DNA from: Epilithonimonas mollis
GTDB lineage: Bacteria; Bacteroidota; Bacteroidia; Flavobacteriales; Weeksellaceae
Assembly: GCF_900142325.1 (NCBI RefSeq)
Contig: NZ_FRAM01000002.1
Span: 372,001-436,000 of the forward strand
Direction: 5' to 3'
DNA length: 64,000 bases
Shown: piece by piece, positions 1-64,000 of the stretch
Position numbering within the stretch: the stretch's first letter is position 1
Layout of the letters: each line of letters begins with the position of its first letter
The notes under the pieces: model-generated
What the model saw: the letters and a program-made list of their open reading frames with translations, nothing else
Told to the model about the DNA's origin: nothing
Database searches by the model: none
Position numbers and translations under genes: made by a program

Positions 1-1
1 T

Positions 2-685
2 ATAGGTAAAACGAATTATATTTTGCAGAGGCCTGTTGGTAACATCTCGGATTATGGCCTGCCATTCTACGGCGGCGTCATGTACAGGATGAATTTTAAT
101 CCTTATCAGACGGTGAGGCTCAACCTGGGATATAATAATATACAGTTTGATGACAGGTATGCTAATGAGAATTACAGAAGGGTAAGGAAATTATGGGGAA
201 CGAACAACATTTTTTCAGCGGATTTACTTTTTGAATATAATTTTCTGCCTGTCAACGATGAGCAGAAAAGCATGATCAGTCCTTATATTTTTGCAGGAGT
301 GTCAGGATTGTATATGAATGGTGTGAAGCCTGAGCTCACGATCAATTCAGCTTCGGATATCAGTGTAAAATATAAATCGGATAAGATCTTTACAATGGGA
401 TTGCCTATAGGCGTTGGTCTTAAATATAAATTCAATTACAACTGGGCATTATCCGGTGAGTTTATGTTCCGTCCGACATTCTCGGATCAGGTAGATTACA
501 GCATGTTGAAGGAAGGAGACGTGTCTGTTGCGAAAAGTGCTCTGAACAAAGAACAGACAGCTCTTGTTGTACAAAGTTTTATAGATCAGAGAAATATTGG
601 GAATCTTAATTCAAAAGACTGGGTCAATTCTGCTTCGATTATTTTGTCTTATTCTTTCGGAAGACCACCGTGTTATTGCAAATAA
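2..685 (+). CDS. DUF6089-family outer-membrane beta-barrel protein, 3' part
   Basis: The reading frame is open to the left edge, so the start lies outside the window; 227 residues remain. The sequence alternates aromatic and polar residues as in a small outer-membrane beta barrel (for example GVGLKYKFNYNW and the ending ILSYSFGRPPCYCK). In Flavobacteriia a DUF6089 protein commonly stands directly before uppS and bamA, and that order is seen here. The stop overlaps the next start in TAATG, so the two genes are probably translationally coupled. The family name rests on position and barrel-like sequence; the exact function is unknown, probably in envelope assembly. Confidence 0.75.
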   Translation: MGKTNYILQRPVGNISDYGLPFYGGVMYRMNFNPYQTVRLNLGYNNIQFDDRYANENYRRVRKLWGTNNIFSADLLFEYNFLPVNDEQKSMISPYIFAGVSGLYMNGVKPELTINSASDISVKYKSDKIFTMGLPIGVGLKYKFNYNWALSGEFMFRPTFSDQVDYSMLKEGDVSVAKSALNKEQTALVVQSFIDQRNIGNLNSKDWVNSASIILSYSFGRPPCYCK

Positions 686-1434
686 TGATTATGCAGGATT
701 TAAAGAAGCTTATAAACAAGGACAAATTACCAAAACACGTTGCTGTCATCATGGATGGAAACGGAAGGTGGGCAAAATCCAGAGGAGAAGAAAGAACCTT
801 TGGACATAAAAACGCCATTACTGCTGTTCGGAATGTTATCAATGCCTGTAATGAGATCCATATTCCTTATCTTACACTTTACACTTTCTCTTCCGAAAAC
901 TGGAGCCGCCCGAAAGAAGAAGTAGATACTCTAATGAATCTGTTGTCAGAAACATTGCTGCTGGAAGCCGAAGAGATATTTTCAAAAGGACTCAGAATGC
1001 ATGTTGTGGGTGATATAACGCAGCTTCCGGAGCTGGTAAGAGACCAGTTGATGAATGTTATTGAATTAACAAAAAATAATAATAAAGGTAATCTGATCCT
1101 AGCACTCAATTATGGTTCGCAAAAAGAAATCCTAAAGGCCGTTAGAGAAATCAGCCAGGAAGTAAAGGAAGGGAGGCTGGATGTGGAAAATATAGACGAA
1201 TCAGTCTTTGAAGATCATCTTTACACAAAAAATTTCCCACAGGTTGACCTGATGATCAGAACCAGCGGAGAGGTAAGGATCAGCAATTTTCTGCTTTGGC
1301 AGATTGCTTATGCGGAACTTCAGTTTTTGGATGTCCTTTGGCCGGACTTTACCAAAGATACATTTTTCCAGTGTGTTATCGATTATCAGAATAAAGAGAG
1401 AAGGTACGGAATGACAAGCGAGCAGCTTTCATAA
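685..1434 (+). CDS. uppS: Isoprenyl transferase (undecaprenyl diphosphate synthase)
   Basis: A cis-prenyltransferase that condenses isopentenyl diphosphate onto farnesyl diphosphate to make the C55 lipid carrier for cell-wall and surface glycans. The family signature HVAVIMDGNGRWA is near residues 18-30, with the catalytic Asp at about 24; YTFSSENWSRP and RTSGEVRISNFLLWQ follow. The usual GHxxG motif reads GHKNA here. The ATG at 685 overlaps the previous stop; the ATG at 691 is an equally good alternative, and a GTG further upstream is less likely. The length of about 249 residues is normal. It lies in one operon with bamA and the Skp genes. Confidence 0.95.
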   Translation: MIMQDLKKLINKDKLPKHVAVIMDGNGRWAKSRGEERTFGHKNAITAVRNVINACNEIHIPYLTLYTFSSENWSRPKEEVDTLMNLLSETLLLEAEEIFSKGLRMHVVGDITQLPELVRDQLMNVIELTKNNNKGNLILALNYGSQKEILKAVREISQEVKEGRLDVENIDESVFEDHLYTKNFPQVDLMIRTSGEVRISNFLLWQIAYAELQFLDVLWPDFTKDTFFQCVIDYQNKERRYGMTSEQLS

Positions 1435-1465
1435 AAATATAGAAAAGAGAACAACTTCAATAAGA

Positions 1466-4000
1466 ATGAAATTAAGATTTATACCCATTATTTTGTTAAC
1501 AGCTTCCGTGTATTTTCAGGCGCAAGTTGTTCCACAGGGTAACAATGCAGATAACACAGAACTTTTAGGAAACCAAAATCAGGAGTATGTTCTGAAAGAT
1601 ATCGTTGTAGACGGTGTCAAAAGATATACGCCAGCTCAGATTTTGCGTTTTACAGGTCTTGTGAAGGGAGAGAAGTTAGAGATTCCCGGGCAAAGAGTGA
1701 GCAACGCTGTCAAAAAGCTCTGGGAAACACAGTCTTTTTCGAAAGTAGAAGTATATGTACAGGACATAGAAGGGCAAAATGTAGTCCTTCAGTTCCAGTT
1801 GCAGGACCTGAAAGAACTTGGTGAGATCAAGTTTACCGGAAAGGGCATCGGAAAATCGAAGAACGAAAAACTGATTAAGGATAATAATCTGAAACCGGGA
1901 ACCAAGATCAATAACAATTTGATTTCCAGCCTTCAGAATAAGATTCCTCAGGAATATATTGCAAAAGGTTTTGCAGATGCGAAGATCAATATACAGGAAA
2001 AAGCCAACGGAACGGATTCCAATCTGGTGGACTGGACTATCGAGGTATCCAAAGGAAAAAAAGTAAAAATCGATAAAATTACTTTTGCTGGGAATGAAAA
2101 TGTATCGAGCAGAAAGCTTAGAAAAAATGGTTTCAAGGAAACCAAACAAAAAAGGTTCATCAAAGGAATCTTCAAACCTTCAAAATTTGTTCAGGATAAA
2201 TATGATGAGGACAAAAGAAACCTGATCAGTTATTATAATTCTCTTGGATTCAGAGATGCGACAATTGTGTCTGACTCTGTTTTCAGAAATGAAAAAGGTT
2301 ATAATATCAACGTAAAGCTGAATGAAGGTAAAAAATATTACATCGGCGATATTAATTTCATTGGTAATACAACATTCTCATCGGAGTTTTTACAAAAAGT
2401 ATTAGGCTACAAAACGGGTGATATCTATGATGCTGTAGGATTCAACAAAAAAGTCGGAGAAGATGGCGGAAAAGAAGATGACTCCGATCTGAAGTCTATC
2501 TACATGAACAACGGATTCCTTTTCTCCAATGTAACTCCGATTGAAAAATCGATTAAAGGGGATTCCATCAACCTGGAGATCAGGATCAATGAAGGCGAAA
2601 AGGCAACCTGGAACCGTGTAACATGGTCGGGCAATACAACCACGCATGACCATGTGATTCTAAGGTCTTTAAGAACAAAACCGGGTAGTTTATTTGCAAA
2701 ATCCGATATCAAAAGAACTTATTTCGAACTGGCAGGGATGCAGTTTTTCGACCCACAGCAAATCGGGACTGATGTAAAACCAAATCCTCAGGATAATACT
2801 GTGAACATGCATTGGACACTGGTAGAGAAAGGGTCTTCTCAGGTACAGCTTCAGGCTGGTTATGGTGGCGGATCTTTCATCGGGACTCTGGGTCTTACAT
2901 TTAATAACTTTTCACTGAGAAATTTTTTTAAATTCAAAGATTTCAAGCCAGTTCCGCAGGGTGATGGGCAAACTTTATCACTTCAGGCGCAGGCAGGGCA
3001 ATATTTCACCAATTATGGAGTTTCATTTACAGAGCCATGGGTTTTTGGAACAAGACCAACCGCTTTGTCTGTTGGATTGAACTATTCCAGAGTGAATTAT
3101 TCGTATTCGACAGGAGATCAGACCATGAATATTTTCTCTGCGACAGCAGGTCTCAGCAGATTATTAAAGTGGCCGGATGATTACTTCTCGCTTTACACGG
3201 GAATCCAGTATCAGAGTTATAATTTCAGTAATTACCCATTTTATTTCGGAGATGCGTTGGAATATAACGGAAGCACAAAATCATTCAGTTTCAATATTGG
3301 ATTGAGCAGAAACTCCGCTGGTTTGGATCCTGTTTTCCCGACATACGGTTCTAATATAGAAGCATCACTGAAATTCACGCCGCCATATTCTTGGTTCAGC
3401 AACAAAGATTATTCAACAATGAATACGCTGGACAAGTACAAATGGATGGAGTTTTATAAAGTGAAATTGAAAGCAGATTTTTATAACGAAGTTATTGGGA
3501 AGCTGGTACTGAGAACAACCGGAGAAATGGGCTTTCTTAATGGATACAGCAAGGAATTGGGGCCACCGCCATTTGAAAGATATTATGTTGGAGGTGTAGG
3601 TTTGTTCAATGGAAGATTTGATGGTAGAGAATTGGTGCCGTTAAGAGGATATGAGAATGCATCTTCTACAGGATTCAGCTCATCTTCGCCTTATGACATT
3701 ACACCTTATGGAGGAGCAACGATCTATAACAGATTTGCTGCTGAATTAAGATACCCGATTTCCATGAATCAGACAGCGAAGATATTTGCACTGACATTTG
3801 TAGAAGCGGGTAATGCGTGGAACAGTTTCGGGACGTATAATCCGTTCAAACTTAAGAGAGCGGCAGGACTTGGTATCAGAGTATCTATGTCTGCCTTTGG
3901 GTTGATAGGATTTGACTTTGCTTATGGATTTGATAAAACATTAGGAAGCTCAGAACCATCAGGATGGCAACAGCATTTCTTGATGAATCAGCCATTATAA
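1466..4000 (+). CDS. bamA: Outer membrane protein assembly factor BamA
   Basis: The Omp85-family core of the machine that folds beta-barrel proteins into the outer membrane. An N-terminal signal peptide ends near ASVYFQAQ. About 400 residues of POTRA-type repeats follow (for example VDGVKRYTPAQILRFTGL and ITFAGNENVSSRKLRKNG), then a C-terminal 16-strand-type barrel. The conserved Omp85 RGF/RGY motif appears as PLRGYEN near residue 728. The protein ends HFLMNQPL, so its last residue is Leu rather than the usual aromatic of the beta-signal. It sits between uppS and two Skp-type chaperones, a gene order typical of Bacteroidota. At 844 residues it has the usual length for the group. Confidence 0.96.
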   Translation: MKLRFIPIILLTASVYFQAQVVPQGNNADNTELLGNQNQEYVLKDIVVDGVKRYTPAQILRFTGLVKGEKLEIPGQRVSNAVKKLWETQSFSKVEVYVQDIEGQNVVLQFQLQDLKELGEIKFTGKGIGKSKNEKLIKDNNLKPGTKINNNLISSLQNKIPQEYIAKGFADAKINIQEKANGTDSNLVDWTIEVSKGKKVKIDKITFAGNENVSSRKLRKNGFKETKQKRFIKGIFKPSKFVQDKYDEDKRNLISYYNSLGFRDATIVSDSVFRNEKGYNINVKLNEGKKYYIGDINFIGNTTFSSEFLQKVLGYKTGDIYDAVGFNKKVGEDGGKEDDSDLKSIYMNNGFLFSNVTPIEKSIKGDSINLEIRINEGEKATWNRVTWSGNTTTHDHVILRSLRTKPGSLFAKSDIKRTYFELAGMQFFDPQQIGTDVKPNPQDNTVNMHWTLVEKGSSQVQLQAGYGGGSFIGTLGLTFNNFSLRNFFKFKDFKPVPQGDGQTLSLQAQAGQYFTNYGVSFTEPWVFGTRPTALSVGLNYSRVNYSYSTGDQTMNIFSATAGLSRLLKWPDDYFSLYTGIQYQSYNFSNYPFYFGDALEYNGSTKSFSFNIGLSRNSAGLDPVFPTYGSNIEASLKFTPPYSWFSNKDYSTMNTLDKYKWMEFYKVKLKADFYNEVIGKLVLRTTGEMGFLNGYSKELGPPPFERYYVGGVGLFNGRFDGRELVPLRGYENASSTGFSSSSPYDITPYGGATIYNRFAAELRYPISMNQTAKIFALTFVEAGNAWNSFGTYNPFKLKRAAGLGIRVSMSAFGLIGFDFAYGFDKTLGSSEPSGWQQHFLMNQPL

Positions 4001-4021
4001 ATAAAATACTATTTTTATAGG

Positions 4022-4681
4022 ATGAAAAAATTAGCATTAATTGTAACAATTCTTTTTACCGCAACACATATCTGTGCACAGAAAATAGGTGTGGTAGATA
4101 CTAATTATGTGTTAAGCAAACTGCCACAGTACAAGGAAGCGGAAAACAGGCTGAACACGCAGATCTCACAATGGCAATCTGATCTGCAGACTCTGCAGGC
4201 TGAATATGAAAGAAAAAGAGAAGCTTTCGAGAATGAAAAGGTTCTTCTTGTGGGAGAGCAGCTGAAGCTGAGAGAAAAAGAAGTGACAGATATGGAAGCC
4301 AATATCCGCAATACAATTGGTGGAAGATTTGGGACAAATGGAGAGATTAATCAGCTTAGATCCAATCTTACCAAACCCTATCAGGATCAGATCTGGAATG
4401 CCATTAAAACGGTGTCGACAAAGAATAGCTTGGGCATAGTTCTTGATAAAAGCAACAACATAAGTGTAATTTTTCTGGATAAAAAGTATGATTATACTGA
4501 TGCGGTTCTCAATCTGCTGGTTAAGACTTTGCCAAAAGAAGAGGAATCTAAAAATAATAACACACGTCCAGGTGTTATCAATAAAGGAAAAAATAGTTCC
4601 TCTCCAAAATCAAAAATAAATAACATGCAGAAAAAATCTGCAGCTGCGGAGTCGGCAGCGGAACTTAAAATTAGTAATTAA
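4022..4681 (+). CDS. OmpH/Skp-family periplasmic chaperone, long form
   Basis: A signal peptide ending near HICA precedes KIGVVDTNYVLSKLPQYKEA, the typical N-terminus of Skp/OmpH proteins. Residues about 35-110 form a charged, Gln/Glu/Lys-rich coiled coil as in the Skp tentacles. The C-terminal 45 residues are a low-complexity Asn/Lys/Ser tail that the next paralogue lacks. Skp holds unfolded outer-membrane proteins in the periplasm and hands them to BamA, encoded 21 bases upstream. Two adjacent Skp copies are common in Flavobacteriia. The role of the tail is unknown. Confidence 0.88.
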   Translation: MKKLALIVTILFTATHICAQKIGVVDTNYVLSKLPQYKEAENRLNTQISQWQSDLQTLQAEYERKREAFENEKVLLVGEQLKLREKEVTDMEANIRNTIGGRFGTNGEINQLRSNLTKPYQDQIWNAIKTVSTKNSLGIVLDKSNNISVIFLDKKYDYTDAVLNLLVKTLPKEEESKNNNTRPGVINKGKNSSSPKSKINNMQKKSAAAESAAELKISN

Positions 4682-4704
4682 ATATATAAACATAACTTTT
4701 TAAA

Positions 4705-5205
4705 ATGAACAAATTAAATGTATTATTAGTAGCTGTTGTAATGGTTTTTGCTACAGGATTTGCAAATGCACAGAAAATCGCTTCTGTAGATATAAACTCA
4801 ATTTTCACTTCTATGCCAGAGATGAAAGCTTTGGATCAGCAATTACAGAATTTGCAGACAGCTAAGCAAGGTGAACTTGAAAAACAAGGAAAATCCCTTC
4901 AGGATCTGATGAAAAAATATCAGGATGAAGCGCCTAAACAAACCCAGGCTATCAACGAGCAAAGAAGTCAGGAAGTTCAGAAGCTACAGGATAACCTTCA
5001 GCAGATGTATTCTGCAGCACAGAAAGATATCGCTGACAAAAGAGATGCAGGTCTTGCTCCGATCGAGAAAAAGATCAACGATGCTATCTCTAAGGTTTCT
5101 AAAGCAGCAGGTTACGAATTCGTATTTGATGCTTCCAGCCCGGCTTTGGTTTATAAAGCAGGAACAGATGCTACGCCGGCAGTTAAGAAAGAATTAGGAT
5201 TATAA
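4705..5205 (+). CDS. OmpH/Skp-family periplasmic chaperone, short form
   Basis: A 166-residue protein with a signal peptide ending near FANA, then KIASVDINSIFTSMPEM, the same opening as the preceding paralogue. Residues about 45-120 are a heptad-rich coiled coil. The C-terminal part has the small beta domain seen in Skp (YEFVFDASSPALVYKAG). It is the last gene of the uppS-bamA-skp operon and is followed at once by a strong terminator hairpin. Expected role: periplasmic holdase for outer-membrane proteins. Confidence 0.9.
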   Translation: MNKLNVLLVAVVMVFATGFANAQKIASVDINSIFTSMPEMKALDQQLQNLQTAKQGELEKQGKSLQDLMKKYQDEAPKQTQAINEQRSQEVQKLQDNLQQMYSAAQKDIADKRDAGLAPIEKKINDAISKVSKAAGYEFVFDASSPALVYKAGTDATPAVKKELGL

Positions 5206-5226
5206 GAATACTCTTAATAAATCATA

Positions 5227-5253
5227 AAACCGCTCTTTTTCGGAGCGGTTTTT
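5227..5253 (+). terminator. Rho-independent terminator of the bamA operon
   Basis: A perfect 9-bp stem AAACCGCTC / GAGCGGTTT with a 7-base loop, continuing into a T run, 21 bases after the stop of the short Skp gene. Confidence 0.9.
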
Positions 5254-5254
5254 C

Positions 5255-5262
5255 TATTTTTG
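5255..5262 (+). promoter_or_regulatory. Bacteroidota -7 box (TATTTTTG) of the thioesterase gene
   Basis: TATTTTTG matches the Bacteroidota consensus TAnnTTTG and lies between the upstream terminator and an ATG only four bases further on. Transcription would start at or next to the start codon, predicting a leaderless or nearly leaderless mRNA. No convincing -33 element was seen. Confidence 0.55.
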
Positions 5263-5266
5263 CAGT

Positions 5267-5746
5267 ATGGAAAAAGAATTTTCATCAACCGTCAAGATCC
5301 GTTTCGCAGATTGTGACCCGATCGGGCATCTTAATAATGTAAAATATCTCGAGTATATGCTTAATGCAAGGGAAGATCATGTAGAGCAGAACTACGGATT
5401 TACGTACGAGCAATATACGAGGGAAACAGGATGTACATGGGTGACGGTTCAGAATGAAATAGCTTATCTGAAAGAAGTAAGATATAACTCTACTGTTGAG
5501 ATCACCAGTAAAACCGTTTTTGTTGATGATCTTACCGCTGTGGTAGAGTTGCTGATGAAAGATGAAAAAGGTGTTGTGCATGCAGTATTCTGGCTCACGG
5601 TTATTTATTTTAATATGAAAACCAGAAGAGCAGAGAAAATGCCGGAGCAGACTTTGCAAAAGTTTGCCCACTTTTTGGTAGAGATAGAACAAACAACCTT
5701 CAAAGAGAGAGTCGCTTTTTTCAGAGGTCAGAATAAAATTAAATAG
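5267..5746 (+). CDS. Acyl-CoA thioesterase, 4HBT hotdog family
   Basis: A single hotdog-fold domain of 159 residues. Its N-terminal motif RFADCDPIGHLNNVKYLEYM matches the 4-hydroxybenzoyl-CoA/YbgC-type signature DxDxxGHxNNxxY; Asp17 is the likely catalytic residue. Such enzymes hydrolyse acyl-CoA or acyl-ACP thioesters in the cytoplasm; the substrate cannot be read from sequence. It is transcribed from its own promoter after a terminator and is followed two bases later by the RmlD-like gene, so those two probably share a transcript. Confidence 0.85.
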   Translation: MEKEFSSTVKIRFADCDPIGHLNNVKYLEYMLNAREDHVEQNYGFTYEQYTRETGCTWVTVQNEIAYLKEVRYNSTVEITSKTVFVDDLTAVVELLMKDEKGVVHAVFWLTVIYFNMKTRRAEKMPEQTLQKFAHFLVEIEQTTFKERVAFFRGQNKIK

Positions 5747-5748
5747 TT

Positions 5749-6618
5749 ATGAAAAGAATTCTTGTAATAGGAGGAAACGGACAGCTGGGACACTGCCTGC
5801 AAAAATTAGCTCCGAAGTACCACGATCTTTATGATTTTAATTTCACAGGATCATCAGTATTGGACATTACGGACTATAAGCAAGTTGATCTTGTATTTGC
5901 TGAGTATCAGCCGGATTTTGTGATTAATGCTTCGGCATATACAGCAGTAGATCTTGCAGAGACTGAGGTTGAAAATGCTTTTGCCGTCAATGCAGAAGGC
6001 GTTGGGAATCTGGCAAGTGTCTGTAAAGATAATAATGCGATTCTGATCCACGTATCTACGGATTATGTGTTCGATGGTGAAACTAATCTGAACTATGCAG
6101 AAGACGATTTTACAAATCCAATAGGTGTTTATGGTACTTCAAAAAGAAAAGGCGAAGAACTGGCATTAGATAACAATCCGGAAACTGTGATTCTGAGAAC
6201 GTCATGGCTCTATTCTGAGTTCAATAAAAACTTCGTGAAAACTATGCTTCATTTATTTGAGGTAAAGGACCAGTTAGGGATTGTCGGAGATCAGTTTGGT
6301 CAGCCTACCAATGCAAATGATCTGGCAGAAGCGATTATGGACATCATTGATTCCGGAAAGAAAGTATTTGGGATCTATCATTTTTCCAATTATCCGGAAA
6401 CAACTTGGTTTGATTTTGCCAATAAAATAAAGGAATTTTCAGGTTCTGAAATCAAATTAAAATCAATTACAACGGAAGAATTCCCGACACCAGCAAAACG
6501 ACCGAAACGTAGCACGATGTCACTGGACAAAATAGAAAACGATTACAATATTGAACCGAAACATTGGGAAAAAAGTCTGAGAGACTGCATAGAAATTTTA
6601 AAATTAACGAATGCGTAA
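5749..6618 (+). CDS. rfbD: dTDP-4-dehydrorhamnose reductase (RmlD-like extended SDR)
   Basis: The last enzyme of dTDP-L-rhamnose synthesis, reducing dTDP-4-keto-L-rhamnose with NAD(P)H. The Rossmann motif GGNGQLG lies at residues 8-14. NASAYTAVDLAE, STDYVFDG and the catalytic YGTSKRKGE (YxxxK) follow, all typical of RmlD. The length of 289 residues is normal. The other rml genes are not in this window, so the gene stands apart from any sugar-nucleotide cluster. It overlaps the next gene by eight bases. Confidence 0.88.
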   Translation: MKRILVIGGNGQLGHCLQKLAPKYHDLYDFNFTGSSVLDITDYKQVDLVFAEYQPDFVINASAYTAVDLAETEVENAFAVNAEGVGNLASVCKDNNAILIHVSTDYVFDGETNLNYAEDDFTNPIGVYGTSKRKGEELALDNNPETVILRTSWLYSEFNKNFVKTMLHLFEVKDQLGIVGDQFGQPTNANDLAEAIMDIIDSGKKVFGIYHFSNYPETTWFDFANKIKEFSGSEIKLKSITTEEFPTPAKRPKRSTMSLDKIENDYNIEPKHWEKSLRDCIEILKLTNA

Positions 6619-7291
6619 ATTATTTTTTTTAATCACATTGTTGTGTTTTCAGCTTTTTTATCTTCAAAGTATTACGCTTAATAAAGTGGATAAAATAAAT
6701 GAAAACAAAGACAAGTTTTTTTATAATATCTCAGAAACTTCAAAATCTGAATTTTTAGGAGAAATCCTGGTCAATGGCTTTTCCAATGATGATGTAAAGA
6801 TGTTTGGCGAAATCTATAAAAAAGCAAAACAAGTCGGAGCGAATACATTCTCTCTGAAACCTATCGAAAATGTTGATGGAAGCTATCAGAATTTTGATCC
6901 AGGTTATTATATACTGAATCTTTATTACACCTCGGAAAATGATATTCCATCAGAAGAAAATGTGGCCTATCTGGTTTCGTCCTCGGATAAAAGCCAAAAA
7001 ATAGATATCAATAACAAGACGGTAGAACTGAAGCCCAGAAGTTTTCTGAAACTGAAACTGTCAGACAATGAAGTTATGACAGTCTCTACAAGAAAATTAT
7101 TGGGATCTGCGGTAAAATTGGCAGGGAAAGAAAATCAGCCGTCATTATACTTCTCTATGAGTAATTTCAGAATTCGAAGTAATGACAGTATCTACGGAGG
7201 GATCAATCTGAAATCGGGAGATATCACAGGCTTGGAAAAGTCGTTTGGTATGTTTTTGACTACTATTTATTCTGAACAGAAAAAGGATTAG
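6611..7291 (+). CDS. Hypothetical exported protein, 226 aa
   Basis: Not recognised. The N-terminus MRKLFFLITLLCFQLFYLQS is a hydrophobic signal sequence without a lipobox. The rest is soluble, with no Cys pairs or repeats; YYILNLYYTSEND and YFSMSNFRIRSN suggest beta strands. It overlaps the end of the rmlD-like gene by eight bases and is probably co-transcribed. A periplasmic or secreted location is inferred from the signal sequence only. Confidence 0.7.
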   Translation: MRKLFFLITLLCFQLFYLQSITLNKVDKINENKDKFFYNISETSKSEFLGEILVNGFSNDDVKMFGEIYKKAKQVGANTFSLKPIENVDGSYQNFDPGYYILNLYYTSENDIPSEENVAYLVSSSDKSQKIDINNKTVELKPRSFLKLKLSDNEVMTVSTRKLLGSAVKLAGKENQPSLYFSMSNFRIRSNDSIYGGINLKSGDITGLEKSFGMFLTTIYSEQKKD

Positions 7292-7449
7292 TGTTGATAA
7301 ATTATCAGATAGAACCTTTTCTATTCAGAATAAAAATAATTAACTTTATATAAAAGATTTAAGATCCGGCTAATTGTAATGGAATTTACAGACCTCACAC
7401 AGGATAATCCTTCTGAGCGGAGCTAAATCTCAAATCTAAATTACAAATA

Positions 7450-8820
7450 TTGGAAGAATTTTTTGAAAACGAACTTGCAAGGAAGTTCGAAGAAATGATA
7501 GAAAATAATGATGAACTTTACTTTGATACAGAAGAATATGTGGATATCATTATTTATTACCTAGAGTTGGGAGATTTCAGCTATGCAGAACTTGCTGTAA
7601 ATCATGCGCTCAAAATCCATCCTAATTCCTTGGAAATCAAAACAAAACAGTTGGAGGTTTTTCTGGAGTTGGAACGTTATACAAAAGCAAAAGATCTGAT
7701 TGATGAGCTGCACCAGTCTTCTCTTGAGGATACAGACTTTTTGGTTTGCTGTGCAAAATACTATTCAAATCTCGGAAATCCTAAAAAGTCAATAGAATAT
7801 TGTCAGAAAGCTCTGGAACTGGAAGAGGAAGAAAACTTCCTGCATAATTTTATCGCCGATGAATTTATTAATCTCGATGATCCTTTCAATGCGCTGAAAC
7901 ATTATAGTTCTGCTCTGGAACATGATCCTTATGATGAGTATTCGCTGGAAAACGTCATGTTGTGTTATAATAAGCTGAACCGTCCGCAGGAAGCTCTGGA
8001 TTTCCTTAATCAGTATCTGGACAGGTTTCCTTTTTCGGAAACAGCCTGGTATGAGTATGGGCAGTACTTTTTCAATAAGAAAAATTATGAAGAGGCCATC
8101 AGAGGTTTTGATTATCTCATAGCAATCAACTCAACAGCGGTTGGTGTTTATGCCTTCAAAGCTTCGTCTTATGAAGCCATGAACAAATGGGATGAAGCCA
8201 TTGAAGTTTATGAAGAGATGCTCGAGCTGGAGTATACAAAAGCATTCACTTTTTATAAGATAGGATTGTGTTATAAAGAAGCCGGAAAATTGGTTCAGGC
8301 TCTCACTTCGTTTCAGAAATCCTTGAGAGAAGATCCGCAATTTTATCTGGCAATGATGGAGCAATCTCATATCTATGAAGAAATGGGAAATCCAAAAGAA
8401 GCTCTTCATTTTGCTAAAGAAGCTGTAGGTCTGAATGAATCTAATCTGGAATATCAGAAAAGACTGGCTTTTCTGTACATCAGCTGTGGAGAATATGAGG
8501 AAAGCTTTGCCCCGCTTAAGAAGCTTATAGATATGGAACCCAGCAGATTCTATAACTGGTATGCCTTTTCAGAAATATTAATGCTGATAGGAGAATATGA
8601 AGAAGCGATCGAGGTACTGGAAAAAGCTTTAAAAGCCCATCCTCGTGCCGAATTATATTATCAGCTTAGTAACTGTTACTTTAATCTTCATAATGAGACA
8701 GAAGGCATAATACAGCTGGAAAAAGCTTTAAAACTTGATCCGTCTTTAAGTAAAGATATGCAGTTGAAATATCCTTATATCAAAGAACAGGTTAAAAGAA
8801 TCAAAACCAAAAAGAAATAA
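7450..8820 (+). CDS. Tetratricopeptide-repeat protein, TTG start
   Basis: A cytoplasmic protein of 456 residues built almost wholly of TPR units of about 34 residues, for example PKKSIEYCQKALELEEEENF and EAIEVLEKALKAHPRAELYY; roughly eleven units can be counted. No signal peptide or catalytic domain is visible, so a scaffold role is likely. The start is TTG: the frame is closed by TGA at 7414-7416 and has no ATG before MEEFFENELARKFEEM, which opens the conserved part. The C-terminus is basic (KRIKTKKK). A strong terminator follows. Confidence 0.88.
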   Translation: MEEFFENELARKFEEMIENNDELYFDTEEYVDIIIYYLELGDFSYAELAVNHALKIHPNSLEIKTKQLEVFLELERYTKAKDLIDELHQSSLEDTDFLVCCAKYYSNLGNPKKSIEYCQKALELEEEENFLHNFIADEFINLDDPFNALKHYSSALEHDPYDEYSLENVMLCYNKLNRPQEALDFLNQYLDRFPFSETAWYEYGQYFFNKKNYEEAIRGFDYLIAINSTAVGVYAFKASSYEAMNKWDEAIEVYEEMLELEYTKAFTFYKIGLCYKEAGKLVQALTSFQKSLREDPQFYLAMMEQSHIYEEMGNPKEALHFAKEAVGLNESNLEYQKRLAFLYISCGEYEESFAPLKKLIDMEPSRFYNWYAFSEILMLIGEYEEAIEVLEKALKAHPRAELYYQLSNCYFNLHNETEGIIQLEKALKLDPSLSKDMQLKYPYIKEQVKRIKTKKK

Positions 8821-8851
8821 AAAAAACGCTTCAATTTTTGAAGCGTTTTTT
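8821..8851. terminator. Bidirectional terminator between the TPR gene and ypfJ
   Basis: A 14-bp stem AAAAAACGCTTCAA paired with TTGAAGCGTTTTTT around a 3-base loop. The A and T tracts on both sides let it serve both convergent genes. Confidence 0.9.
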
Positions 8852-8857
8852 TTTTTA

Positions 8858-9712
8858 TTAGTTAAGCAATGCATTAAAAGTATCGCCTTGTCTTATATCG
8901 CCGCTATTGTAACCTTTCATAAACCATTCTTCGCGCTGCTCAGATGAACCGTGCGTGAAGCTTTCCTGATTCACGTATCCTTGTGCTCTTTTCTGGATAT
9001 TATCGTCACCCACTGCTGCCGCTGCGCTCATCGCTTCCTGTATATCGCCAGGCTCAAGAAACTTTTCACGGCTGTCGGTTTGTTTTGCCCAAAGTCCGGC
9101 ATAGAAATCAGCCTGGAGTTCATTAGCAACAGAAACTTTGTTTGTTTCCGCTTCGGAATATTTTCCGCTTTGTCTCAGCTGATCTACTTTGTCTAATGTT
9201 CCTAAAAGTTTCTGGATATGATGACCATACTCATGACCAAGAACATAGGCAACGGTGAACTGTCCTACTTTTGCCCCAAACTTCTGCTGGAGCTCATTAA
9301 AAAAGCTCATATCCATATAGATCGTTTCGTCAGCAGGGCAGTAGAATGGACCCATTTCGGATTGTGCAGTTCCACAACCTGAACTGGTCGCACTTTCAAA
9401 TAAGACAACTTTGGCCGGTCTGAACCGGATTCCGTTTTCCTGAAATACTTTTTCCCAGGTTTCCTCATTTTCAAAAGTCAGCATTTTTATGAATTCCCTG
9501 ATGTTCAGTTCTTCCTGAGAAAGATTTCGCTGTTCTGTTTGTTGAGAAGAAGCTGCGTTGTTATTGAGTATTGCAGAAGGGTCGCCGCCTAGAAAGAAAA
9601 CAATGGCTGCAATGATAATTGTTCCTAATCCTCCGCCAACCATCATGCCGCCGCTTCCACCGGAACCGCGTCTGTCATCTACGTTGTCGCTTCTGTCGTT
9701 TGTCCATTTCAT
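8858..9712 (-). CDS. ypfJ: Neutral zinc metallopeptidase, YpfJ/KPN_02809 family
   Basis: The HExxH zinc site is present as HEYGHH at residues 160-165, followed by the downstream ELQADFYAGLWA segment whose Glu is the likely third ligand, as in the family. A Gly-rich N-terminus leads into one membrane helix (about residues 30-41), which anchors the domain outside the cytoplasmic membrane. CGTAQSEMGPFYCPADETIY is the conserved family segment. The length of 284 residues is normal. The natural substrate of this family is not established. It converges on the TPR gene and shares its terminator. Confidence 0.9.
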   Translation of the reverse strand: MKWTNDRSDNVDDRRGSGGSGGMMVGGGLGTIIIAAIVFFLGGDPSAILNNNAASSQQTEQRNLSQEELNIREFIKMLTFENEETWEKVFQENGIRFRPAKVVLFESATSSGCGTAQSEMGPFYCPADETIYMDMSFFNELQQKFGAKVGQFTVAYVLGHEYGHHIQKLLGTLDKVDQLRQSGKYSEAETNKVSVANELQADFYAGLWAKQTDSREKFLEPGDIQEAMSAAAAVGDDNIQKRAQGYVNQESFTHGSSEQREEWFMKGYNSGDIRQGDTFNALLN

Positions 9713-9790
9713 CTGGTAATATTTTGTGTTTTAAAATTAATATTTTCTTTTTGATAATAAAGAAGTTTTTAGGAACATTCTTTTATCATT

Positions 9791-9904
9791 AGCCCCGATA
9801 GAAGCGGCATCCTTTTTTGTCTTTGCGCCAGAAGGTTGTTCCGGACTGTTTGCCTGTTCCGCAATGACAAAAAAGATATAGCGGATAGCGGGATAAAGCT
9901 CCTG
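9791..9904 (-). repeat. Interspersed palindromic element, copy A (3' of ribH)
   Basis: A 114-base element with conserved ends (plus strand AGCCCCGATAGAAGCGGCAT at the left, AGCGGGATAAAGCTCCTG at the right) and a variable middle. It starts seven bases after the ribH stop in ribH orientation. An inner stem CTTTTTTGTC / GACAAAAAAG is perfect. The same element follows two other genes in this window with different stem bases that still pair. Probable 3'-UTR structured element or REP-like repeat. Confidence 0.8.
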
Positions 9905-9911
9905 AAAAAAA

Positions 9912-10397
9912 TTAAGAAAATTTGGAGTTGAAGTCAATCATCTTCAGAGCTGTGACGGCTGCTTCTACGCCTTTGTTGCCAAGGTTGCCGCCACTTCTGG
10001 CAATAGATTGTTCTTTCGTGTCGTCTGTCAAAACGCAGAAAATCGCAGGTGTGTCTGTCAATATGTTGCAATCTTTGATGCCTTGTGTTACGCCAGAACA
10101 AACGTAATCGAAATGAGGTGTTTCCCCACGGATGACGTTGCCAATTGCAATCACCGCGGCGAATTTATTGGAGCGGCAAAGTTTCATGGTTGCAAAACTC
10201 AGTTCAAAAGCACCCGGAACATAATAAATGTGGATGTTTTCTTCTTTGATGCCTTCAGCTTTCAGTGTTTCGACAGCACCGTTTCGGAGATTGTAGGTTA
10301 CAAAATCGTTCCACTCAGAAACAACAATGCCGATAGAATATTCATCGGCATTGGTTATATTGAGTGGCTTATAATCGGATAGATTAGTTGTTGCCAT
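9912..10397 (-). CDS. ribH: 6,7-dimethyl-8-ribityllumazine synthase
   Basis: Catalyses the penultimate step of riboflavin synthesis, joining 5-amino-6-ribitylaminouracil with dihydroxybutanone phosphate; the enzyme forms icosahedral or pentameric shells. Key motifs are VSEWNDFV near the N-terminus, VPGAFELSFA, and GNVIRGETPHFDYVC with the catalytic His. The length of 161 residues is normal. It lies three bases after the YfgM-like gene, sharing its transcript. No FMN riboswitch was seen upstream. The 3' end runs directly into repeat copy A. Confidence 0.96.
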   Translation of the reverse strand: MATTNLSDYKPLNITNADEYSIGIVVSEWNDFVTYNLRNGAVETLKAEGIKEENIHIYYVPGAFELSFATMKLCRSNKFAAVIAIGNVIRGETPHFDYVCSGVTQGIKDCNILTDTPAIFCVLTDDTKEQSIARSGGNLGNKGVEAAVTALKMIDFNSKFS

Positions 10398-10400
10398 TGT

Positions 10401-11105
10401 TTAGTAGTATTTTGTCATTTCTATGAACGCATCGGATTGTCCGTTGTCATAATCCTGGTATTTTTCGTCGATAGTTGAGAAATATTTTTTAGCATCTGCA
10501 TTTTTCTTAAGTGCTAATGCCAGCATTCCTGCTTTTTTTGTGAAATAATATGTCGTGTATGCATCGTCAGAAGCGGAAGCTGCTTTGTCAGCCATAGCAA
10601 GAGCATCATCAGCCTTGTTAAGATTAGAAAGACAATCTGCCATTGCGCCATATTTCAGAGCGACTAACACTTTGTTTCCAGAACTGAATTTGTCTAACAA
10701 ATCATACGCTTTCTGAAAGTTTCCTTTTTTGAACTCGATTAGACCGGCGTTGTAAGCAGATAATTTGCCCACTTTTGTACTTCCATATTCTTCATAAGTT
10801 CCAATGAAACCGGGATTCGCTACAGATTTTCCACCAAGTGCCAGATCTTCTTTTCCGTCAGTCAGGTTTTTCTGAGCTGCCAGATAGCTTTTTGTAGCTT
10901 CTTGATTTTTTGGTCCCAAAATGAATTGCTGATATCCGAACCATCCCAAAACTGCGAGAATCAGGACTCCGAAACCGATACTTAGTGCCCGGGCATTTTT
11001 TTCTAAGAATGACTCGATGTTAAGTGCTTCTTTGTCAAGGTCTTTGAAGAATTCTACGGTTTCTTTTCCTTCCTGTTCGTTTTTTTTGTTATGCAGATCT
11101 GCCAT
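10401..11105 (-). CDS. YfgM-like single-span TPR protein
   Basis: A charged cytoplasmic N-terminus of about 40 residues, one membrane helix (ALSIGFGVLILAVLGWFGY) and a periplasmic part with TPR-like helices (for example LIEFKKGNFQKAYDLLDKF). This layout matches YfgM, a partner of the Sec translocon and periplasmic chaperones in E. coli; that role here is inference. The length of 234 residues fits. A good TTTG-N19-TAAATTTG promoter stands 21 bases before the ATG, and ribH follows in the same transcript. Confidence 0.8.
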   Translation of the reverse strand: MADLHNKKNEQEGKETVEFFKDLDKEALNIESFLEKNARALSIGFGVLILAVLGWFGYQQFILGPKNQEATKSYLAAQKNLTDGKEDLALGGKSVANPGFIGTYEEYGSTKVGKLSAYNAGLIEFKKGNFQKAYDLLDKFSSGNKVLVALKYGAMADCLSNLNKADDALAMADKAASASDDAYTTYYFTKKAGMLALALKKNADAKKYFSTIDEKYQDYDNGQSDAFIEMTKYY

Positions 11106-11126
11106 AATTTTTTAATAAATAGAATG

Positions 11127-11157
11127 CAAATTTAATGTTTTCCTTTTGATATGCAAA
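11127..11157 (-). promoter_or_regulatory. Promoter of the YfgM-like/ribH operon
   Basis: On the minus strand, TTTG and TAAATTTG are separated by 19 bases, close to the Bacteroidota -33/-7 consensus, and the -7 box ends 21 bases before the start codon. This is the best-matching promoter of the window. Confidence 0.7.
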
Positions 11158-11185
11158 AACTTCTTTTTCTGAGGGTTAATTTATT

Positions 11186-11722
11186 TTAATATTTTAGAAT
11201 TGAATAAACTTCTGCATCGAATTTTTTGAGCCTATCCTTTCCGTTCAGATCTTCCAGATCTATCAGGAAACTGAATTGTGCAGGGATAGCACCTTGCTTG
11301 GAAATCAGCTTTGCAGCAGCTTCTGTTGTTCCTCCGGTGGCTAAAAGATCATCATGAATCAGAACACGCTGCCCTGGTTTCAGATGCCCGGTTTTCATCT
11401 CGATTTCTGCCGAGCCGTATTCCAGATCGTATTTTTCGCCGATAAAAGGCGGCGGGAGTTTCCCCGCTTTTCTTATCAGAACAAAAGGAATGTCCAGCGC
11501 AACGGCAATTGCAATTCCGAAAAGATATCCTCGGCTTTCGATACCACAAACCACATCTACTTTTCCTCTGCTGAAACTGGCCAGATCGGCAATCACTTCT
11601 TCATACAGCTTTGGCTGGAGAAAGATCGGACAGATATCCTTAAACTGAATTCCCGGAATCGGAAAGTCAGGGATATTTTCAATTGTTTCCTCTAATTTTT
11701 TTATAAGTTCTGCAGATGCCAT
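11186..11722 (-). CDS. apt: Adenine phosphoribosyltransferase
   Basis: Salvages adenine to AMP with PRPP in the cytoplasm. The PRPP-binding loop VLIHDDLLATGGTTEAA and the upstream GIESRGYLFG are diagnostic of Apt. The length of 178 residues is normal. The start lies two bases after the stop of the upstream lipoprotein gene, so the pair is probably one transcript; no functional link between them is obvious. Confidence 0.96.
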   Translation of the reverse strand: MASAELIKKLEETIENIPDFPIPGIQFKDICPIFLQPKLYEEVIADLASFSRGKVDVVCGIESRGYLFGIAIAVALDIPFVLIRKAGKLPPPFIGEKYDLEYGSAEIEMKTGHLKPGQRVLIHDDLLATGGTTEAAAKLISKQGAIPAQFSFLIDLEDLNGKDRLKKFDAEVYSILKY

Positions 11723-11724
11723 TT

Positions 11725-12888
11725 TTATGGATTGTTGATTTTATAAGTGGTGATTTTCCAGGTGTTGTTTACCGCTTTCAGCCCGTAAGTCACATTCAGA
11801 GATGTTGTTTTTCCGTTTTTGTCCGTCACATCATAGGTTACATTCACGTTAGCGGAATTATCTTTGTTGTAAGGGACAGAAATATTTTTGATATTAATAT
11901 TTTTCACAGAACCAAAACCTGAAATCGGGTTCGAGAATTTGTCATAAGAACCCCAGTTTGGATTTTCTGCAGATTCATAAGCCGCTTTGAAATTCTGAGT
12001 TGACAGGTTACTAAGGAATTTTGTTACCGTTGATTTTGGATCAGCAGTTACTTTTGCCGGGGTTGTTGTCGTCGGATTTTCAACACCAGGAGTTAATTCA
12101 GGATTCTGGCCGATTTGTGTAGAATCTGTAACTGCCGACACCGGCGGCGTATAAAGCGCTTTTCCATTTACAGGAACACCGGTTTTTATCATTTGTAACA
12201 ATTTTTTTGTCGTTTTTACACTCAGCTTGATATCGATTTTATCCTCAAATATCTTTTCTTTCGGAAGCTTTGAGTATAGAATCGTGAAACCACGGAAAGC
12301 GGGATCTTGCATCAGGTTTTTTGAAGTTGATATTTTATTGCCGCCGCTGGAGATTTCCATAATCGTTTCCAATGCAGCCCCATCGAATTCTACTTTATTT
12401 CTTCGGTTGTCAAGCAATTGCGGAACGATTACCAAACCTTTTGAACCAGTAAGGCTGTCTCCGGCAATATTTCTGACCACAACGCCGAGGCTCGCCGCAT
12501 CAATATCATTCGGGTCTTTTTCAGAAGCCGTTTCATTCCCGAAAATATTCATTTCACCAAGACTAGGCGGGGCAGTACTGCTCCAGGCAATCCCGTTTTT
12601 CTGGGCCACCTGATCTGCCATTGCAAAGATTTCGTTTGTTTTTTTACCATCCAGAAGTTTTCCGAGTGCTGCAATTTCTGCTACATCGCCATCGGCATCT
12701 ACGCCAAATGTTTTGAGAATGTATAAGGCCTCGTTGAATTTGACCTGCTTCAGCGTCGGCAGGCTGGAAGCCATATCATTGATGCTTTCCTGAAAGCTCA
12801 TTCGGCTGCTGCCGTCCACGCTTGTTTTCTTGCAGCTCACGGTAAGAATCAGCATCGCTGCTAAAAAGGCATATTTTATATACTTCAT
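11725..12888 (-). CDS. Hypothetical lipoprotein with DUF4878-like C-terminal domain
   Basis: A lipobox LTVSCKK with Cys19 marks a lipoprotein. The N-terminal two thirds (about residues 30-240) resemble the DUF6694-type lipoproteins of Chryseobacterium; this label is tentative. A Thr/Pro-rich linker (PGVENPTTTTPAKV) separates a C-terminal domain of about 100 residues with the cystatin-like pattern of DUF4878: a helix KFLSNLSTQNFKAAYESA, then beta strands ending WKITTYKI. The function is unknown. The gene is followed two bases later by apt. Confidence 0.7.
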   Translation of the reverse strand: MKYIKYAFLAAMLILTVSCKKTSVDGSSRMSFQESINDMASSLPTLKQVKFNEALYILKTFGVDADGDVAEIAALGKLLDGKKTNEIFAMADQVAQKNGIAWSSTAPPSLGEMNIFGNETASEKDPNDIDAASLGVVVRNIAGDSLTGSKGLVIVPQLLDNRRNKVEFDGAALETIMEISSGGNKISTSKNLMQDPAFRGFTILYSKLPKEKIFEDKIDIKLSVKTTKKLLQMIKTGVPVNGKALYTPPVSAVTDSTQIGQNPELTPGVENPTTTTPAKVTADPKSTVTKFLSNLSTQNFKAAYESAENPNWGSYDKFSNPISGFGSVKNINIKNISVPYNKDNSANVNVTYDVTDKNGKTTSLNVTYGLKAVNNTWKITTYKINNP

Positions 12889-12987
12889 TTTCAGTAAGAT
12901 TTATTTTTAAAAATAAGAAATAAGTTTGAATTGCTCACCTTATATCATTCGCTATGCAAAATTAAATTTTAAATTTATAATTTGCTG

Positions 12988-13004
12988 ATTTTTCAAAGAA
13001 AATT
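12988..13004. repeat. 17-bp direct repeat, left copy, flanking a T9SS island
   Basis: ATTTTTCAAAGAAAATT occurs here and again, identical, at 13972-13988. The two copies bracket the small T9SS gene and a decayed sorting domain. The sequence is AT-rich, so chance is possible. Confidence 0.5.
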
Positions 13005-13008
13005 GAAA

Positions 13009-13036
13009 AGAGCCTTACTGTGTGAAATAAGGCTCT
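13009..13036 (-). terminator. Terminator downstream of the small T9SS gene
   Basis: A 9-bp stem AGAGCCTTA / TAAGGCTCT with a 10-base loop. Read on the minus strand it is followed by a T-rich stretch, consistent with ending transcription of the T9SS gene about 80 bases upstream. Confidence 0.65.
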
Positions 13037-13117
13037 CACTATTGATTGTCAAAACTAATTTTTATTATTTAACTAAAATTTATAACGACTAAAAATAATT
13101 CGTGAAGTTTAACTAAG

Positions 13118-13768
13118 TTATTTTTGGATGATTAATTTTTTTCGTTGTACACCTTTATCATTTAAAAGTTCAATAAAGTATATACCACTTGTGAGCTTAG
13201 AAACATCTATCTTATTTTCAGAATTCTGAATATTAAGAATTAATTTACCACTGGAATCAAAGATTTTGATTTTATTAAATGATGATATTAATTTGATATT
13301 TACAATATTCTTTGCAGGATTTGGGAAGAGTTTTATTTTTTCGTCTAGAGTTAGTAAATCTGAAGTTTTAAGTGAGATTACTCCCTGTATTGCTGTTGTA
13401 AAATTGATAGTAGCAGTATCTTCTAATACATTATAATTACAAGTCATTTCATTCCAAGAGGTATATTGATTTACTTTTAGAACATAATTACTATTATTAG
13501 GAATATCAATAAAGAAATCATTGTCATAAATTGCTACAGCAGTATCACCACCAAATTGACTTTTGTAATAACAAACATTTAGTGTGATGATATTCTGATT
13601 AATCTCTGTGTTGTATGACAAATAAGCACTTGTAGATGTGGGAAAATAAAGTTTCAAATGAACCTTAATTTGGTCTGCGCCATTTTGCGAAGCTTCAAGA
13701 TTCATTATATACTGGGAGTACGTTATGCAATAGATAAAAAAAAGAAATAGAGTAAAATTTTTTTTCAT
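13118..13768 (-). CDS. Small secreted protein with T9SS type A sorting domain
   Basis: A signal peptide (MKKNFTLFLFFIYCITYSQ) is followed by about 110 residues of unrecognised, beta-rich sequence with two Cys. The C-terminal type A sorting domain of about 80 residues contains the family marks LFPNPAKNIVNI, IKIFDSSGKLILNI, LTSGIYFIELLND and the basic end KKLIIQK. T9SS cargo of this kind crosses the outer membrane and is attached to the surface or released. The function of the N-terminal part is unknown. A decayed second sorting domain lies directly upstream. Confidence 0.85.
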   Translation of the reverse strand: MKKNFTLFLFFIYCITYSQYIMNLEASQNGADQIKVHLKLYFPTSTSAYLSYNTEINQNIITLNVCYYKSQFGGDTAVAIYDNDFFIDIPNNSNYVLKVNQYTSWNEMTCNYNVLEDTATINFTTAIQGVISLKTSDLLTLDEKIKLFPNPAKNIVNIKLISSFNKIKIFDSSGKLILNIQNSENKIDVSKLTSGIYFIELLNDKGVQRKKLIIQK

Positions 13769-13804
13769 AGCGTTTGATTTTTATAAGTTAAATATAATCA
13801 ATTT

Positions 13805-13924
13805 TTATCTGTTGACAATCAGTTTTTTACGGATTTTATATCTGTCATTTGATAGTTCCACGAAGTAAATTCCGTTACTAAGTTTATTAACATTAATATT
13901 ATCTCAAGGATTCTGAATGCTGAG
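13805..13924 (-). pseudogene. Remnant of a second T9SS sorting domain
   Basis: Minus-strand translation gives VNKLSNGIYFVELSND and IRKKLIVNR followed by TAA, clearly the end of a type A sorting domain. Going upstream, an in-frame TGA at 13904-13906 interrupts the match after LSIQNP, and the rest of the domain is gone. It resembles the end of the neighbouring intact gene, so it is probably the stub of a duplicated paralogue. Confidence 0.7.
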
Positions 13925-13971
13925 AGCCCTACACAATTGATAAGCTTTCGGATTAGGTTTTAATCAATCAA

Positions 13972-13988
13972 ATTTTTCAAAGAAAATT
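13972..13988. repeat. 17-bp direct repeat, right copy
   Basis: Identical to the copy at 12988-13004. It lies just upstream of the RapZ-C-like gene, whereas the left copy lies upstream of the divergent lipoprotein gene, as if a T9SS segment had entered one ancestral divergent spacer. Confidence 0.5.
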
Positions 13989-14020
13989 AAAAAAGGTAAC
14001 TTTACGGAAAATTAGAGTTA

Positions 14021-14452
14021 ATGCAGAACAAATTGGTTATTGATATTCACAGTTTTTCTTACAAAAAGAAAGGAATTCCTAAAGATGATTCCGGAAACGG
14101 CGGCGGTTTCGTGTTCGATTGCAGAGGGATCCTAAATCCCGGAAGAATTGAAGAATATAAATCTCAAACCGGAAATGATGCAGGTGTGCAGAAATATCTG
14201 GAGAACAAAACAGAATTTCCCAAATTTTTTGAAGCGGTAAAATCCATCTTATCCATCAGCATAGAAAACTATTTAAGCCGAGGTTTTGAGAATCTTCAAA
14301 TCAACTTTGGCTGTACAGGCGGACAGCACCGTTCGGTATATTCTGCAATTAAAACCGCTCAATTTATCAGAGAACAATTCCCTGAGGCTGAAGTAAAAAT
14401 CCATCACGACGAGCAATTGCACCTCAATCTATTATCCATCAATGATAATTAA
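14021..14452 (+). CDS. Stand-alone RapZ C-terminal-domain protein
   Basis: A 143-residue protein equal to the C-terminal domain of RapZ. It has the conserved core INFGCTGGQHRSVY and the upstream FDCRGILNPG; the P-loop kinase half of RapZ is absent. In enterobacteria this domain binds GlcN6P and small RNAs. In Bacteroidota it is often found near a sugar kinase of the AmgK type and MurU. MurU follows here, but no kinase gene is adjacent. A role in amino-sugar metabolism or its control is inference from context. Confidence 0.82.
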   Translation: MQNKLVIDIHSFSYKKKGIPKDDSGNGGGFVFDCRGILNPGRIEEYKSQTGNDAGVQKYLENKTEFPKFFEAVKSILSISIENYLSRGFENLQINFGCTGGQHRSVYSAIKTAQFIREQFPEAEVKIHHDEQLHLNLLSINDN

Positions 14453-14497
14453 TCTAAGAATTTATCATTCATCATCTATCAATTATCATCTACAAGT

Positions 14498-15211
14498 ATG
14501 AAAGCATTACTATTTGCTGCGGGAATGGGAACCCGGTTAAAACCCTTCACCGATAATCATCCGAAAGCTTTGGCGCAAGTCAATGGTGTGGCGCTTTTGG
14601 AACGAAATATAAAATACCTTCAGAGTTATGGTATCAATGATTTTGTCATTAACATTCATCATTTTGGAGGACAGATTTTGGCATTCCTGGCAGAGAACGA
14701 TAAATTCGGCGCCAATATCGAAATCTCCAATGAGTCCGAAGAACTTCTGGAAACTGGCGGTGGACTATTATTCGCTAAAAGATTCCTCGAAAACGAAAAG
14801 ACCTTCCTGATAATGAATGTCGATATACTGACTGACCTTAACATCAGCAATTTTATCAAAATCCACGAACTGAAAGGCGGAATGGTAACTTTGGCAGTCT
14901 CGGACAGAGACAGCTCCCGGAAGCTGATGTTCAATGACAAGATGTATCTCAAAGGTTGGAAAAATCTTACGACCAACAAAAAAACCATAGTCGGCGGGAT
15001 TTTCAAACTCAGGGAACTGGCGTTCAGCGGGGTACATTGCGTCAATTCTGAGATATTTGGGAAAATCACAAGAACCGGCAAATTCTCCATTATGGACGAA
15101 TATATGGACTTAATGAAAGAAGATATTATAATTGGTTATCAGCATACATCTAACCTAATCGATGTCGGCAAACCCGAATCTATTGCTGAAGCAGAAAAAT
15201 TATTCAAATGA
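14498..15211 (+). CDS. murU: MurU-like sugar-phosphate nucleotidyltransferase
   Basis: An N-terminal nucleotidyltransferase signature AAGMGTRLKPFTDNHPKAL is followed by the metal-binding NVDIL (VDxL) and ETGGGLLFA. Length (237 residues) and motifs fit MurU, which makes UDP-MurNAc from MurNAc-1-phosphate in a cell-wall recycling shortcut; related enzymes use other sugar phosphates, so the substrate is not certain. It lies after a RapZ-C-like gene and overlaps the LOG gene by four bases (ATGA), indicating one operon. Confidence 0.78.
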   Translation: MKALLFAAGMGTRLKPFTDNHPKALAQVNGVALLERNIKYLQSYGINDFVINIHHFGGQILAFLAENDKFGANIEISNESEELLETGGGLLFAKRFLENEKTFLIMNVDILTDLNISNFIKIHELKGGMVTLAVSDRDSSRKLMFNDKMYLKGWKNLTTNKKTIVGGIFKLRELAFSGVHCVNSEIFGKITRTGKFSIMDEYMDLMKEDIIIGYQHTSNLIDVGKPESIAEAEKLFK

Positions 15212-15918
15212 CGAAACAAGACGAAGAACAAAGATTGCATGACAGTCTCAGACAGAAAACCTGGGATGAGACGATTACAAAAGACAGCTGGATGGTTTTC
15301 CGCGTGATGTCTGAATTTGTGGACGGTTATGAAAAAATGGCCAGAATAGGCCCTTGTGTTTCCATTTTTGGTTCGGCCAGACTGAAGCCTGACAGCTATT
15401 ATTACAAAATGGCTTCTGAGATTGCTAAGAAAATTACAGAGATTGGGTTTGGAGTCATTACAGGAGGCGGTCCGGGAATCATGGAAGCCGGAAACAAAGG
15501 GGCCAGCGGAAACGGAAAATCTATAGGGCTGAATATAGAACTGCCTTTTGAACAGCATTTTAACCCATATGTCGACAAAGGCTATAATATTAATTTCGAT
15601 TATTTTTTCGTTAGAAAAGTAATGTTTGTGAAATATTCTCAAGGCTTTGTGGTGATGCCTGGCGGATTCGGCACCTTGGACGAATTATCGGAAGCACTGA
15701 CTTTGATTCAGACCAACAAAATCGGAAAATTCCCAATAGTGCTGGTCGGAAGCGCTTTTTGGAGCGGGTTGCTGGACTGGTTCAAAGATACCCTGATGAA
15801 GGAAGGACTGATTGCTGAAAAAGACTTGTCACTATTTCGCGTTGTAGACAATGCTGATGACGCTGTGGCACATATCAAAGCATTTTATGATAAATATTCT
15901 GTAAGTGTGAATTTCTAG
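15208..15918 (+). CDS. LOG-family protein (TIGR00730 Rossmann fold)
   Basis: Contains the family motif PGGFGTLDELSEALT and GGGPGIMEAGNKGA, which form the nucleotide-binding site of lysine-decarboxylase-like/LOG proteins. Members hydrolyse nucleoside 5'-monophosphates such as AMP to base and ribose phosphate. The length of 236 residues is normal. The start codon overlaps the MurU-like stop, so translation is probably coupled; no direct metabolic link to MurU is known to me. Confidence 0.9.
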   Translation: MTKQDEEQRLHDSLRQKTWDETITKDSWMVFRVMSEFVDGYEKMARIGPCVSIFGSARLKPDSYYYKMASEIAKKITEIGFGVITGGGPGIMEAGNKGASGNGKSIGLNIELPFEQHFNPYVDKGYNINFDYFFVRKVMFVKYSQGFVVMPGGFGTLDELSEALTLIQTNKIGKFPIVLVGSAFWSGLLDWFKDTLMKEGLIAEKDLSLFRVVDNADDAVAHIKAFYDKYSVSVNF

Positions 15919-15975
15919 CTTATGGCATATAATTTGACCAAAATATTACAATAAAAGTTATTTAAAATTACAATA

Positions 15976-16449
15976 ATGAAAAAATCAATACTTATCTTAT
16001 CTCTTGGACTTTTGCTGTTGAGCATTTTCAGTTTCAGAGATATAGATTTCTTTTCATCGATGACAAAAGTAGATTACATCGACGGAAGCAAAACGCTGAA
16101 ATTCACTACAAAGCTTAATACAACCCACATCTCTCAGGCAGTAAAAATTGATCCTAATACGGCAGCTTTCGATGCTGAGGTTAAGAAATATATCAATAAT
16201 AATGTAGATGTGTCAGTGAATGGAACTGCAAGAACCTTAACTTTTACAGGCAGCCAGGTCAATGGTGAATCCGTTTGGGTTTATTACGAAGTTTCTAATG
16301 TTTCGGAAATTTCGAGTCTTAAAGTCAGAAACAGTATTCTGATAGGACAGTTCCCGAAACAGGTCAATATTATGAATGTCACTTATAAAGGAACCCTGAA
16401 AACTGTGAATTTCCAAAAAGGAAAGGAAACCTCAGAGATTACTTTTTAA
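15976..16449 (+). CDS. DUF6702-like exported protein
   Basis: A 157-residue protein with an N-terminal hydrophobic segment (ILILSLGLLLLSIFSF). The body shows the pattern of DUF6702 proteins of Flavobacteriia: an early DGSKTLKFTTKLNTTHI strand pair, a central helix with KKYINNNVDV, and a late YYEVSNVSEISSLKVRNSIL. Function unknown; some members are annotated peptidase E without support. The gene has its own terminator, shared with the convergent lipoprotein gene. Confidence 0.72.
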   Translation: MKKSILILSLGLLLLSIFSFRDIDFFSSMTKVDYIDGSKTLKFTTKLNTTHISQAVKIDPNTAAFDAEVKKYINNNVDVSVNGTARTLTFTGSQVNGESVWVYYEVSNVSEISSLKVRNSILIGQFPKQVNIMNVTYKGTLKTVNFQKGKETSEITF

Positions 16450-16456
16450 TAAAATT

Positions 16457-16481
16457 AACCGGTAAATCAGCCGGTTTTTTT
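16457..16481 (+). terminator. Terminator of the DUF6702-like gene
   Basis: Stem AACCGG / CCGGTT with an 8-base loop followed by seven Ts. The T run overlaps the stop codon of the convergent gene. Confidence 0.8.
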
Positions 16482-17238
16482 ATTCTGTTTCGATTATGAT
16501 GTTTTCATCTTTGTTTTTGAACTGATGATCTTTATCCATCATTTCCTGAAGGTTTAGTTTTACTTCGATGGTTTTATCATCCAGCTTTTTTATCCAATCA
16601 TGCTGACCTCTGACAGACTTGATTTTTTTATCAAATACAAGCTTGTTGGTAATATCAATCTGAATCATTCCCAGCATCGATTCAATATTTTCTTTGTCTC
16701 CGCCGTTAGACTTATCTCCCGTTCTGAAAATATTCTGTAAATCTTCCTGAGACAGCATCAGATTTTTAGTTTCAATCTTTAAAATTTTCCCGTCCCAATT
16801 ATCAAAAGAAGAATTATTCATCAGCGCAGCGTCTTTTCCCATCAGTGTTCCTACAGATGCGATTTCTTCCTTTGTTAGAGCTTCTGATTTTACGGAAAAC
16901 CCAGAGAATTTTTCATCGGCAAAATTTCCTTTCATAAAGATTTTTTTCATCAGTTTGATAGAGTCCGGATTAGTCGTCACCTTCCCTTCATCTTTTTGAA
17001 AGTCATAGAGCGTTCGCCATTCTTTCGGATAGTTTTCCATTTTCATGAAATCATTATTCTGATTGAGAGAATCCGGCATAAAACCCTTCATCATTTCCAG
17101 AGCCTGAGACATATCCATATCGGTTGCAAAGCTCATTTTTTTGTCCGAGTAGTAATGATTAATGGTGGAAATAGAGCAGGAATGCAGTGTCATAATCCCA
17201 ATTGCGAGAATCACAAGGTTGCGGATAAGTTTTTTCAT
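16480..17238 (-). CDS. Hypothetical lipoprotein, 252 aa
   Basis: Not recognised. A lipobox TLHSCSIS near residue 21 indicates a lipoprotein. The mature part is rich in Lys, Asp and Met (MSFATDMDMSQALEMMKGFM near the start) and has no Cys or obvious catalytic motif. The C-terminal HDWIKKLDDKTIEVKLNLQE looks like the end of a beta domain. It stands alone, convergent with the DUF6702-like gene, upstream of nothing transcribed with it. Confidence 0.7.
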   Translation of the reverse strand: MKKLIRNLVILAIGIMTLHSCSISTINHYYSDKKMSFATDMDMSQALEMMKGFMPDSLNQNNDFMKMENYPKEWRTLYDFQKDEGKVTTNPDSIKLMKKIFMKGNFADEKFSGFSVKSEALTKEEIASVGTLMGKDAALMNNSSFDNWDGKILKIETKNLMLSQEDLQNIFRTGDKSNGGDKENIESMLGMIQIDITNKLVFDKKIKSVRGQHDWIKKLDDKTIEVKLNLQEMMDKDHQFKNKDENIIIETE

Positions 17239-17309
17239 ATTAATAATTAATTTTGCCTTGCTGTAGCGAATTTAAACTTAATGAAAATTATGGTTTTTCA
17301 AATTTAATC

Positions 17310-18047
17310 TTAATGGCAGTTCGTATGATCTGTATGGAAATCTTTCGAATTATGATTCACCTTCAGTGATTCTGATTTTGGAGAAATGTAAGGAATTCCA
17401 AGTTCCAATCCTCTCAGAATGAATAATCCGCCCAGGCAGATCATCATCACTGGAATGACTTTTAATATTCTTAGCCGGAATGCTGTCGTTATAAAATTTC
17501 CCAGAAGAACGACTGCGAACATAAAAGGAAAAGTCCCGATCCCGAAAAGAAACATAAAAAGTGAACCTTGCCAGATTCCGCCAGTTGCCAAAGAAGCGGT
17601 TAATGCCATATAAACCATTCCGCATGGTAAGAATCCGTTCAGGACTCCGGTTGCAAGACGGGATTTGTAATCCGGACGCTGAAGAATTTTTCCAAGCTGC
17701 ATTTTTACTTTCAGCAACGCTTTGGAAATGAAAGGAATCTTAGAAGCAAAATCTTTTCCGCCAAAAGAAAATATGGCCATGATGATCAGTAAAACACCAA
17801 CAAAAACCGTCAGATATTTCTGAAATCCGGCGAGTTCAAAACTCTGTCCGATAATTCCCAACACTGCGCCGAGAATAGAATAGGTCAATATTCTGCCTAA
17901 CTGATAAGTGATATTCTGCAGATAGTAATTAGCTTTCTGATTTTTGGTAAGTCCCATCGACAGGGCAATAGGTCCACACATCCCGATGCAGTGAAACCCG
18001 GAAGCGAATCCCAAACCAACTGCCGATATGATGAGCGCTATTTCCAT
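17310..18047 (-). CDS. Sulfite exporter TauE/SafE-family membrane protein of the cbb3 cluster
   Basis: A 245-residue protein with about six membrane helices. The first contains FASGFHCIGMCGPIALSMG, the Cys-rich signature of the TauE/SafE (DsbD-like, UreH_2) group that accompanies cbb3 oxidase genes. The C-terminus is His-rich (HNSKDFHTDHTNCH), suggesting metal binding. It overlaps the FixH gene by ten bases. Its place in the cco operon suggests a part in copper or thiol handling during oxidase assembly; that is inference. Confidence 0.82.
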   Translation of the reverse strand: MEIALIISAVGLGFASGFHCIGMCGPIALSMGLTKNQKANYYLQNITYQLGRILTYSILGAVLGIIGQSFELAGFQKYLTVFVGVLLIIMAIFSFGGKDFASKIPFISKALLKVKMQLGKILQRPDYKSRLATGVLNGFLPCGMVYMALTASLATGGIWQGSLFMFLFGIGTFPFMFAVVLLGNFITTAFRLRILKVIPVMMICLGGLFILRGLELGIPYISPKSESLKVNHNSKDFHTDHTNCH

Positions 18048-18487
18048 AAAATGTCATAATCTACCTGATAAGGTTTTTTATTGGCTGACCATTTTAGCTT
18101 CAAAGTATAAGAACCCGGACTAATGACTTTTCTTGGAATAATAAAAGTATTGCTTTCTAATGTGATTTCTTTTTTGACATCAAGGTTAGAATCTTCTGTT
18201 CTGAACAATACAAAACTTACTTTTTTGCCATCAGGCTTTATGTTTTCAGGAAAAGTGATTTGTATACCGTCGGCTGTGGATTTATAAACAGGCGGTGTTT
18301 CCAGCTTGGCAGCATTATCTTTAGCATCGATAATCTGTTGGTATTCCAATTCTTCTTCATAATAATTGTTGGAAATCATATCGGCATTTTGTTTCCCCAT
18401 CGGGAATACAAAAATCAGAAACAAAATGAATATTATAAAACATCCCAATGCGATCGCCAATCCGTGTCCCCAATGTAATTTTTTCAT
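18038..18487 (-). CDS. ccoH: FixH/CcoH-family oxidase assembly protein
   Basis: One N-terminal membrane helix (ALGCFIIFILFLIFVFPM) and a periplasmic Ig-like domain of about 100 residues. The conserved NNYYEEELEYQQIIDAK after the helix is typical of FixH of Bacteroidota. CcoH assists assembly or stability of the cbb3 oxidase. It stands between ccoG (12 bases upstream) and the TauE/SafE-like gene, which it overlaps. Confidence 0.88.
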   Translation of the reverse strand: MKKLHWGHGLAIALGCFIIFILFLIFVFPMGKQNADMISNNYYEEELEYQQIIDAKDNAAKLETPPVYKSTADGIQITFPENIKPDGKKVSFVLFRTEDSNLDVKKEITLESNTFIIPRKVISPGSYTLKLKWSANKKPYQVDYDILWK

Positions 18488-18499
18488 TCTGATCTTTTA

Positions 18500-19951
18500 T
18501 TAAAATTGAAATTTGAAAGGTCCTTCAAAATAAGTATTATAAGAGTCCAGCAGTTCCCCGTTCATATCATAAACGCCAAGTTTCAGATTTTGTTTTGATA
18601 GTTTGATCTGACTCTGAGGAAAGCTTACATTGATAGTTCCTTTTATCATAGCGTCCCTTTTCAGTACAATTCTGTTGGAAGCACTGGAAGTGATTTCGCC
18701 ATTTTCAGGCTCAATAATTTTAATGATGACCGTTTTTGTCTCATTGGACTTATTGAGGAAAGTATAGTTGTATGTATTGGTGATTTTTCCATCTCTCAAG
18801 AAGAATGTTGATCCAGGAGGTTTCAGGAATTTGGCTTCCATTTCTCCTCTGTTATAAAGCAGATAGCCCAAAAATCCTACAAGCAAAGACAAAATCACGC
18901 TGTAGATTTTCATTTTACCGGAGAATTTGAAACGTTGTTGTTCTTCGATTTCTTTTTCAGAGGCATAACGGATTAACCCAGTCGGTAAACCCACTTTTAC
19001 CATTACTTCATCACAAGCATCAATACAAGCCGTACAGTTGACACATTCCATCTGCAAACCATCACGGATGTCAATTCCGGTGGGGCAGACAACCACACAT
19101 TGCTTACAGTCGATACAATCACCTTTTCCTACAGATCTTCTATCTTCTCCTTTTTTCCATTTTGAACGGTTTTCTCCTCTTTTATGATCATAGAAAACAT
19201 TGATGGTTTCTTTGTCAATCAATACACCCTGCAGTCTTCCATATGGACAGACCATGGTACAGACCTGTTCCCTGAACCATGCAAAAACAAAATAAAATGC
19301 AGCAGTGAACAAGATCATCACCAAAAAGTTAGTAGGCTTTGCAAAAGGACCTTCCTGCATAATTCTGAATACTTCCTCATATCCGACAATATACATGAAC
19401 ATAATGTGGGTAATGACCAAAGAGATCACGATGAAGATCGACCATTTCAGTGAACGTTTCCAGATTTTTTCTGTATCCCAGCTTTGGTTGTCCAGTCTTA
19501 TCTGTTTATTTCTGTCTCCTTCTATTGCATATTCTATCCTGCGGAATATCATTTCTAAAAATATGGTCTGAGGACAGATCCATCCACAAAAAATCCTTCC
19601 GAAAGCAACGGTGAAAAGTATGATGAATATCAATGATGTAATAGCACCCAATGCTAATATAAAAAAGTCCTGAGGGTAAAAAGGCTGACCGAAAATAAAA
19701 AACTGCCTGTCTATTATATTAAACATTAACAATGGATTCCCATTGAATTTAAGGAATGGCAGCGTAAAATAGATGGCTAACAGGAGAATGCTTACGAGAA
19801 CTCGGTAATTGGTATATTTTCCCTTAGGTTTTCTTGGATAAACCCAGCGTCTTTTTCCGGTATTATCCATTGTACCAACAGAGTCTCTGAATGTTTCAGC
19901 TTCTACGACCCAGCTTTCTGCTTCGTTGTATTTTTTTTCTGTTGTACTCAT
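18500..19951 (-). CDS. ccoG: Cytochrome c oxidase accessory protein CcoG (RdxA/FixG)
   Basis: A membrane iron-sulfur protein needed for copper delivery to the cbb3 oxidase; CcoG of Rhodobacter reduces Cu(II). The N-terminal half holds several membrane helices with FCGWICPQTIFLEM. A double 4Fe-4S ferredoxin motif follows (CIDCKQCVVVCPTGIDI and CVNCTACIDACDEVM, around residues 280-330), then a C-terminal Ig-like periplasmic domain. The length of 483 residues is normal. A long hairpin separates it from ccoP, so it may be transcribed less than the structural genes. Confidence 0.94.
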   Translation of the reverse strand: MSTTEKKYNEAESWVVEAETFRDSVGTMDNTGKRRWVYPRKPKGKYTNYRVLVSILLLAIYFTLPFLKFNGNPLLMFNIIDRQFFIFGQPFYPQDFFILALGAITSLIFIILFTVAFGRIFCGWICPQTIFLEMIFRRIEYAIEGDRNKQIRLDNQSWDTEKIWKRSLKWSIFIVISLVITHIMFMYIVGYEEVFRIMQEGPFAKPTNFLVMILFTAAFYFVFAWFREQVCTMVCPYGRLQGVLIDKETINVFYDHKRGENRSKWKKGEDRRSVGKGDCIDCKQCVVVCPTGIDIRDGLQMECVNCTACIDACDEVMVKVGLPTGLIRYASEKEIEEQQRFKFSGKMKIYSVILSLLVGFLGYLLYNRGEMEAKFLKPPGSTFFLRDGKITNTYNYTFLNKSNETKTVIIKIIEPENGEITSSASNRIVLKRDAMIKGTINVSFPQSQIKLSKQNLKLGVYDMNGELLDSYNTYFEGPFKFQF

Positions 19952-19960
19952 ATCATTTTA

Positions 19961-20047
19961 GATAAAAAAAGAGATTGTCCCGAAAATGAATTATAAATCC
20001 TTTTCAAACATCATTCCGGAAGAATAATGTTTTTGACAATCTCTTTT
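19961..20047 (-). terminator. Nested hairpin/terminator between ccoP and ccoG
   Basis: A 13-bp outer stem AAAAGAGATTGTC / GACAATCTCTTTT enclosing 55 bases, which contain a second imperfect hairpin (AACATTATTCTTCCGGAATGATGTT region). On the minus strand it ends in a run of Ts. It may attenuate expression of the downstream assembly genes relative to the oxidase subunits. Confidence 0.7.
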
Positions 20048-20054
20048 ATATGTA

Positions 20055-20939
20055 TTAATTAGATTTTTCCCAATGAGCTTCTGTTCCCTGAGGAGCAGCA
20101 CCTCCTTGTGCAGGAGTAATAGGAGCTTGTTCCTGGTTAATGTGATAGACATAAGCCGCAACTTTTTCTATATCATTACCGGTAAGAACACCATTTTTAC
20201 CCCAAGCCTGCATCGTTGGATTATTTTTACTTCCGTTTTCAACCATATAAAAAACATTTTTGAACAAAGTTTTTTCAGGCTGATTGATCCAGAAACCGTC
20301 AGTAAGATTTGGTCCGATTCCTCCTTTTCCTCCTTCACCATGACAAGTTACACAATTGGTCTGGAAGATTACTTTCCCTTCTTCTACATTATCTTCGGAG
20401 AATTTTGCCGTTTCGATGGTAGCCTGCGGAACCGTTTTCATATAGTCTTCTACAGCTGCGATCTGCTCTTTATATTCCTGGTCATATTCTTTATAGGGGT
20501 GAGCAAAATCCGTAAGGAAGTATGATGTAACATACAACACACAATAAGCAACACCAAAGTAGAAAAGGCCTAGCCACCATTTTGGAAGCTGATTGTCTAA
20601 CTCCATAATACCATCAAAACCATGGTCGATAAGCATGTCTTTTTCTTCCTTTTCAGATTGACTCTTGAATGCGCCGTTCCAAAGATATTTGAAATAAGGA
20701 ATCTGAGTTTCTGCAAGATAAGCCGCTTTTTCTTCGTCGGTCATTTTCTTGAATTTCTCATTTTCTATCAGATCACCAATAGCAGTCTGGATAAAAACTA
20801 CAATGATACTGATCACGGCTGTTCCCAAGAAGTATTTGGATGTCAGAAAATCAGATGTCTGAGCAAACATATAAAACACAACAAGCAATAATCCCAGAAC
20901 GATTAAAATATTAATATAAGCGGGTGTTCTTCTTTTCAT
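20055..20939 (-). CDS. ccoP: cbb3-type cytochrome c oxidase subunit III (monoheme CcoP)
   Basis: The electron-entry subunit of the cbb3 oxidase. Two membrane helices at the N-terminus (near residues 9-27 and 36-54) and a third near 120-140 precede one class I cytochrome c domain with a single heme site CVTCH, and an axial Met probably in NNPTMQAWG. Proteobacterial CcoP normally has two CxxCH sites; only one is visible here. The protein ends in a Pro/Gln-rich tail. It is preceded by the small CcoQ-like gene. Confidence 0.92.
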   Translation of the reverse strand: MKRRTPAYINILIVLGLLLVVFYMFAQTSDFLTSKYFLGTAVISIIVVFIQTAIGDLIENEKFKKMTDEEKAAYLAETQIPYFKYLWNGAFKSQSEKEEKDMLIDHGFDGIMELDNQLPKWWLGLFYFGVAYCVLYVTSYFLTDFAHPYKEYDQEYKEQIAAVEDYMKTVPQATIETAKFSEDNVEEGKVIFQTNCVTCHGEGGKGGIGPNLTDGFWINQPEKTLFKNVFYMVENGSKNNPTMQAWGKNGVLTGNDIEKVAAYVYHINQEQAPITPAQGGAAPQGTEAHWEKSN

Positions 20940-20957
20940 GATTAATTATCTTTTAAA

Positions 20958-21152
20958 TTACAAAGTTTGGTTCTCGTCTTCATCTTTTTCCAGTGGTGCA
21001 TTTTCTTCTTCACTATAATATTTTTTTGGTCTGTTAATAACAATATAAACGACAACCAAAAAGAACAAGATGAAGATGATCATGGCCAAAGTCTGGAAAA
21101 AACCTGCATTTTCCACATTGGAGACGATGTCTTTAAAACTTTGCGGAATCAT
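20958..21152 (-). CDS. ccoQ: CcoQ-like small subunit of cbb3 oxidase
   Basis: A 64-residue protein with one membrane helix (TLAMIIFILFFLVVVYIVI) and an acidic C-terminus (ENAPLEKDEDENQTL). Size, topology and position between CcoNO and CcoP match CcoQ, which stabilises the oxidase. Sequence conservation in this family is weak, so the call rests mostly on context. Confidence 0.8.
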   Translation of the reverse strand: MIPQSFKDIVSNVENAGFFQTLAMIIFILFFLVVVYIVINRPKKYYSEEENAPLEKDEDENQTL

Positions 21153-21163
21153 TTTATTTAATT

Positions 21164-23449
21164 TTAATTACTAGCAGTTTTTACTTCTGTAGTTTTAATA
21201 TCGGTACCTAATCTCTGCAGGTAAGATATCAATGCTACGATCTCTCTCTTCTCAAGTGGTACAAATTGCTCGCCAGCTTTTGCTTTATTGGCTTTTGACT
21301 CATCAAAAGATTTTTTCACATCATCCGCTTCTGCAAAAATATTTTTAACGATCGCATTGGCCTGATTGTTCATCCAGGAATCCATAGAGTCAATCTGAGC
21401 TTTCGTATAAGGAACATCAAAAGAATTTTTCATCAGTTCCAGCTTAGCTTTTGTCTTGCTTCTGTCAAGTGTATTTTCGATTAACCACGGGTATCTCGGC
21501 ATGATAGAGCCGGCCGATGTTGATCTTGGGTTATACATATGCTTGAAGTGCCAAGAATCTGGTCTTGCACCACCTTCTCTGTGCAAATCCGGGCCAGTTC
21601 TTTTGGAACCCCATAAGAATGGTCTGTCATAAATGAATTCTCCTGCTTTAGAATATTGGCCGTTCTTACCGTTAAATCTTACAACTTCATCACGGAAAGG
21701 ACGGATCATCTGAGAGTGACAAGCATTACAGCCTTCGCGGATATAGATGTCTCTACCTTCTAATTCCAGCGGAGAATAAGGTTTTACAGCAGAAATGGTA
21801 GGGACATTATCCTTCACGAATATTGTTGGAAGAATTTCTAATGCGCCACCAATTGCTAATACTATAAAAGATAAAATTGATAAATAAAGCGGTGTTCTTT
21901 CTAACCAAAGATGGAAAGTTTCGCCTTCTTTTCTGCCTTTTTTCACATTTGCCAAAGCTGGTGCTTCTGCCGGAACTTCTTTTTGGAAAGAACCTTTTCT
22001 TGCTGTTGCAATAAGGTTAACAACCATAAGAATTGCTCCGGTGAAATATAATAAACCACCCACAAATCTCATTTTGAAATATGGAAGTATTGCCGTTACA
22101 GTATCAAGCCAGTTTTTATAAACTAAAGTTCCATCAGGATTAAATTGTTTCCACATCAACCCCTGAGTAAATCCGGAGATATACAATGGAACCGCATAAA
22201 AGATGATCCCGAAAGTTCCCAACCAGAAATGCCAGTTAGCCAATTTTACAGACCATAGTTTGGTTCTCCACATGATTGGAACTAAATAATAAATTACACC
22301 AAATGCCATGAATCCGTTCCAGCCGAGTGCACCTAAGTGAACGTGACCAATAACCCAGTCGGTAAAGTGACCAACTTTGTTTACAGTTTTAGTGGCTAAA
22401 AGCGGTCCCTCAAAAGTTGCCATACCATAACAAGTAACAGCCACCACGAAGAATTTAAGCACAGGATTTTCTCTTACTTTATCCCAGGCTCCTCTTAGTG
22501 TAAGAAGTCCATTCAACATTCCTCCCCACGACGGTGCAATCAGCATTATCGAAAAACCTGTTCCGACAGCCTGAGCCCATGCCGGTAAAGCTGTATATTG
22601 TAAATGGTGAGGACCTGCCCAGATATATACAAAGATTAATGACCAGAAGTGGATAATTGATAATTTGTATGAAAAAACGGGTCTGTCTGCAGCTTTTGGC
22701 ACAAAGTAATACATCATACCTAGAACTGGTGTTGTCAGGAAAAATGCCACTGCATTATGACCATACCACCATTGTACCAAGGCATCTTTGACACCTGCAT
22801 AAGCTGAATATGATTTCCATCCCGTGAAAGATAATGGGATTTCTAAGTTATTGAAGATGTGAAGCATTGCAACCGCAACCCAGGTTCCGATGTAAAACCA
22901 GATTGCAACGTACAAGTGCCGAACTCTTCTGATTGCAATTGTAGCAAACATATTGATACCAAAAATGACCCATACCAGCGTGATCAAAATATCAATAGGC
23001 CACTCATGTTCTGCGTATTCTTTGGAAGTATTGATACCCATAAAGAATGTAATCACCACAGAAACAAGCATTAGTTGCCAGCCCCAGAAATGAACCCAAG
23101 ACAATGTGTCACTCCACATCCTTGTTTTCAATAATCTCTGGATTGAATAATAAAATCCGGAGAAGAAGCTGTTTCCTACAAATGCGAAAATTACCGCACT
23201 TGTGTGAAGCATTCTAATACGTCCGAACCCAAATGCACCTTGAGAATTAACCAATCCTTGCAAACCTTCGCTACGCAAAGTTCTTATGGTCGGGTCATCT
23301 GTTCCCAAGAAAAATTCAGGCAATTCAGGATAAAATAGTAACAACGCAGCTGTAAGTCCTAATAAAAAACCTACCAAACCGAAAACAACCGTCGCAATTA
23401 GAAAGGCGCGAACGATCCCGTTGTCATAACTAAATTTTTGTGTTTCCAT
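21164..23449 (-). CDS. ccoNO: Fused cbb3-type cytochrome c oxidase subunits I and II (CcoN-CcoO)
   Basis: The N-terminal 500 residues are the heme-copper catalytic subunit with 12 or more membrane helices and conserved His segments (WWYGHNAVAFFLT, IWAGPHHLQYTALP, DWVIGHVHLGALGWNG). After a linker and another helix, the C-terminal 180 residues are the CcoO monoheme cytochrome with CNACHSQMIRPFRDEV. In Proteobacteria these are two genes; the fusion is the usual Bacteroidota form. The ATG giving METQKFSYDNG is preferred to a TTG fifteen bases upstream that touches the ccoS stop. This is the terminal oxidase for low-oxygen respiration. Confidence 0.95.
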   Translation of the reverse strand: METQKFSYDNGIVRAFLIATVVFGLVGFLLGLTAALLLFYPELPEFFLGTDDPTIRTLRSEGLQGLVNSQGAFGFGRIRMLHTSAVIFAFVGNSFFSGFYYSIQRLLKTRMWSDTLSWVHFWGWQLMLVSVVITFFMGINTSKEYAEHEWPIDILITLVWVIFGINMFATIAIRRVRHLYVAIWFYIGTWVAVAMLHIFNNLEIPLSFTGWKSYSAYAGVKDALVQWWYGHNAVAFFLTTPVLGMMYYFVPKAADRPVFSYKLSIIHFWSLIFVYIWAGPHHLQYTALPAWAQAVGTGFSIMLIAPSWGGMLNGLLTLRGAWDKVRENPVLKFFVVAVTCYGMATFEGPLLATKTVNKVGHFTDWVIGHVHLGALGWNGFMAFGVIYYLVPIMWRTKLWSVKLANWHFWLGTFGIIFYAVPLYISGFTQGLMWKQFNPDGTLVYKNWLDTVTAILPYFKMRFVGGLLYFTGAILMVVNLIATARKGSFQKEVPAEAPALANVKKGRKEGETFHLWLERTPLYLSILSFIVLAIGGALEILPTIFVKDNVPTISAVKPYSPLELEGRDIYIREGCNACHSQMIRPFRDEVVRFNGKNGQYSKAGEFIYDRPFLWGSKRTGPDLHREGGARPDSWHFKHMYNPRSTSAGSIMPRYPWLIENTLDRSKTKAKLELMKNSFDVPYTKAQIDSMDSWMNNQANAIVKNIFAEADDVKKSFDESKANKAKAGEQFVPLEKREIVALISYLQRLGTDIKTTEVKTASN

Positions 23450-23464
23450 ATGTACAAATAGCAA

Positions 23465-23650
23465 TTATTCTTTTTCGTTTTTTGGAGTTTCAATCTCCTT
23501 GTCTGGTTTCACTTCGTCGTCAAATAAAATTCTGACTGCCGGTGATTCATCATCTTCAAATTGTCCCTTTTTTGCTCCAATTATAAAGATAACCAAGAAG
23601 ATAGCAGCTAAAGAAACGCTGCAAATAATCATTAAATAGAGAATCTCCAT
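23465..23650 (-). CDS. ccoS: cbb3-type oxidase assembly protein CcoS
   Basis: A small protein of 61 residues with one N-terminal helix (MEILYLMIICSVSLAAIFL), then GAKKGQFEDDESPAVRILFDDE, the conserved CcoS stretch. CcoS is required for heme and copper insertion into the oxidase. The ATG is chosen over a TTG four codons earlier because MEILYL starts the conserved part. It is the first gene of the cco structural operon. Confidence 0.9.
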   Translation of the reverse strand: MEILYLMIICSVSLAAIFLVIFIIGAKKGQFEDDESPAVRILFDDEVKPDKEIETPKNEKE

Positions 23651-23659
23651 ACTCGATCG

Positions 23660-23667
23660 CAAATTTA
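23660..23667 (-). promoter_or_regulatory. Candidate -7 box of the cco operon
   Basis: TAAATTTG on the minus strand, nine bases before the ccoS ATG. A second TAAATTTG lies at 23683-23690 and might instead be the -7 or supply the -33 TTTG (15-base spacing, slightly short). Confidence 0.5.
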
Positions 23668-23700
23668 AGCCAAAACTGTCGTCAAATTTAGTGAAAATTA

Positions 23701-23714
23701 CTGACTTTAGTCAG
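23701..23714. promoter_or_regulatory. FNR-type palindrome upstream of the cco operon
   Basis: CTGACTTTAGTCAG is a perfect dyad (CTGAC-N4-GTCAG) close to the Crp/Fnr-family consensus TTGAC-N4-GTCAA. It lies 51 bases before the ccoS ATG, upstream of the candidate -7 boxes, where an activator would bind. A Crp/Fnr regulator is encoded 2.5 kb away beyond ccoI. Confidence 0.6.
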
Positions 23715-23762
23715 AATGGTAGAAATATGGATAATTTATAATCGCTCTAAATAATAAGTGTT

Positions 23763-26141
23763 TTAAATTTTAATTTTAAAATATTTAGAACTCCTAAGCC
23801 AGGTGGAAATTGTAGTGAATGTAACAACAGTTACAGAACTTAAAGGCATAAAAATAGCAGCAAAAAGTGGATGCATGTGACCTGAAACAGCAAAGCTAAC
23901 TCCTACGACATTGTAACACAAACTGATTATGAATGTGAATTTTACAATTTTGATAGCATCTTTGGAAAGCTTCAGGAATTTGTCCAGTTCGGGGATTTTT
24001 TCACCGTTCATAATCACGTCGGAAGAAGGTGTGAAGGAATTGCTGTCATCTGCAATAGCAATTCCGACATTACTCTGTTTTAGTGCGCCGGCATCATTCA
24101 ATCCGTCACCAAGCATCGCTACTTTTTTACCTGCGTCCTGAAGTTTTTTGATAAAATCCAGCTTGTTCTCCGGGTTTTGATTGAATTTCATCTCGGAGAT
24201 ATTCGGAATCAGTTTTTCCAGAATTGGTTTTTCGGAAGAGTTATCGCCGCTCAAAATATTGATGCTGTAATTTTTTAAATCTTGGAAAAGTTGAGCCAGG
24301 TTATTCCGGTATTCATTTTTGAAGATGAATTTTCCAACGAACTCTCCGTTTTTGCTGATGTAAACGGCGGTTTCCATATTCTGAGATTCCTGCCCGGTAA
24401 AACTTCCAGAACCAATTTTATAAGTAATTCCTCTTACTTTTCCTTGGTAACCTTTTCCGGAAATTTCTTCAAAATTTTCAATTTCAAAATAATCATCATT
24501 CAATTCAAAATAATCATAAAGGGATTTGGAAAGTGGATGATTGGAGTTTTTAAGCAGAGACTTAATATTTCTCAAATCAAATTCATCGATTTCTGTTCCG
24601 ATAAATTTGATGTTTGTCTTTTTATTTTCAGTAATAGTTCCGGTTTTGTCAAAAACCAATGTGTCAACTTTGGCCAGCCTTTCAATGGTTAAAGTGTCTT
24701 TTACATAGAATTTATTCCGACCAAGAATTCTCATGATGTGCCCGAAAGTAAAAGGCGCAGACAACGCTAATGCGCAAGGGCAGGCAACAATCAGAATGGC
24801 GGAAACCACCTGAAACATCTTTTCAGAATCGATGGTTGCCCAATAAATTCCGGCTATTAGAGTGATTCCTAAAATTACGACAGTGAAATATTTACTAATC
24901 GTATTAGTCATTGTGTCCAGGCCGGTTTCAAATTTTTTGAATGCCTCTTTGTTCCAAAGTTGAGTCAGGTAACTTTGATCAACACTTTTGATCACCTCAA
25001 GTTCCAAAATCGAACCTGATTGCTTCCCGCCGGCAAAAATTTTATCGCCAGGTTTCTTAGAAATGTGTGCTGATTCTCCTGTGATAAAACTGTTGTCAAT
25101 ATTTCCTTCGCCTTTAATCAGAATGGAATCTACAGGTATAATTTCCTGATTTCTGACCATAATTCTGTCGCCAACAGCCAAATCGGATAACAAAATGTTT
25201 TCCTGTTTTCCGTTAAAATCGACTTTTGTTACAGCAATCGGGTAAAATGATTTGTAATCTCGGTCGTAGGATAAGGAATTGTAAGTTCTTTTCTGAAAGG
25301 TTTTTCCAAGCAACATAAAGAACAGCAATCCGCAAAGTGTGTCGAAATAACCTGGGCCATAATCTGTTACAGCTTCGTAAATACTTCTGCCATAAAGAAC
25401 AAAGATTCCCAATACAATCGGAACATCAATGTTGATAATTTTATTCTTTAAACCGTACCATGCAGATTTATAATAATCTGAAGCAGAGTAAAATACAACA
25501 GCTGTTGCCAGTAAGAATAAAATAATTCTGAATAAATGCTTGAAGGAATGAAACCACACGTCATCGCCTGAAATATATTCAGGGAAGCTGAAAAACATCC
25601 CATTTCCAAAAGCAAAACCAGCAACAGCTAATTTGATTAATAAGCTTTTATCAAGTTTGTCCTGTTTTTTCTCTGCAGTTTCCAGATTGATAACGGGTTT
25701 GTAACCGAGATTGGTTAGGAATTTGGCGACTTCACTAAGTCTGATTTCGTTTTCTTTGAAAGAAATCTGAACCGTTTTTCGGGTAAAATTAACCTGAGAA
25801 TATTTGATTTTATTATTAATCGTATGAAGACTTTCCAATAACCAGATGCAGGAAGAGCAATGAATTACAGGGATTTTAAAAGTCACAAGTGTTGTTCCGC
25901 CTTCGGAAAAATCGACGACTTTGGTGAATATTTCCGGTGTGTCCAGATAATCGAACTGTGCATTGTTTTCATTACTCGGGCGGATTCCGGAATTTTTATT
26001 GATGTTGTAAAAATTATCCAGATTGTGAAAATTCAGAATTTCATAAACCGATTGACAACCGTTGCAGCAAAAGATTTTCTCATCGAAAAGAAGCCTTTCT
26101 TTGTCGATTTTCTGACCGCAGTGAAAGCATTGTTCAGCCAT
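23763..26141 (-). CDS. ccoI: Copper-translocating P-type ATPase of the cbb3 cluster
   Basis: A P1B-type ATPase that exports Cu(I) to the periplasm for the oxidase. The N-terminus carries a CFHCGQ / CCNGCQ metal cluster and a heavy-metal-associated domain with CSSCIWLL. Membrane motif ACPCALALSAP (CPC), phosphorylation site DKTGT and hinge GDGLNDAGAL are all present. The start MAEQCFHCGQ is chosen; an upstream TTG would add 28 residues that do not match the family. The length of 792 residues agrees with the CcoI form of Bacteroidota. It is divergent from the Crp/Fnr gene, supporting oxygen control. Confidence 0.92.
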   Translation of the reverse strand: MAEQCFHCGQKIDKERLLFDEKIFCCNGCQSVYEILNFHNLDNFYNINKNSGIRPSNENNAQFDYLDTPEIFTKVVDFSEGGTTLVTFKIPVIHCSSCIWLLESLHTINNKIKYSQVNFTRKTVQISFKENEIRLSEVAKFLTNLGYKPVINLETAEKKQDKLDKSLLIKLAVAGFAFGNGMFFSFPEYISGDDVWFHSFKHLFRIILFLLATAVVFYSASDYYKSAWYGLKNKIINIDVPIVLGIFVLYGRSIYEAVTDYGPGYFDTLCGLLFFMLLGKTFQKRTYNSLSYDRDYKSFYPIAVTKVDFNGKQENILLSDLAVGDRIMVRNQEIIPVDSILIKGEGNIDNSFITGESAHISKKPGDKIFAGGKQSGSILELEVIKSVDQSYLTQLWNKEAFKKFETGLDTMTNTISKYFTVVILGITLIAGIYWATIDSEKMFQVVSAILIVACPCALALSAPFTFGHIMRILGRNKFYVKDTLTIERLAKVDTLVFDKTGTITENKKTNIKFIGTEIDEFDLRNIKSLLKNSNHPLSKSLYDYFELNDDYFEIENFEEISGKGYQGKVRGITYKIGSGSFTGQESQNMETAVYISKNGEFVGKFIFKNEYRNNLAQLFQDLKNYSINILSGDNSSEKPILEKLIPNISEMKFNQNPENKLDFIKKLQDAGKKVAMLGDGLNDAGALKQSNVGIAIADDSNSFTPSSDVIMNGEKIPELDKFLKLSKDAIKIVKFTFIISLCYNVVGVSFAVSGHMHPLFAAIFMPLSSVTVVTFTTISTWLRSSKYFKIKI

Positions 26142-26210
26142 TAAAAAATACTCAGATATTTGGTTTGCAAAATTACGGCAAAATTCTTGGGATATAGTGT
26201 TAAAAAGTCT

Positions 26211-26218
26211 TATTTTTG
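26211..26218 (+). promoter_or_regulatory. -7 box of the crp/fnr gene
   Basis: TATTTTTG 18 bases before the ATG, with TTGG at 26187-26190 giving a 20-base spacing. It fits the Bacteroidota -33/-7 promoter and lies in the spacer shared with ccoI. Confidence 0.55.
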
Positions 26219-26236
26219 CTGACAAATGTCATAGGT

Positions 26237-26950
26237 ATGTCTCTTGAACAACAATTGGTTATAGAAGAAAATTTCTCAAAAGCATTTAACAAAGAATCTT
26301 TACGCGAAAGTCTTAAGTCTGAAGATTTTGAAGTTTATAACAATGCACTCAAAGTATTAGAATTCTCAAAAGGTGATGTCGTCTTCGATGACGGTGAATC
26401 ACCAAAAGGTGTTTATTTTATCGAAAAAGGAACAGCAAAACTTTCAAAATCAGGCGTTTATGGAAAAGATCAGATTCTGAGATTCTGTAAAGAAAATGAT
26501 TTGATAGGTTACCGTTCTTTGCTTTGTGGCGAGAATTTCCAGGCCAAGGCGGAAGCAATGACGCCGATGAAAGTTCAGTTTTTGCCATCTGATATTTTCC
26601 TTAGATTATTGGAAAATGATTCCAGATTATCTTATGCGATGCTTCAGAAAATCGCTTATGAATTAGGCGAATCTGCAAACACGGTAACCTTCCTTGCACA
26701 AAAAACCGTGAGAGAAAGATTAGCAGAAATCCTGATTTTGCTGGAACAAAAATTGGGAACCGATCCGGAAGGTTTCATCAAAATCTCTCTAACAAGAGAA
26801 GAAATTGCTAACCTTATTGGAACTGCAACAGAAAGTGCCATCCGATTAATATCCGAATTCAAGCAAGATGATTTGATTGTGGTTGAAGGAAGAAATATAA
26901 AAATCCTGAACAGAGAAAAATTGATAAAGCTTGGTCACGTTGTGATGTAA
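26237..26950 (+). CDS. Crp/Fnr-family transcriptional regulator
   Basis: An N-terminal cyclic-nucleotide-binding fold (EFSKGDVVFDDGESPKGVYF) of about 130 residues is followed by a C-terminal winged helix with the recognition segment LTREEIANLIGTATESAIRL. No cluster of four Cys as in E. coli Fnr is visible, so oxygen sensing through a 4Fe-4S cluster of that type is doubtful. The ATG at 26237 is preferred to a TTG 21 bases upstream. It is divergent from ccoI and near the cco genes, which it probably controls. Confidence 0.88.
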   Translation: MSLEQQLVIEENFSKAFNKESLRESLKSEDFEVYNNALKVLEFSKGDVVFDDGESPKGVYFIEKGTAKLSKSGVYGKDQILRFCKENDLIGYRSLLCGENFQAKAEAMTPMKVQFLPSDIFLRLLENDSRLSYAMLQKIAYELGESANTVTFLAQKTVRERLAEILILLEQKLGTDPEGFIKISLTREEIANLIGTATESAIRLISEFKQDDLIVVEGRNIKILNREKLIKLGHVVM

Positions 26951-26970
26951 ACGAAATCAATAAAATTCAC

Positions 26971-27006
26971 AAATTAACAATGAAATTTCATTGTTAATTT
27001 TTTTTT
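26971..27006 (+). terminator. Terminator of the crp/fnr gene
   Basis: A perfect 30-base palindrome, AAATTAACAATGAAA and its complement, followed by a run of Ts. Confidence 0.85.
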
Positions 27007-27026
27007 CATACTTAATTCCAAATAAA

Positions 27027-27842
27027 ATGTCTGTACATTCTGAAATCAAAAAAATCACGACAGAAACCTTACGAAAAATGAAATTCGATAAGGAAAAGAT
27101 TACAATGCTGACGGCTTACGATTTTACAACAGCAAAAATGGTGGACGCAGGTGGCGTAGATTCAATCCTTATTGGAGATTCTGCTGCAAATGTGATGGCT
27201 GGCCACGAAACGACTTTGCCAATCACGCTGGATCAGATGATATATCACACACAATGCGTAGTACGTGGCGTGGAAAGGGCTTTGGTTGTGGCAGATTTGC
27301 CGTTCGGAACGTATCAGAGTAATCCCGAAAAAGCTTTGGATTCTGCTGTGAGAATGATGAAAGAAGGCGGTGCGCATGCTATCAAAATCGAAGGTGGAAA
27401 AGAGATTGAAGAATCCATCAGGAAGATTGTAAATGCCGGAATTCCTGTTTGTGGGCATCTTGGATTGACGCCGCAAAGTATCTATCAGTTCGGAACTTAT
27501 AAAGTGCGTGCGAAAGAGGATGCTGAAGCAGAAAAATTGATTTCTGATTGTAAATTGTTGGAAGAATTAGGATGTTTCGCTGTTGTTCTGGAAAAGATTC
27601 CGGCAGCACTTGCAAAAAAAGCATCTGAAAGTATTTCGATTCCGACAATCGGGATTGGAGCCGGACAAGATTGTGACGGACAGGTTTTGGTTTATCATGA
27701 TATGGTTGGTATGAATCAGGGTTTTTCTCCGAAATTTTTGAGAAGATATCTGGATTTATATACCGAAATTACAGGCGCAGTTTCGCAATATGTAAGAGAT
27801 GTAAAAAGTGCTGATTTTCCGGATGATAAGGAAAGTTATTAA
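27027..27842 (+). CDS. panB: 3-methyl-2-oxobutanoate hydroxymethyltransferase
   Basis: The first committed enzyme of pantothenate synthesis, adding a hydroxymethyl group from methylene-THF to ketoisovalerate. Motifs: MLTAYDFTTAKMVDAGGVD, ILIGDSAANVMAGHETTLP (metal site Asp), GAHAIKIEGG and the late IGIGAGQDCDGQVLVYHD. The length of 271 residues is normal. The ATG giving MSVHSEIKK is preferred; a further upstream codon would lie inside the preceding terminator. panC is not in the window. Confidence 0.96.
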   Translation: MSVHSEIKKITTETLRKMKFDKEKITMLTAYDFTTAKMVDAGGVDSILIGDSAANVMAGHETTLPITLDQMIYHTQCVVRGVERALVVADLPFGTYQSNPEKALDSAVRMMKEGGAHAIKIEGGKEIEESIRKIVNAGIPVCGHLGLTPQSIYQFGTYKVRAKEDAEAEKLISDCKLLEELGCFAVVLEKIPAALAKKASESISIPTIGIGAGQDCDGQVLVYHDMVGMNQGFSPKFLRRYLDLYTEITGAVSQYVRDVKSADFPDDKESY

Positions 27843-27864
27843 TTCATAATTAAAATAAATATTG

Positions 27865-27897
27865 CCCTTTCAGACTTCAAAACCTGAAAGGGTTTTA
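27865..27897 (+). terminator. Terminator of panB
   Basis: Stem CCCTTTCAG / CTGAAAGGG with a 10-base loop, followed by TTTTAATT. Confidence 0.8.
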
Positions 27898-27914
27898 ATT
27901 ATAACATCATCAGA

Positions 27915-28763
27915 ATGATTCAGAAATTGAAAAAAAATTTATCGTTTTCTATTTTAATATTGTCAGTGGTTTCGTGCGTTTGTCATCAGACAAAATTCGG
28001 GACAAGGACAGAAATATTTGACAAGAAAGATTCATTGAAATCGCTTGCGAGAATTAAAGAAATCAAAAATCTTGATTATTCTGATTTCAAAGCTGGGAAA
28101 TTTGATAATGGAAAAGTTGTTGTGAATTATCGTTTGTTAAAACCGAAAAATTTGAATCAAAACAAAAAATATCCTTTGGTTGTGGTCTTCCACGGTTCAG
28201 GTGCAGTTGGTACAAACAACACTTCTCAAATGGGCGTTTTGTCCAAAATGTGGTTGCTGCCGGAAAATCAGGATCACTATCAGGCTTATGTTTTGTCGCC
28301 TCAGTTTCCTGTCCGTTCCTCAAATTATCATCTTGATGAAACCCGAAATGTTCCAGTTTCTGAGTCCAATGAACATTTGGATTTGGTTTTAAAGTCAGTC
28401 GATTCTTTAGTAATTAATGAAAATATTGACCTAGATAGAATCTATGTGATGGGTTTCTCAATGGGTGGCGCAACAACTTCCAACGCCATTTCCAAAAGGC
28501 CAGATTTGTTTGCCGCAGCAATCAATGTTGCAGGAATTTCTCAGTTTGATAAAATGAATCAGCTCACAAAATTACCCATCTGGATTGTCCATGGAAGTCA
28601 GGATACGGATAATTTTCCTCAAAGTAATTTCAAATTTTATGATGAAATGAAATATAAAGGAAGGGTTTTTCTTTGGGAATACAAAGACAAATACCATAAC
28701 AATATTCTCTCTGCCGAGTTGGTTGATAAAATTCCGGAATGGCTTTTCAGACAAAATAGGTAG
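27915..28763 (+). CDS. Alpha/beta-hydrolase lipoprotein, predicted esterase
   Basis: A lipobox-like SVVSCVCH after a hydrophobic N-terminus suggests a lipoprotein. The rest is an alpha/beta hydrolase: oxyanion region VVVFHGSGAVG, nucleophile elbow GFSMGG, acid region IVHGSQDTDNFP and a late His in WEYKDKYHNN. This set resembles the phospholipase/carboxylesterase and PHB-depolymerase-like group. The substrate is unknown. It has no clear operon partner. Confidence 0.82.
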   Translation: MIQKLKKNLSFSILILSVVSCVCHQTKFGTRTEIFDKKDSLKSLARIKEIKNLDYSDFKAGKFDNGKVVVNYRLLKPKNLNQNKKYPLVVVFHGSGAVGTNNTSQMGVLSKMWLLPENQDHYQAYVLSPQFPVRSSNYHLDETRNVPVSESNEHLDLVLKSVDSLVINENIDLDRIYVMGFSMGGATTSNAISKRPDLFAAAINVAGISQFDKMNQLTKLPIWIVHGSQDTDNFPQSNFKFYDEMKYKGRVFLWEYKDKYHNNILSAELVDKIPEWLFRQNR

Positions 28764-28811
28764 TTTTAAATATTTTTATTAATTTTAATGAAATATTTAA
28801 AACACAAGAAG

Positions 28812-29240
28812 ATGAATTATCGTAAAGAAATACAAATCATCATTGATGACGAGAATTTAGGATTCGAAGAATGGATCTCCCGTTATCCAATCGAGGAATG
28901 TCCCCGTTTAATTCTCGAGTATAAAAATTTTATTCAGAAACTTGCTATTGAAAATGGTGATTTCGAAGCCGTAAACGATTTACAGCAATTGGACGAACTA
29001 GCGGAGAGAATTGAAAATTTTACTATTGATATTTTAGCTGAAAGGCAGGAGAAATCCAATAAGGCGGAAATTTTGCTGGAAAAATTAAAAATCCTACAAG
29101 AGAATCTTATGCAAAATGCGTCAACAGAAATCCTTGTCTCTGAAGAACTTTTGGATGATTTGCGCGAAGTTGTGGAATTTCTCAGAAGCAATGGCATGTA
29201 TGATGAAGAAAAGTGGAAAAAACTGCAGCATTTGTTATAA
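28812..29240 (+). CDS. Hypothetical helical protein, 142 aa
   Basis: Not recognised. The protein is acidic and helical, with heptad patterning (LQQLDELAERIENFTIDILAE and LLEKLKILQENLM). It has no signal peptide or membrane segment. The ATG giving MNYRKEIQIIID is preferred; another ATG 24 bases upstream would add eight basic residues. It lies 13 bases before the pseudouridine synthase gene and is probably co-transcribed with it. Confidence 0.68.
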   Translation: MNYRKEIQIIIDDENLGFEEWISRYPIEECPRLILEYKNFIQKLAIENGDFEAVNDLQQLDELAERIENFTIDILAERQEKSNKAEILLEKLKILQENLMQNASTEILVSEELLDDLREVVEFLRSNGMYDEEKWKKLQHLL

Positions 29241-29253
29241 TTACTAATCAAAA

Positions 29254-29946
29254 ATGAATCAAAATTTTGACGATTACCAAATCGTTTACGAAGACAATCA
29301 TATGATGGTCATCAACAAAAAAGCCGGACAGCTAGTTCAGGGTGATAAAACCGGTGATTTGTCTTTGCTGGAATTGATAAAAGATTTCATCAAAAAAAGA
29401 GATGGCAAACCGGGGAATGTTTTCTTAGGGCTGGTTCACAGGATCGACAGGCCAACTTCTGGATTAGTGATTTATGCCAAAACTTCCAAAGCTTTATCAA
29501 GGCTGACAGTTATGGTAAAAGACCGTGAAGTCAGGAAAACCTATTGGGCAATTGTCGGAAAAGCGATGATTCCTCAATCTCAAAGACTTGTTCATTATCT
29601 TCAGAAAAATGAGAAAACGAATAAAGCCACCGTTTTTATAAAACCAACCGAAAAAGCTAAAGAATCTATTCTTAATTATCAAATAATCAAAACTTTGGAC
29701 AATTATCAATTGCTGGAGATTGATTTAGAAACGGGTCGTCATCATCAGATCCGTGCGCAACTTGCGAAAATCGGCATTCCCATCAAAGGCGATCTGAAAT
29801 ACGGCGCACCACGTTCTAACCAAGATGGCGGCATTTCACTGCACGCCAGAAAACTGGAGTTTGAGCATCCAGTTACAAAAGAAAATATTAAGATTATTGC
29901 TCCTGTTCCGCAGAATGATGCGATCTGGAAAGCTTGTGAAGCATAA
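29254..29946 (+). CDS. RluA-family RNA pseudouridine synthase
   Basis: Contains the RluA catalytic motif as HRIDRPTSGLVIYAKT with the active Asp. KTYWAIVGK and ETGRHHQIRAQLAKIGIPIKGDLKYGAP are also conserved in the family. The protein has 230 residues and lacks an N-terminal S4 domain, so it resembles the short RluA/TruC-type enzymes. Its target position in rRNA or tRNA cannot be named from sequence. It follows a small hypothetical gene and ends in a terminator shared with the convergent barrel gene. Confidence 0.92.
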   Translation: MNQNFDDYQIVYEDNHMMVINKKAGQLVQGDKTGDLSLLELIKDFIKKRDGKPGNVFLGLVHRIDRPTSGLVIYAKTSKALSRLTVMVKDREVRKTYWAIVGKAMIPQSQRLVHYLQKNEKTNKATVFIKPTEKAKESILNYQIIKTLDNYQLLEIDLETGRHHQIRAQLAKIGIPIKGDLKYGAPRSNQDGGISLHARKLEFEHPVTKENIKIIAPVPQNDAIWKACEA

Positions 29947-29976
29947 AAAATCCGAAAATATTTCTTTCGGATTTTT
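29946..29976. terminator. Bidirectional terminator
   Basis: A 12-bp stem AAAAATCCGAAA / TTTCGGATTTTT with a 7-base loop, between two convergent genes. Confidence 0.88.
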
Positions 29977-29980
29977 GATT

Positions 29981-32125
29981 TTATAATGTAGAAGTGTCTT
30001 CTTTCTTTTCCTGATTCAGCAAAATGGGAGCTTCTTTTGCCAATTTGTTTTTGGTCGGGATTTTATAACTGAAAGAAAGTCCGAATGTTCTTGTGTCATT
30101 CTTGTTCCGGATGTAAACGCTGGGAAACGCATTTGTTGTTCTCAGATTGGTTTCATTGGTGTTGAAAACATCGTTGGCAAACAAAGTCAGCGTCATTCTA
30201 TCTTTATCGAATTTCCTTGATAAAGATAGATTCAAAGTATTGTAAAACGATTTGTTTGGATAGAAAAAGAACTCATTTCCTTTGGTTAAGTAAGTGTAAT
30301 TAGCATTGAACTTAACCTTGTAAGGCAAAATGAATTGTCCTGAGACATTATAAGTCCAATAACCTTTTGGATTGATGATCTGATCGATTTGTTGCAGCTG
30401 GTAGGAACCATACAGGAAGATAAAACTCACCTGATCGGGATTCATATCCATTTTCATAATGTCTTTGAACGGTGTGTTGAAAATCGCCAATGGGATAGGG
30501 AATCCGATATTGAAATTATGCGTTTTCATATGGTCAAGATTGTCGCTGGTCTGGAAAATAGCATCGCCTCTTCTTTCCACGATCTGCACGACCTGATTTT
30601 TGGCGTTAGTAAAATTATAGCCGATAAAAGCATAGTTCAACGCACTTAATTTAACCTCAAAATTATCATAAATAGTTGGTTGTAAATTTGGATTGCCGGT
30701 AAAGTCGATATTATTTCCACCATATCTTGTATTATTTGGATTTAAGTTAGCAACATTCGGCAAGGTGATTTTCTTATTATAATTGATGTTGAAGAAAGCA
30801 ACTTTAGGAATGATGTTGTACTGAATACTTGCATTCGGGAACACTTTGAATTTTTCAAACGGTCGTAAATTATCGTAAGTTCCCTCTTCAAAATTTAAAC
30901 TTGTTCCATTGATGTTATAATATTCTCCGCGAAGTCCCAAAACGAATTCCATTTTACCTTTAGTTGCACTAGCTTCGGAATAGAAGGCTGTTGTTTTACT
31001 TTTATAATCCAAATTCTTGATACTATAATTATCTGCAGAAAATTCCAATTGGTCGTAGTAGGCACCTAAACTTATTTTTCCTTCGTCCAGAACTTTGATA
31101 GGCTGAGCATAATCAATCCTGAAGTTGTAAACATCCTGATTGGAACCGTTTTTGCCGACATTCTTAATTTGCGAAAATACTGGAAAAATCTCCTGATTGG
31201 CTTGCTCAAAACTATTATTGAAATTGGAATAAGAACCTTTAAATTCTAACTTTTTATTTTTATCAGCAAATTTTTTCTGATAAGTTGCAGTCACTTCATT
31301 TCTTGTATTGCCCTGATCAATTTTGTCTTTATCAATTGATTCTTTTCCCTTGTCCAGAGAATAACCATCCACATAACGGTCAGAAGATCCGAAAGAAAGG
31401 TTATAATTCAAAAGCAATCGGTCTTGCCCAATGTCAAATGTAAACGCACTTCTCAAATATTGATTTCTGTTAATATTGTCATTGTACAATCTGGAAATCT
31501 CATCGATTGTAGATTTTGTTTCGCTTTCGTTGTAAGATTGCCCTACATTTAACTGCCATCCGAACCATTTGTTTTTGGAATTCAGCGTCAGACTATTATT
31601 GAATTTACTTCTGTAATGATCATAATTGCTGAATCGGTAACCGCCGGCATAAGTGGCAGACAAATAAGATTTTGCATTTCTGCTGGTGATGATATTGATG
31701 ATTGCACCGCCAGAAGTAGCGGGAAACTCTGCGCCAGGCTGCGTAATGATTTCGATTCTTTCTATGCTGTTCGCAGGAAGTCCTTCCAGATATGTAGTCA
31801 GCTGCGTGCTGTAGATGTTCAGCGGTCGACCGTCCATATAAACATCCAGTGTTTTTCCCTGGTAAATCATTCCGGCCATTTCAGACACTACCAAACCAGG
31901 GATTTTTTGTAATCCTTCCAAAGTGTTGCCGGAGTTAAGATGCGGTTGCTCAGAAAAATCGTAGATCGTTCTGTCTGCTTTTTGTTCTACGGCTTTTTTA
32001 GTTTTGGTAATATTGACTGCTTCAATTTCTTTTTCCTTCGCATCGTCTTTTTTAGGGGTTTCCTGCGCAAAAGAGATTTGACTGAGAAACAAAGCAGATA
32101 TCGGAATAATAGATTTTAACTTCAT
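29981..32125 (-). CDS. Outer-membrane beta-barrel family protein (TonB-receptor-like), first of pair
   Basis: A signal peptide (MKLKSIIPISALFLSQISFAQ) precedes a plug domain (RTIYDFSEQPHLNSGNTLEG, IERIEIITQPGAEFPATSGG, AIINIITSR) and a large C-terminal barrel. The N-terminal carboxypeptidase-like domain and an obvious TonB box are lacking; this matches the OMP_b-brl_3 group of TonB-dependent-receptor-like proteins. The ligand is unknown. A paralogue lies 50 bases upstream in the same orientation and the pair is divergent from a LytS/LytTR operon. Confidence 0.88.
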   Translation of the reverse strand: MKLKSIIPISALFLSQISFAQETPKKDDAKEKEIEAVNITKTKKAVEQKADRTIYDFSEQPHLNSGNTLEGLQKIPGLVVSEMAGMIYQGKTLDVYMDGRPLNIYSTQLTTYLEGLPANSIERIEIITQPGAEFPATSGGAIINIITSRNAKSYLSATYAGGYRFSNYDHYRSKFNNSLTLNSKNKWFGWQLNVGQSYNESETKSTIDEISRLYNDNINRNQYLRSAFTFDIGQDRLLLNYNLSFGSSDRYVDGYSLDKGKESIDKDKIDQGNTRNEVTATYQKKFADKNKKLEFKGSYSNFNNSFEQANQEIFPVFSQIKNVGKNGSNQDVYNFRIDYAQPIKVLDEGKISLGAYYDQLEFSADNYSIKNLDYKSKTTAFYSEASATKGKMEFVLGLRGEYYNINGTSLNFEEGTYDNLRPFEKFKVFPNASIQYNIIPKVAFFNINYNKKITLPNVANLNPNNTRYGGNNIDFTGNPNLQPTIYDNFEVKLSALNYAFIGYNFTNAKNQVVQIVERRGDAIFQTSDNLDHMKTHNFNIGFPIPLAIFNTPFKDIMKMDMNPDQVSFIFLYGSYQLQQIDQIINPKGYWTYNVSGQFILPYKVKFNANYTYLTKGNEFFFYPNKSFYNTLNLSLSRKFDKDRMTLTLFANDVFNTNETNLRTTNAFPSVYIRNKNDTRTFGLSFSYKIPTKNKLAKEAPILLNQEKKEDTSTL

Positions 32126-32175
32126 AATTTAGTTTGTAATTTATTAGACTCAAAATCTGCTTGTTTGTTACATTA

Positions 32176-34275
32176 TTATTGTGCTCTGTCCTTTTCATCA
32201 AATTTTATATTCTTCTTATTGAATTTTTTATTATTCCCGAAAGTATAATTCAGGCTTATTCTCAAACTTCTGCCATCCCAATAGTTGTTGAAAAATTGAC
32301 TGTTGTCCTTATAATACATATCGCCGCGAAATCTCTGTGCAAAAATATTAGTTACTGTTGCATTGATTTGCAATTGTTTTTCCATCAGGGAAACTTTGAT
32401 TCCGGAAGTTAGATCCAGATAATTATGAAAATGAGAATTCACGTTATTGTTTGGCAAACTCTGATCATAATTCAGGAATAAAGCAACCGTCCTTTTTTTG
32501 TTCAGTATAAAAGTGTTGTTGATCGAGTAGCTTAAAGATTTTCCTCTCTGTGCTTCCGCTTCGATGCCGAAAACTTCCGAAGTTTGGATGGTTGCATTCA
32601 GAGTAAAAGTTGCTTCCCAGAATTTGAAGAAAGTATCGGTGTATGAAGCATTCATTCCGTAGAAATCGTTGTTGTAATAATTCAGATAACCGCCTGTTTG
32701 GGAAATTCCGTCCAGTGAGCCAATTTGTCCAAACGCATTTTTTAGTTTTAAATAATAAATGCTGGTGGAAAATTTATTGTCAAAAGTATAACCCAGTTCA
32801 TAATTACTGATGTAAGAAGGCGTCAGTAAAGGATTTCCGGAAGAATAGGAATACGGATTTTCATACCAGCGGAACGGATTCAGATTGCTCATGCTCGGGC
32901 GGTTGATTCTTCTGGAATATGAAAGGCTGAACACATTTTTCTCATTTTTGTAAGACACAAAAGCGGAAGGAAACCATTGTCCGTAATTGAAATTGTTCAC
33001 GGTGCTTTTTACAAAAGTATTTTCATATCGGATTCCGGCTTTCGTTTCCCAATGCTCACCGAAGTTCTTCGCAAAACTTCCGTAAACAGCGTAATTTTCT
33101 TCCTGATATCTGAACTGACTTCCTTTTTCTTCATCAATGATGTAGTGATTGTTTTCAAGATTCAGATATTTCAAATCTGCAGAATTTCTGAATTGATTAA
33201 ACTTTACGCCGGTTTCAATCGTTCCAAAAGAAAAAGGCAATTCCAAATCTGCCTGAACAGAGAAAATCTGTGGCTGTACTTTCGACAGGGTTTTCACATT
33301 CTGAACGGTATTTTCGGGAAGAGATACAGTTGAAAAATTCACTTCTGTATCATTAATGTTTTTAAAGAAATTTCCGGCGAAACTCAACTTTTTTCCGAGC
33401 GAATCCAACTTCAAATCATAGTAAGTACTGAAAGTATGCGTTGGTGATTTTTCCCTGTGAAAAGTGTTGGTGATCAGATTTGTTTCTTTTAAAGCTGAAC
33501 TTATATTTCTCGTTGTGTTCAAAATATTCATTCCGTTTTTGTCCCCACCATAAATATATTCTATCCCGATTTCAGAATTCTTATTGATTTTATAAGAAGC
33601 ATTCAAGCTCGGCGTCAAATCCCGCCACATATCTTTTCTTGTAGATTCGCTGTAGTTCCGGGATTCTCCAAGAATATTGTATCTTTCATTTGAACGTTTT
33701 GCACCTTCAATATAGCTTGTTTTTAGACTTAAACTAAATTTATCGGTTTGGTAATTCAGTGTGCCATTCGTGCTTCCGTTGTGGTAAGTTCGTTGCGTCA
33801 GTCCGGAGCTGATGTTTCCGCTGAATCCAAGATTCGGGTTTTTCTTAAGAATAATATTAATCAATCCACTGTTTCCCTGCGCTTCGTATTTAGACGGTGG
33901 ACTGGTAATTACTTCAATTTTCGAAATATTCTCTGAACGTATTGATTTCAGATAATTCAAAAGAGCAGCTCCGGAAAGATTCAGCATTCTGCCATTCAAC
34001 ATTACATTGACTGAGCTTTTTCCTATGATAGAAATCGTTCCCAGGTTTTCATCCACTTTCAGCATCGGAACGTTTGCCAATGTTTCGCCGGCGTCCATTC
34101 CTTGGGAAGCGATGGATGCATCGACATTAAAAATCAATCGGTCTGCTTTTCTTTCCAGCAGTTTTTTCTTAACTAAAATATTGACCTGCTCGATTTCTTT
34201 TAAACTGTCTTTTTGATTTTGAGAGAAAGTTGCTGTTGATAAGAGTGTTGCGATGAATAGATATTTTAGTTTCAT
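32176..34275 (-). CDS. Outer-membrane beta-barrel family protein (TonB-receptor-like), second of pair
   Basis: Same layout as its downstream neighbour: signal peptide MKLKYLFIATLLSTATFSQ, plug (RLIFNVDASIASQGMDAGE, ISKIEVITSPPSKYEAQGN, GLINIILKK) and a barrel of about 550 residues. The ATG giving MKLKYLF is chosen; an upstream alternative would put 14 residues before the signal peptide. TACTTTTG lies 28 bases before it. The two proteins share plug logic but have diverged strongly in the barrel, suggesting different ligands. Confidence 0.88.
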   Translation of the reverse strand: MKLKYLFIATLLSTATFSQNQKDSLKEIEQVNILVKKKLLERKADRLIFNVDASIASQGMDAGETLANVPMLKVDENLGTISIIGKSSVNVMLNGRMLNLSGAALLNYLKSIRSENISKIEVITSPPSKYEAQGNSGLINIILKKNPNLGFSGNISSGLTQRTYHNGSTNGTLNYQTDKFSLSLKTSYIEGAKRSNERYNILGESRNYSESTRKDMWRDLTPSLNASYKINKNSEIGIEYIYGGDKNGMNILNTTRNISSALKETNLITNTFHREKSPTHTFSTYYDLKLDSLGKKLSFAGNFFKNINDTEVNFSTVSLPENTVQNVKTLSKVQPQIFSVQADLELPFSFGTIETGVKFNQFRNSADLKYLNLENNHYIIDEEKGSQFRYQEENYAVYGSFAKNFGEHWETKAGIRYENTFVKSTVNNFNYGQWFPSAFVSYKNEKNVFSLSYSRRINRPSMSNLNPFRWYENPYSYSSGNPLLTPSYISNYELGYTFDNKFSTSIYYLKLKNAFGQIGSLDGISQTGGYLNYYNNDFYGMNASYTDTFFKFWEATFTLNATIQTSEVFGIEAEAQRGKSLSYSINNTFILNKKRTVALFLNYDQSLPNNNVNSHFHNYLDLTSGIKVSLMEKQLQINATVTNIFAQRFRGDMYYKDNSQFFNNYWDGRSLRISLNYTFGNNKKFNKKNIKFDEKDRAQ

Positions 34276-34302
34276 AATTTCTAATAGTTTAATTTCTTGG
34301 TA

Positions 34303-34310
34303 CAAAAGTA
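34303..34310 (-). promoter_or_regulatory. -7 box of the barrel gene pair
   Basis: TACTTTTG on the minus strand matches TAnnTTTG and leaves a leader of about 20 bases. It shares a 171-base spacer with the divergent signalling operon. Confidence 0.5.
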
Positions 34311-34434
34311 TTTTCAAACTAATTTTTATGAAATAGCATTTAGATTTGACCCAATTTTAATCCGACCAAAATATTTTCATCGGTAAAAAATCGAGGTTCA
34401 TAGAATTTGACAAGAATAATTGATGTGTACTTTC

Positions 34435-34442
34435 TATTTTTG
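34435..34442 (+). promoter_or_regulatory. -7 box of the lipoprotein/LytS/LytTR operon
   Basis: TATTTTTG four bases before the ATG; a TTTG at 34406-34409 is 25 bases upstream of it, rather far for a -33 element. Predicts a leaderless or nearly leaderless transcript. Confidence 0.5.
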
Positions 34443-34446
34443 AAGT

Positions 34447-34794
34447 ATGAAAGATTTAATAATCATAATGGTATCGTTGCTAATGTATTCCTGTATTGGA
34501 AAACATAGAGTGGATGTTTGGAAAACGATGACGATTGCTCCAGGAGACAGCATCGTTGTTGGTAAAATAAAAGCACCAGCGGTTTTGGAAATTAAAAACT
34601 TGTCGGATGAAAACTTATTGTTGGTTTCCCAACTGAAAATGCAAAAGCAGATTTTGGCGAGATCATCGTTTTCTTACAGATTGCCAAAAAAGAGTGGTTT
34701 GATATTGGAGAATCCAACTAAGAATCCGCTTTCAATTCATTTGCATTATTCTTCTAATAAACCGATTCCAATTAATCACAAACAACTACAATGA
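34447..34794 (+). CDS. Small lipoprotein heading a two-component operon
   Basis: A 115-residue protein not recognised by family. The N-terminus MKDLIIIMVSLLMYSCIG ends in a lipobox-like YSC, so it is probably a lipoprotein. The mature part is a compact beta-rich domain (KTMTIAPGDSIVVGKIKAPAV). Its stop overlaps the kinase start by four bases (ATGA), which ties it firmly to the kinase and suggests an accessory or sensory part; no such role has been shown. Confidence 0.72.
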   Translation: MKDLIIIMVSLLMYSCIGKHRVDVWKTMTIAPGDSIVVGKIKAPAVLEIKNLSDENLLLVSQLKMQKQILARSSFSYRLPKKSGLILENPTKNPLSIHLHYSSNKPIPINHKQLQ

Positions 34795-35801
34795 AAAAAC
34801 AACAGCTCTTATTTCTTCATATATTTTATTGGAGTATTTACATTTTAGGAACATTTATATTTCCTTATTTATTATTCGGAAAACAAGCTGATTATTTCAA
34901 AATAACCTTTGCTATTACAAGTTTTATATGTTTTTACATCAATTATTTTTTTGTCATTCCGAAGTTCTTTCATCTTCAAAATCTATCTAAGACACTGCTT
35001 GCTTTTCTCTTAAGTGTTTTTTGTTTTGTATTGATTCGCTATTTTGTAGAAGAGATTTTTTCACCTTATTTTTTTGGGATTAGAAATTACAATGAGAAAA
35101 CATCTTTGAGTTTTTATTTTTATGACAATATCTATTACAGCAGTACTACGATTTTTATAAGTACAGTTTTTTGCTTGTTTAAATTAATGTCCGACGCAGA
35201 AATTGAGAAAAGGCAACTTATAGAAGAGAAAAAGAACTCAGAACTTCAAGCTTTAAAAACCCAGATCAATCCGCATTTTATCTTTAATACTTTGAATAAT
35301 ATTTATTCTTTGGTTTATCAAAATTCCGAAAAAGCTTTGCCGGCAATTGAAGAATTAAGCCAATTGTTACGATACAGCACGAAAGATTTGGAGAAAGATT
35401 TTATTCCGTTAGAGAAAGAAATTGGTTACCTGGAAAGTTTGATAGAACTCGAAAAACTCAGAATCAAGAATCCGGAATTATTGATCATTAATAAAAAAAT
35501 CAACTTCCCGACTCTGAATATTTCACCGATGCTTTTGGTTCCGTTTGTGGAAAATGCATTCAAACACGGCGATTTTTCTGCGAAAGGTTTTACTTTAAAT
35601 ATTTCTGATGAAAGTCAAAGAATTCATTTTTATCTGCAAAATTTTAAGAAATCGAAATCAAAAGATTCTGTTTCAGGAATTGGAATCGGGAATGTGAAAA
35701 AGCGACTGGAAATTCTTTATCCGAACCAACATGAACTGAATATAACAGAAAGCGAAACCGATTTTACCGTAGATTTGAAGATTGATTTGAGAAATGGATA
35801 A
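34791..35801 (+). CDS. LytS-type sensor histidine kinase
   Basis: Four membrane helices in the first 130 residues with short loops, then a helix leading to the His_kinase (PF06580) box QINPHFIFNTLNNIYSL, with the phosphorylated His at about 162. A short ATPase domain follows (LLVPFVENAFKHG as N box, GIGIGNVKKRLEILY as G box). There is no large extracellular sensor domain, so sensing is by the membrane part or a partner such as the upstream lipoprotein. It overlaps the regulator gene by eight bases. Confidence 0.92.
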   Translation: MKKQQLLFLHIFYWSIYILGTFIFPYLLFGKQADYFKITFAITSFICFYINYFFVIPKFFHLQNLSKTLLAFLLSVFCFVLIRYFVEEIFSPYFFGIRNYNEKTSLSFYFYDNIYYSSTTIFISTVFCLFKLMSDAEIEKRQLIEEKKNSELQALKTQINPHFIFNTLNNIYSLVYQNSEKALPAIEELSQLLRYSTKDLEKDFIPLEKEIGYLESLIELEKLRIKNPELLIINKKINFPTLNISPMLLVPFVENAFKHGDFSAKGFTLNISDESQRIHFYLQNFKKSKSKDSVSGIGIGNVKKRLEILYPNQHELNITESETDFTVDLKIDLRNG

Positions 35802-36480
35802 AATAAGATGCATTGTTGTAGATGACGAACCGCTGGCGGTGTCCTTGCTGGGAAGTTACGTGGAAAAAATCCCTTTTATGAAACTGGTTTTTTCCACCGA
35901 AAACCCAATCGAAGCGATGGAATTTATCCAAAATAATGAGGCCGATTTGATTTTCCTCGATATCCAGATGCCCGAACTTTCAGGGATTAATTTTATGAAA
36001 ATCGTCGGCAACAAACTCAGATACATCCTCACAACGGCTTATGCAGAATATGCATTAGAAGGTTATGACCACAATGTGATCGATTATCTTCTGAAACCGA
36101 TTTCTTTCAGTAGATTCGAAAAAAGTACGCAAAAAGCTTTGGAAAGATTTACAGTAAATGAAACCAAAGAAAATACATATTTCTTCGTCAAATCTTCCGG
36201 GCATCAACATAAAATTATTTTTGATGAAATTCTTTTCGTAGAAAGCATTAAAGATTATGTCAATATCAAGACTGAAAATCAGGAATATATCGTTCTTGAC
36301 ACATTGAAATCGCTTGAAAATCAATTGCCGGATAATTTTGCCAGGGTTCATAAATCCTTCATTCTGAACCTCGAAAAAATCGAAAAAATTGATATTAAAA
36401 ATGTTTTCCTCAGTTCTGGAAGAGAAATTCCGATTGGTGAAACATATAAATCAGATTTCCTGCTGAAATTGAAAAAATAA
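35794..36480 (+). CDS. LytTR-family response regulator
   Basis: An N-terminal receiver domain with the acidic pair DDE, phosphoacceptor Asp56 in FLDIQMPE, and KPISFSRF with the conserved Lys. The C-terminal LytTR DNA-binding domain (about residues 130-228) has FVESIKDYVNIKT and FARVHKSFILNLEKI. It forms a pair with the overlapping kinase gene. The divergent outer-membrane barrel genes are plausible targets; no binding site could be identified with confidence. Confidence 0.93.
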   Translation: MDKIRCIVVDDEPLAVSLLGSYVEKIPFMKLVFSTENPIEAMEFIQNNEADLIFLDIQMPELSGINFMKIVGNKLRYILTTAYAEYALEGYDHNVIDYLLKPISFSRFEKSTQKALERFTVNETKENTYFFVKSSGHQHKIIFDEILFVESIKDYVNIKTENQEYIVLDTLKSLENQLPDNFARVHKSFILNLEKIEKIDIKNVFLSSGREIPIGETYKSDFLLKLKK

Positions 36481-36520
36481 CAACTGATATTAACAATATT
36501 CTAAATTTATGGCTTTCAAA

Positions 36521-36551
36521 TTGTAAAACAAACCAGAATATTGTAATTTTG
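36521..36551 (+). promoter_or_regulatory. Promoter of the ACP/ligase/SDR/acyltransferase cassette
   Basis: TTG followed after 20 bases by TAATTTTG, matching the Bacteroidota -33/-7 layout; the -7 box ends 18 bases before the ACP start codon. This gives the cassette its own promoter, separate from the two-component operon. Confidence 0.6.
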
Positions 36552-36569
36552 CATCACACAACACATAGG

Positions 36570-36800
36570 ATGCAGAAAAAATTATTGGCAATTATCAATT
36601 CTATTAAAAAGAATAAATTTGAAGAAGAGATTCCGGAAATCAGGCCGGAACAAAAACTTAGAGAAGATCTCAACTTCGATTCTTTTGATCTCGCAGAACT
36701 TACCGTAAAGATAGAGGAAGAATTTGGCGTCGATATTTTCGAAGATGGATTGGTAAATACAATTGACGAAATCTATACAAAACTTAAATGTTTTTCTTAA
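36570..36800 (+). CDS. Acyl carrier protein of a dedicated acyl-transfer cassette
   Basis: A 76-residue ACP with the phosphopantetheine site DLNFDSFDLAELTVKIEEE (Ser38) and the acidic helix after it. It differs from the fatty-acid AcpP pattern (DSLD) by Phe after the Ser, which suggests a dedicated carrier. The ATG giving MQKKLLAI is chosen over a TTG inside the promoter region. It overlaps the ligase gene by 13 bases. An AMP-forming ligase, a reductase and an acyltransferase follow, so the ACP probably carries the acyl group between them. Confidence 0.88.
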   Translation: MQKKLLAIINSIKKNKFEEEIPEIRPEQKLREDLNFDSFDLAELTVKIEEEFGVDIFEDGLVNTIDEIYTKLKCFS

Positions 36801-38002
36801 TCGATCAGAATTTTTCTTTGTCATACAAAGAGATTCTGCAAAAGATTAATTCCTCTGATTCTTACACAGATTGCTATATCTATCCGGATTTGAAGGCCTT
36901 TTTCCTCAACTGGATTTTGGCTTTGGTCAATGATAAAAATATTGCATTGATGGATTCTGATATTTCCGAAAAAGAAATCACATCCAACAATCTGCAGATT
37001 AATCAACTCATCAGTATTGATACTCCAAAACAATTTAATTCTGTTCGGGAGTTAATTGATTCGATCAGAAATTCACAATCAGAGATTACGCTTTTTACTT
37101 CCGGAACAACTGGATTTACGAGAAAATTCACGCATCCTTTGAAAAACCTGGTCAGAAAAATCAACGTTTCTGAAACAAGGAAAGATGATGTCTGGGCTTT
37201 TGCATTTAATCCGACGCACGTTGCCGGTGTTCAGGTCTTCTTCCAGGCGATTCTGAATCAGAATCTTTTGGTTAATGTTTTTCTGGCTCCGAAAGATTTT
37301 ATCATCGATTCTATCAAAAAATATAAAATCACGAATCTTTCTTCCACACCCACTTTTTACCGCTTGCTTTTACCTTTGAAAGAATCTTTTGATTCGGTTA
37401 CAAAAATCACCGTTGGTGGCGAGAAATCAGATTCTCACTTGATTTCTGAAATCGGAAAAGCGTTTCCGAATGCCAGAATCAACAATGTGTATGGTTCCAC
37501 GGAAACCGGACCTTTGTTTTCTTCTCAGAATGATGAATTTTTTGTTCAAGAAAAACATATTGGTCTAATAAAAGTTGTGGATGATGAATTGTACATTCAT
37601 AAAGATTTATTCGGACAAAATTCACAATTGAATTTGATTGATGGTTTCTACGCCACCGGCGATTTGATCGAGTGGATTGATGATGAACAAAGACGATTCA
37701 GATTTACATCCAGAAAAAATGAATTGATCAATGTGGGCGGTTATAAAGTGAATCCTTACGAAGTTGAAGATGAGCTGACGCAACATGAAAGTATCAGAAA
37801 CGTAAGGGTTTACGCAAAATCAAATGCTGTTTTGGGAAATATCATCTGTTGCGAAATAGAATTACATCCTGACACAGAATTGAAGGAAGAGGACGTTCGG
37901 TTTTTTCTTAATGGAAAGATTCAAAATTTCAAAATTCCAAGAAAAATTTCGTTTGTTGATAAAATAGAATTAACCAGAACCGGAAAAAAGAAAATAGTAT
38001 GA
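36788..38002 (+). CDS. AMP-forming acyl-ACP/CoA ligase
   Basis: ANL-superfamily adenylating enzyme of 404 residues. Core motifs are present: LFTSGTTGFTRKF (A3), NVYGSTETGPLFS (A5), YATGDLIEW (A7), FTSRKNELINVGGYKVNPYE (A8 hinge) and the catalytic Lys close to the C-terminus (RTGKKKIV, A10). It is shorter than typical acyl-CoA synthetases (about 500 residues), closer to the O-succinylbenzoate-CoA ligase size. The overlap with an ACP gene suggests it charges that ACP with a free acid. The acid is unknown. Confidence 0.88.
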   Translation: MFFLIDQNFSLSYKEILQKINSSDSYTDCYIYPDLKAFFLNWILALVNDKNIALMDSDISEKEITSNNLQINQLISIDTPKQFNSVRELIDSIRNSQSEITLFTSGTTGFTRKFTHPLKNLVRKINVSETRKDDVWAFAFNPTHVAGVQVFFQAILNQNLLVNVFLAPKDFIIDSIKKYKITNLSSTPTFYRLLLPLKESFDSVTKITVGGEKSDSHLISEIGKAFPNARINNVYGSTETGPLFSSQNDEFFVQEKHIGLIKVVDDELYIHKDLFGQNSQLNLIDGFYATGDLIEWIDDEQRRFRFTSRKNELINVGGYKVNPYEVEDELTQHESIRNVRVYAKSNAVLGNIICCEIELHPDTELKEEDVRFFLNGKIQNFKIPRKISFVDKIELTRTGKKKIV

Positions 38003-38721
38003 ATGTATTGATAACGGGCATTTCCAGAGGTGTTGGCTTGGAAGTCTGCCGATTGTTTCTGAAGAAAGGACACACAGTTTATGGTATCAGCAGAACAGAA
38101 TCGGAGGAACTGAAAACTTTGGAAAAACAATATCCGGAAGATCTTTTCTTCAAAACCTTCGATTTGTCAAATCCTGAAAATATCAGGCAGGAAATTTTTA
38201 AAGATTTTGTCAAAAATCAGATTCCGATACATGTGTTAATCAATAATGCGGCGATGGCTTATGACGATATTGTCACGAATCTCAATTATGAAGATTTGAA
38301 AACAATGTTTGATGTTAATCTTTATTCTCCGATGTTTCTGACGAAATATGCGATTAGAAATATGATTTACAACCGGGTTTCCGGAAGCATTATTCATATT
38401 TCGTCAATCAGTGCGCACACGGGTTACAAAGGTTTGTCGATGTATGCAGCTTCCAAAGGTGCTTTGCAGTCATTTTCCAAAAATATTTCGAGAGAATGGG
38501 GAGAAAGAGGCATCCGTTCCAACATTGTAGTTCCCGGTTATATGGAAACTGCGATGAATGTAAAACTAACACAGGATCACAAAAACCGAATTTTCAAAAG
38601 AACCGCACTGAAAAAAGAAACCGATATGCAGTCTGTGGCAGAAACTGTTTTGTTTCTGGCAGGTGAAAAGGCAAAATCAATTACAGGACAGGAGATTTTC
38701 GTGGATTCAGGAACTCTTTAA
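37999..38721 (+). CDS. Short-chain dehydrogenase/reductase, 3-oxoacyl-ACP reductase-like
   Basis: A classical SDR of 240 residues: cofactor loop TGISRGVG near residues 6-13, NNAA, the catalytic Ser in IIHISSIS and YAASK, then the PGYMET segment and the C-terminal ITGQEIFVDSGTL typical of FabG-like enzymes. Its start overlaps the ligase stop by four bases (ATGA). Reduction of a 3-oxoacyl group on the cassette ACP is the simplest reading, giving a 3-hydroxyacyl group; a sugar substrate cannot be excluded. Confidence 0.88.
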   Translation: MNVLITGISRGVGLEVCRLFLKKGHTVYGISRTESEELKTLEKQYPEDLFFKTFDLSNPENIRQEIFKDFVKNQIPIHVLINNAAMAYDDIVTNLNYEDLKTMFDVNLYSPMFLTKYAIRNMIYNRVSGSIIHISSISAHTGYKGLSMYAASKGALQSFSKNISREWGERGIRSNIVVPGYMETAMNVKLTQDHKNRIFKRTALKKETDMQSVAETVLFLAGEKAKSITGQEIFVDSGTL

Positions 38722-38733
38722 ATAACAAAAACT

Positions 38734-39309
38734 ATGATCAATCTAATTTACAAAGCACTGAATATCATTCCAAAAGCAATTGCAAAAATTGAAAAGCTTT
38801 ATTCTTACAGCATTCTCAATTCGCATTCAGGTGTAAGACTTCACCCTGATTTGAAAATCGGGAAATCGACCACTTTTGAGTTGGATGATGATGCCAAATT
38901 TGAAATTGGAAAAAATGTGATTTGGAGAGATCATAACGCTATAAGAATCAGAAAAGGGGGAACTTTGATTTTCGGTGATAACGTTGATCTCAGTCATTAC
39001 ATCTCTATCAACTGTCTGGATAAAATCGAACTGGGCGATGATACCTGCATCGCAGAAGGCTGCAAATTTTACGATCATGACCACGCCTTCGATACAAAAC
39101 CGGAATACATCTGGCATAAAACCAAATTCAATACAGCACCAATCATCATCGGGAAAAATGTAAAAATCTACAGCAATGTTACGGTTCTGAAAGGTGTAAC
39201 CATTGGTGACAACTGTATCATTGGCGCCAACTGTGTCATTTCCAGAAATGTTCCGCCTAATTCCATCATCTTCGGAAAACACGAGTTGATGAGGTTGCCT
39301 TTGATGTAA
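38734..39309 (+). CDS. Left-handed beta-helix (hexapeptide) acyltransferase
   Basis: A 191-residue hexapeptide-repeat protein: imperfect [LIV]GxxxxI repeats are clear in ELGDDTCIAEGCKF and VTIGDNCIIGANCVISRNVP. The central loop has YDHDHAFDTKPEY with the probable catalytic His, as in WcaF/NeuD-type O- and N-acyltransferases. No signal peptide or membrane helix. As last gene of the cassette it probably moves the acyl group from ACP (or CoA) to a sugar. It ends directly before repeat copy B. Confidence 0.85.
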   Translation: MINLIYKALNIIPKAIAKIEKLYSYSILNSHSGVRLHPDLKIGKSTTFELDDDAKFEIGKNVIWRDHNAIRIRKGGTLIFGDNVDLSHYISINCLDKIELGDDTCIAEGCKFYDHDHAFDTKPEYIWHKTKFNTAPIIIGKNVKIYSNVTVLKGVTIGDNCIIGANCVISRNVPPNSIIFGKHELMRLPLM

Positions 39310-39317
39310 TTTATTTG

Positions 39318-39444
39318 GGTAGCTATTTCCGCTTTCCGTTCCCAAACCTAACAAGTGGTTTGACGAAGGCAGTCTTTTTTGCGCATGTTTTGTCTTTAAA
39401 GGTCTTTTTCAGAAAGCAAAAAAGATTTCCATTCATGTCGGGCT
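39318..39444 (+). repeat. Interspersed palindromic element, copy B (3' of acyltransferase)
   Basis: A more diverged copy, beginning eight bases after the acyltransferase stop in that gene's orientation. It keeps GGTAGCTATTTCCGCTTTCCG at the left and AAAAAAGATTTCCATTC..GTCGGGCT at the right; about 30 extra bases lie in the left arm. The inner stem CTTTTTTGC / GCAAAAAAG pairs with bases differing from copies A and C. Confidence 0.65.
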
Positions 39445-39553
39445 GCGAGTGATTGAACGTTTAGAAAACACTTTATATTTTAAACTTAAAAAATTTAAAG
39501 TAAAAAATTTGCAAAGCCGTCTTATTCGTATGGAGTCGCTATCTTTACAGCCA

Positions 39554-40105
39554 ATGGCCGAAAAAAAATCTGTATCTATTACGGAAGTCGTGAAAAACTA
39601 CGGCTCCCAACTCTTGCGCTTTATCAATTCTAAAGTGGCAAAGACGGAAGATGCGGAAGATATTCTACAGGAAGTTTGGTTTCAGACCAGCCGATTGACC
39701 AATCTTAACGAATTGGAAAACGTTGGAGCCTGGTTATACTCGGTTACAAGGAACAAAATTATTGATAGCTATCGAAAAAAGAAAACGGAATCTCTGGAAG
39801 ATTTCGTTTATCAGGACGAAGATGGTGAACTGAATGTAAAGGATATTCTTTTGGCCGATGACAGCAATAATCCGGAAATCGCGATGTTCAAAGATTTATT
39901 CTGGCAGGAACTGATGAAAGCTCTGGACGAGTTGCCGGAAAAACAAAAACGGGTGTACGTTCAAAACGAACTGGAAGATAAAACCTTGCAGGAAATTGCT
40001 GACGAAGAGGGCGAAAACATAAAAACAATTATCAGCAGAAAGTCTTATGCAGTGAAACATCTGCGCAAAAGTCTGAGAAAGCTTTATGATGATTTAAATG
40101 ATTAA
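39554..40105 (+). CDS. RNA polymerase sigma factor, ECF type
   Basis: Sigma-70 region 2 (EDAEDILQEVWFQTSRLTNL, AWLYSVTRNKIIDSYRKKK) and region 4 (LDELPEKQKRVYVQNELEDK, LQEIADEEGENIKTIISRKS). The start MAEKKSVSITEVVKNYG is preferred; an in-frame ATG 24 bases upstream is possible. The length of 183 residues is normal. Eleven bases later comes a small two-helix membrane protein that may act as its anti-sigma; no standard anti-sigma domain is visible in it. Confidence 0.9.
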   Translation: MAEKKSVSITEVVKNYGSQLLRFINSKVAKTEDAEDILQEVWFQTSRLTNLNELENVGAWLYSVTRNKIIDSYRKKKTESLEDFVYQDEDGELNVKDILLADDSNNPEIAMFKDLFWQELMKALDELPEKQKRVYVQNELEDKTLQEIADEEGENIKTIISRKSYAVKHLRKSLRKLYDDLND

Positions 40106-40116
40106 TATTTAAGAAA

Positions 40117-40497
40117 ATGAAAAGAAATAATAAAAAATTTTGGTTAGCTATTCCTTGCATAATTGCAGCAGTGGGATTATTTATTTGGTTTTTCCAGTGG
40201 CTTTGGAATAGTATCTTGCCAGATGTTTTAGGTGTAAAATTGATTAGTTACTGGCAATCATTAGGGATTTTGGTTATATCAAAAATATTATTCGTCGGGT
40301 TGGCCAATGCAAAAGAAAAATTCAAAAACCGGAATAATTTCAGAGGTCCGGATCATATGAAAGAAAACTGGAAAAAGAAATTCGAAACACAGTTCTGCGC
40401 AAGCGAAGAAGAGCGTGAAAAGTTCAAAGAAATGTGGAAACAAAGATTTGAATCTAAATTTTGCAGACAGGATATGGACGATGAAAATAGTAAATAA
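40117..40497 (+). CDS. Small membrane protein next to an ECF sigma factor, duplicated W-F-C motif
   Basis: A 126-residue protein with two membrane helices (about residues 10-34 and 46-62) and a charged C-terminal tail with two copies of a short motif: ENWKKKFETQFC and EMWKQRFESKFC. The paired aromatic and Cys positions suggest a metal or redox site. It is 11 bases after the sigma factor gene, so a regulatory link is likely. No family recognised. Confidence 0.72.
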   Translation: MKRNNKKFWLAIPCIIAAVGLFIWFFQWLWNSILPDVLGVKLISYWQSLGILVISKILFVGLANAKEKFKNRNNFRGPDHMKENWKKKFETQFCASEEEREKFKEMWKQRFESKFCRQDMDDENSK

Positions 40498-40537
40498 AGA
40501 CATTTCTCCTGCGAATCCTATATTTCATTTTTTATTC

Positions 40538-40545
40538 TAAATTTG
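40538..40545 (+). promoter_or_regulatory. -7 box of the YCII-like gene
   Basis: TAAATTTG 16 bases before the ATG, matching TAnnTTTG. No strong -33 was seen. Confidence 0.45.
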
Positions 40546-40561
40546 GAAGAAACTTAAACAA

Positions 40562-41011
40562 ATGAAATCACTGTTTACAATCCTTTCTTTATGCCTGTTT
40601 TCATTATCTCATGCTCAAAAAGGATTCGACCAAAAATTGGCAGATTCTCTCGGTGCAGACCAATATGGGATGAAGTCTTATTATCTTGTGATTCTTAAAA
40701 AAGGAAAAGCAGAAATAACCGATAAGGCCAAGAAATCGGAACTGATGAAAGGCCATATGGATAATATCAGCAAACTGGCAAAAGATGGCAAACTGATTGT
40801 TGCCGGGCCAATGTTAGAAAAAAATCCAAATGACTATAGTGGTATTTTCATTCTTGATGCGAAAACCAAAGAAGAAGCGGAAAGGCTGGTTTTGACTGAC
40901 CCTTCTGTAAAAGCAGGGATCTTCGAAACCGAGATTTATAAATGGTATGGCTCTGCTGCGCTTCCGCTTTATTTAAAATCGCACGATAAACTGACCAGAG
41001 TCCATTTTTAA
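40562..41011 (+). CDS. Exported YciI-like (YCII) protein
   Basis: A signal peptide (MKSLFTILSLCLFSLSHAQ) precedes a YCII fold of about 95 residues (YYLVILKKGK, HMDNISKLAKDGKLIVAGPM, DYSGIFILDAKTKEEAERLV). The family His-Asp pair appears as KGHMDNI. YCII proteins are usually cytoplasmic; a secreted form is a known variant in Bacteroidota. The activity is unknown. The gene is monocistronic by its position. Confidence 0.82.
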   Translation: MKSLFTILSLCLFSLSHAQKGFDQKLADSLGADQYGMKSYYLVILKKGKAEITDKAKKSELMKGHMDNISKLAKDGKLIVAGPMLEKNPNDYSGIFILDAKTKEEAERLVLTDPSVKAGIFETEIYKWYGSAALPLYLKSHDKLTRVHF

Positions 41012-41029
41012 ATTCTCTAAACCACAAAC

Positions 41030-41053
41030 ACAAAAACCACTATAAAATAGTGG
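41030..41053 (-). terminator. Terminator of the DUF4252 operon
   Basis: A 7-bp stem CCACTAT / ATAGTGG with a 3-base loop; on the minus strand it is followed by TTTTTGTGTTTG, 12 bases after the stop. Confidence 0.75.
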
Positions 41054-41064
41054 CTGTTGAAAAA

Positions 41065-41589
41065 TTAATTTCTATGAATTTTGATTTGATTTTTCTCGGT
41101 TGCGTTGATGATTTTTGAGATATCGTCCGGGGTGAATTTTCCTTTTATATCTACAAATACACTTTCATCGTTATCATCATTCACAGTGATAATCATTCGC
41201 TTGATAATGTCTTTGGACTGTTGTGCATTGATGCTTACAACCTGGCCTTGCTGTTTTACAGACATCCATTCTTCGTAGTTATTTTTATCCAGATATTTCT
41301 GAAATTCTGCTTTCACAGGTGTTCTAGAACTTTCTACAATCAGAACTTTTACGTCGCTGATTTTCTTAATGAGGTCTATCACTTCCTGGCTTTCTCCATC
41401 TTCTCTCAGCGCTTGCTTCACATAAGATTTTGCAAGAAAAGTAGGAACGTTAATGCTTACAAAAGTTGAATTGTTTTTAAATCCGGGATTGTCAAAAAAA
41501 TCAGTATGAACTTTATTTTGGGAAACCATACACGACTGGAGAAAGAAACCGACAATCGTCAAAATAATAAGGTATAAGAATCGTAGCAT
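41065..41589 (-). CDS. DUF4252 lipoprotein
   Basis: A lipobox (FFLQSCMVS) near residue 20 leads into one DUF4252 domain: VLIVESSRTPVKAEFQKYLD and MSVKQQGQVVSINAQQSKDI are the same positions as in the N-terminal half of the next gene upstream. Function unknown. It is the last gene of an ECF sigma / anti-sigma-like / DUF4252-GIN operon and is preceded 10 bases earlier by its larger relative. Confidence 0.82.
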   Translation of the reverse strand: MLRFLYLIILTIVGFFLQSCMVSQNKVHTDFFDNPGFKNNSTFVSINVPTFLAKSYVKQALREDGESQEVIDLIKKISDVKVLIVESSRTPVKAEFQKYLDKNNYEEWMSVKQQGQVVSINAQQSKDIIKRMIITVNDDNDESVFVDIKGKFTPDDISKIINATEKNQIKIHRN

Positions 41590-41599
41590 AATATTAGTT

Positions 41600-42847
41600 T
41601 TAATTGGTTGATGAGATGCTTGCGCCAGTAACTTCCTGGGCAGATTTGGTTACTTTCGAAGGATTTCCTTTGTATTGGATGGATGATGCCGAACTTGCGC
41701 TTGCAGTGATGCTTTCCGTCGTATTGATTTTCACGCTGGAGCCGGAAGAAGCATCTACAACAGCAGATTTCACTACAAAGTCGCCTGCTGAAACCGAACT
41801 TCCACTGCTTGCGCTTATCACGCTGGAATCTGCTTTTCCGGATAATTTCAGAGAACTTCCGCTGCTCGTTTCCAAAGCCAGAGATTTGGTTTCAAGATTC
41901 ATTTTTACACTGGAACCTGATTCTAATTCCAAAGCAGTGTTTGTAGAAACTTTGAAAGTTCCTGAAACCAGTGAACCTGAGTTGCAGCTTGCTGCGAATG
42001 TACTCTCGGTGATTGGTGTCACAGCTTTAAAAGATGCACCGGATTTTGTTGTGAGTCTTGATAATTTTGGCCCGGAAACTACTACTTTCAGGTTGTTGAT
42101 GTTCAGGTTTCTCACACCTTTGTTTCTGATGAAGATCTTTAAAATTCCATTTTCAACTTCCGTGATGACATACTGTTGCTTATCGGGGTCAACATTCACA
42201 GTCACACTTTGATTAGTACTTTGTGAGAAATCCACGGAAACTCCTGTAGATACTTCAATTCCGTTGAAAGCCGGGACGTTCCTCACACTTACAAGATTAG
42301 TGTTGTCCGATTTGATAGTTGAAACCGGGTTAACCGAGGTTTTCGTCTGAGTTTCTTCCATCAGTTTGCTCACATCATCCATTGAGATTTTCCCATCCAG
42401 CATCATCAGAACAGAAGTGTCCTCTGACATAATGTTAAGAATCAAATTATCCATAACATTCGCTGTGATATCCTGCGCCATGAACTTGATCTTAGCGTCA
42501 CGGTTGTTGACCGTTACCAGTTCCTCATATTTCATGTTTTTGAGGGAAGCGGCAATTTCTTTTTCGATTTTCTTTTCGTCTACCAGGGAATTATCAGACG
42601 TTTTCGATTTTTCCAGAACCAGCATTTTCAGTCCGTCCACCTTTCCAAGAAGTGGTTGGATTTTTCCCAATTCTTCATTATCGATTTTCAGATTATTCAA
42701 TAATTTGAACATTGGTTTTGCAATCTTGATAGAGGTCACACCTTCCGTGTCCTGATATTTGTCAAAGAGCTTATTGAGTTCCTCCGTTTGTCCGAAAATA
42801 TTCGTAGACAGGAGAAATAATACGATTAGTAATGATATTTTTTTCAT
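41600..42847 (-). CDS. DUF4252 plus head-GIN (DUF2807) surface protein
   Basis: A signal peptide (ending NIFGQ) precedes a DUF4252 domain (about residues 22-165), then a head-GIN/DUF2807 beta solenoid (about 195-400) starting SVRNVPAFNGIEVSTGVSVDF and continuing in Ser/Gly-rich repeats such as SSGSSLKLSGKADSSVISAS. The fusion of both domains in one chain suggests they act together outside the cell. The Ser-rich repeats are typical of Bacteroidota head-GIN proteins. Function unknown; it is probably controlled by the ECF sigma factor upstream. Confidence 0.85.
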   Translation of the reverse strand: MKKISLLIVLFLLSTNIFGQTEELNKLFDKYQDTEGVTSIKIAKPMFKLLNNLKIDNEELGKIQPLLGKVDGLKMLVLEKSKTSDNSLVDEKKIEKEIAASLKNMKYEELVTVNNRDAKIKFMAQDITANVMDNLILNIMSEDTSVLMMLDGKISMDDVSKLMEETQTKTSVNPVSTIKSDNTNLVSVRNVPAFNGIEVSTGVSVDFSQSTNQSVTVNVDPDKQQYVITEVENGILKIFIRNKGVRNLNINNLKVVVSGPKLSRLTTKSGASFKAVTPITESTFAASCNSGSLVSGTFKVSTNTALELESGSSVKMNLETKSLALETSSGSSLKLSGKADSSVISASSGSSVSAGDFVVKSAVVDASSGSSVKINTTESITASASSASSIQYKGNPSKVTKSAQEVTGASISSTN

Positions 42848-42934
42848 AATGATATTGAAATTTAATTAATGATTTGCTACTTCCTCGGAAGTGTTAGAAT
42901 ATTCTGTAATAGCAATTCATTGTTTTGATTGATG

Positions 42935-43660
42935 TTAAAAATTAAGAATCCTGTAAAAGTCCAAAGATTGATTCTGGGCAGATTCTGCGTGATTTATGGT
43001 TTGGGTAACGTTACTTGCAAAAAAATTAAAAGTATCCTCTGTCACAGCAATTGCCTCCTGCTCATTGTAGATTGGTTTTCCATTGATGATGACATAATTC
43101 GGATTGTAATCTGAATTGGAGCTTACTTTATTTTGATTAATATTTTCTTCCGTTTGTTTTGGTTGATGATGAGCGAATTGTGCTTTTGATTTCTGATTAT
43201 CAACAACACTTTTCTCCTTATTTAATTTTTTCTCAGGCTGAGCATTTTGTTGTGCCAAGACCGGCTTTTGTGTTGAAGTTTCTTCTGGCTTCAAAGTTTT
43301 TGGCGCTTCAACCGTCTGAGATGTTTCAGTATGATTAGCGATTTGAGGCTCAATATTTTCCGGGTTATTGAACATCCAAAGTCCACTGATTCCCATTAAC
43401 AAAACCAAACTCGCTGCCATCCAATATTGCTGGTAAGATTTCTTTTTGACTATTGGAAGCACCACTGTTTTTGGCTGTTCCGCTTTCTTCAGGAAATCCT
43501 CGAAGCTTATATCTAGTTTTTCCTGTTTCTCTTCTTTCAGAAAAGAGAAATATGGATTATCGCTTTCATTTTTGAGAAACAGATGCTCTTCCGGCGTCAA
43601 TTCTTCGCCTTCGAAGAACTTAGATTCCCAATCCTTGTATCTGTCTGTTTTCATATTCAT
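42935..43660 (-). CDS. Probable anti-sigma factor, single membrane span
   Basis: A cytoplasmic N-terminus of about 75 acidic residues (ESKFFEGEELTPEEHLFLKN), one membrane helix (YWMAASLVLLMGISGLWMF) and a long Gln/Lys/Glu-rich periplasmic part without Cys. This is the layout of an anti-sigma factor, and the gene overlaps the ECF sigma gene by about 40 bases. No named anti-sigma domain is evident, so the call is from layout and context. Confidence 0.75.
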   Translation of the reverse strand: MNMKTDRYKDWESKFFEGEELTPEEHLFLKNESDNPYFSFLKEEKQEKLDISFEDFLKKAEQPKTVVLPIVKKKSYQQYWMAASLVLLMGISGLWMFNNPENIEPQIANHTETSQTVEAPKTLKPEETSTQKPVLAQQNAQPEKKLNKEKSVVDNQKSKAQFAHHQPKQTEENINQNKVSSNSDYNPNYVIINGKPIYNEQEAIAVTEDTFNFFASNVTQTINHAESAQNQSLDFYRILNF

Positions 43661-44138
43661 AAAGTTTGTTAATAGAATTTTTCACCTTTTGTCTGGCTCT
43701 CATCAGGTTGATTCGGACAGCGTTCTCTTCCATTTCCAGCATCTGTCCAATCTCTGATATCTCATATTCCTCTACATCTTTAAGGTGAATGACCATTTTT
43801 TGTTTCTCCGGCAGTCGAGAGATGAATCCCAAAATCTGCTCCCTCATATTATTCGTCTCTATCTGATAAAGCTCCGAATTGTGTCTCGTCTGGCTTGCAA
43901 ACCCGAGCTTCACTTCGTGGTGTTTCAGGCGGTTCAGGCATTCGTTTTTGATACTTCTCATGGCGAAACTTTTTAGGTTGTCTACAGCCAGAAGTTCTTC
44001 TTTCTTTTGCCAGAACTTCATCATCAGATCCATTACCACATCTTCGGCTTCATCTGCGCTCATCAAGAACTTTTTCGCAAAACGATACATCTCATCCTTG
44101 AGAATGTATACCGAGTTTTGAAAGTTGTCTTGAGTCAT
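43620..44138 (-). CDS. RNA polymerase sigma factor, ECF type
   Basis: Region 2 (SADEAEDVVMDLMMKFWQKK, FAMRSIKNECLNRLKHHE) and region 4 (ISRLPEKQKMVIHLKDVEEY, EIGQMLEMEENAVRINLMRA). The length of 172 residues is normal for ECF sigma factors of this phylum. It heads an operon with the overlapping probable anti-sigma gene, then the DUF4252/GIN and DUF4252 genes, which are likely targets. A hairpin lies just upstream of its start. Confidence 0.92.
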   Translation of the reverse strand: MTQDNFQNSVYILKDEMYRFAKKFLMSADEAEDVVMDLMMKFWQKKEELLAVDNLKSFAMRSIKNECLNRLKHHEVKLGFASQTRHNSELYQIETNNMREQILGFISRLPEKQKMVIHLKDVEEYEISEIGQMLEMEENAVRINLMRARQKVKNSINKLYEYENRQIQGLGI

Positions 44139-44156
44139 AGATTCAGTTTAATGTTT

Positions 44157-44188
44157 TGAGGTTCAAAGTTTTTTGGTTTAAAACCTCA
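44157..44188. promoter_or_regulatory. Hairpin just upstream of the ECF sigma gene
   Basis: TGAGGTT and AACCTCA form a 7-bp stem around an 18-base loop, 18 bases before the sigma factor ATG. It may be an operator or a leader structure; without T run it is not a terminator. Confidence 0.4.
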
Positions 44189-44371
44189 TAGTTCTTGGTT
44201 GTTTAAAAGTAAGACATTTGTTGTCCTAAGTTTATTACATCAAAAATAAAAAAAGAACTTCAATAAATATTAAAGTTCTGATAATCAATTTACTATTTTG
44301 TGAAATATTTTTACAATTCTTACGTTATATTTTTCATTGGAAGCTTCAATTCCTTTTTTAAGATTTTATAA

Positions 44372-45628
44372 TTATTCACCAGAATTCAAAGTCGCTGAAT
44401 CTTTTTCTGATGCTCCTTTCGGATTCATTGTTTTGTTAAGCTTTTCCATCTCGAAAGGGAAATTCTCGAACAATCCGGATAACGCCAATGCAGAATATAC
44501 TTTGCCAGAATATTTGTTTCCGATGGCAATAATTGTGACTTTCGATTTCAGAAGATGCGCAAAAACCGAATTGGTTCCATGCCACCAACCGTTGTGATAT
44601 GTCAGCTTTTCTCCATTGTCAAATTCTTTCATTCGGAATCCTAAACCGTAATTATTGACTCCTTTTTTCTCATTGCTATATGGTTCGAAGATTTTGCCCG
44701 CCAATTCTGGTTTCAGGAAATCTTTGGAGAATAACGCAACGGAAAAATTGAGCAAATCTCTCGGCGTGGTGTACACATTTTTGTCGCCATAAATCAAATC
44801 CAGCTTGTCCAAAGGATACAATCTGTAACCGCTGAAAAACGATTGCGAAGCCGTTGGAATGTCTTTTTTCCGGAAAATGTAGGTATGATCCATCTTCAAA
44901 GGTTTGAACAGAATCTCCTGCATCGCTTCCGGGAAGGGCGTTGCGGTGACTTTTTCAACAATCAAAGCCAATAGCGCAAAGTTGGTATTACAATACATAA
45001 ATCCAGTGTTGGACATTCTCGCCAATGCAGGATTATATTTGATGAGCATATCCAAAACGTCCTGATTGGTAAGGAATTCTTTCTTCAGTTCTTCAGGAGC
45101 GGGTTTGATGCCTTGGTCAAAATGTTCATATTTCGGCAATCCGCTTCTTTGGGAAAGTAAACTGAAAACAGTGATTTCTTTGTATGGGAATTTTGGAAAG
45201 AACTTGGTCAGGTCGTCTTCCAGTTTCAGTTTTCCGGCTTCAATCAATTTCAGAACAGCCATTGCAGTCATCGTTTTACTAACAGATGCCACGTGAAGCG
45301 AAGTGTTTTCATCGATTGGCATTTGCTTGCCTTCTCTTGCAAATCCACGGTACTTTTCGAAGATAATTTTATCGCCTTTCGCCACAAGAATTCCACCACT
45401 CAGGTCACCCTGTTCCCAGACTTTTTGGTAATAATTATTGATAACCGGCAAAACAGAAGTTTGATTTTCCAGCGTAGATTCTGCCGGCGTGAAAACTTTT
45501 GATAAATCAACGTTGCTGTAATTGGGAAGTTTAGATTGGTAATTATCTGTTTCAGTTTCATCTTTCTTTTTACAGGAATAAACTGATACAATTGCTAAAA
45601 CTACCGTGATTATTTTTCTAAAATTCAT
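44372..45628 (-). CDS. Serine hydrolase lipoprotein, beta-lactamase (class C) fold
   Basis: A lipobox SVYSCKKK near residue 19 marks a lipoprotein. The penicillin-binding fold is shown by SVSKTMTAMAVL (SxxK nucleophile, near residue 117), MYCNTNFALLALIV (YxN) and the late YHNGWWHGTNS (HxG-like). Such proteins are D-alanyl-D-alanine carboxypeptidase or esterase relatives; true beta-lactamase activity is not implied. It is monocistronic. Confidence 0.88.
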   Translation of the reverse strand: MNFRKIITVVLAIVSVYSCKKKDETETDNYQSKLPNYSNVDLSKVFTPAESTLENQTSVLPVINNYYQKVWEQGDLSGGILVAKGDKIIFEKYRGFAREGKQMPIDENTSLHVASVSKTMTAMAVLKLIEAGKLKLEDDLTKFFPKFPYKEITVFSLLSQRSGLPKYEHFDQGIKPAPEELKKEFLTNQDVLDMLIKYNPALARMSNTGFMYCNTNFALLALIVEKVTATPFPEAMQEILFKPLKMDHTYIFRKKDIPTASQSFFSGYRLYPLDKLDLIYGDKNVYTTPRDLLNFSVALFSKDFLKPELAGKIFEPYSNEKKGVNNYGLGFRMKEFDNGEKLTYHNGWWHGTNSVFAHLLKSKVTIIAIGNKYSGKVYSALALSGLFENFPFEMEKLNKTMNPKGASEKDSATLNSGE

Positions 45629-45715
45629 CTGTTACCCAAACTTCGTTAAGGCTCGCAAGTTAACATAAAATGAAAACTTGACCGAACGGAATTATCTTAA
45701 CAAAAGTTAAATGTG

Positions 45716-45752
45716 AATAAAAATCTCCCAACAATTTACATGTTGAGAGATT
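45716..45752 (-). terminator. Terminator of the LRR T9SS gene
   Basis: A 12-position stem (AATCTCCCAACA / TGTTGAGAGATT, one mismatch) with a 7-base loop; on the minus strand it is followed by TTTTTATT. Confidence 0.75.
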
Positions 45753-45775
45753 AGCATTTGTTAATAAATTTAAGA

Positions 45776-47143
45776 TTACAGCTTTATAAATTTCTTGCTT
45801 ATTTTGTTACCCGATTTTGAAATTCCAGTTATTATATAATTTCCTTTTGGGAGATTCGAGACATTAATATCTGAAATTGAATAATAATTTTGCTTAATAA
45901 TTTTCCCTGAAAAATCTGAAATAATAATATTTGAAAGTTCATCCGAAAAGTTAATTACATCCTTCACAGGATTAGGATATATAATTAATTCACTTTTATG
46001 GATATCAGAAACTGACAATCCGCAATCTGTACTGTAAGTTGCCGTTGTATCTTTTTGCCAATCGGGATAGTTTTCGCTTGCTGCAGGATTATCAACTTGA
46101 ATGCAAGTAAGTTTTGGATTATTGGTTGATTGGAAAAATGAAATCAGGTTATTCGTACCGTTCTTAAGATTAAGAGTTTCTAGTTCATTATCACTTACTC
46201 TTATAAAAGTTAAATCAGAATTCTTGCTTAAGTCTAGAGTTGTCAATTTATTGCCCCAACAAGAAAATTGTACTAATGAAGTATTTTTACTGATGTCTAA
46301 ATATTTTATTTTATTATCTCCACAAAATAATGTTTTTAAAAGTAGATTTTTACTTACATCCAAATTAGTTATACCATTGTTGCCTACAGAAAGATATGTC
46401 AAAGCAGTATTTTTACTAACATCTAAAGTACTTATAAGTGCATTATCAAAAACTTGTAAAATCTTTAGATTAACATTTTTGCTAACATCTAAGTTGCTCA
46501 ATTGAGTTGCACCGCAATAAAACTCATTTAAATCTACATTTTGGCTTAAATCGATATTAGATATTTGAGTTCCACCAATATCCAATAATTTCAGCGATTT
46601 GTTTTGAGTTAAATCTAAAGAAACTATTGCTGTTTCAGCGGTGTAAAATTGTTCGAGATTTGGATTATGAGTTAGATCAAGATTATTTAAAAATTGATTG
46701 AATGAGCAATACAAAGTTTTTAATGCTAAATTATTACTTGTATCTATAAAAGTCAATCCGTTATTCCCACACAATAACTCTGTTAGTTCTAAACATTGGC
46801 TAATTTGTATATATTGAATACCTGAGCCATTACAGTTTATTTTTTTTAATTTCTCATTATAGAATAAATTTAAATCATTAAAATTGTTAGAATAGCAAAT
46901 TAATTCTGTGATATTTTTAAAATTTTCAATTCCCTTCAGGCTTGTAATATTTCTGCTGTTACAATCAATTGTTCCAGTAAAAGCTTCGGCTTCGGAGATT
47001 TGTATTTCATTATCTCCATTGGTGTTTATCTCAGAATTCCCGACCAAATAAGCTTTGAAATTTGAATCATAGAATTCGACATTTTGAGCATTGATAGAAT
47101 CAACTCCAATAAATAAAATAAAAATAAGTATTAGTTTTTTCAT
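45776..47143 (-). CDS. Leucine-rich-repeat surface protein with T9SS sorting domain
   Basis: A signal peptide (MKKLILIFILFIGVDSINAQ) precedes about 13 leucine-rich repeats of 20-22 residues, best seen in the repeated LDVSKNxxLxxLxxxxN (for example NVNLKILQVFDNALISTLDV). The C-terminal type A sorting domain has IIYPNPVKDVINF and ends FIKL. LRR proteins exported by T9SS often bind proteins or carbohydrates at the cell surface; the ligand here is unknown. Codon use is AT-rich like neighbouring genes. It is monocistronic. Confidence 0.88.
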   Translation of the reverse strand: MKKLILIFILFIGVDSINAQNVEFYDSNFKAYLVGNSEINTNGDNEIQISEAEAFTGTIDCNSRNITSLKGIENFKNITELICYSNNFNDLNLFYNEKLKKINCNGSGIQYIQISQCLELTELLCGNNGLTFIDTSNNLALKTLYCSFNQFLNNLDLTHNPNLEQFYTAETAIVSLDLTQNKSLKLLDIGGTQISNIDLSQNVDLNEFYCGATQLSNLDVSKNVNLKILQVFDNALISTLDVSKNTALTYLSVGNNGITNLDVSKNLLLKTLFCGDNKIKYLDISKNTSLVQFSCWGNKLTTLDLSKNSDLTFIRVSDNELETLNLKNGTNNLISFFQSTNNPKLTCIQVDNPAASENYPDWQKDTTATYSTDCGLSVSDIHKSELIIYPNPVKDVINFSDELSNIIISDFSGKIIKQNYYSISDINVSNLPKGNYIITGISKSGNKISKKFIKL

Positions 47144-47169
47144 AGTTTAGTTTTTTTGTGAATATAATG

Positions 47170-48102
47170 TTAAATTTTAAAATTATTCAAAATCTTATCA
47201 ACAATAACCTGAGCCAGTTTTTCTTTGCTTTGATGCGTCCAGCCTGCGATGTGTGGTGTAACAATCACTTTTTCAGAATCTAATAGATATTTCAGATCTT
47301 GATTTTCTGTTTCCAGATTTTCAAAAGATGACTTTTCGTATTCCAAAACATCCAGACAGACACCTAAAATCTTGCCTGATTCAATTGCTTGTACTAAAGC
47401 TTTAGTTTTTAAATTTTTCCCTCGAGCGGTATTGACGAAATAGAAATTCTTTTCCATTTTAGAAATGAATGTTTCATCAATCAGATAGTTGGTTTTGTCC
47501 GTCAAAGGTATATGAAGACTCAAAATATCAGCTCTTTTTTGAAGTTCCTCCAAAGAAACCTGTGTTGCAAATTCATCGGAGAGATTAGGCAAAATATCGT
47601 GAAAAATAACCTCAACGCCAAAACCGGAAAGTCTTCTCGCTGTCGCTTTTCCCATATTGCCATAACCAATAATTCCGAAAGTTTTTCCGAGTAATTCATC
47701 GCCACGGTTTTCTTCCCGTTTCCAGATTCCGTTTTTGACTTCGGTGGAAGCAATGAACAAACGGTTCATCAGGATCAACAACATCCCCACAACATGTTCC
47801 GCAACAGAATCCCGGTTTCCTTCCGGAGAATTGATGAGTTTAATATTTAATTTCTCTGCCGTTTCGATATCAATATTTTCCATTCCTGCGCCAACTCTTG
47901 CGATGAATTTTAGATGAGACGCTTTGGTCAGAAAATTCTCATCTAATGGGATTCGGCTTCTGATAATAATTCCTTCATAATTCCTGATTTTCCCTAAAAC
48001 TTCCTCGTAAGTTGACGTATGGTCTTCTTCTACAATAAAATCTTTGGCAGATAATTGTTCAGAAATTAAGGGATGGTTTTTATCGAGCTGAAGGATTTTC
48101 AT
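47170..48102 (-). CDS. D-2-hydroxyacid dehydrogenase, SerA-like
   Basis: A NAD-dependent enzyme of 310 residues with the family's catalytic Arg in VNTARG, NAD motif GIIGYGNMGKA, and late HIAGWTHQS with the catalytic His. It lacks the C-terminal ACT domain of long SerA, so it may be a short phosphoglycerate dehydrogenase or another 2-hydroxyacid dehydrogenase; the substrate is not decided. It overlaps the upstream hypothetical gene by four bases. Confidence 0.88.
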   Translation of the reverse strand: MKILQLDKNHPLISEQLSAKDFIVEEDHTSTYEEVLGKIRNYEGIIIRSRIPLDENFLTKASHLKFIARVGAGMENIDIETAEKLNIKLINSPEGNRDSVAEHVVGMLLILMNRLFIASTEVKNGIWKREENRGDELLGKTFGIIGYGNMGKATARRLSGFGVEVIFHDILPNLSDEFATQVSLEELQKRADILSLHIPLTDKTNYLIDETFISKMEKNFYFVNTARGKNLKTKALVQAIESGKILGVCLDVLEYEKSSFENLETENQDLKYLLDSEKVIVTPHIAGWTHQSKEKLAQVIVDKILNNFKI

Positions 48103-48731
48103 TTACTGCAATTTTTTTCATAGTAATCTAAAAGTGGAGAAGCGTCTTCTTTTAATTTGATCTTTCCGTTTCTAAAATCATTCGCCATGTTTGGACATAG
48201 GTCTTTGAAAAAATTTTCAATGAAATTTCCAACCCATTTTTTCTTTGTCAGATAATTATCCGAAGAATTAAAATATATCATCTCAGGCATTTTGTCTTTA
48301 TACTGAAAATAGAAACCTATGAAAGTACTGGCTGTCATTGTATTTCCTGTGGACATGTTAGTATAGCCATCGCTGTAACTTTTAGTAACATACGCAGAGA
48401 TATCACCGGATGTACGGGTTTTGTTTAGCCATGCGACCTCTGTCACCGGTTTTCCGCTTCCTCTTTTATATGAAGTTTCCTTTCTTTCCAGGACAAAAGG
48501 TTCATTGGTTTTGTTGTCATGATATTCAACTTTTTCTATGTCATCATATTTGATTCTTTCTTTTTTTGATTGAGAATCTTCTATGAATTTCATTTTAGAT
48601 TCCCCATTGTCAACATAATCGCCTTTGCCCTTTTTAACGGAACCATTTTTTAAGTAGACAATGACGTCATATTTCTGTCCAAAACAAATCAGGGAAAAAA
48701 ATAAAAAGCAGATGAGGAATTGTCTTTTCAT
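48099..48731 (-). CDS. Hypothetical exported protein, 210 aa
   Basis: Not recognised. A signal peptide (MKRQFLICFLFFSLICFGQ) is followed by a beta-rich N-terminal part (VYLKNGSVKKGKGDYVDNGE) that looks like a small barrel-type domain, and a helical C-terminus with two Cys (NFFKDLCPNM and KNCSK). The tail overlaps the dehydrogenase start by four bases. No function can be assigned. Confidence 0.72.
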   Translation of the reverse strand: MKRQFLICFLFFSLICFGQKYDVIVYLKNGSVKKGKGDYVDNGESKMKFIEDSQSKKERIKYDDIEKVEYHDNKTNEPFVLERKETSYKRGSGKPVTEVAWLNKTRTSGDISAYVTKSYSDGYTNMSTGNTMTASTFIGFYFQYKDKMPEMIYFNSSDNYLTKKKWVGNFIENFFKDLCPNMANDFRNGKIKLKEDASPLLDYYEKNCSK

Positions 48732-48746
48732 AAGTTAGATATTATG

Positions 48747-49265
48747 TTACTCTCCTAAGAATAATTTTTTCAGTTCTACAGAATCCGTTGGTTTCATTCT
48801 TCCGGACAGGATCAGAGATAATTCTTTTCTTCTCTGGGCAGCATGGAAACGTTGGATCTCTTCTTCGGTTTCCGGTTCCAGTGGCGGAATCGGGATCGGG
48901 CGGTTAAACTCATCCACCGCCACGAAAGTATAAATGCCTTCATTGGTGTGGATTTTTCGCTGGTTGATAGGATCATCCAGCCAGACATCAACATAGATCT
49001 CCATAGAAGTAGAAAATGCCCTGGAAACCTTAGACTCCAGAACTACAATTCCACCTTCCGGAATCGGATGGTTGAATGAGACGTGATTTACAGAAGCTGT
49101 TACTACACGTCTTTCGCAATGTCTTGTAGCCGAGATCGATGCAGCACGGTCCATTTTTGACAATAGTTCGCCTCCGAAAAGATTTCTTAATGAATTGGTC
49201 TCGTTCGGGAGAACGATATTCGTCATCACCGTTAGGCTATCTATTGGATTTTTGGATTTTTGCAT
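48747..49265 (-). CDS. Acyl-CoA thioesterase, YciA/ACOT hotdog family
   Basis: A 172-residue hotdog enzyme with the family motifs LPNETNSLRNLFGGELLSKMD (Asn and Asp active-site positions) and FNHPIPEGGIVVLESKV. These are typical of broad-range acyl-CoA thioesterases. The start MQKSKNPIDSLTV overlaps the upstream HU-CCDC81-like gene by 29 bases. The overlap and same orientation suggest co-transcription, without an obvious functional link. Confidence 0.88.
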   Translation of the reverse strand: MQKSKNPIDSLTVMTNIVLPNETNSLRNLFGGELLSKMDRAASISATRHCERRVVTASVNHVSFNHPIPEGGIVVLESKVSRAFSTSMEIYVDVWLDDPINQRKIHTNEGIYTFVAVDEFNRPIPIPPLEPETEEEIQRFHAAQRRKELSLILSGRMKPTDSVELKKLFLGE

Positions 49266-49914
49266 TCGTTGGAGGTTTTATACTGTCTGTTTTTACAGAA
49301 TCTTGTTTTATGATTGTTTTCGTTTCTTTGGCTTGAGGTTTTCTTGTAATTTGCTTTACAGGAATTTGTGATGATTTCCCGAATATTATTTCCTGATCGC
49401 CAAAAAGAAAAAGTGCTGTGAAACCAATAACAATCACAGATACAAAAGTCCAGATAACACTCTTTTGGAAACTATATTCGGCTGTAAAATTATTCCTGGA
49501 TTTTAGATTTTTAAGGTGCTGCAGATCGACTTCTTCAAAACCGAATACATCCTCATTGTTATCCGCAATCTTGATGATTTTATTATCATTATCCAGTTGA
49601 AACTGTCCCAGGTTTTCCAGAACCAAGATTTTCTCAGCTTGCAATTTCTGCAACCAATTGTCAATTTCTTTCTTCAGATTTGTTTGCACAATGGAAAGAT
49701 CGTTGCTGGTTTCTTCAGCAATATATCTGGCGAAACGGTCGTCATAACCGTAGGGATGGTATTCGAAAGTGACAGATTCTTTCGGAGGGATAATAACAGA
49801 ATTTGCGGCATCAATTTTAGCCGATTCCCGGGTAAATTCGAAAACCCCGAATTCCGGGACTTCTGCTTTTTTATGCTTCAGAAGGTATTGATATAAAAGA
49901 TATTCAAAATTCAT
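49237..49914 (-). CDS. HU-CCDC81-type domain membrane protein
   Basis: The N-terminal 130 residues match the bacterial HU-CCDC81 domain pair (YLLKHKKAEVPEFGVFEF, EYHPYGYDDRFARYIAEETS, LENLGQFQLDNDNKIIKI). One membrane helix follows (TFVSVIVIGFTALFLFG), then a short basic periplasmic tail. Many relatives end in a SPOR domain that binds denuded peptidoglycan; it is missing here. The ATG at 49914 lies five bases after a TAGTTTTG box. A link to chromosome or cell-wall organisation is inference. Confidence 0.78.
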   Translation of the reverse strand: MNFEYLLYQYLLKHKKAEVPEFGVFEFTRESAKIDAANSVIIPPKESVTFEYHPYGYDDRFARYIAEETSNDLSIVQTNLKKEIDNWLQKLQAEKILVLENLGQFQLDNDNKIIKIADNNEDVFGFEEVDLQHLKNLKSRNNFTAEYSFQKSVIWTFVSVIVIGFTALFLFGDQEIIFGKSSQIPVKQITRKPQAKETKTIIKQDSVKTDSIKPPTNAKIQKSNR

Positions 49915-49919
49915 CGCCA

Positions 49920-49927
49920 CAAAACTA
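49920..49927 (-). promoter_or_regulatory. -7 box of the HU-CCDC81 gene
   Basis: TAGTTTTG on the minus strand, five bases before the ATG, matching TAnnTTTG. Transcription would start at or beside the ATG. Confidence 0.5.
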
Positions 49928-49950
49928 CATAATTTTTAATGTTAAAGAAA

Positions 49951-49980
49951 ATATAAAAGGTCGCTTTTGCAGCAACCTTT
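49951..49980 (-). terminator. Terminator of the small T9SS-like gene
   Basis: On the minus strand AAAGGTTGCT pairs with AGCGACCTTT (one G-T pair) and is followed by TTATATTTT, 25 bases after the stop. Confidence 0.75.
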
Positions 49981-50004
49981 AGATTTGATATGAATTAAGT
50001 AAAC

Positions 50005-50682
50005 TTAGTATGCAAATTTCACAGAGTCCGAAATATTTTCACCCGAAATTGTAATAAGATACACACCTTTTTGGGAAAGACCAAGATCTATCGGGTTTCC
50101 GTTTGCATTTACTTTTAAGGTCTTTACAATTCTGCCTCCGGATTCATAAACCGTCAATGCGAGATTACCCTTTGCAGCCGTAAAAAGTTTGCCTGCTGCA
50201 ACCTGAGATTTTGCCTTTCGGCTAAAATCGGAAACAGACATTGTAGATAAAGTTGTTGGTCCGTCAAGGTCTTTGTCTGCAGATTGTCTGCCTGGTGCTG
50301 ACGTTCCGTTTTGCTGGTCCTTTAAAACAATACCGATTCTCTGTACCACAGCGCCTTGTGGCATTGTCGTGTTGGAATTGGTGAAAAGCTTTGTGTTCAG
50401 ATTGATAGTGCCTACAAAGGCTCCTTCTGCGTTATCCCAGACCATTGTTGTATTTGAGTTTGTCCAGGCATCATCGAAGTTTCCTTGATTATTATCGCCG
50501 TCAGACTGTGCTGACCAGACATGCACATAAATCGTCGGTGCGCCTTGAGGATCGTAAAAGCTCCAATCACCTGATTTTCCGTACGTTAATTTGTAAATAC
50601 CATTGGATACTGTGTAAGTTAGCTGTGCGGACAGCGCAACACCTGCAAAGGCTGCAAGTGCCATTGAATAGAATTTTTTCAT
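50005..50682 (-). CDS. Secreted T9SS-type protein with starch-binding-like N-terminal domain
   Basis: A signal peptide (MKKFYSMALAAFAGVALSAQ) precedes a beta-sandwich-like domain of about 100 residues: the aromatic-rich DPQGAPTIYVHVWSAQSDGD and the WTNSNTTMVWDNAEG segments recall carbohydrate-binding modules of the CBM20/26 kind. The C-terminal 75 residues resemble a sorting domain (LTVYESGGRIVKTLKVNANG, QKGVYLITISGEN). It is monocistronic. The binding target is unknown; the CBM call is from sequence look only. Confidence 0.72.
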   Translation of the reverse strand: MKKFYSMALAAFAGVALSAQLTYTVSNGIYKLTYGKSGDWSFYDPQGAPTIYVHVWSAQSDGDNNQGNFDDAWTNSNTTMVWDNAEGAFVGTINLNTKLFTNSNTTMPQGAVVQRIGIVLKDQQNGTSAPGRQSADKDLDGPTTLSTMSVSDFSRKAKSQVAAGKLFTAAKGNLALTVYESGGRIVKTLKVNANGNPIDLGLSQKGVYLITISGENISDSVKFAY

Positions 50683-50838
50683 AAATGTAAATTTTTAAGG
50701 TCTATATTTGATTCCAATTGATTTTTTATCAACAAATTGAAATCCCTGTAAATCTAATATTAATTTTAATTTGACAGTAAAAAAAATTACATAGACCTTA
50801 AAAAAATACATAATTATCTGAAATTCAGACTGTAAAAT

Positions 50839-52974
50839 TTATTTAAACTTCATGGAAATGCCGAAAAGGAAGTTTGTTCTTGCCTGAGAGAAGTAATAAG
50901 GTCCACTAAAACCATTATTGACATACTTCGTATTGGTGAAATTATTTAACAAGAACCTGAGAGTTATATCCTGTTTCTGCAAAGGCAATTTGTAGGACAT
51001 ATTAAAATCCGGGACGAAATAGGAATCTAATTGATTTTCTTTATCGCCTGAATTATCAAGATATTGTTTTCCAACATATTGCGCTGTAGCACCAAGATTA
51101 AAGTTTTTAAACGGCGAGTAAATTATATTCCCGTTTGCTATAATATTTGGTGAAAACGAAATATCTTCTCCTCCATATGTTTTTTGAACGGTGATTTCAT
51201 TAGCGGGATTAGTAGGATCTGGCTCCTTTACGTCCACTGTATATTTCATTATTTTGTTATTGCTCAGCGTTAGGTTGGCAGATACTTGTAGCTTTTCCGA
51301 TAATCTTGCCAAAGTACCAATCTCAATTCCCAAGCGGTAACTTTTCCCGATATTTTCTTTGATAAACTCACCAACATTTGTCAATTGTCCATTAAGCGCC
51401 AGCTGATCTATATAGTACATATAATAGGCATTGGCGGTGAAAGAGATTTTGTCAAACTGCTGTTCCCATCCAGCTTCGAAATCATGAAGGGTTTCCGGTT
51501 TTACCTCCGGATTTGCAAAAAGATCATCTCTATTGGGCTCGCGATGCGCATTCGCATATGAAACGAACACTTTTCCGTTATCTATATTATAATTAATCCC
51601 GGCTTTTGGATTGAAGAATGTCCAGTTACGATCCAGATCTGCACCTTCACCGTCGCCTTGTGAAATGATTTTTGTATTGTAATCAATGTTTCTCAGTTGC
51701 AGATCTCCGAAGAATTCCAACTGATCAAGTTTATAAATTGCTTTTGCAAAGCCCGAAACTTCATTTTTAACAGACCGGTTCCTGTAATATTCGAACTCAT
51801 CAATTTCAGGGAAAAAGACACCTGTCACGTTCCCGAAATGTCTTCCGTAATATTGGTTGGCAACAGCCCCGAAATTTAGATCAAGATTACCCAGTTTTCC
51901 ATACAAAGTAGAGATCACACCATAGAAATCATTATCAAGCCATTTTTTTCTGATGAAATCCGAAGTCTTAATTTCAGTTCCATTGTCGATGATATTTGGT
52001 AAATTATATTTGGAGAATTTAGCGCCCTGCTTATAATTTTCATACCAGCCTTTTCCTTTGGTATAATGGGCTGTGGTTTCTAATTTCCAATCGTTAGAAA
52101 ATTTTTGATTCCATAATAGCTGATAATGACTTTGTCTGTAATTATCAGTTTCATTATTATAAAATCCAACAATATTTTCCCAGTTATCGTCATAGATTGC
52201 TCCCGAATAATTGAATTTTGGGTCGGTTTCCCAAGTCGCTTTATCAATACCATTCCAGGCCTGATACGTTTTTTCTTTTCCTCCGAATGCCAAAAATCTC
52301 AACTCCGTATTTTTTTCCTGGAATAAAGCTGAAAAATTATAAGAATGCAGATTAGAAGACGCTCTGTCAATATAACCATCGGAATGGATCTGGGTGTATC
52401 TTCCCATCACCGACAAACGGTTATTCCAGAATTTTCCGGAATTAATTTCTGCCGAGTATTTGTAAGTGTTGAATGATCCGTAAGAGTCATCCGACTTTAC
52501 CGAAAACTCATCCGAAGGATCTTTGGAAATTACATTCACACTGGCTCCGAAGGCCGAAACGCCGTTGGAAGATGTTCCCACACCTCTCTGGATTATAATT
52601 TGCGAAGCGGAGCTGGTAAGATCCGGAACATTGACAAAAAAAGTTCCCTGCGATTCGGAATCATTATAAGGAACGCCATTCAGCATAACGTTGATGCTTG
52701 TGCCTGCAGTTCCACGGATCCGTAAACCAGTGTAACCGACACCGTTTCCTGCGTCAGAGGTTGAAACAACGGACATTTGGTTTTTCAGAAGGATCGGCAG
52801 ATCCTGTCCTAGGTTTTTGTCTGCCAGTTCTTTTTCGACATTGATGATCGATTTTGCAACCGGCGTTCTTTTCGTGAATTCTACGGCCTGGATACTCGTA
52901 ACTTTTACAGAATCTGTAGTTTGTGAAAAATAAAATGGAGCAATGAATACTCCTAAAAAAATAAATCCTTTCAT
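50839..52974 (-). CDS. TonB-dependent receptor under TPP riboswitch control, probable thiamine uptake
   Basis: A TonB-dependent outer-membrane receptor of 711 residues: signal peptide (GVFIAPFYFSQ), plug domain (GLRIRGTAGTSINVMLNGVPY, SASQIIIQRGVGTSSNG, GASVNVISKDPSD) and a 22-strand-type barrel ending RTNFLFGISMKFK. A TPP riboswitch lies in its leader, so the ligand is probably thiamine or a precursor. This matches the predicted thiamine receptor Omr1 of Bacteroidota. The last residue is Lys after MKF rather than a terminal aromatic. No other thiamine gene is adjacent. Confidence 0.9.
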   Translation of the reverse strand: MKGFIFLGVFIAPFYFSQTTDSVKVTSIQAVEFTKRTPVAKSIINVEKELADKNLGQDLPILLKNQMSVVSTSDAGNGVGYTGLRIRGTAGTSINVMLNGVPYNDSESQGTFFVNVPDLTSSASQIIIQRGVGTSSNGVSAFGASVNVISKDPSDEFSVKSDDSYGSFNTYKYSAEINSGKFWNNRLSVMGRYTQIHSDGYIDRASSNLHSYNFSALFQEKNTELRFLAFGGKEKTYQAWNGIDKATWETDPKFNYSGAIYDDNWENIVGFYNNETDNYRQSHYQLLWNQKFSNDWKLETTAHYTKGKGWYENYKQGAKFSKYNLPNIIDNGTEIKTSDFIRKKWLDNDFYGVISTLYGKLGNLDLNFGAVANQYYGRHFGNVTGVFFPEIDEFEYYRNRSVKNEVSGFAKAIYKLDQLEFFGDLQLRNIDYNTKIISQGDGEGADLDRNWTFFNPKAGINYNIDNGKVFVSYANAHREPNRDDLFANPEVKPETLHDFEAGWEQQFDKISFTANAYYMYYIDQLALNGQLTNVGEFIKENIGKSYRLGIEIGTLARLSEKLQVSANLTLSNNKIMKYTVDVKEPDPTNPANEITVQKTYGGEDISFSPNIIANGNIIYSPFKNFNLGATAQYVGKQYLDNSGDKENQLDSYFVPDFNMSYKLPLQKQDITLRFLLNNFTNTKYVNNGFSGPYYFSQARTNFLFGISMKFK

Positions 52975-53035
52975 TCTTTTAAATTTAATTGTTAAAATTT
53001 ATTGGAATAAAAGGGGCGACTATAGAAAACGACAG

Positions 53036-53093
53036 ATGGTGTTGATAATGATTTTTTATAACGTTATTATTAATCAATTATCTTTTTTACCAT
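53036..53093 (-). promoter_or_regulatory. Long hairpin between TPP aptamer and receptor start
   Basis: Nested inverted repeats ATGGT/ACCAT and GATAATTGATT/AATCATTATC bracket the segment between aptamer and start codon. This may form part of the riboswitch's expression platform (the alternative fold). No T run follows, so control may act on translation or stability rather than termination. Confidence 0.45.
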
Positions 53094-53110
53094 TCATCGT
53101 TTAAATGAAT

Positions 53111-53180
53111 GTTTCCCTAAACAGCATTACCTGTTCCAGGTTCATCGGGTATAATCTCAGCTTGTTAAAGCACCCCTTAA
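53111..53180 (-). promoter_or_regulatory. TPP riboswitch (THI element)
   Basis: The minus strand shows the THI-box consensus parts in order: AGGGGTGCTTTAACA, GCTGAGATTATACCC (conserved CUGAGA), GAACCTGGAACAGGTAATGC and TTTAGGGAAAC. It lies about 140 bases before the receptor start, and a TAATTTCG box at 53192-53199 would start transcription just before the aptamer. The pieces and their spacing fit the class well. Confidence 0.92.
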
Positions 53181-53207
53181 ATTTCTGACTGCGAAATTAC
53201 AATTTTT

Positions 53208-53891
53208 TTATTTAATACCTGATATATTATAGCTGTGATTATTTTTATTGATGTAGAAATAATCTTTGCCATTGGTGGAAACCTCAAACAAATGGGCGGT
53301 TTTCCAGCTCAGATTGGTCTTGATGTCTTCATAGATGAAAGGAATAATAACTTCGTTTTTTTTGTTAATGATGCCAAATTTATCATCCAGAACCGCAATA
53401 ATCATCGGATCATCCGTGTCTCCATCCAAAATATACAGAGATTGATACGCCGGTGATATTACAAAGTTGTCGTATTTTTTATCATCGATACTTTTTTTGC
53501 TTATCAACCCATAAAAACCATTCACAACAAAGGCATTATATTGCTGAGGTTCATATTGCAAAGTGCATTTTCCTTTGTCTTCACTTTTGTATTGATAAAC
53601 CCTTTCGCCAAGCTTGTTAATCCTGTAAACAATCATGTTTTTTTCAGCCGTGGCATAATCAGAAGTTCCAAAAATCCTTACATTTTCATTAGGAGAATTA
53701 AGTAAATGACAATCCTCCGAAAAAAGCATTGCAATATTATATTCAGGTTTTACAATCGTATTTCCTTTCTGATCAATATATCCTGTTTTTTGATTGATGG
53801 TAACCGGAATGAGTTCGGGAAGTTCGTCCGGTGTTTGAGAATATGCAGCAATACTGATGCTTGCTATGCATAAGGTGAATATCTTTTTCAT
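53208..53891 (-). CDS. WG-repeat-like exported protein
   Basis: A signal peptide (MKKIFTLCIASISIAAYSQ) precedes about 205 residues with WG-type beta repeats, seen as INQKTGYIDQKGNTIVKPEY, VVNGFYGLISKKS and LDDKFGIINKKNEVIIPFIY. WG repeats form beta propeller-like scaffolds of unknown function. The ATG giving MKKIFTL is chosen over an in-frame codon ten residues upstream. It follows the DUF2752 gene by 16 bases. Confidence 0.78.
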   Translation of the reverse strand: MKKIFTLCIASISIAAYSQTPDELPELIPVTINQKTGYIDQKGNTIVKPEYNIAMLFSEDCHLLNSPNENVRIFGTSDYATAEKNMIVYRINKLGERVYQYKSEDKGKCTLQYEPQQYNAFVVNGFYGLISKKSIDDKKYDNFVISPAYQSLYILDGDTDDPMIIAVLDDKFGIINKKNEVIIPFIYEDIKTNLSWKTAHLFEVSTNGKDYFYINKNNHSYNISGIK

Positions 53892-53907
53892 CGTATGTAG
53901 TGTGTTT

Positions 53908-54345
53908 TTACAAGTTTTCAATAATACCTTTATAGAAAACAGTATTCTTGAACAACGAAAATAGTAAAATTATTATTAATATTACAAATAATGTTTTTTT
54001 ACCAAAAAGAATGCCATTGAATTTTTTAATGAGCGTGTCATTACCTGAAATCCTCAATAACAAAAGACAGATAACTATAAAAAAAAGCATTACAAACAAA
54101 ACATTGAACTTAACGGCTTCTAAAAAATGAAAATGTAGCAATGCATGAAAAGCTCTTTGGGAGCCACAGCCGGCACATTCATAACTTGTAAGTGCTTTAA
54201 GCGGACAAGATATAAAGAAAGTATCTCTGGAGGGATCAAAAAAATAATATATACCAGCTACAGTTATGAAAGAAACAAAAAGCAATACAGGTTTTAGTAA
54301 GCTGCGTAATAATAGCTTGGTTTTATGCATATTATAATAACTCAT
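53908..54345 (-). CDS. DUF2752 membrane protein
   Basis: A 145-residue membrane protein with the DUF2752 core CPLKALTSYECAGCGSQRAF (Cys-x-Cys-Gly pattern) and about three membrane helices. The start giving MSYYNMHKTK is chosen because a TATTTTTG box lies 29 bases upstream; MHKTKLLL at 54330 is a possible alternative. Function unknown. It is co-oriented with the WG-repeat gene. Confidence 0.78.
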   Translation of the reverse strand: MSYYNMHKTKLLLRSLLKPVLLFVSFITVAGIYYFFDPSRDTFFISCPLKALTSYECAGCGSQRAFHALLHFHFLEAVKFNVLFVMLFFIVICLLLLRISGNDTLIKKFNGILFGKKTLFVILIIILLFSLFKNTVFYKGIIENL

Positions 54346-54374
54346 TGAAAAAATCAAAATAACAATTATTATAA

Positions 54375-54382
54375 CAAAAATA
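54375..54382 (-). promoter_or_regulatory. -7 box of the DUF2752 gene
   Basis: TATTTTTG on the minus strand, 29 bases before the chosen ATG. Confidence 0.45.
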
Positions 54383-54456
54383 AGGTTTATAGAAAAAAGA
54401 AATATAATTTATTTTAAATCTAAATTATTCTATTCTGTTAAAAGTTTTGAATTTCG

Positions 54457-54464
54457 TAAATTTG
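54457..54464 (+). promoter_or_regulatory. -7 box and long leader of acnB
   Basis: TAAATTTG lies 170 bases before the acnB ATG. The leader contains short inverted repeats (CAATTAATATTAATTAATTG near 54490), but no known riboswitch class was recognised. Confidence 0.4.
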
Positions 54465-54634
54465 GGCGAATTTAGCAAGACTTGATTTCAATTAATATTA
54501 ATTAATTGCTAAAAGTATGTAACAACGCTGGCTCAGATTGGTTGTTGGCTGTGATTCTATGACAATCTTCAAAATTGAACTAATATCAAAAACGTTAATT
54601 ACCAAAACCGGGCCATAAATCGAAACGACTTATA

Positions 54635-57415
54635 ATGAATATTTACAAAGATTACCTAAAAGAGATTGACGAAAGAAAAGAGCAGGGATTACATCCTAAA
54701 CCGATTGATAGTGCCGAACTTTTAAGTGCTATCATCTCTCAGATCAAAGACAGGAACAACATCTACAGAGCCGATTCTCTCCAGTTTTTTATTTATAACA
54801 CATTACCCGGAACAACAAGTGCTGCAGGCGTAAAAGCAGAGTTTCTAAAAGAAATCATACTGGGTGAGTCCGTGGTAGAAGAGATCACACCTGTTTTTGC
54901 TTTCGAATTATTGTCTCACATGAAAGGCGGTACTTCTATCAAAGTGTTGTTAGATCTTGCTTTGGGTAATAATGTAGAGATTGCAAAACAAGCTGCAGAA
55001 GTTCTCAAAACTCAGGTTTTCTTATATGAAGCCGATACAGATCGCTTGAAGGAAGCTTTTAAAAATGAAAATCCAATCGCAAATGAAATTCTTGAAAGCT
55101 ATGCAAGAGCTGATTTTTTCACAAAACTTCCCGAAGTTCCGGAAGAGATCAAGGTCGTAACTTTTATCGCTGGCGAAGGTGATATCTCCACAGATTTATT
55201 ATCTCCGGGAAATCAGGCACACTCCAGATCTGACCGTGAGCTACATGGAAAATGTATGATAACGCCTCAAGCTCAGGAAGAGATCAAAGCTCTGCAGGCG
55301 CAGCATCCTGACAAAAGTGTGATGCTGATTGCTGAAAAAGGAACCATGGGGGTGGGATCTTCCAGAATGTCCGGTGTGAACAATGTCGCACTCTGGACAG
55401 GAAAGCAGGCCAGTCCATATATTCCTTTCGTGAATATCGCCCCGATTGTCGGTGGAACCAACGGTATATCTCCAATTTTCCTTACAACAGTTGATGTAAC
55501 AGGCGGTATTGGTATCGATCTTAAAAACTGGGTGAAGAAAGTGGATGAAAACGGAAATGCTATCCGCAATGAAGCAGGAGAAGTTGTCCTTGAAGAGGCT
55601 TATTCTGTAGCTACAGGAACTGTTCTTACTATCAATACAAAAACAAAAAAACTTTATAAAGACGGCGAAGAACTGATTGACATTTCTAAGGCATTGACAC
55701 CTCAGAAAATGGAGTTCATCAAGGCTGGCGGTTCTTATGCTATAGTCTTTGGTAAAAAAATACAGACAGTTGCCTCACAGATTTTGGGAATAGAAATTCC
55801 GACTGTATTTGCTCCATCAAAAGAAATATCAATAGAGGGGCAGGGACTTACGGCTGTCGAAAAAATCTTCAACAGAAATGCGGTTGGTTTAACGCCGGGG
55901 AAAGTTCTGCATGCTGGTTCTGACGTCCGTGTAGAAGTCAATATTGTTGGTTCTCAGGATACAACCGGCTTGATGACTGCTCAGGAATTGGAGTCTATGG
56001 CAGCAACAGTGATTTCACCCATCGTTGATGGTGCTTACCAGTCTGGTTGTCACACGGCATCGGTCTGGGATAAAAAAGCGCAGGCTAATATTCCTAAATT
56101 GATGAAGTTTATGAATGATTTCGGTCTGATCACAGCACGTGATCCTAAAGGTGAATATCATGCTATGACAGACGTTATTCATAAAGTTCTTAATGATATT
56201 ACGATTGACGAATGGGCTATCATTATCGGTGGAGATTCTCACACCAGGATGTCAAAAGGGGTCGCTTTCGGAGCTGATTCGGGAACGGTTGCCCTTGCAT
56301 TAGCAACAGGAGAAGCATCGATGCCGATTCCGGAATCTGTGAAAGTTACTTTCAAAGGAAAGATGAAAGAACATATGGACTTTCGTGATGTGGTTCACGC
56401 AACCCAGTTACAAATGCTTCAGCAATTTGGAGGAGAGAACGTTTTTCAGGGTAGAATTATTGAAGTTCACATCGGGACGCTTCCTGCGGATCAGGCCTTT
56501 ACATTCACCGACTGGACAGCGGAAATGAAAGCCAAAGCCTCCATCTGTATCTCAGAAGATGACACACTAATCGAATCTTTGGAAATTGCCAAGGGAAGAA
56601 TCCAGATCATGATCGATAAAGGTATGGACAATGAAAGACAGGTTCTGCAAGGATTGATCAATAAAGCTGACAAGAGAATAGCTGAGATCAAATCCGGAGA
56701 AAAACCCGCACTCACGCCTGATGCCAATGCAAAATATTACGCAGAAGTAGTGGTGGATCTTGACGCTATAGTAGAACCAATGATTGCTGACCCGGATGTA
56801 AACAATGACGATGTTTCTAAAAGATATACACACGACACTATCAGAGACCTTACATATTACGGCGGTGATAAAAAGGTAGATTTGGGTTTTGTAGGATCTT
56901 GTATGGTTCACAAAGGTGATTTGAAAATCGTATCCCAGATGTTGAAAAATCTTGAAAGACAGAATGGTAAAGTAGAGTTCCAGGCTCCACTGGTGGTTGC
57001 GGCTCCTACTTATAACATTATCGACGAGCTGAAAGCAGAAGGTGACTGGGAATTATTGGAGAAATATTCAGGTTTTGAATTCAACGATGCTGCTCCGAAA
57101 GGTGAGGCCCGTACAGAATATGAAAATATGATGTACCTTGAGCGTCCAGGATGTAATCTTTGTATGGGCAATCAGGAAAAAGCGGCAAAGGGAGACACTG
57201 TCTTAGCAACATCCACACGTCTTTTTCAGGGAAGAGTGGTGGAAGATTCTGAGCGTAAAAAAGGAGAATCTCTATTGGCTTCGACTCCGGTGGTTGTACT
57301 GTCGGCCATCAAAGGAAGAATCCCAAGCATTGAAGAATATAAAGAAGCTGTTGAAGGTATTGATTTAACGACTTTCGTCCCATCTATCAAAGAACTGGTA
57401 ACGGTTGGTCACTAA
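54635..57415 (+). CDS. acnB: Bifunctional aconitate hydratase B / 2-methylisocitrate dehydratase
   Basis: A TCA-cycle enzyme isomerising citrate and isocitrate, and acting on 2-methylaconitate in some bacteria. An N-terminal HEAT-like domain of about 160 residues marks the AcnB type. The swivelling domain and catalytic core follow, with cluster Cys in GSCMVHKGD and CNLCMGNQ. At 926 residues it is slightly longer than E. coli AcnB. A second, unrelated-type aconitase lies directly downstream. A strong terminator separates the two. Confidence 0.95.
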   Translation: MNIYKDYLKEIDERKEQGLHPKPIDSAELLSAIISQIKDRNNIYRADSLQFFIYNTLPGTTSAAGVKAEFLKEIILGESVVEEITPVFAFELLSHMKGGTSIKVLLDLALGNNVEIAKQAAEVLKTQVFLYEADTDRLKEAFKNENPIANEILESYARADFFTKLPEVPEEIKVVTFIAGEGDISTDLLSPGNQAHSRSDRELHGKCMITPQAQEEIKALQAQHPDKSVMLIAEKGTMGVGSSRMSGVNNVALWTGKQASPYIPFVNIAPIVGGTNGISPIFLTTVDVTGGIGIDLKNWVKKVDENGNAIRNEAGEVVLEEAYSVATGTVLTINTKTKKLYKDGEELIDISKALTPQKMEFIKAGGSYAIVFGKKIQTVASQILGIEIPTVFAPSKEISIEGQGLTAVEKIFNRNAVGLTPGKVLHAGSDVRVEVNIVGSQDTTGLMTAQELESMAATVISPIVDGAYQSGCHTASVWDKKAQANIPKLMKFMNDFGLITARDPKGEYHAMTDVIHKVLNDITIDEWAIIIGGDSHTRMSKGVAFGADSGTVALALATGEASMPIPESVKVTFKGKMKEHMDFRDVVHATQLQMLQQFGGENVFQGRIIEVHIGTLPADQAFTFTDWTAEMKAKASICISEDDTLIESLEIAKGRIQIMIDKGMDNERQVLQGLINKADKRIAEIKSGEKPALTPDANAKYYAEVVVDLDAIVEPMIADPDVNNDDVSKRYTHDTIRDLTYYGGDKKVDLGFVGSCMVHKGDLKIVSQMLKNLERQNGKVEFQAPLVVAAPTYNIIDELKAEGDWELLEKYSGFEFNDAAPKGEARTEYENMMYLERPGCNLCMGNQEKAAKGDTVLATSTRLFQGRVVEDSERKKGESLLASTPVVVLSAIKGRIPSIEEYKEAVEGIDLTTFVPSIKELVTVGH

Positions 57416-57456
57416 TTGATTTTAAAATTGAAGTCGTAAGACTTTTTGATATAAAT

Positions 57457-57489
57457 GGAAGATTTCTTAAAGTCTTCCGTTTTTTTTTG
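57457..57489 (+). terminator. Terminator of acnB
   Basis: A 6-bp stem GGAAGA / TCTTCC with a 10-base loop, followed by a run of nine Ts. Confidence 0.75.
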
Positions 57490-57710
57490 TTTAGAATCTT
57501 TCCATTTTAATTACTTTAATATTATTTTAACTTAGATCAATATCAACGGTTTTATTTTTTCCTTAACTTCATAGTTCCAAAATATTATTACTATTCATCA
57601 TATTTATCCTTTATCTACGGGTATAGGAATGGAATTTGATGAATTATATTGGGTTAAAATTTCTGCTTGATATAAACAGCAGAATTAATAAGAATAAAAA
57701 ATATCGAGAT

Positions 57711-59978
57711 ATGACTTTTGACTTGGATATGATCAAAAAAGTTTATTCTGATTTCGAAAACAGGGTAAACGATGCAAGGGCTTTTATGGGAAGACCTCTA
57801 ACTTATTCAGAAAAAATCCTTTGTGCACACCTTTTTCCTTCGCAATTGAAAGAAAGCTTCAGAAGAGGAGAATCTTATGTAGATTTTGCGCCTGACAGAG
57901 TTGCGATGCAGGATGCAACAGCACAGATGGCACTTTTACAATTCATGCAGGCGGGTAAGAAGAAAGTAGCAGTTCCTTCAACAGTTCACGCCGATCACCT
58001 GATCCAGGCAAGAGTTGGCGCAGCGAAAGATCTGATCGAAGCAGAAAATAAAAACAACGAGGTTTATCAGTTCCTGCAATCGGTTTCTAATAAATACGGA
58101 ATTGGATTCTGGAAAGCCGGTGCAGGAATTATTCACCAGGTAGTTTTAGAAAACTATGCTTTCCCTGGCGGAATGATGATCGGAACCGATTCTCATACAG
58201 TTAATGCAGGCGGACTTGGAATGGTGGCAATTGGTGTTGGTGGTGCCGATGCTGTGGATGTGATGGCGGGAATGGCTTGGGAACTTAAATTCCCAAAAAT
58301 GATTGGCGTCAAATTAACCGGAAAACTCAACGGATGGACTGCTCCAAAAGACATTATTTTGAAAGTTGCCGGGATTCTTACTGTAAAAGGTGGAACTGGT
58401 GCAATTGTCGAATATTTTGGCGAAGGTGCTAATTCATTGTCTTGCACTGGAAAAGGTACGATTTGTAATATGGGGGCAGAAGTGGGAGCGACAACTTCTA
58501 TCTTCGAATATGACCAGAATATGAGCAAATATCTCCGTTCAACAGACAGAGAGGATCTTGCTGATGCGGCTGATGCGATTGCCCACGTTTTAAAAGCCGA
58601 TCCGGAAGTTCACGCAGAACCTGAGAAATATTATGATGAAGTAATCGAGATCAATCTTGATACCTTGGAACCCTATCTTAACGGGCCGTTCACTCCGGAT
58701 TTGGCAACGCCTATTTCTCAAATGAAGGAAATTGCTGAGAAAAACGGATGGCCGACAAAAATCGAAGTTGGATTAATTGGTTCTTGTACCAACTCTTCTT
58801 ATGAAGATATCGCCCGAGCAGCTTCTGTCGCAAAGCAAGCCAAAGAAAAAAATCTTGAAGTTAAGGCAGAATATACCATTACACCTGGTTCTGAACAGGT
58901 AAGATTTACTGTAGAAAGAGATGGATTTCTGAAAACTTTTGACGAAATCGGAGGTAAGGTTTTTGCCAATGCCTGTGGACCTTGCATAGGACAATGGGCG
59001 CGTGAAGGTGCTGAAAAGCAGGAGAAAAATACTATCGTTCATTCATTTAACAGAAATTTTTCCAAAAGAGCAGATGGAAACCCCAATACCTATGCTTTCG
59101 TAGGATCGCCTGAACTCGTAACAGCAATGGCTATTGCAGGAGATTTGAGATTCAATCCCCTGACTGATAGATTAAAGAATAAAGACGGACAGGAAGTGAT
59201 GCTGGATGAGCCAAGCGGTGACGATCTTCCTAGATTGGGATTCGATGTAGATGATCCGGGTTATATTGCTCCGGCTGAAGATGGCTCTGATGTAGAGGTT
59301 ATTGTTTCGCCTACTTCGGACAGACTTCAACTTTTAGAAGAGTTTCCGGCTTGGGACGGACAAAATATTACAGGAGCCAGATTATTAATCAAAGCTTATG
59401 GAAAATGTACGACAGACCATATTTCCATGGCTGGGCCTTGGCTGAAATACAGGGGACATCTTGATAATATCTCCAACAATATGTTGATTGGTGCCGTCAA
59501 TGCTTTTAATATGGAAACCAATAATGTGAAGAATGAACTGGATGGTCAGTACAAACCGGTTCCGGATTCTGCAAGACAATACAAAGCAGCCGGAGTTCCG
59601 ACGATCGTTGTTGGCGATGAAAACTACGGTGAAGGTTCTTCCAGAGAACATGCTGCGATGGAGCCAAGGCATCTTGGTGTTAGAGCAGTGTTGGTAAAAT
59701 CTTTTGCCCGTATCCACGAAACGAACCTGAAAAAACAAGGGATGCTTGGAATTACGTTTGCGGACAAAGAAGATTATGATAAAATTCAGGAAGATGATAC
59801 GATCAATTTCCTTGACCTTGATCAATTTGCGCCTGGCAGGCAATTGACTTTGGAATTTGTTCACCCTGACGGAACTAAAGACATTATTAAAACCAACCAT
59901 ACTTATAATGCAGGGCAAATCGCATGGTTCAAAGCCGGATCTGCGCTCAACCTCATCAAAGCAATGGAATCCAATTAA
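57711..59978 (+). CDS. acnA: Aconitate hydratase, mitochondrial type
   Basis: The protein has 755 residues and the layout of mitochondrial aconitase: no N-terminal HEAT domain, cluster Cys in [11 protein letters not shown] and ACGPCIGQW, and the late swivel-domain loop [16 protein letters not shown]. It is not similar in architecture to the AcnB upstream. The ATG giving [15 protein letters not shown] is chosen; an earlier in-frame ATG would add 25 residues not seen in the family. It has its own terminator upstream and downstream, so the two aconitases can be regulated separately. Confidence 0.95.
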
Positions 59979-59991
59979 CATTTTAAAAATA

Positions 59992-60025
59992 AAAAACCGT
60001 TCATTTGATTTTGAACGGTTTTTTA
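59992..60025. terminator. Bidirectional terminator between acnA and icmF
   Basis: A 13-bp stem AAAAAACCGTTCA / TGAACGGTTTTTT with an 8-base loop, between convergent genes. Confidence 0.9.
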
Positions 60026-60034
60026 TTTTAGTAG

Positions 60035-63000
60035 TTACATATTCCTACGATACTTCCCGCCCACTTCAAACAAAGCATTGGTAATCTGTCCAAGAGAACA
60101 GTATTTCACGGCATCCATCATCACTTCGAATAAGTTTTGCTGATTGATGGCAGCGTGTTGTAATGTTTTCAGAGCTTCTGCAGATTTATCTTCATTAGAA
60201 TTCTGGAAATTATGAAGCATCTCGATCTGGAACTGCTTTTCTTCCTCAGTTGAACGGATGACTTCTCCAGGGCGAACCGTTGGCGAACCGTCTTTTCCTA
60301 AGAAAGTATTTACGCCAATAATCGGATATTCTCCGGTGTGTTTCAGCCATTCGTAATGCATCGATTCTTCCTGAATTTTTGAACGTTGATACATCGTTTC
60401 CATTGCTCCCAAAACACCGCCTCTTTCGGTGATTCTGTCGAATTCTGCATACACAGCTTCTTCCACCAAATCCGTTAATTCTTCAATAATAAATGAACCC
60501 TGAAGCGGATTTTCGTTTTTCGCTAAACCTAATTCTTTATTGATAATCAACTGAATCGCCATCGCTCTTCTCACCGATTGTTCAGTAGGAGTCGTAATTG
60601 CCTCGTCATAAGCATTCGTGTGCAATGAATTACAGTTGTCGTAAATTGCATACAACGCCTGTAAAGTAGTTCTGATATCATTGAAATCAATTTCCTGAGC
60701 GTGAAGCGAGCGTCCCGAAGTCTGGATGTGGTATTTCAACATCTGACTTCTTTCGTCGGCTCCGTATTTCAGTTTCATTGCTTTTGCCCAGATTCTTCTT
60801 GCCACACGTCCGATTACTGAATATTCAGGGTCGATACCATTGGAGAAAAAGAATGATAAGTTGGGAGCAAAATCGTTGATGTCCATTCCTCTTGACAAAT
60901 AATATTCCACATACGTGAAACCGTTTGCCAATGTGAATGCCAACTGGGAAACCGGATTTGCTCCCGCTTCTGCAATGTGATATCCTGAAATCGAAACAGA
61001 GTAGAAGTTTCTTACTTTTTCTTTGATGAAATATTCCTGAACGTCACCCATTAATCTCAAAGCAAATTCAGTTGAGAAAATACAAGTATTCTGAGCCTGG
61101 TCTTCTTTTAAAATATCAGCCTGAACGGTTCCACGAACGGTTGCAATTGTTTTAGCTTTAATTTCAGCATAAGCTTCCGCAGGAATAACTTCATCTCCTG
61201 TAATTCCTAATAATTTTAAGCCTAAACCATTATTAGAAGGAGGAAGTTCTCCGTTATATTTTGGTCTTGCTAATCCTTTATCGTCGAATTTTTCCTTCAG
61301 TTTAGCTTCTACTTTAGCCTCTAAACCGTTTTCTTTGATATATTTTTCAACATTCTGATCGATGGCAGCATTCATGAAGAAAGCCAGCAACATCGGTGCA
61401 GGACCGTTGATTGTCATTGATACCGAAGTTAATGCATTCACCAGATCAAATCCTGAATATAGTTTTTTAGCATCATCCAAAGTCGCAATAGAAACGCCCG
61501 CATTTCCGATTTTACCATAAATATCCGGCGGTAAAGCAGGGTCCTGTCCATAAAGAGTTACTGAATCGAATGCTGTAGACAAACGTTTTGCAGGCATTTC
61601 CGCAGAAACGTAGTGGAATCTTCTGTTGGTTCTTTCAGGGCCTCCTTCTCCGGCGAACATTCTCGTTGGATCCTCTCCCGTTCTTTTGAAAGGATAGATC
61701 CCGGCTGTGAAAGGGAATCCTCCCGGAAGATTTTCCTGGCCTTTCCATTTAATCAAATCGCCCCAATCGTTGTATTTTGGTAACGCAATTTTTGGAATTC
61801 TTAAATGGGATAAAGATTCTGTTGAGGTCTCCACTTTAATTTCTTTTCCTCTTACAAAATAGGAGTAAAACTCTTCGTGGAAAGCCTTTTTCGTGTCGTC
61901 CCAGGTTTTTAGGAAGTCGATGTTTTCCTGTTGAAGTTCTTTTTCAGCTTTTTGATATTCAGCGTCCAAAGCTTCATTGGAGATAATTTTTTTAACACCA
62001 TCAATATGATACATTGTTCTGGCTAATTCAGCTTGCTTTTCAATGTTGGCATCATACTGTCTGTTGTTTTCAACGATTTCAGAAAGGTAACGAACTCTTT
62101 TTGGTGGAATGATCGTTACTTCGTCTGTAATTTCCTGTTCAACAAAACCGTTAAACTGAGGGGCATTGTCACCCTGAGCTTGTCGAAGGGTCTCGTTGAC
62201 TTTAGAAACCAATCTGTTGTATAATTCTGTCGTTCCGTGGTCGTTGAACTGAGATGCTTTTGTTGCATAAACCGGCATTTCATCCAATGGCTGTTCCCAC
62301 AGCAAATGGTTTCTCTGGAACTGTTTTCTTACGGCTTGAAGCGCATCAAGAGCGCCACGTTTGTCAGATTTATTTAAAGCAACCAAATCTGCATAATCCA
62401 GCATATCGATTTTTTCCAACTGTGTAGAAGCTCCATATTCCGGAGTCATTACATACATTGAAACATCGGCAAAATCAGATACTTCCGAACCGGATTGTCC
62501 AATCCCTGAAGTTTCCAGAATGATAACATCAGGATGAGCCAATTTCAATACATTCAAAGCAGAATGAATGAACGGAGAAACCGAAACGTTGTTTTCTCTG
62601 GTCGCCATCGAACGCATATAAACTCTTGGATCATTAATTGCGTTCATACGGATTCTGTCGCCCAAAAGTGCACCTCCTGTTTTCTTTTTAGAAGGGTCGA
62701 TCGAAATGATCGCAATTTTTTTATCAGTATTGGAACGCAGGAAACGTCTTACCAATTCGTCTGTTAAGGATGATTTCCCTGCTCCTCCTGTTCCTGTGAT
62801 CCCGATAATCGGAATATGTAAGTCTTTTGATTTTTCGTCAATGGCTTTTACCAGTTCCGGTTTTTCTTCCGAGAAGTTTTCAACTGCGGAAATGATTTTC
62901 GCAATGCTTGTAGAATTTTCAAAACTGATGGAATCCAGATCTTTTACATCAACATCTTTTCCTGTTGCGAAATCTGATTTCTGAACCAAATCGTCGATCA

Positions 63001-63400
63001 TTCCCTGTAACCCAAGTTCACGGCCATCATCCGGAGAATAAATTCGGTCGATTCCGTAAGACATAATATCTTCGATTTCTTCCGGCAGAATTACACCGCC
63101 ACCGCCACCGAAAATTTTGATCTGCGGAGAGTTTTTCTCTCTTAAAAGGTCATAGATATATTTGAAATATTCGTTGTGACCACCCTGATAAGAGGTTAAC
63201 GCAATGGCGTTCGCATCTTCCTGAATGGCTGTGTTTACAACTTCTTCTGCCGATTTGTCGTGTCCAAGGTGGATAACTTCGCATCCTGTTCCCTGAATGA
63301 CACGGCGCATAATATTGATGGCCGCATCGTGACCGTCGAATAATGACGCAGCCGTCACGATTCTGACTTTATTTTTTGGAGTATATTTTTGGGTTTCCAT
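60035..63400 (-). CDS. icmF: Fused B12-dependent acyl-CoA mutase, IcmF type
   Basis: A single chain of 1121 residues: B12-binding domain first ([24 protein letters not shown]), then a MeaB-like G-protein chaperone (P-loop [14 protein letters not shown] near residue 205), then the mutase barrel ([19 protein letters not shown]). This order is that of IcmF, which carries isobutyryl-CoA mutase or pivalyl-CoA mutase activity; methylmalonyl-CoA is less likely. A dispersed repeat encodes TLRQAQGD at residues 404-411, between the G-protein and mutase domains. TATCTTTG is 20 bases before the ATG. No cobalamin riboswitch was seen. Confidence 0.94.
62167..62191 (-). repeat. Dispersed repeat inserted in-frame in icmF
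   Basis: ACCCTTCGACAAGCTCAGGG plus TGACA on the minus strand is a quasi-palindromic repeat that I know from many bacterial genomes, mostly outside genes. Here it keeps the frame and encodes TLRQAQGD in the linker between domains. No other copy was noticed in the window. Confidence 0.7.
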
Positions 63401-63420
63401 TAGTAAAAAACGATTGTGCC

Positions 63421-63428
63421 CAAAGATA
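63421..63428 (-). promoter_or_regulatory. -7 box of icmF
   Basis: TATCTTTG on the minus strand, 20 bases before the ATG, matching TAnnTTTG. Confidence 0.5.
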
Positions 63429-63520
63429 ATATTTTTTGAGAAATGGGAAATAGATAGAAGATGATAGACTGATAGATAATAGATTTTTCGCTGAATCTAA
63501 ATTTGGAAACATTACCTCAT

Positions 63521-63634
63521 AGCCCCGATTGCAACGGCATCCTTTTTTGTGATGGCGCTGAAAAGTCTCGAAAAAGGTACTGCACATGGTTCGCAATCAC
63601 TAAAAAGATATAGTGGAAAGCGGGATTAAGCTCC
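63521..63634 (-). repeat. Interspersed palindromic element, copy C (3' of a T9SS gene)
   Basis: 114 bases, equal in length to copy A, with the same ends (AGCCCCGATTGCAACGGCAT; AGCGGGATTAAGCTCCTG). It begins eight bases after the stop of the T9SS gene, in that gene's orientation. The inner stem is CTTTTTTGTGA / TCACTAAAAAG; the change from copy A is matched on both arms. Confidence 0.8.
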
Positions 63635-63642
63635 TGAAAAAA

Positions 63643-64000
63643 TTACTGCTTGATGAATTTAAAGTTCTTGTTACCATCTTGCGTTTTGATAATCAGCATA
63701 TAAACGCCGCTTGGAAGTTTGGAAACATCGATTTTCGATTTGGTTTCCGAAAGCATTTGTTTACCGCTGAGGTCATAAATATGAACATTCTGAATATCAT
63801 ATTTTGAACTTACAATGTTCAGATAATCCATGGTTGGATTTGGAAAGATATTGAAATATTTTGCTGTTTCAGATGTTCCGAGAAATTTTACCAGAGAAAC
63901 CGGTTCGCGGAAAAGTGACAGATCAAAGATCATATTATTGTCCAAAACATAAGAGGTATAAGCTTCCACCGTATATTTGGCATAATCTGATTCCTTGACA
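63643..64000 (-). CDS. T9SS type A sorting-domain protein, C-terminal part
   Basis: The frame is open to the right edge, so the start is outside the window; about 118 residues are visible. The last 80 form a type A sorting domain: FNIFPNPTMDYLNIVSSKYD, VHIYDLSGKQMLSE, VSKLPSGVYMLIIKTQDG and the end KFIKQ. The catalytic or binding part is not in view. It is followed by repeat copy C. Confidence 0.88.
   Translation of the reverse strand, partial: VKESDYAKYTVEAYTSYVLDNNMIFDLSLFREPVSLVKFLGTSETAKYFNIFPNPTMDYLNIVSSKYDIQNVHIYDLSGKQMLSETKSKIDVSKLPSGVYMLIIKTQDGNKNFKFIKQ

Follow-up and report, generated by a model that had tools for sequence, protein, structure and literature searches.

In the viosamine island of Pseudomonas syringae pv. 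tabaci (vioA, vioB, vioT, vioR, vioS, vioM and acp), an acyl carrier protein (ACP), an SDR and an acyltransferase yield a 3-hydroxybutanoyl amino sugar: VioR, an SDR resembling 3-oxoacyl-ACP reductases, is needed, as its deletion abolishes modified viosamine, and the acyl group is predicted to come from the ketosynthase III VioS (PMC3927599). In the available part of their report the authors also mention dTDP-N-acetoacetylviosamine, so that reduction may come after transfer (PMC3927599). Flavobacterium psychrophilum wfpC-wfpG comprise an O-PS-specific ACP, a ketoreductase and an acyltransferase predicted to decorate an amino sugar with a dihydroxyhexanoyl group; this set lies within an O-PS cluster, has two ketosynthases and a PglD-type transferase, and the accessible text names no ligase for it (PMC6519341). 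FdhC, QdhC and QhbA are 3-hydroxybutanoyl transferases for the glycans of Hafnia, E. coli and Acinetobacter, QhbA being predicted to transfer acetyl or 3-hydroxybutyryl, and their genes lie in O or K loci, with no dedicated ACP or ligase named in the excerpts at hand (PMC4869667, PMC3628348). We recognised no described ligase-fed module among the literature matches listed, a scope that leaves subscription journals largely outside and is no proof of absence. In the AsbC/AsbD system of petrobactin synthesis, a short AMP-ligase loads a stand-alone carrier protein with an aryl acid, dihydroxybenzoate, that is used by siderophore synthetases; the system is not known to include an SDR or hexapeptide enzyme.

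The window, the whole 64,000-nucleotide stretch of Epilithonimonas mollis DNA analysed here, contains ACP, AMP-ligase, SDR and hexapeptide acyltransferase genes in one tight operon on the forward strand (36570-39309). All four lie where the earlier note had placed them, and Pfam profile matches identify their families. The gene of the 76-aa ACP (36570-36800; PF00550) overlaps by 13 bp that of a 404-aa AMP-forming acyl-acid ligase (36788-38002; PF00501 and PF13193), which in turn overlaps by 4 bp the gene of a 240-aa FabG-like SDR reductase (37999-38721); judged from the same coordinates, a 12-bp gap separates the latter from the gene of a 191-aa, WbbJ-like hexapeptide acyltransferase of the left-handed beta-helix type (38734-39309). 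Like the viosamine island, the operon combines ACP, SDR and acyltransferase; unlike the island, which as far as its description was available includes ketosynthase III, aminotransferase and glycosyltransferase genes, it has an AMP-ligase and no sugar genes near (PMC3927599). No ketosynthase was found in the operon or among nine scanned neighbours (29254-41008), and a ligase stands in the gene set where the viosamine type has its ketosynthase III. The parallel drawn earlier with F. psychrophilum extends to the ACP, ketoreductase and acyltransferase and breaks down over the acyl group, which is predicted to be ketosynthase-made there; the operon has neither ketosynthases beside its ACP nor an O-PS cluster around it, and the likeness to the part of that system we could compare is loose (PMC6519341). 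The proposed product, a hydroxyacyl decoration of a sugar, would resemble the decorations of deoxyamino sugars by FdhC, QdhC and QhbA in what is available of their descriptions (PMC4869667, PMC3628348). Judged by gene content and by the accessible portions of these reports, what sets the operon apart from the viosamine island and the wfp set is a ligase in place of ketosynthases.

The nine scanned neighbours include outer-membrane beta-barrels, a His_kinase/LytTR pair and a sigma-70-type factor, and two have no Pfam match. None of the nine is a polysaccharide gene, as the earlier note had claimed for adjacent sugar genes, and none is a men gene or a condensing or siderophore synthase gene.

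The ACP (PP-binding score 27.9 bits, cut-off 20.8) has its phosphopantetheine serine, Ser38, in LNFDSFDLAEL, a context unchanged in all 14 relatives compared. It is one of two PP-binding matches in the genome at E <= 0.001, which agrees with the dedicated role assigned to it before. The ligase scores above cut-off for both AMP-binding (66.4 bits) and AMP-binding_C (43.7 bits) and contains TSGTTG, YGSTE and TGD motifs and the C-terminal Lys. Its AlphaFold2 model (pLDDT 87.8) matches MenE, 4CL, DltA and other ANL enzymes, and its top PDB profile matches are coronafacate, o-succinylbenzoate, oxalate and dihydroxybenzoate ligases. The HVAG segment of the ligase (profile hiaG) aligned to HISG of MenE, so a carboxylic acid fits better as substrate than an amino acid; the amino-acid Asp of NRPS domains presumably maps onto this segment. 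DltA-like amino-acid activation was rejected because the profile matches favour carboxylic-acid ligases, though DltA and NRPS domains match too. MenE itself was also rejected (TIGR01923, 94.0 bits against a cut-off of 330.15, with no men neighbour), as was a menaquinone or lipid pathway, whose genes are absent from the scanned neighbours; a block always embedded in such a pathway was not what the compared genomes showed. Like AsbC/AsbD, the operon pairs a short AMP-ligase with a stand-alone carrier, with weak profile matches only: the ligase reaches 65.7 bits for PRK08308 (414 aa; cut-off 513), which we take to be the family covering AsbC, and the ACP 21.5 bits for the NCBIfam model of AsbD (cut-off 100). 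The ligase would charge the ACP, although CoA could be its acyl acceptor instead.

The SDR (adh_short_C2, 163.9 bits) carries TGISRGVG and YAASK motifs and resembles 3-oxoacyl-ACP reductases, as does VioR; its best NCBIfam model is 3oxo_ACP_reduc, at 176.1 bits and below the equivalog cut-off of 297.75, and the direction and order of its step are presumed. The hexapeptide protein (Hexapep, 56.8 bits) has a YDHDH motif, of which D114, H115 and H117 are invariant across 29 aligned sequences. Its best NCBIfam model is WbbJ (84.8 bits, cut-off 243), and it scores 51.6 bits for the WcaF family (cut-off 192); it belongs to the Hexapep superfamily but to neither named model. WbbJ-like describes it better than the NeuD-like of the earlier note, as membership of the NeuD/PglD/VioB type was rejected (NeuD_NnaD, 32.8 bits against a cut-off of 160.8; no PglD_N domain in 38734-39309). 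The nearest named models are acetyltransferases, and the enzyme would have to accept an ACP-bound acyl group. For its AlphaFold2 model (mean pLDDT 77.8), Foldseek found nothing at E <= 0.001, and the model was not used.

The operon occurs in 14 of 23 Epilithonimonas genomes, which is not a matter of chance. The type strains of E. arachidiradicis and E. tenax are among the carriers, and carriers and non-carriers occur as sister pairs (G078/G095 and G132/G135). All 14 copies with both flanks present sit between the LytTR and sigma genes (LytTR is damaged in one, L010), and a 15th copy stops at the edge of its contig. In all 14 complete copies the ACP-ligase-SDR core is followed by the hexapeptide gene, which is interrupted by the contig end in the 15th. 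As an obligatory partner the LytTR regulator was rejected, since carrier G123 has a damaged copy of its gene in which the match is confined to residues 94-226, with no match reaching 1e-70. The ligase, SDR and hexapeptide genes are under purifying selection, with median dN/dS of 0.067 (34/91 pairs), 0.046 (62/91) and 0.030 (25/91), respectively, the hexapeptide value being the lowest of the three; the neighbouring sigma gene gave 0.037 (87/91). These medians come from pairs with dS < 1.5 and synonymous sites near saturation, and no value was obtained for the ACP. Catalytic motifs of the operon proteins are retained. On a midpoint-rooted tree of at most six gene families of the window (support 60 to 100, G153 absent), the operon was probably lost several times within the genus. 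In one genome without it, the promoter persists together with the opening codons of the ACP gene, a scar that indicates at least one deletion at the sequence level.

Outside the genus, the core recurs in the same order in at least five genomes, G007 (L044), G057 (L045), G314 (L165), G341 (L166) and G656 (L167), with 37-47% identity in the ligase and 53-63% in the SDR; the genome sets searched overlap, and profile searches scored the best four candidates per genome. The ACPs of these five genomes share the signature S(L/F)DLAELTV with the operon ACP. Two of the five cores lie in polysaccharide loci with amino-sugar genes and one in such a locus with an aminotransferase, while one is on a short contig and one is free-standing. 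The earlier note's suggestion that relatives sit in amino-sugar loci is thus borne out by these cores. Its question of whether the block always travels alone has a divided answer: the free-standing position is constant within the genus (14/14) and seen once outside it (G656, L167), whereas three of the five other cores are inside polysaccharide loci (L044, L165, L166). Four of the five genomes have an acyltransferase-like gene directly beside the core. Its product is of NeuD type in G007 (141.4 bits, slightly under the cut-off of 160.8), a hexapeptide protein in G314 (Hexapep, 93.6 bits) and G341 (40.1 bits), and in G656 a protein with weak likeness to WecD (26.7 bits, cut-off 195.1); the G057 contig stops 316 bp beyond the SDR. 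The G314 core has FdtA (178.4 bits) on one flank and, on the opposite flank, its hexapeptide gene together with a DegT aminotransferase (361.5 bits), a layout that we take to be that of a dTDP-3-acylamino-sugar pathway. FdtA ketoisomerase was rejected as a partner in E. mollis, as none was found in its genome. Among more distant ligase-SDR sets, in a locus reading that covered L172 in part and not L170 or L171, L168 lies beside flagellin genes and L169 and L173, which also carry an ACP, beside NeuB-like genes (names read by eye). The recurrence of the core beside varied acyltransferases points to a putative ligase-fed module that supplies hydroxyacyl-ACP and whose last enzyme is exchangeable.

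We read the operon as probably a self-contained set for acyl supply and transfer that decorates a surface polysaccharide. The AMP-ligase would convert a short carboxylic acid, our best guess being a 3-oxo acid, for instance acetoacetate, to its acyl-AMP and load it on the dedicated ACP; the FabG-like SDR would reduce 3-oxo to 3-hydroxy, on the carrier or post-transfer; and the WbbJ-like enzyme would pass the acyl group to a sugar, on a hydroxyl or an amino group, with a nucleotide sugar or a lipid-linked glycan as acceptor. The product would be an optional decoration of surface polysaccharide, with sugars from genes elsewhere in the genome. Our wider proposal is more tentative, and the case for it falls a little short of even: a constant core, with no ketosynthase in the set, would take up a free acid and be paired in different bacteria with varying acyltransferases; in Epilithonimonas, where it stands apart from the polysaccharide locus and has a promoter and an acyltransferase of its own, it would decorate a common acceptor as a repeatedly deleted optional trait. 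If true, hydroxyacyl groups of surface sugars can come via a dedicated ligase and carrier rather than fatty-acid-type synthesis, and structures and strain variation are overlooked when polysaccharide loci alone are read. The small, complete gene set is also a handy test bed for carrier-dependent sugar acylation.

The main polysaccharide locus lies ~185-215 kb from the operon. There a NeuD-type acyltransferase (173.7 bits, cut-off 160.8) adjoins an aminotransferase of the DegT family, which scores 261 bits for the DesI model (cut-off 650). This pairing would suit two functions on one transcript, the core feeding hydroxyacyl-ACP to an N-acyltransferase of the locus such as this one, and the hexapeptide protein being an acetyl-CoA O-acetyltransferase, as WbbJ-like enzymes are annotated. 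Consistent with this, the Epilithonimonas hexapeptide protein stands beside none of the four non-genus cores with readable flanks. However, its gene follows every complete core in the genus and has the lowest dN/dS, and the DegT gene of the locus, also rejected as acceptor maker, is present in just half of the carriers (7 of 14) and a third of the non-carriers (3 of 9); we consider such a division of labour rather unlikely. None of 58 polysaccharide-locus families tracks the operon in 20 genomes (12 carriers, 8 non-carriers), the lowest uncorrected p being 0.049, for two families absent from carriers; regions were picked around ketosynthase, DegT or hexapeptide matches, several were partial, and G115 and G138 (short contigs) and G153 were left out. 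This result, the lack of adjoining sugar genes and the sub-threshold likeness to PRK08308 and AsbD would also fit a non-glycan acceptor, the hexapeptide enzyme acylating a metabolite to give a siderophore-like compound, a signal, a pigment or some other small molecule or lipid. Against this speak the absence of condensing and siderophore synthase genes among the scanned neighbours and the polysaccharide setting and acyltransferase-like neighbours of the non-genus cores, which make it unlikely. Very unlikely is a split viosamine-type module, in which the SDR partners the FabH-type ketosynthase III of the locus (L204:1800-2750; 286.5 bits, cut-off 249) and the ligase merely recycles free acid: the viosamine island, in the part described to us, does combine such an enzyme with ACP, SDR and acyltransferase (PMC3927599), but this one adjoins a different hexapeptide gene and, with close copies (>=69%) in all but one of the 14 carriers and all but one of the 9 non-carriers, is distributed independently of the operon and was rejected as its partner. 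Against the preferred polysaccharide reading weigh the negative search for an acceptor gene in the locus comparison, the patchy DegT distribution, the lack of FdtA in the genome, the likeness of the hexapeptide enzyme to acetyltransferases and its absence beside the non-genus cores, and the sub-threshold score of the SDR.

The operon has its own promoter (36521-36551, forward strand), as the earlier note stated, with a conserved upstream box. A TTG (36521-36523) and a 20-base spacer precede TAATTTTG at 36544-36551, and this TANNTTTG box is taken to be the -7 box of Bacteroidota. Its counterpart lies 23-27 bp upstream of the ACP ATG in 14 of 14 copies (the window, 12 genus genomes and L008, the 15th copy in G153 being left out), and a TTG 46-50 bp upstream in 11 of 14, as raw counts over mutually related copies without a chance control. 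For the ACP, ATG 36570 is a likelier start codon than TTG 36549 of the open reading frame list, which falls within the -7 box; position 36521, at which the earlier note began the cassette, is the upstream TTG of the promoter.

The ACP (36570-36800), AMP-ligase (36788-38002), SDR (37999-38721) and hexapeptide acyltransferase (38734-39309) genes all lie on the forward strand of contig 5 of the 3.7 Mb genome, between a LytTR response regulator gene (35794-36480) and a sigma-70-type gene (coding region taken from 39530). The closest named relatives at this site belong to Epilithonimonas, with E. arachidiradicis at 90% over the ligase. In the window, ACP and ligase overlap by 13 bp and ligase and SDR by 4 bp, and a gap of 12 bp separates the SDR from the hexapeptide gene. 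Among 14 relatives compared, six have a first overlap of 13 bp and eight one of 1 bp; the second is 4 bp in 13 (the exception, locus L055, has a gap of 81 bp), and the final gap is always 5-13 bp. The context of the ACP serine, LNFDSFDLAELTV, is unchanged in all 14. The earlier note had credited the cassette with its own promoter; TANNTTTG is present 23-27 bp upstream of the ACP ATG in 14 of 14 copies examined, where the spacer is largely variable, and a TTG at -46 to -50 relative to the ATG in 11 of them, both being putative promoter boxes. Median dN/dS, calculated from 14 sequences per gene (regulator, 13) and only from pairs with dS below 1.5, was 0.067 for the ligase (34 of 91 pairs), 0.046 for the SDR (62 of 91) and 0.030 for the hexapeptide gene (25 of 91), compared with 0.037 for the sigma gene (87 of 91) and 0.065 for the regulator (50 of 78); the comparison yielded no value for the ACP.

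An SDR at least 86% identical occurs in 14 of 23 genus genomes, our own included, and the best SDRs of the remaining nine are about 31-34% identical. The sigma gene is found in all 23, as a fragment in G153. All 14 copies for which both flanks are available, taken from the window, 12 genus genomes and locus L008, have the operon between the LytTR and sigma genes; a 15th copy (G153, L128) is interrupted by a contig end and stands outside this count. In four of the nine non-carriers (G101, G135, G095, G147) the two flanking genes are adjacent, 50 to 192 bp apart; in three (G119, G115, G068) the regulator is also absent and an outer-membrane protein gene adjoins the sigma gene, and in two (G087, G106) the whole block is missing. 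Aligned to its sister G078, the 192-bp LytTR-to-sigma spacer of G095 (L123) retains the operon promoter region, the ACP ATG and about five codons before homology ends, and is, on this alignment, a deletion scar of the operon. No such remnant was found in the three other empty sites (G101, G135, G147). When proteins of this window are placed in a tree rooted at its midpoint, carriers are found to either side of the root, with non-carriers at five places among them; this fits about five losses of an ancestral operon, subject to the data set being small and linked. The LytTR regulator itself (window 34791-36480; L120, L121, L124, L125, L127) had no match at 1e-70 in five of the nine non-carriers, and is damaged in one carrier, G123 (L010).

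The motifs expected of an active ANL enzyme are present in the ligase, which is modelled confidently (pLDDT 87.8) with an ANL fold. Its substrate is more probably a carboxylic acid than an amino acid, because coronafacate, o-succinylbenzoate, oxalate and 2,3-dihydroxybenzoate ligases head its PDB profile matches, with amino-acid-activating domains ranking lower. The overlapping ligase, carrier and FabG-like SDR genes suggest that the ligase would load a 3-oxo acid on the carrier and the SDR would reduce it. The hexapeptide enzyme belongs to a WbbJ-like group (D114, H115 and H117 do not vary across an alignment of 29 sequences), and homologues 35-44% identical lie in the polysaccharide loci of 16 of 22 genus genomes, in our own at C5:202575-203084; on these two grounds its product is taken to be an acylated sugar. 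For 3-hydroxybutanoyl-viosamine, the P. syringae viosamine island carries genes for an ACP, a ketosynthase III, an SDR (VioR) and an acyltransferase, and the modified sugar is lost when vioR is deleted (PMC3927599); a similar working, with two ketosynthases, is predicted for the F. psychrophilum wfp genes (PMC6519341). The operon shares the logic of both, but is a variation belonging to neither system, because a ligase replaces the ketosynthases and the operon stands alone.

The main polysaccharide locus of the genome (about C5:193,000-224,000), roughly 185-215 kb away from the operon, contains an ABC-type export pair, genes of RmlA/RmlB type and numerous glycosyltransferases, all identified by eye, and, by score, a ketosynthase III as well as a DegT aminotransferase that adjoins a NeuD-type acyltransferase. 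None of 58 gene families of this locus separated carriers from non-carriers in 20 genomes (12 and eight, respectively). Such a result is compatible with the decorated sugar being shared by all strains, or with the acceptor gene lying elsewhere; by itself it gives no support to the glycan reading.

A ligase profile was searched over 395 genomes each of the order, phylum and class, and a single ligase protein over 296 of the family, in overlapping sets. At class level (395 genomes), our own genome alone matched at 1e-60. Close relatives (>300 bits) beyond the genus came from five genomes, two of the same family (G007, G057), two of another family of the order (G314, G341) and one of another family of the phylum (G656), and ACP, ligase and SDR stand in identical order in all five. 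In these loci, names quoted without scores were assigned by eye. The G007 locus has a flippase, glycosyltransferases, a PseB-like dehydratase and two aminotransferases (one scored, PseC model, 169.4 bits), with a NeuD-type acyltransferase gene immediately 5' of the ACP. In G314, FdtA (178.4 bits) borders the three genes on one side; on the other a hexapeptide acyltransferase comes first, and after it a DegT aminotransferase and a flippase. In G341 the three genes lie inside a polysaccharide locus, an aminotransferase and a hexapeptide protein immediately 5' of the ACP. In G057 the 5,446-bp contig ends just past the SDR, and a GINT1_N-domain protein (127.1 bits) precedes the ACP. In G656 the trio is free-standing, with a 257-aa protein immediately after the SDR that is weakly like WecD (26.7 bits, cut-off 195.1). 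More distant ligase sets adjoin NeuB-like genes (L169, L173).

At L168 (G863), a related ligase-SDR set and an unclassified 256-aa protein, with no ACP listed, directly precede several flagellin genes, and this is likely a flagellin-glycan acylation set. The ~257-aa proteins adjoining ligase genes at L167:8140-8913 and L168:8308-9078 have no Pfam match, one being weakly WecD-like, and may represent an acyltransferase family, so far undescribed, that goes with such modules. A second, distantly related acyl module, ordered ACP-SDR-ligase-hexapeptide, occurs in other genera of the family, mostly among glycosyltransferase genes (L046-L052); five ligases of this type aligned at 24-28% identity. In our own polysaccharide locus (L204), a similar place is occupied instead by a hexapeptide gene together with a ketosynthase III.
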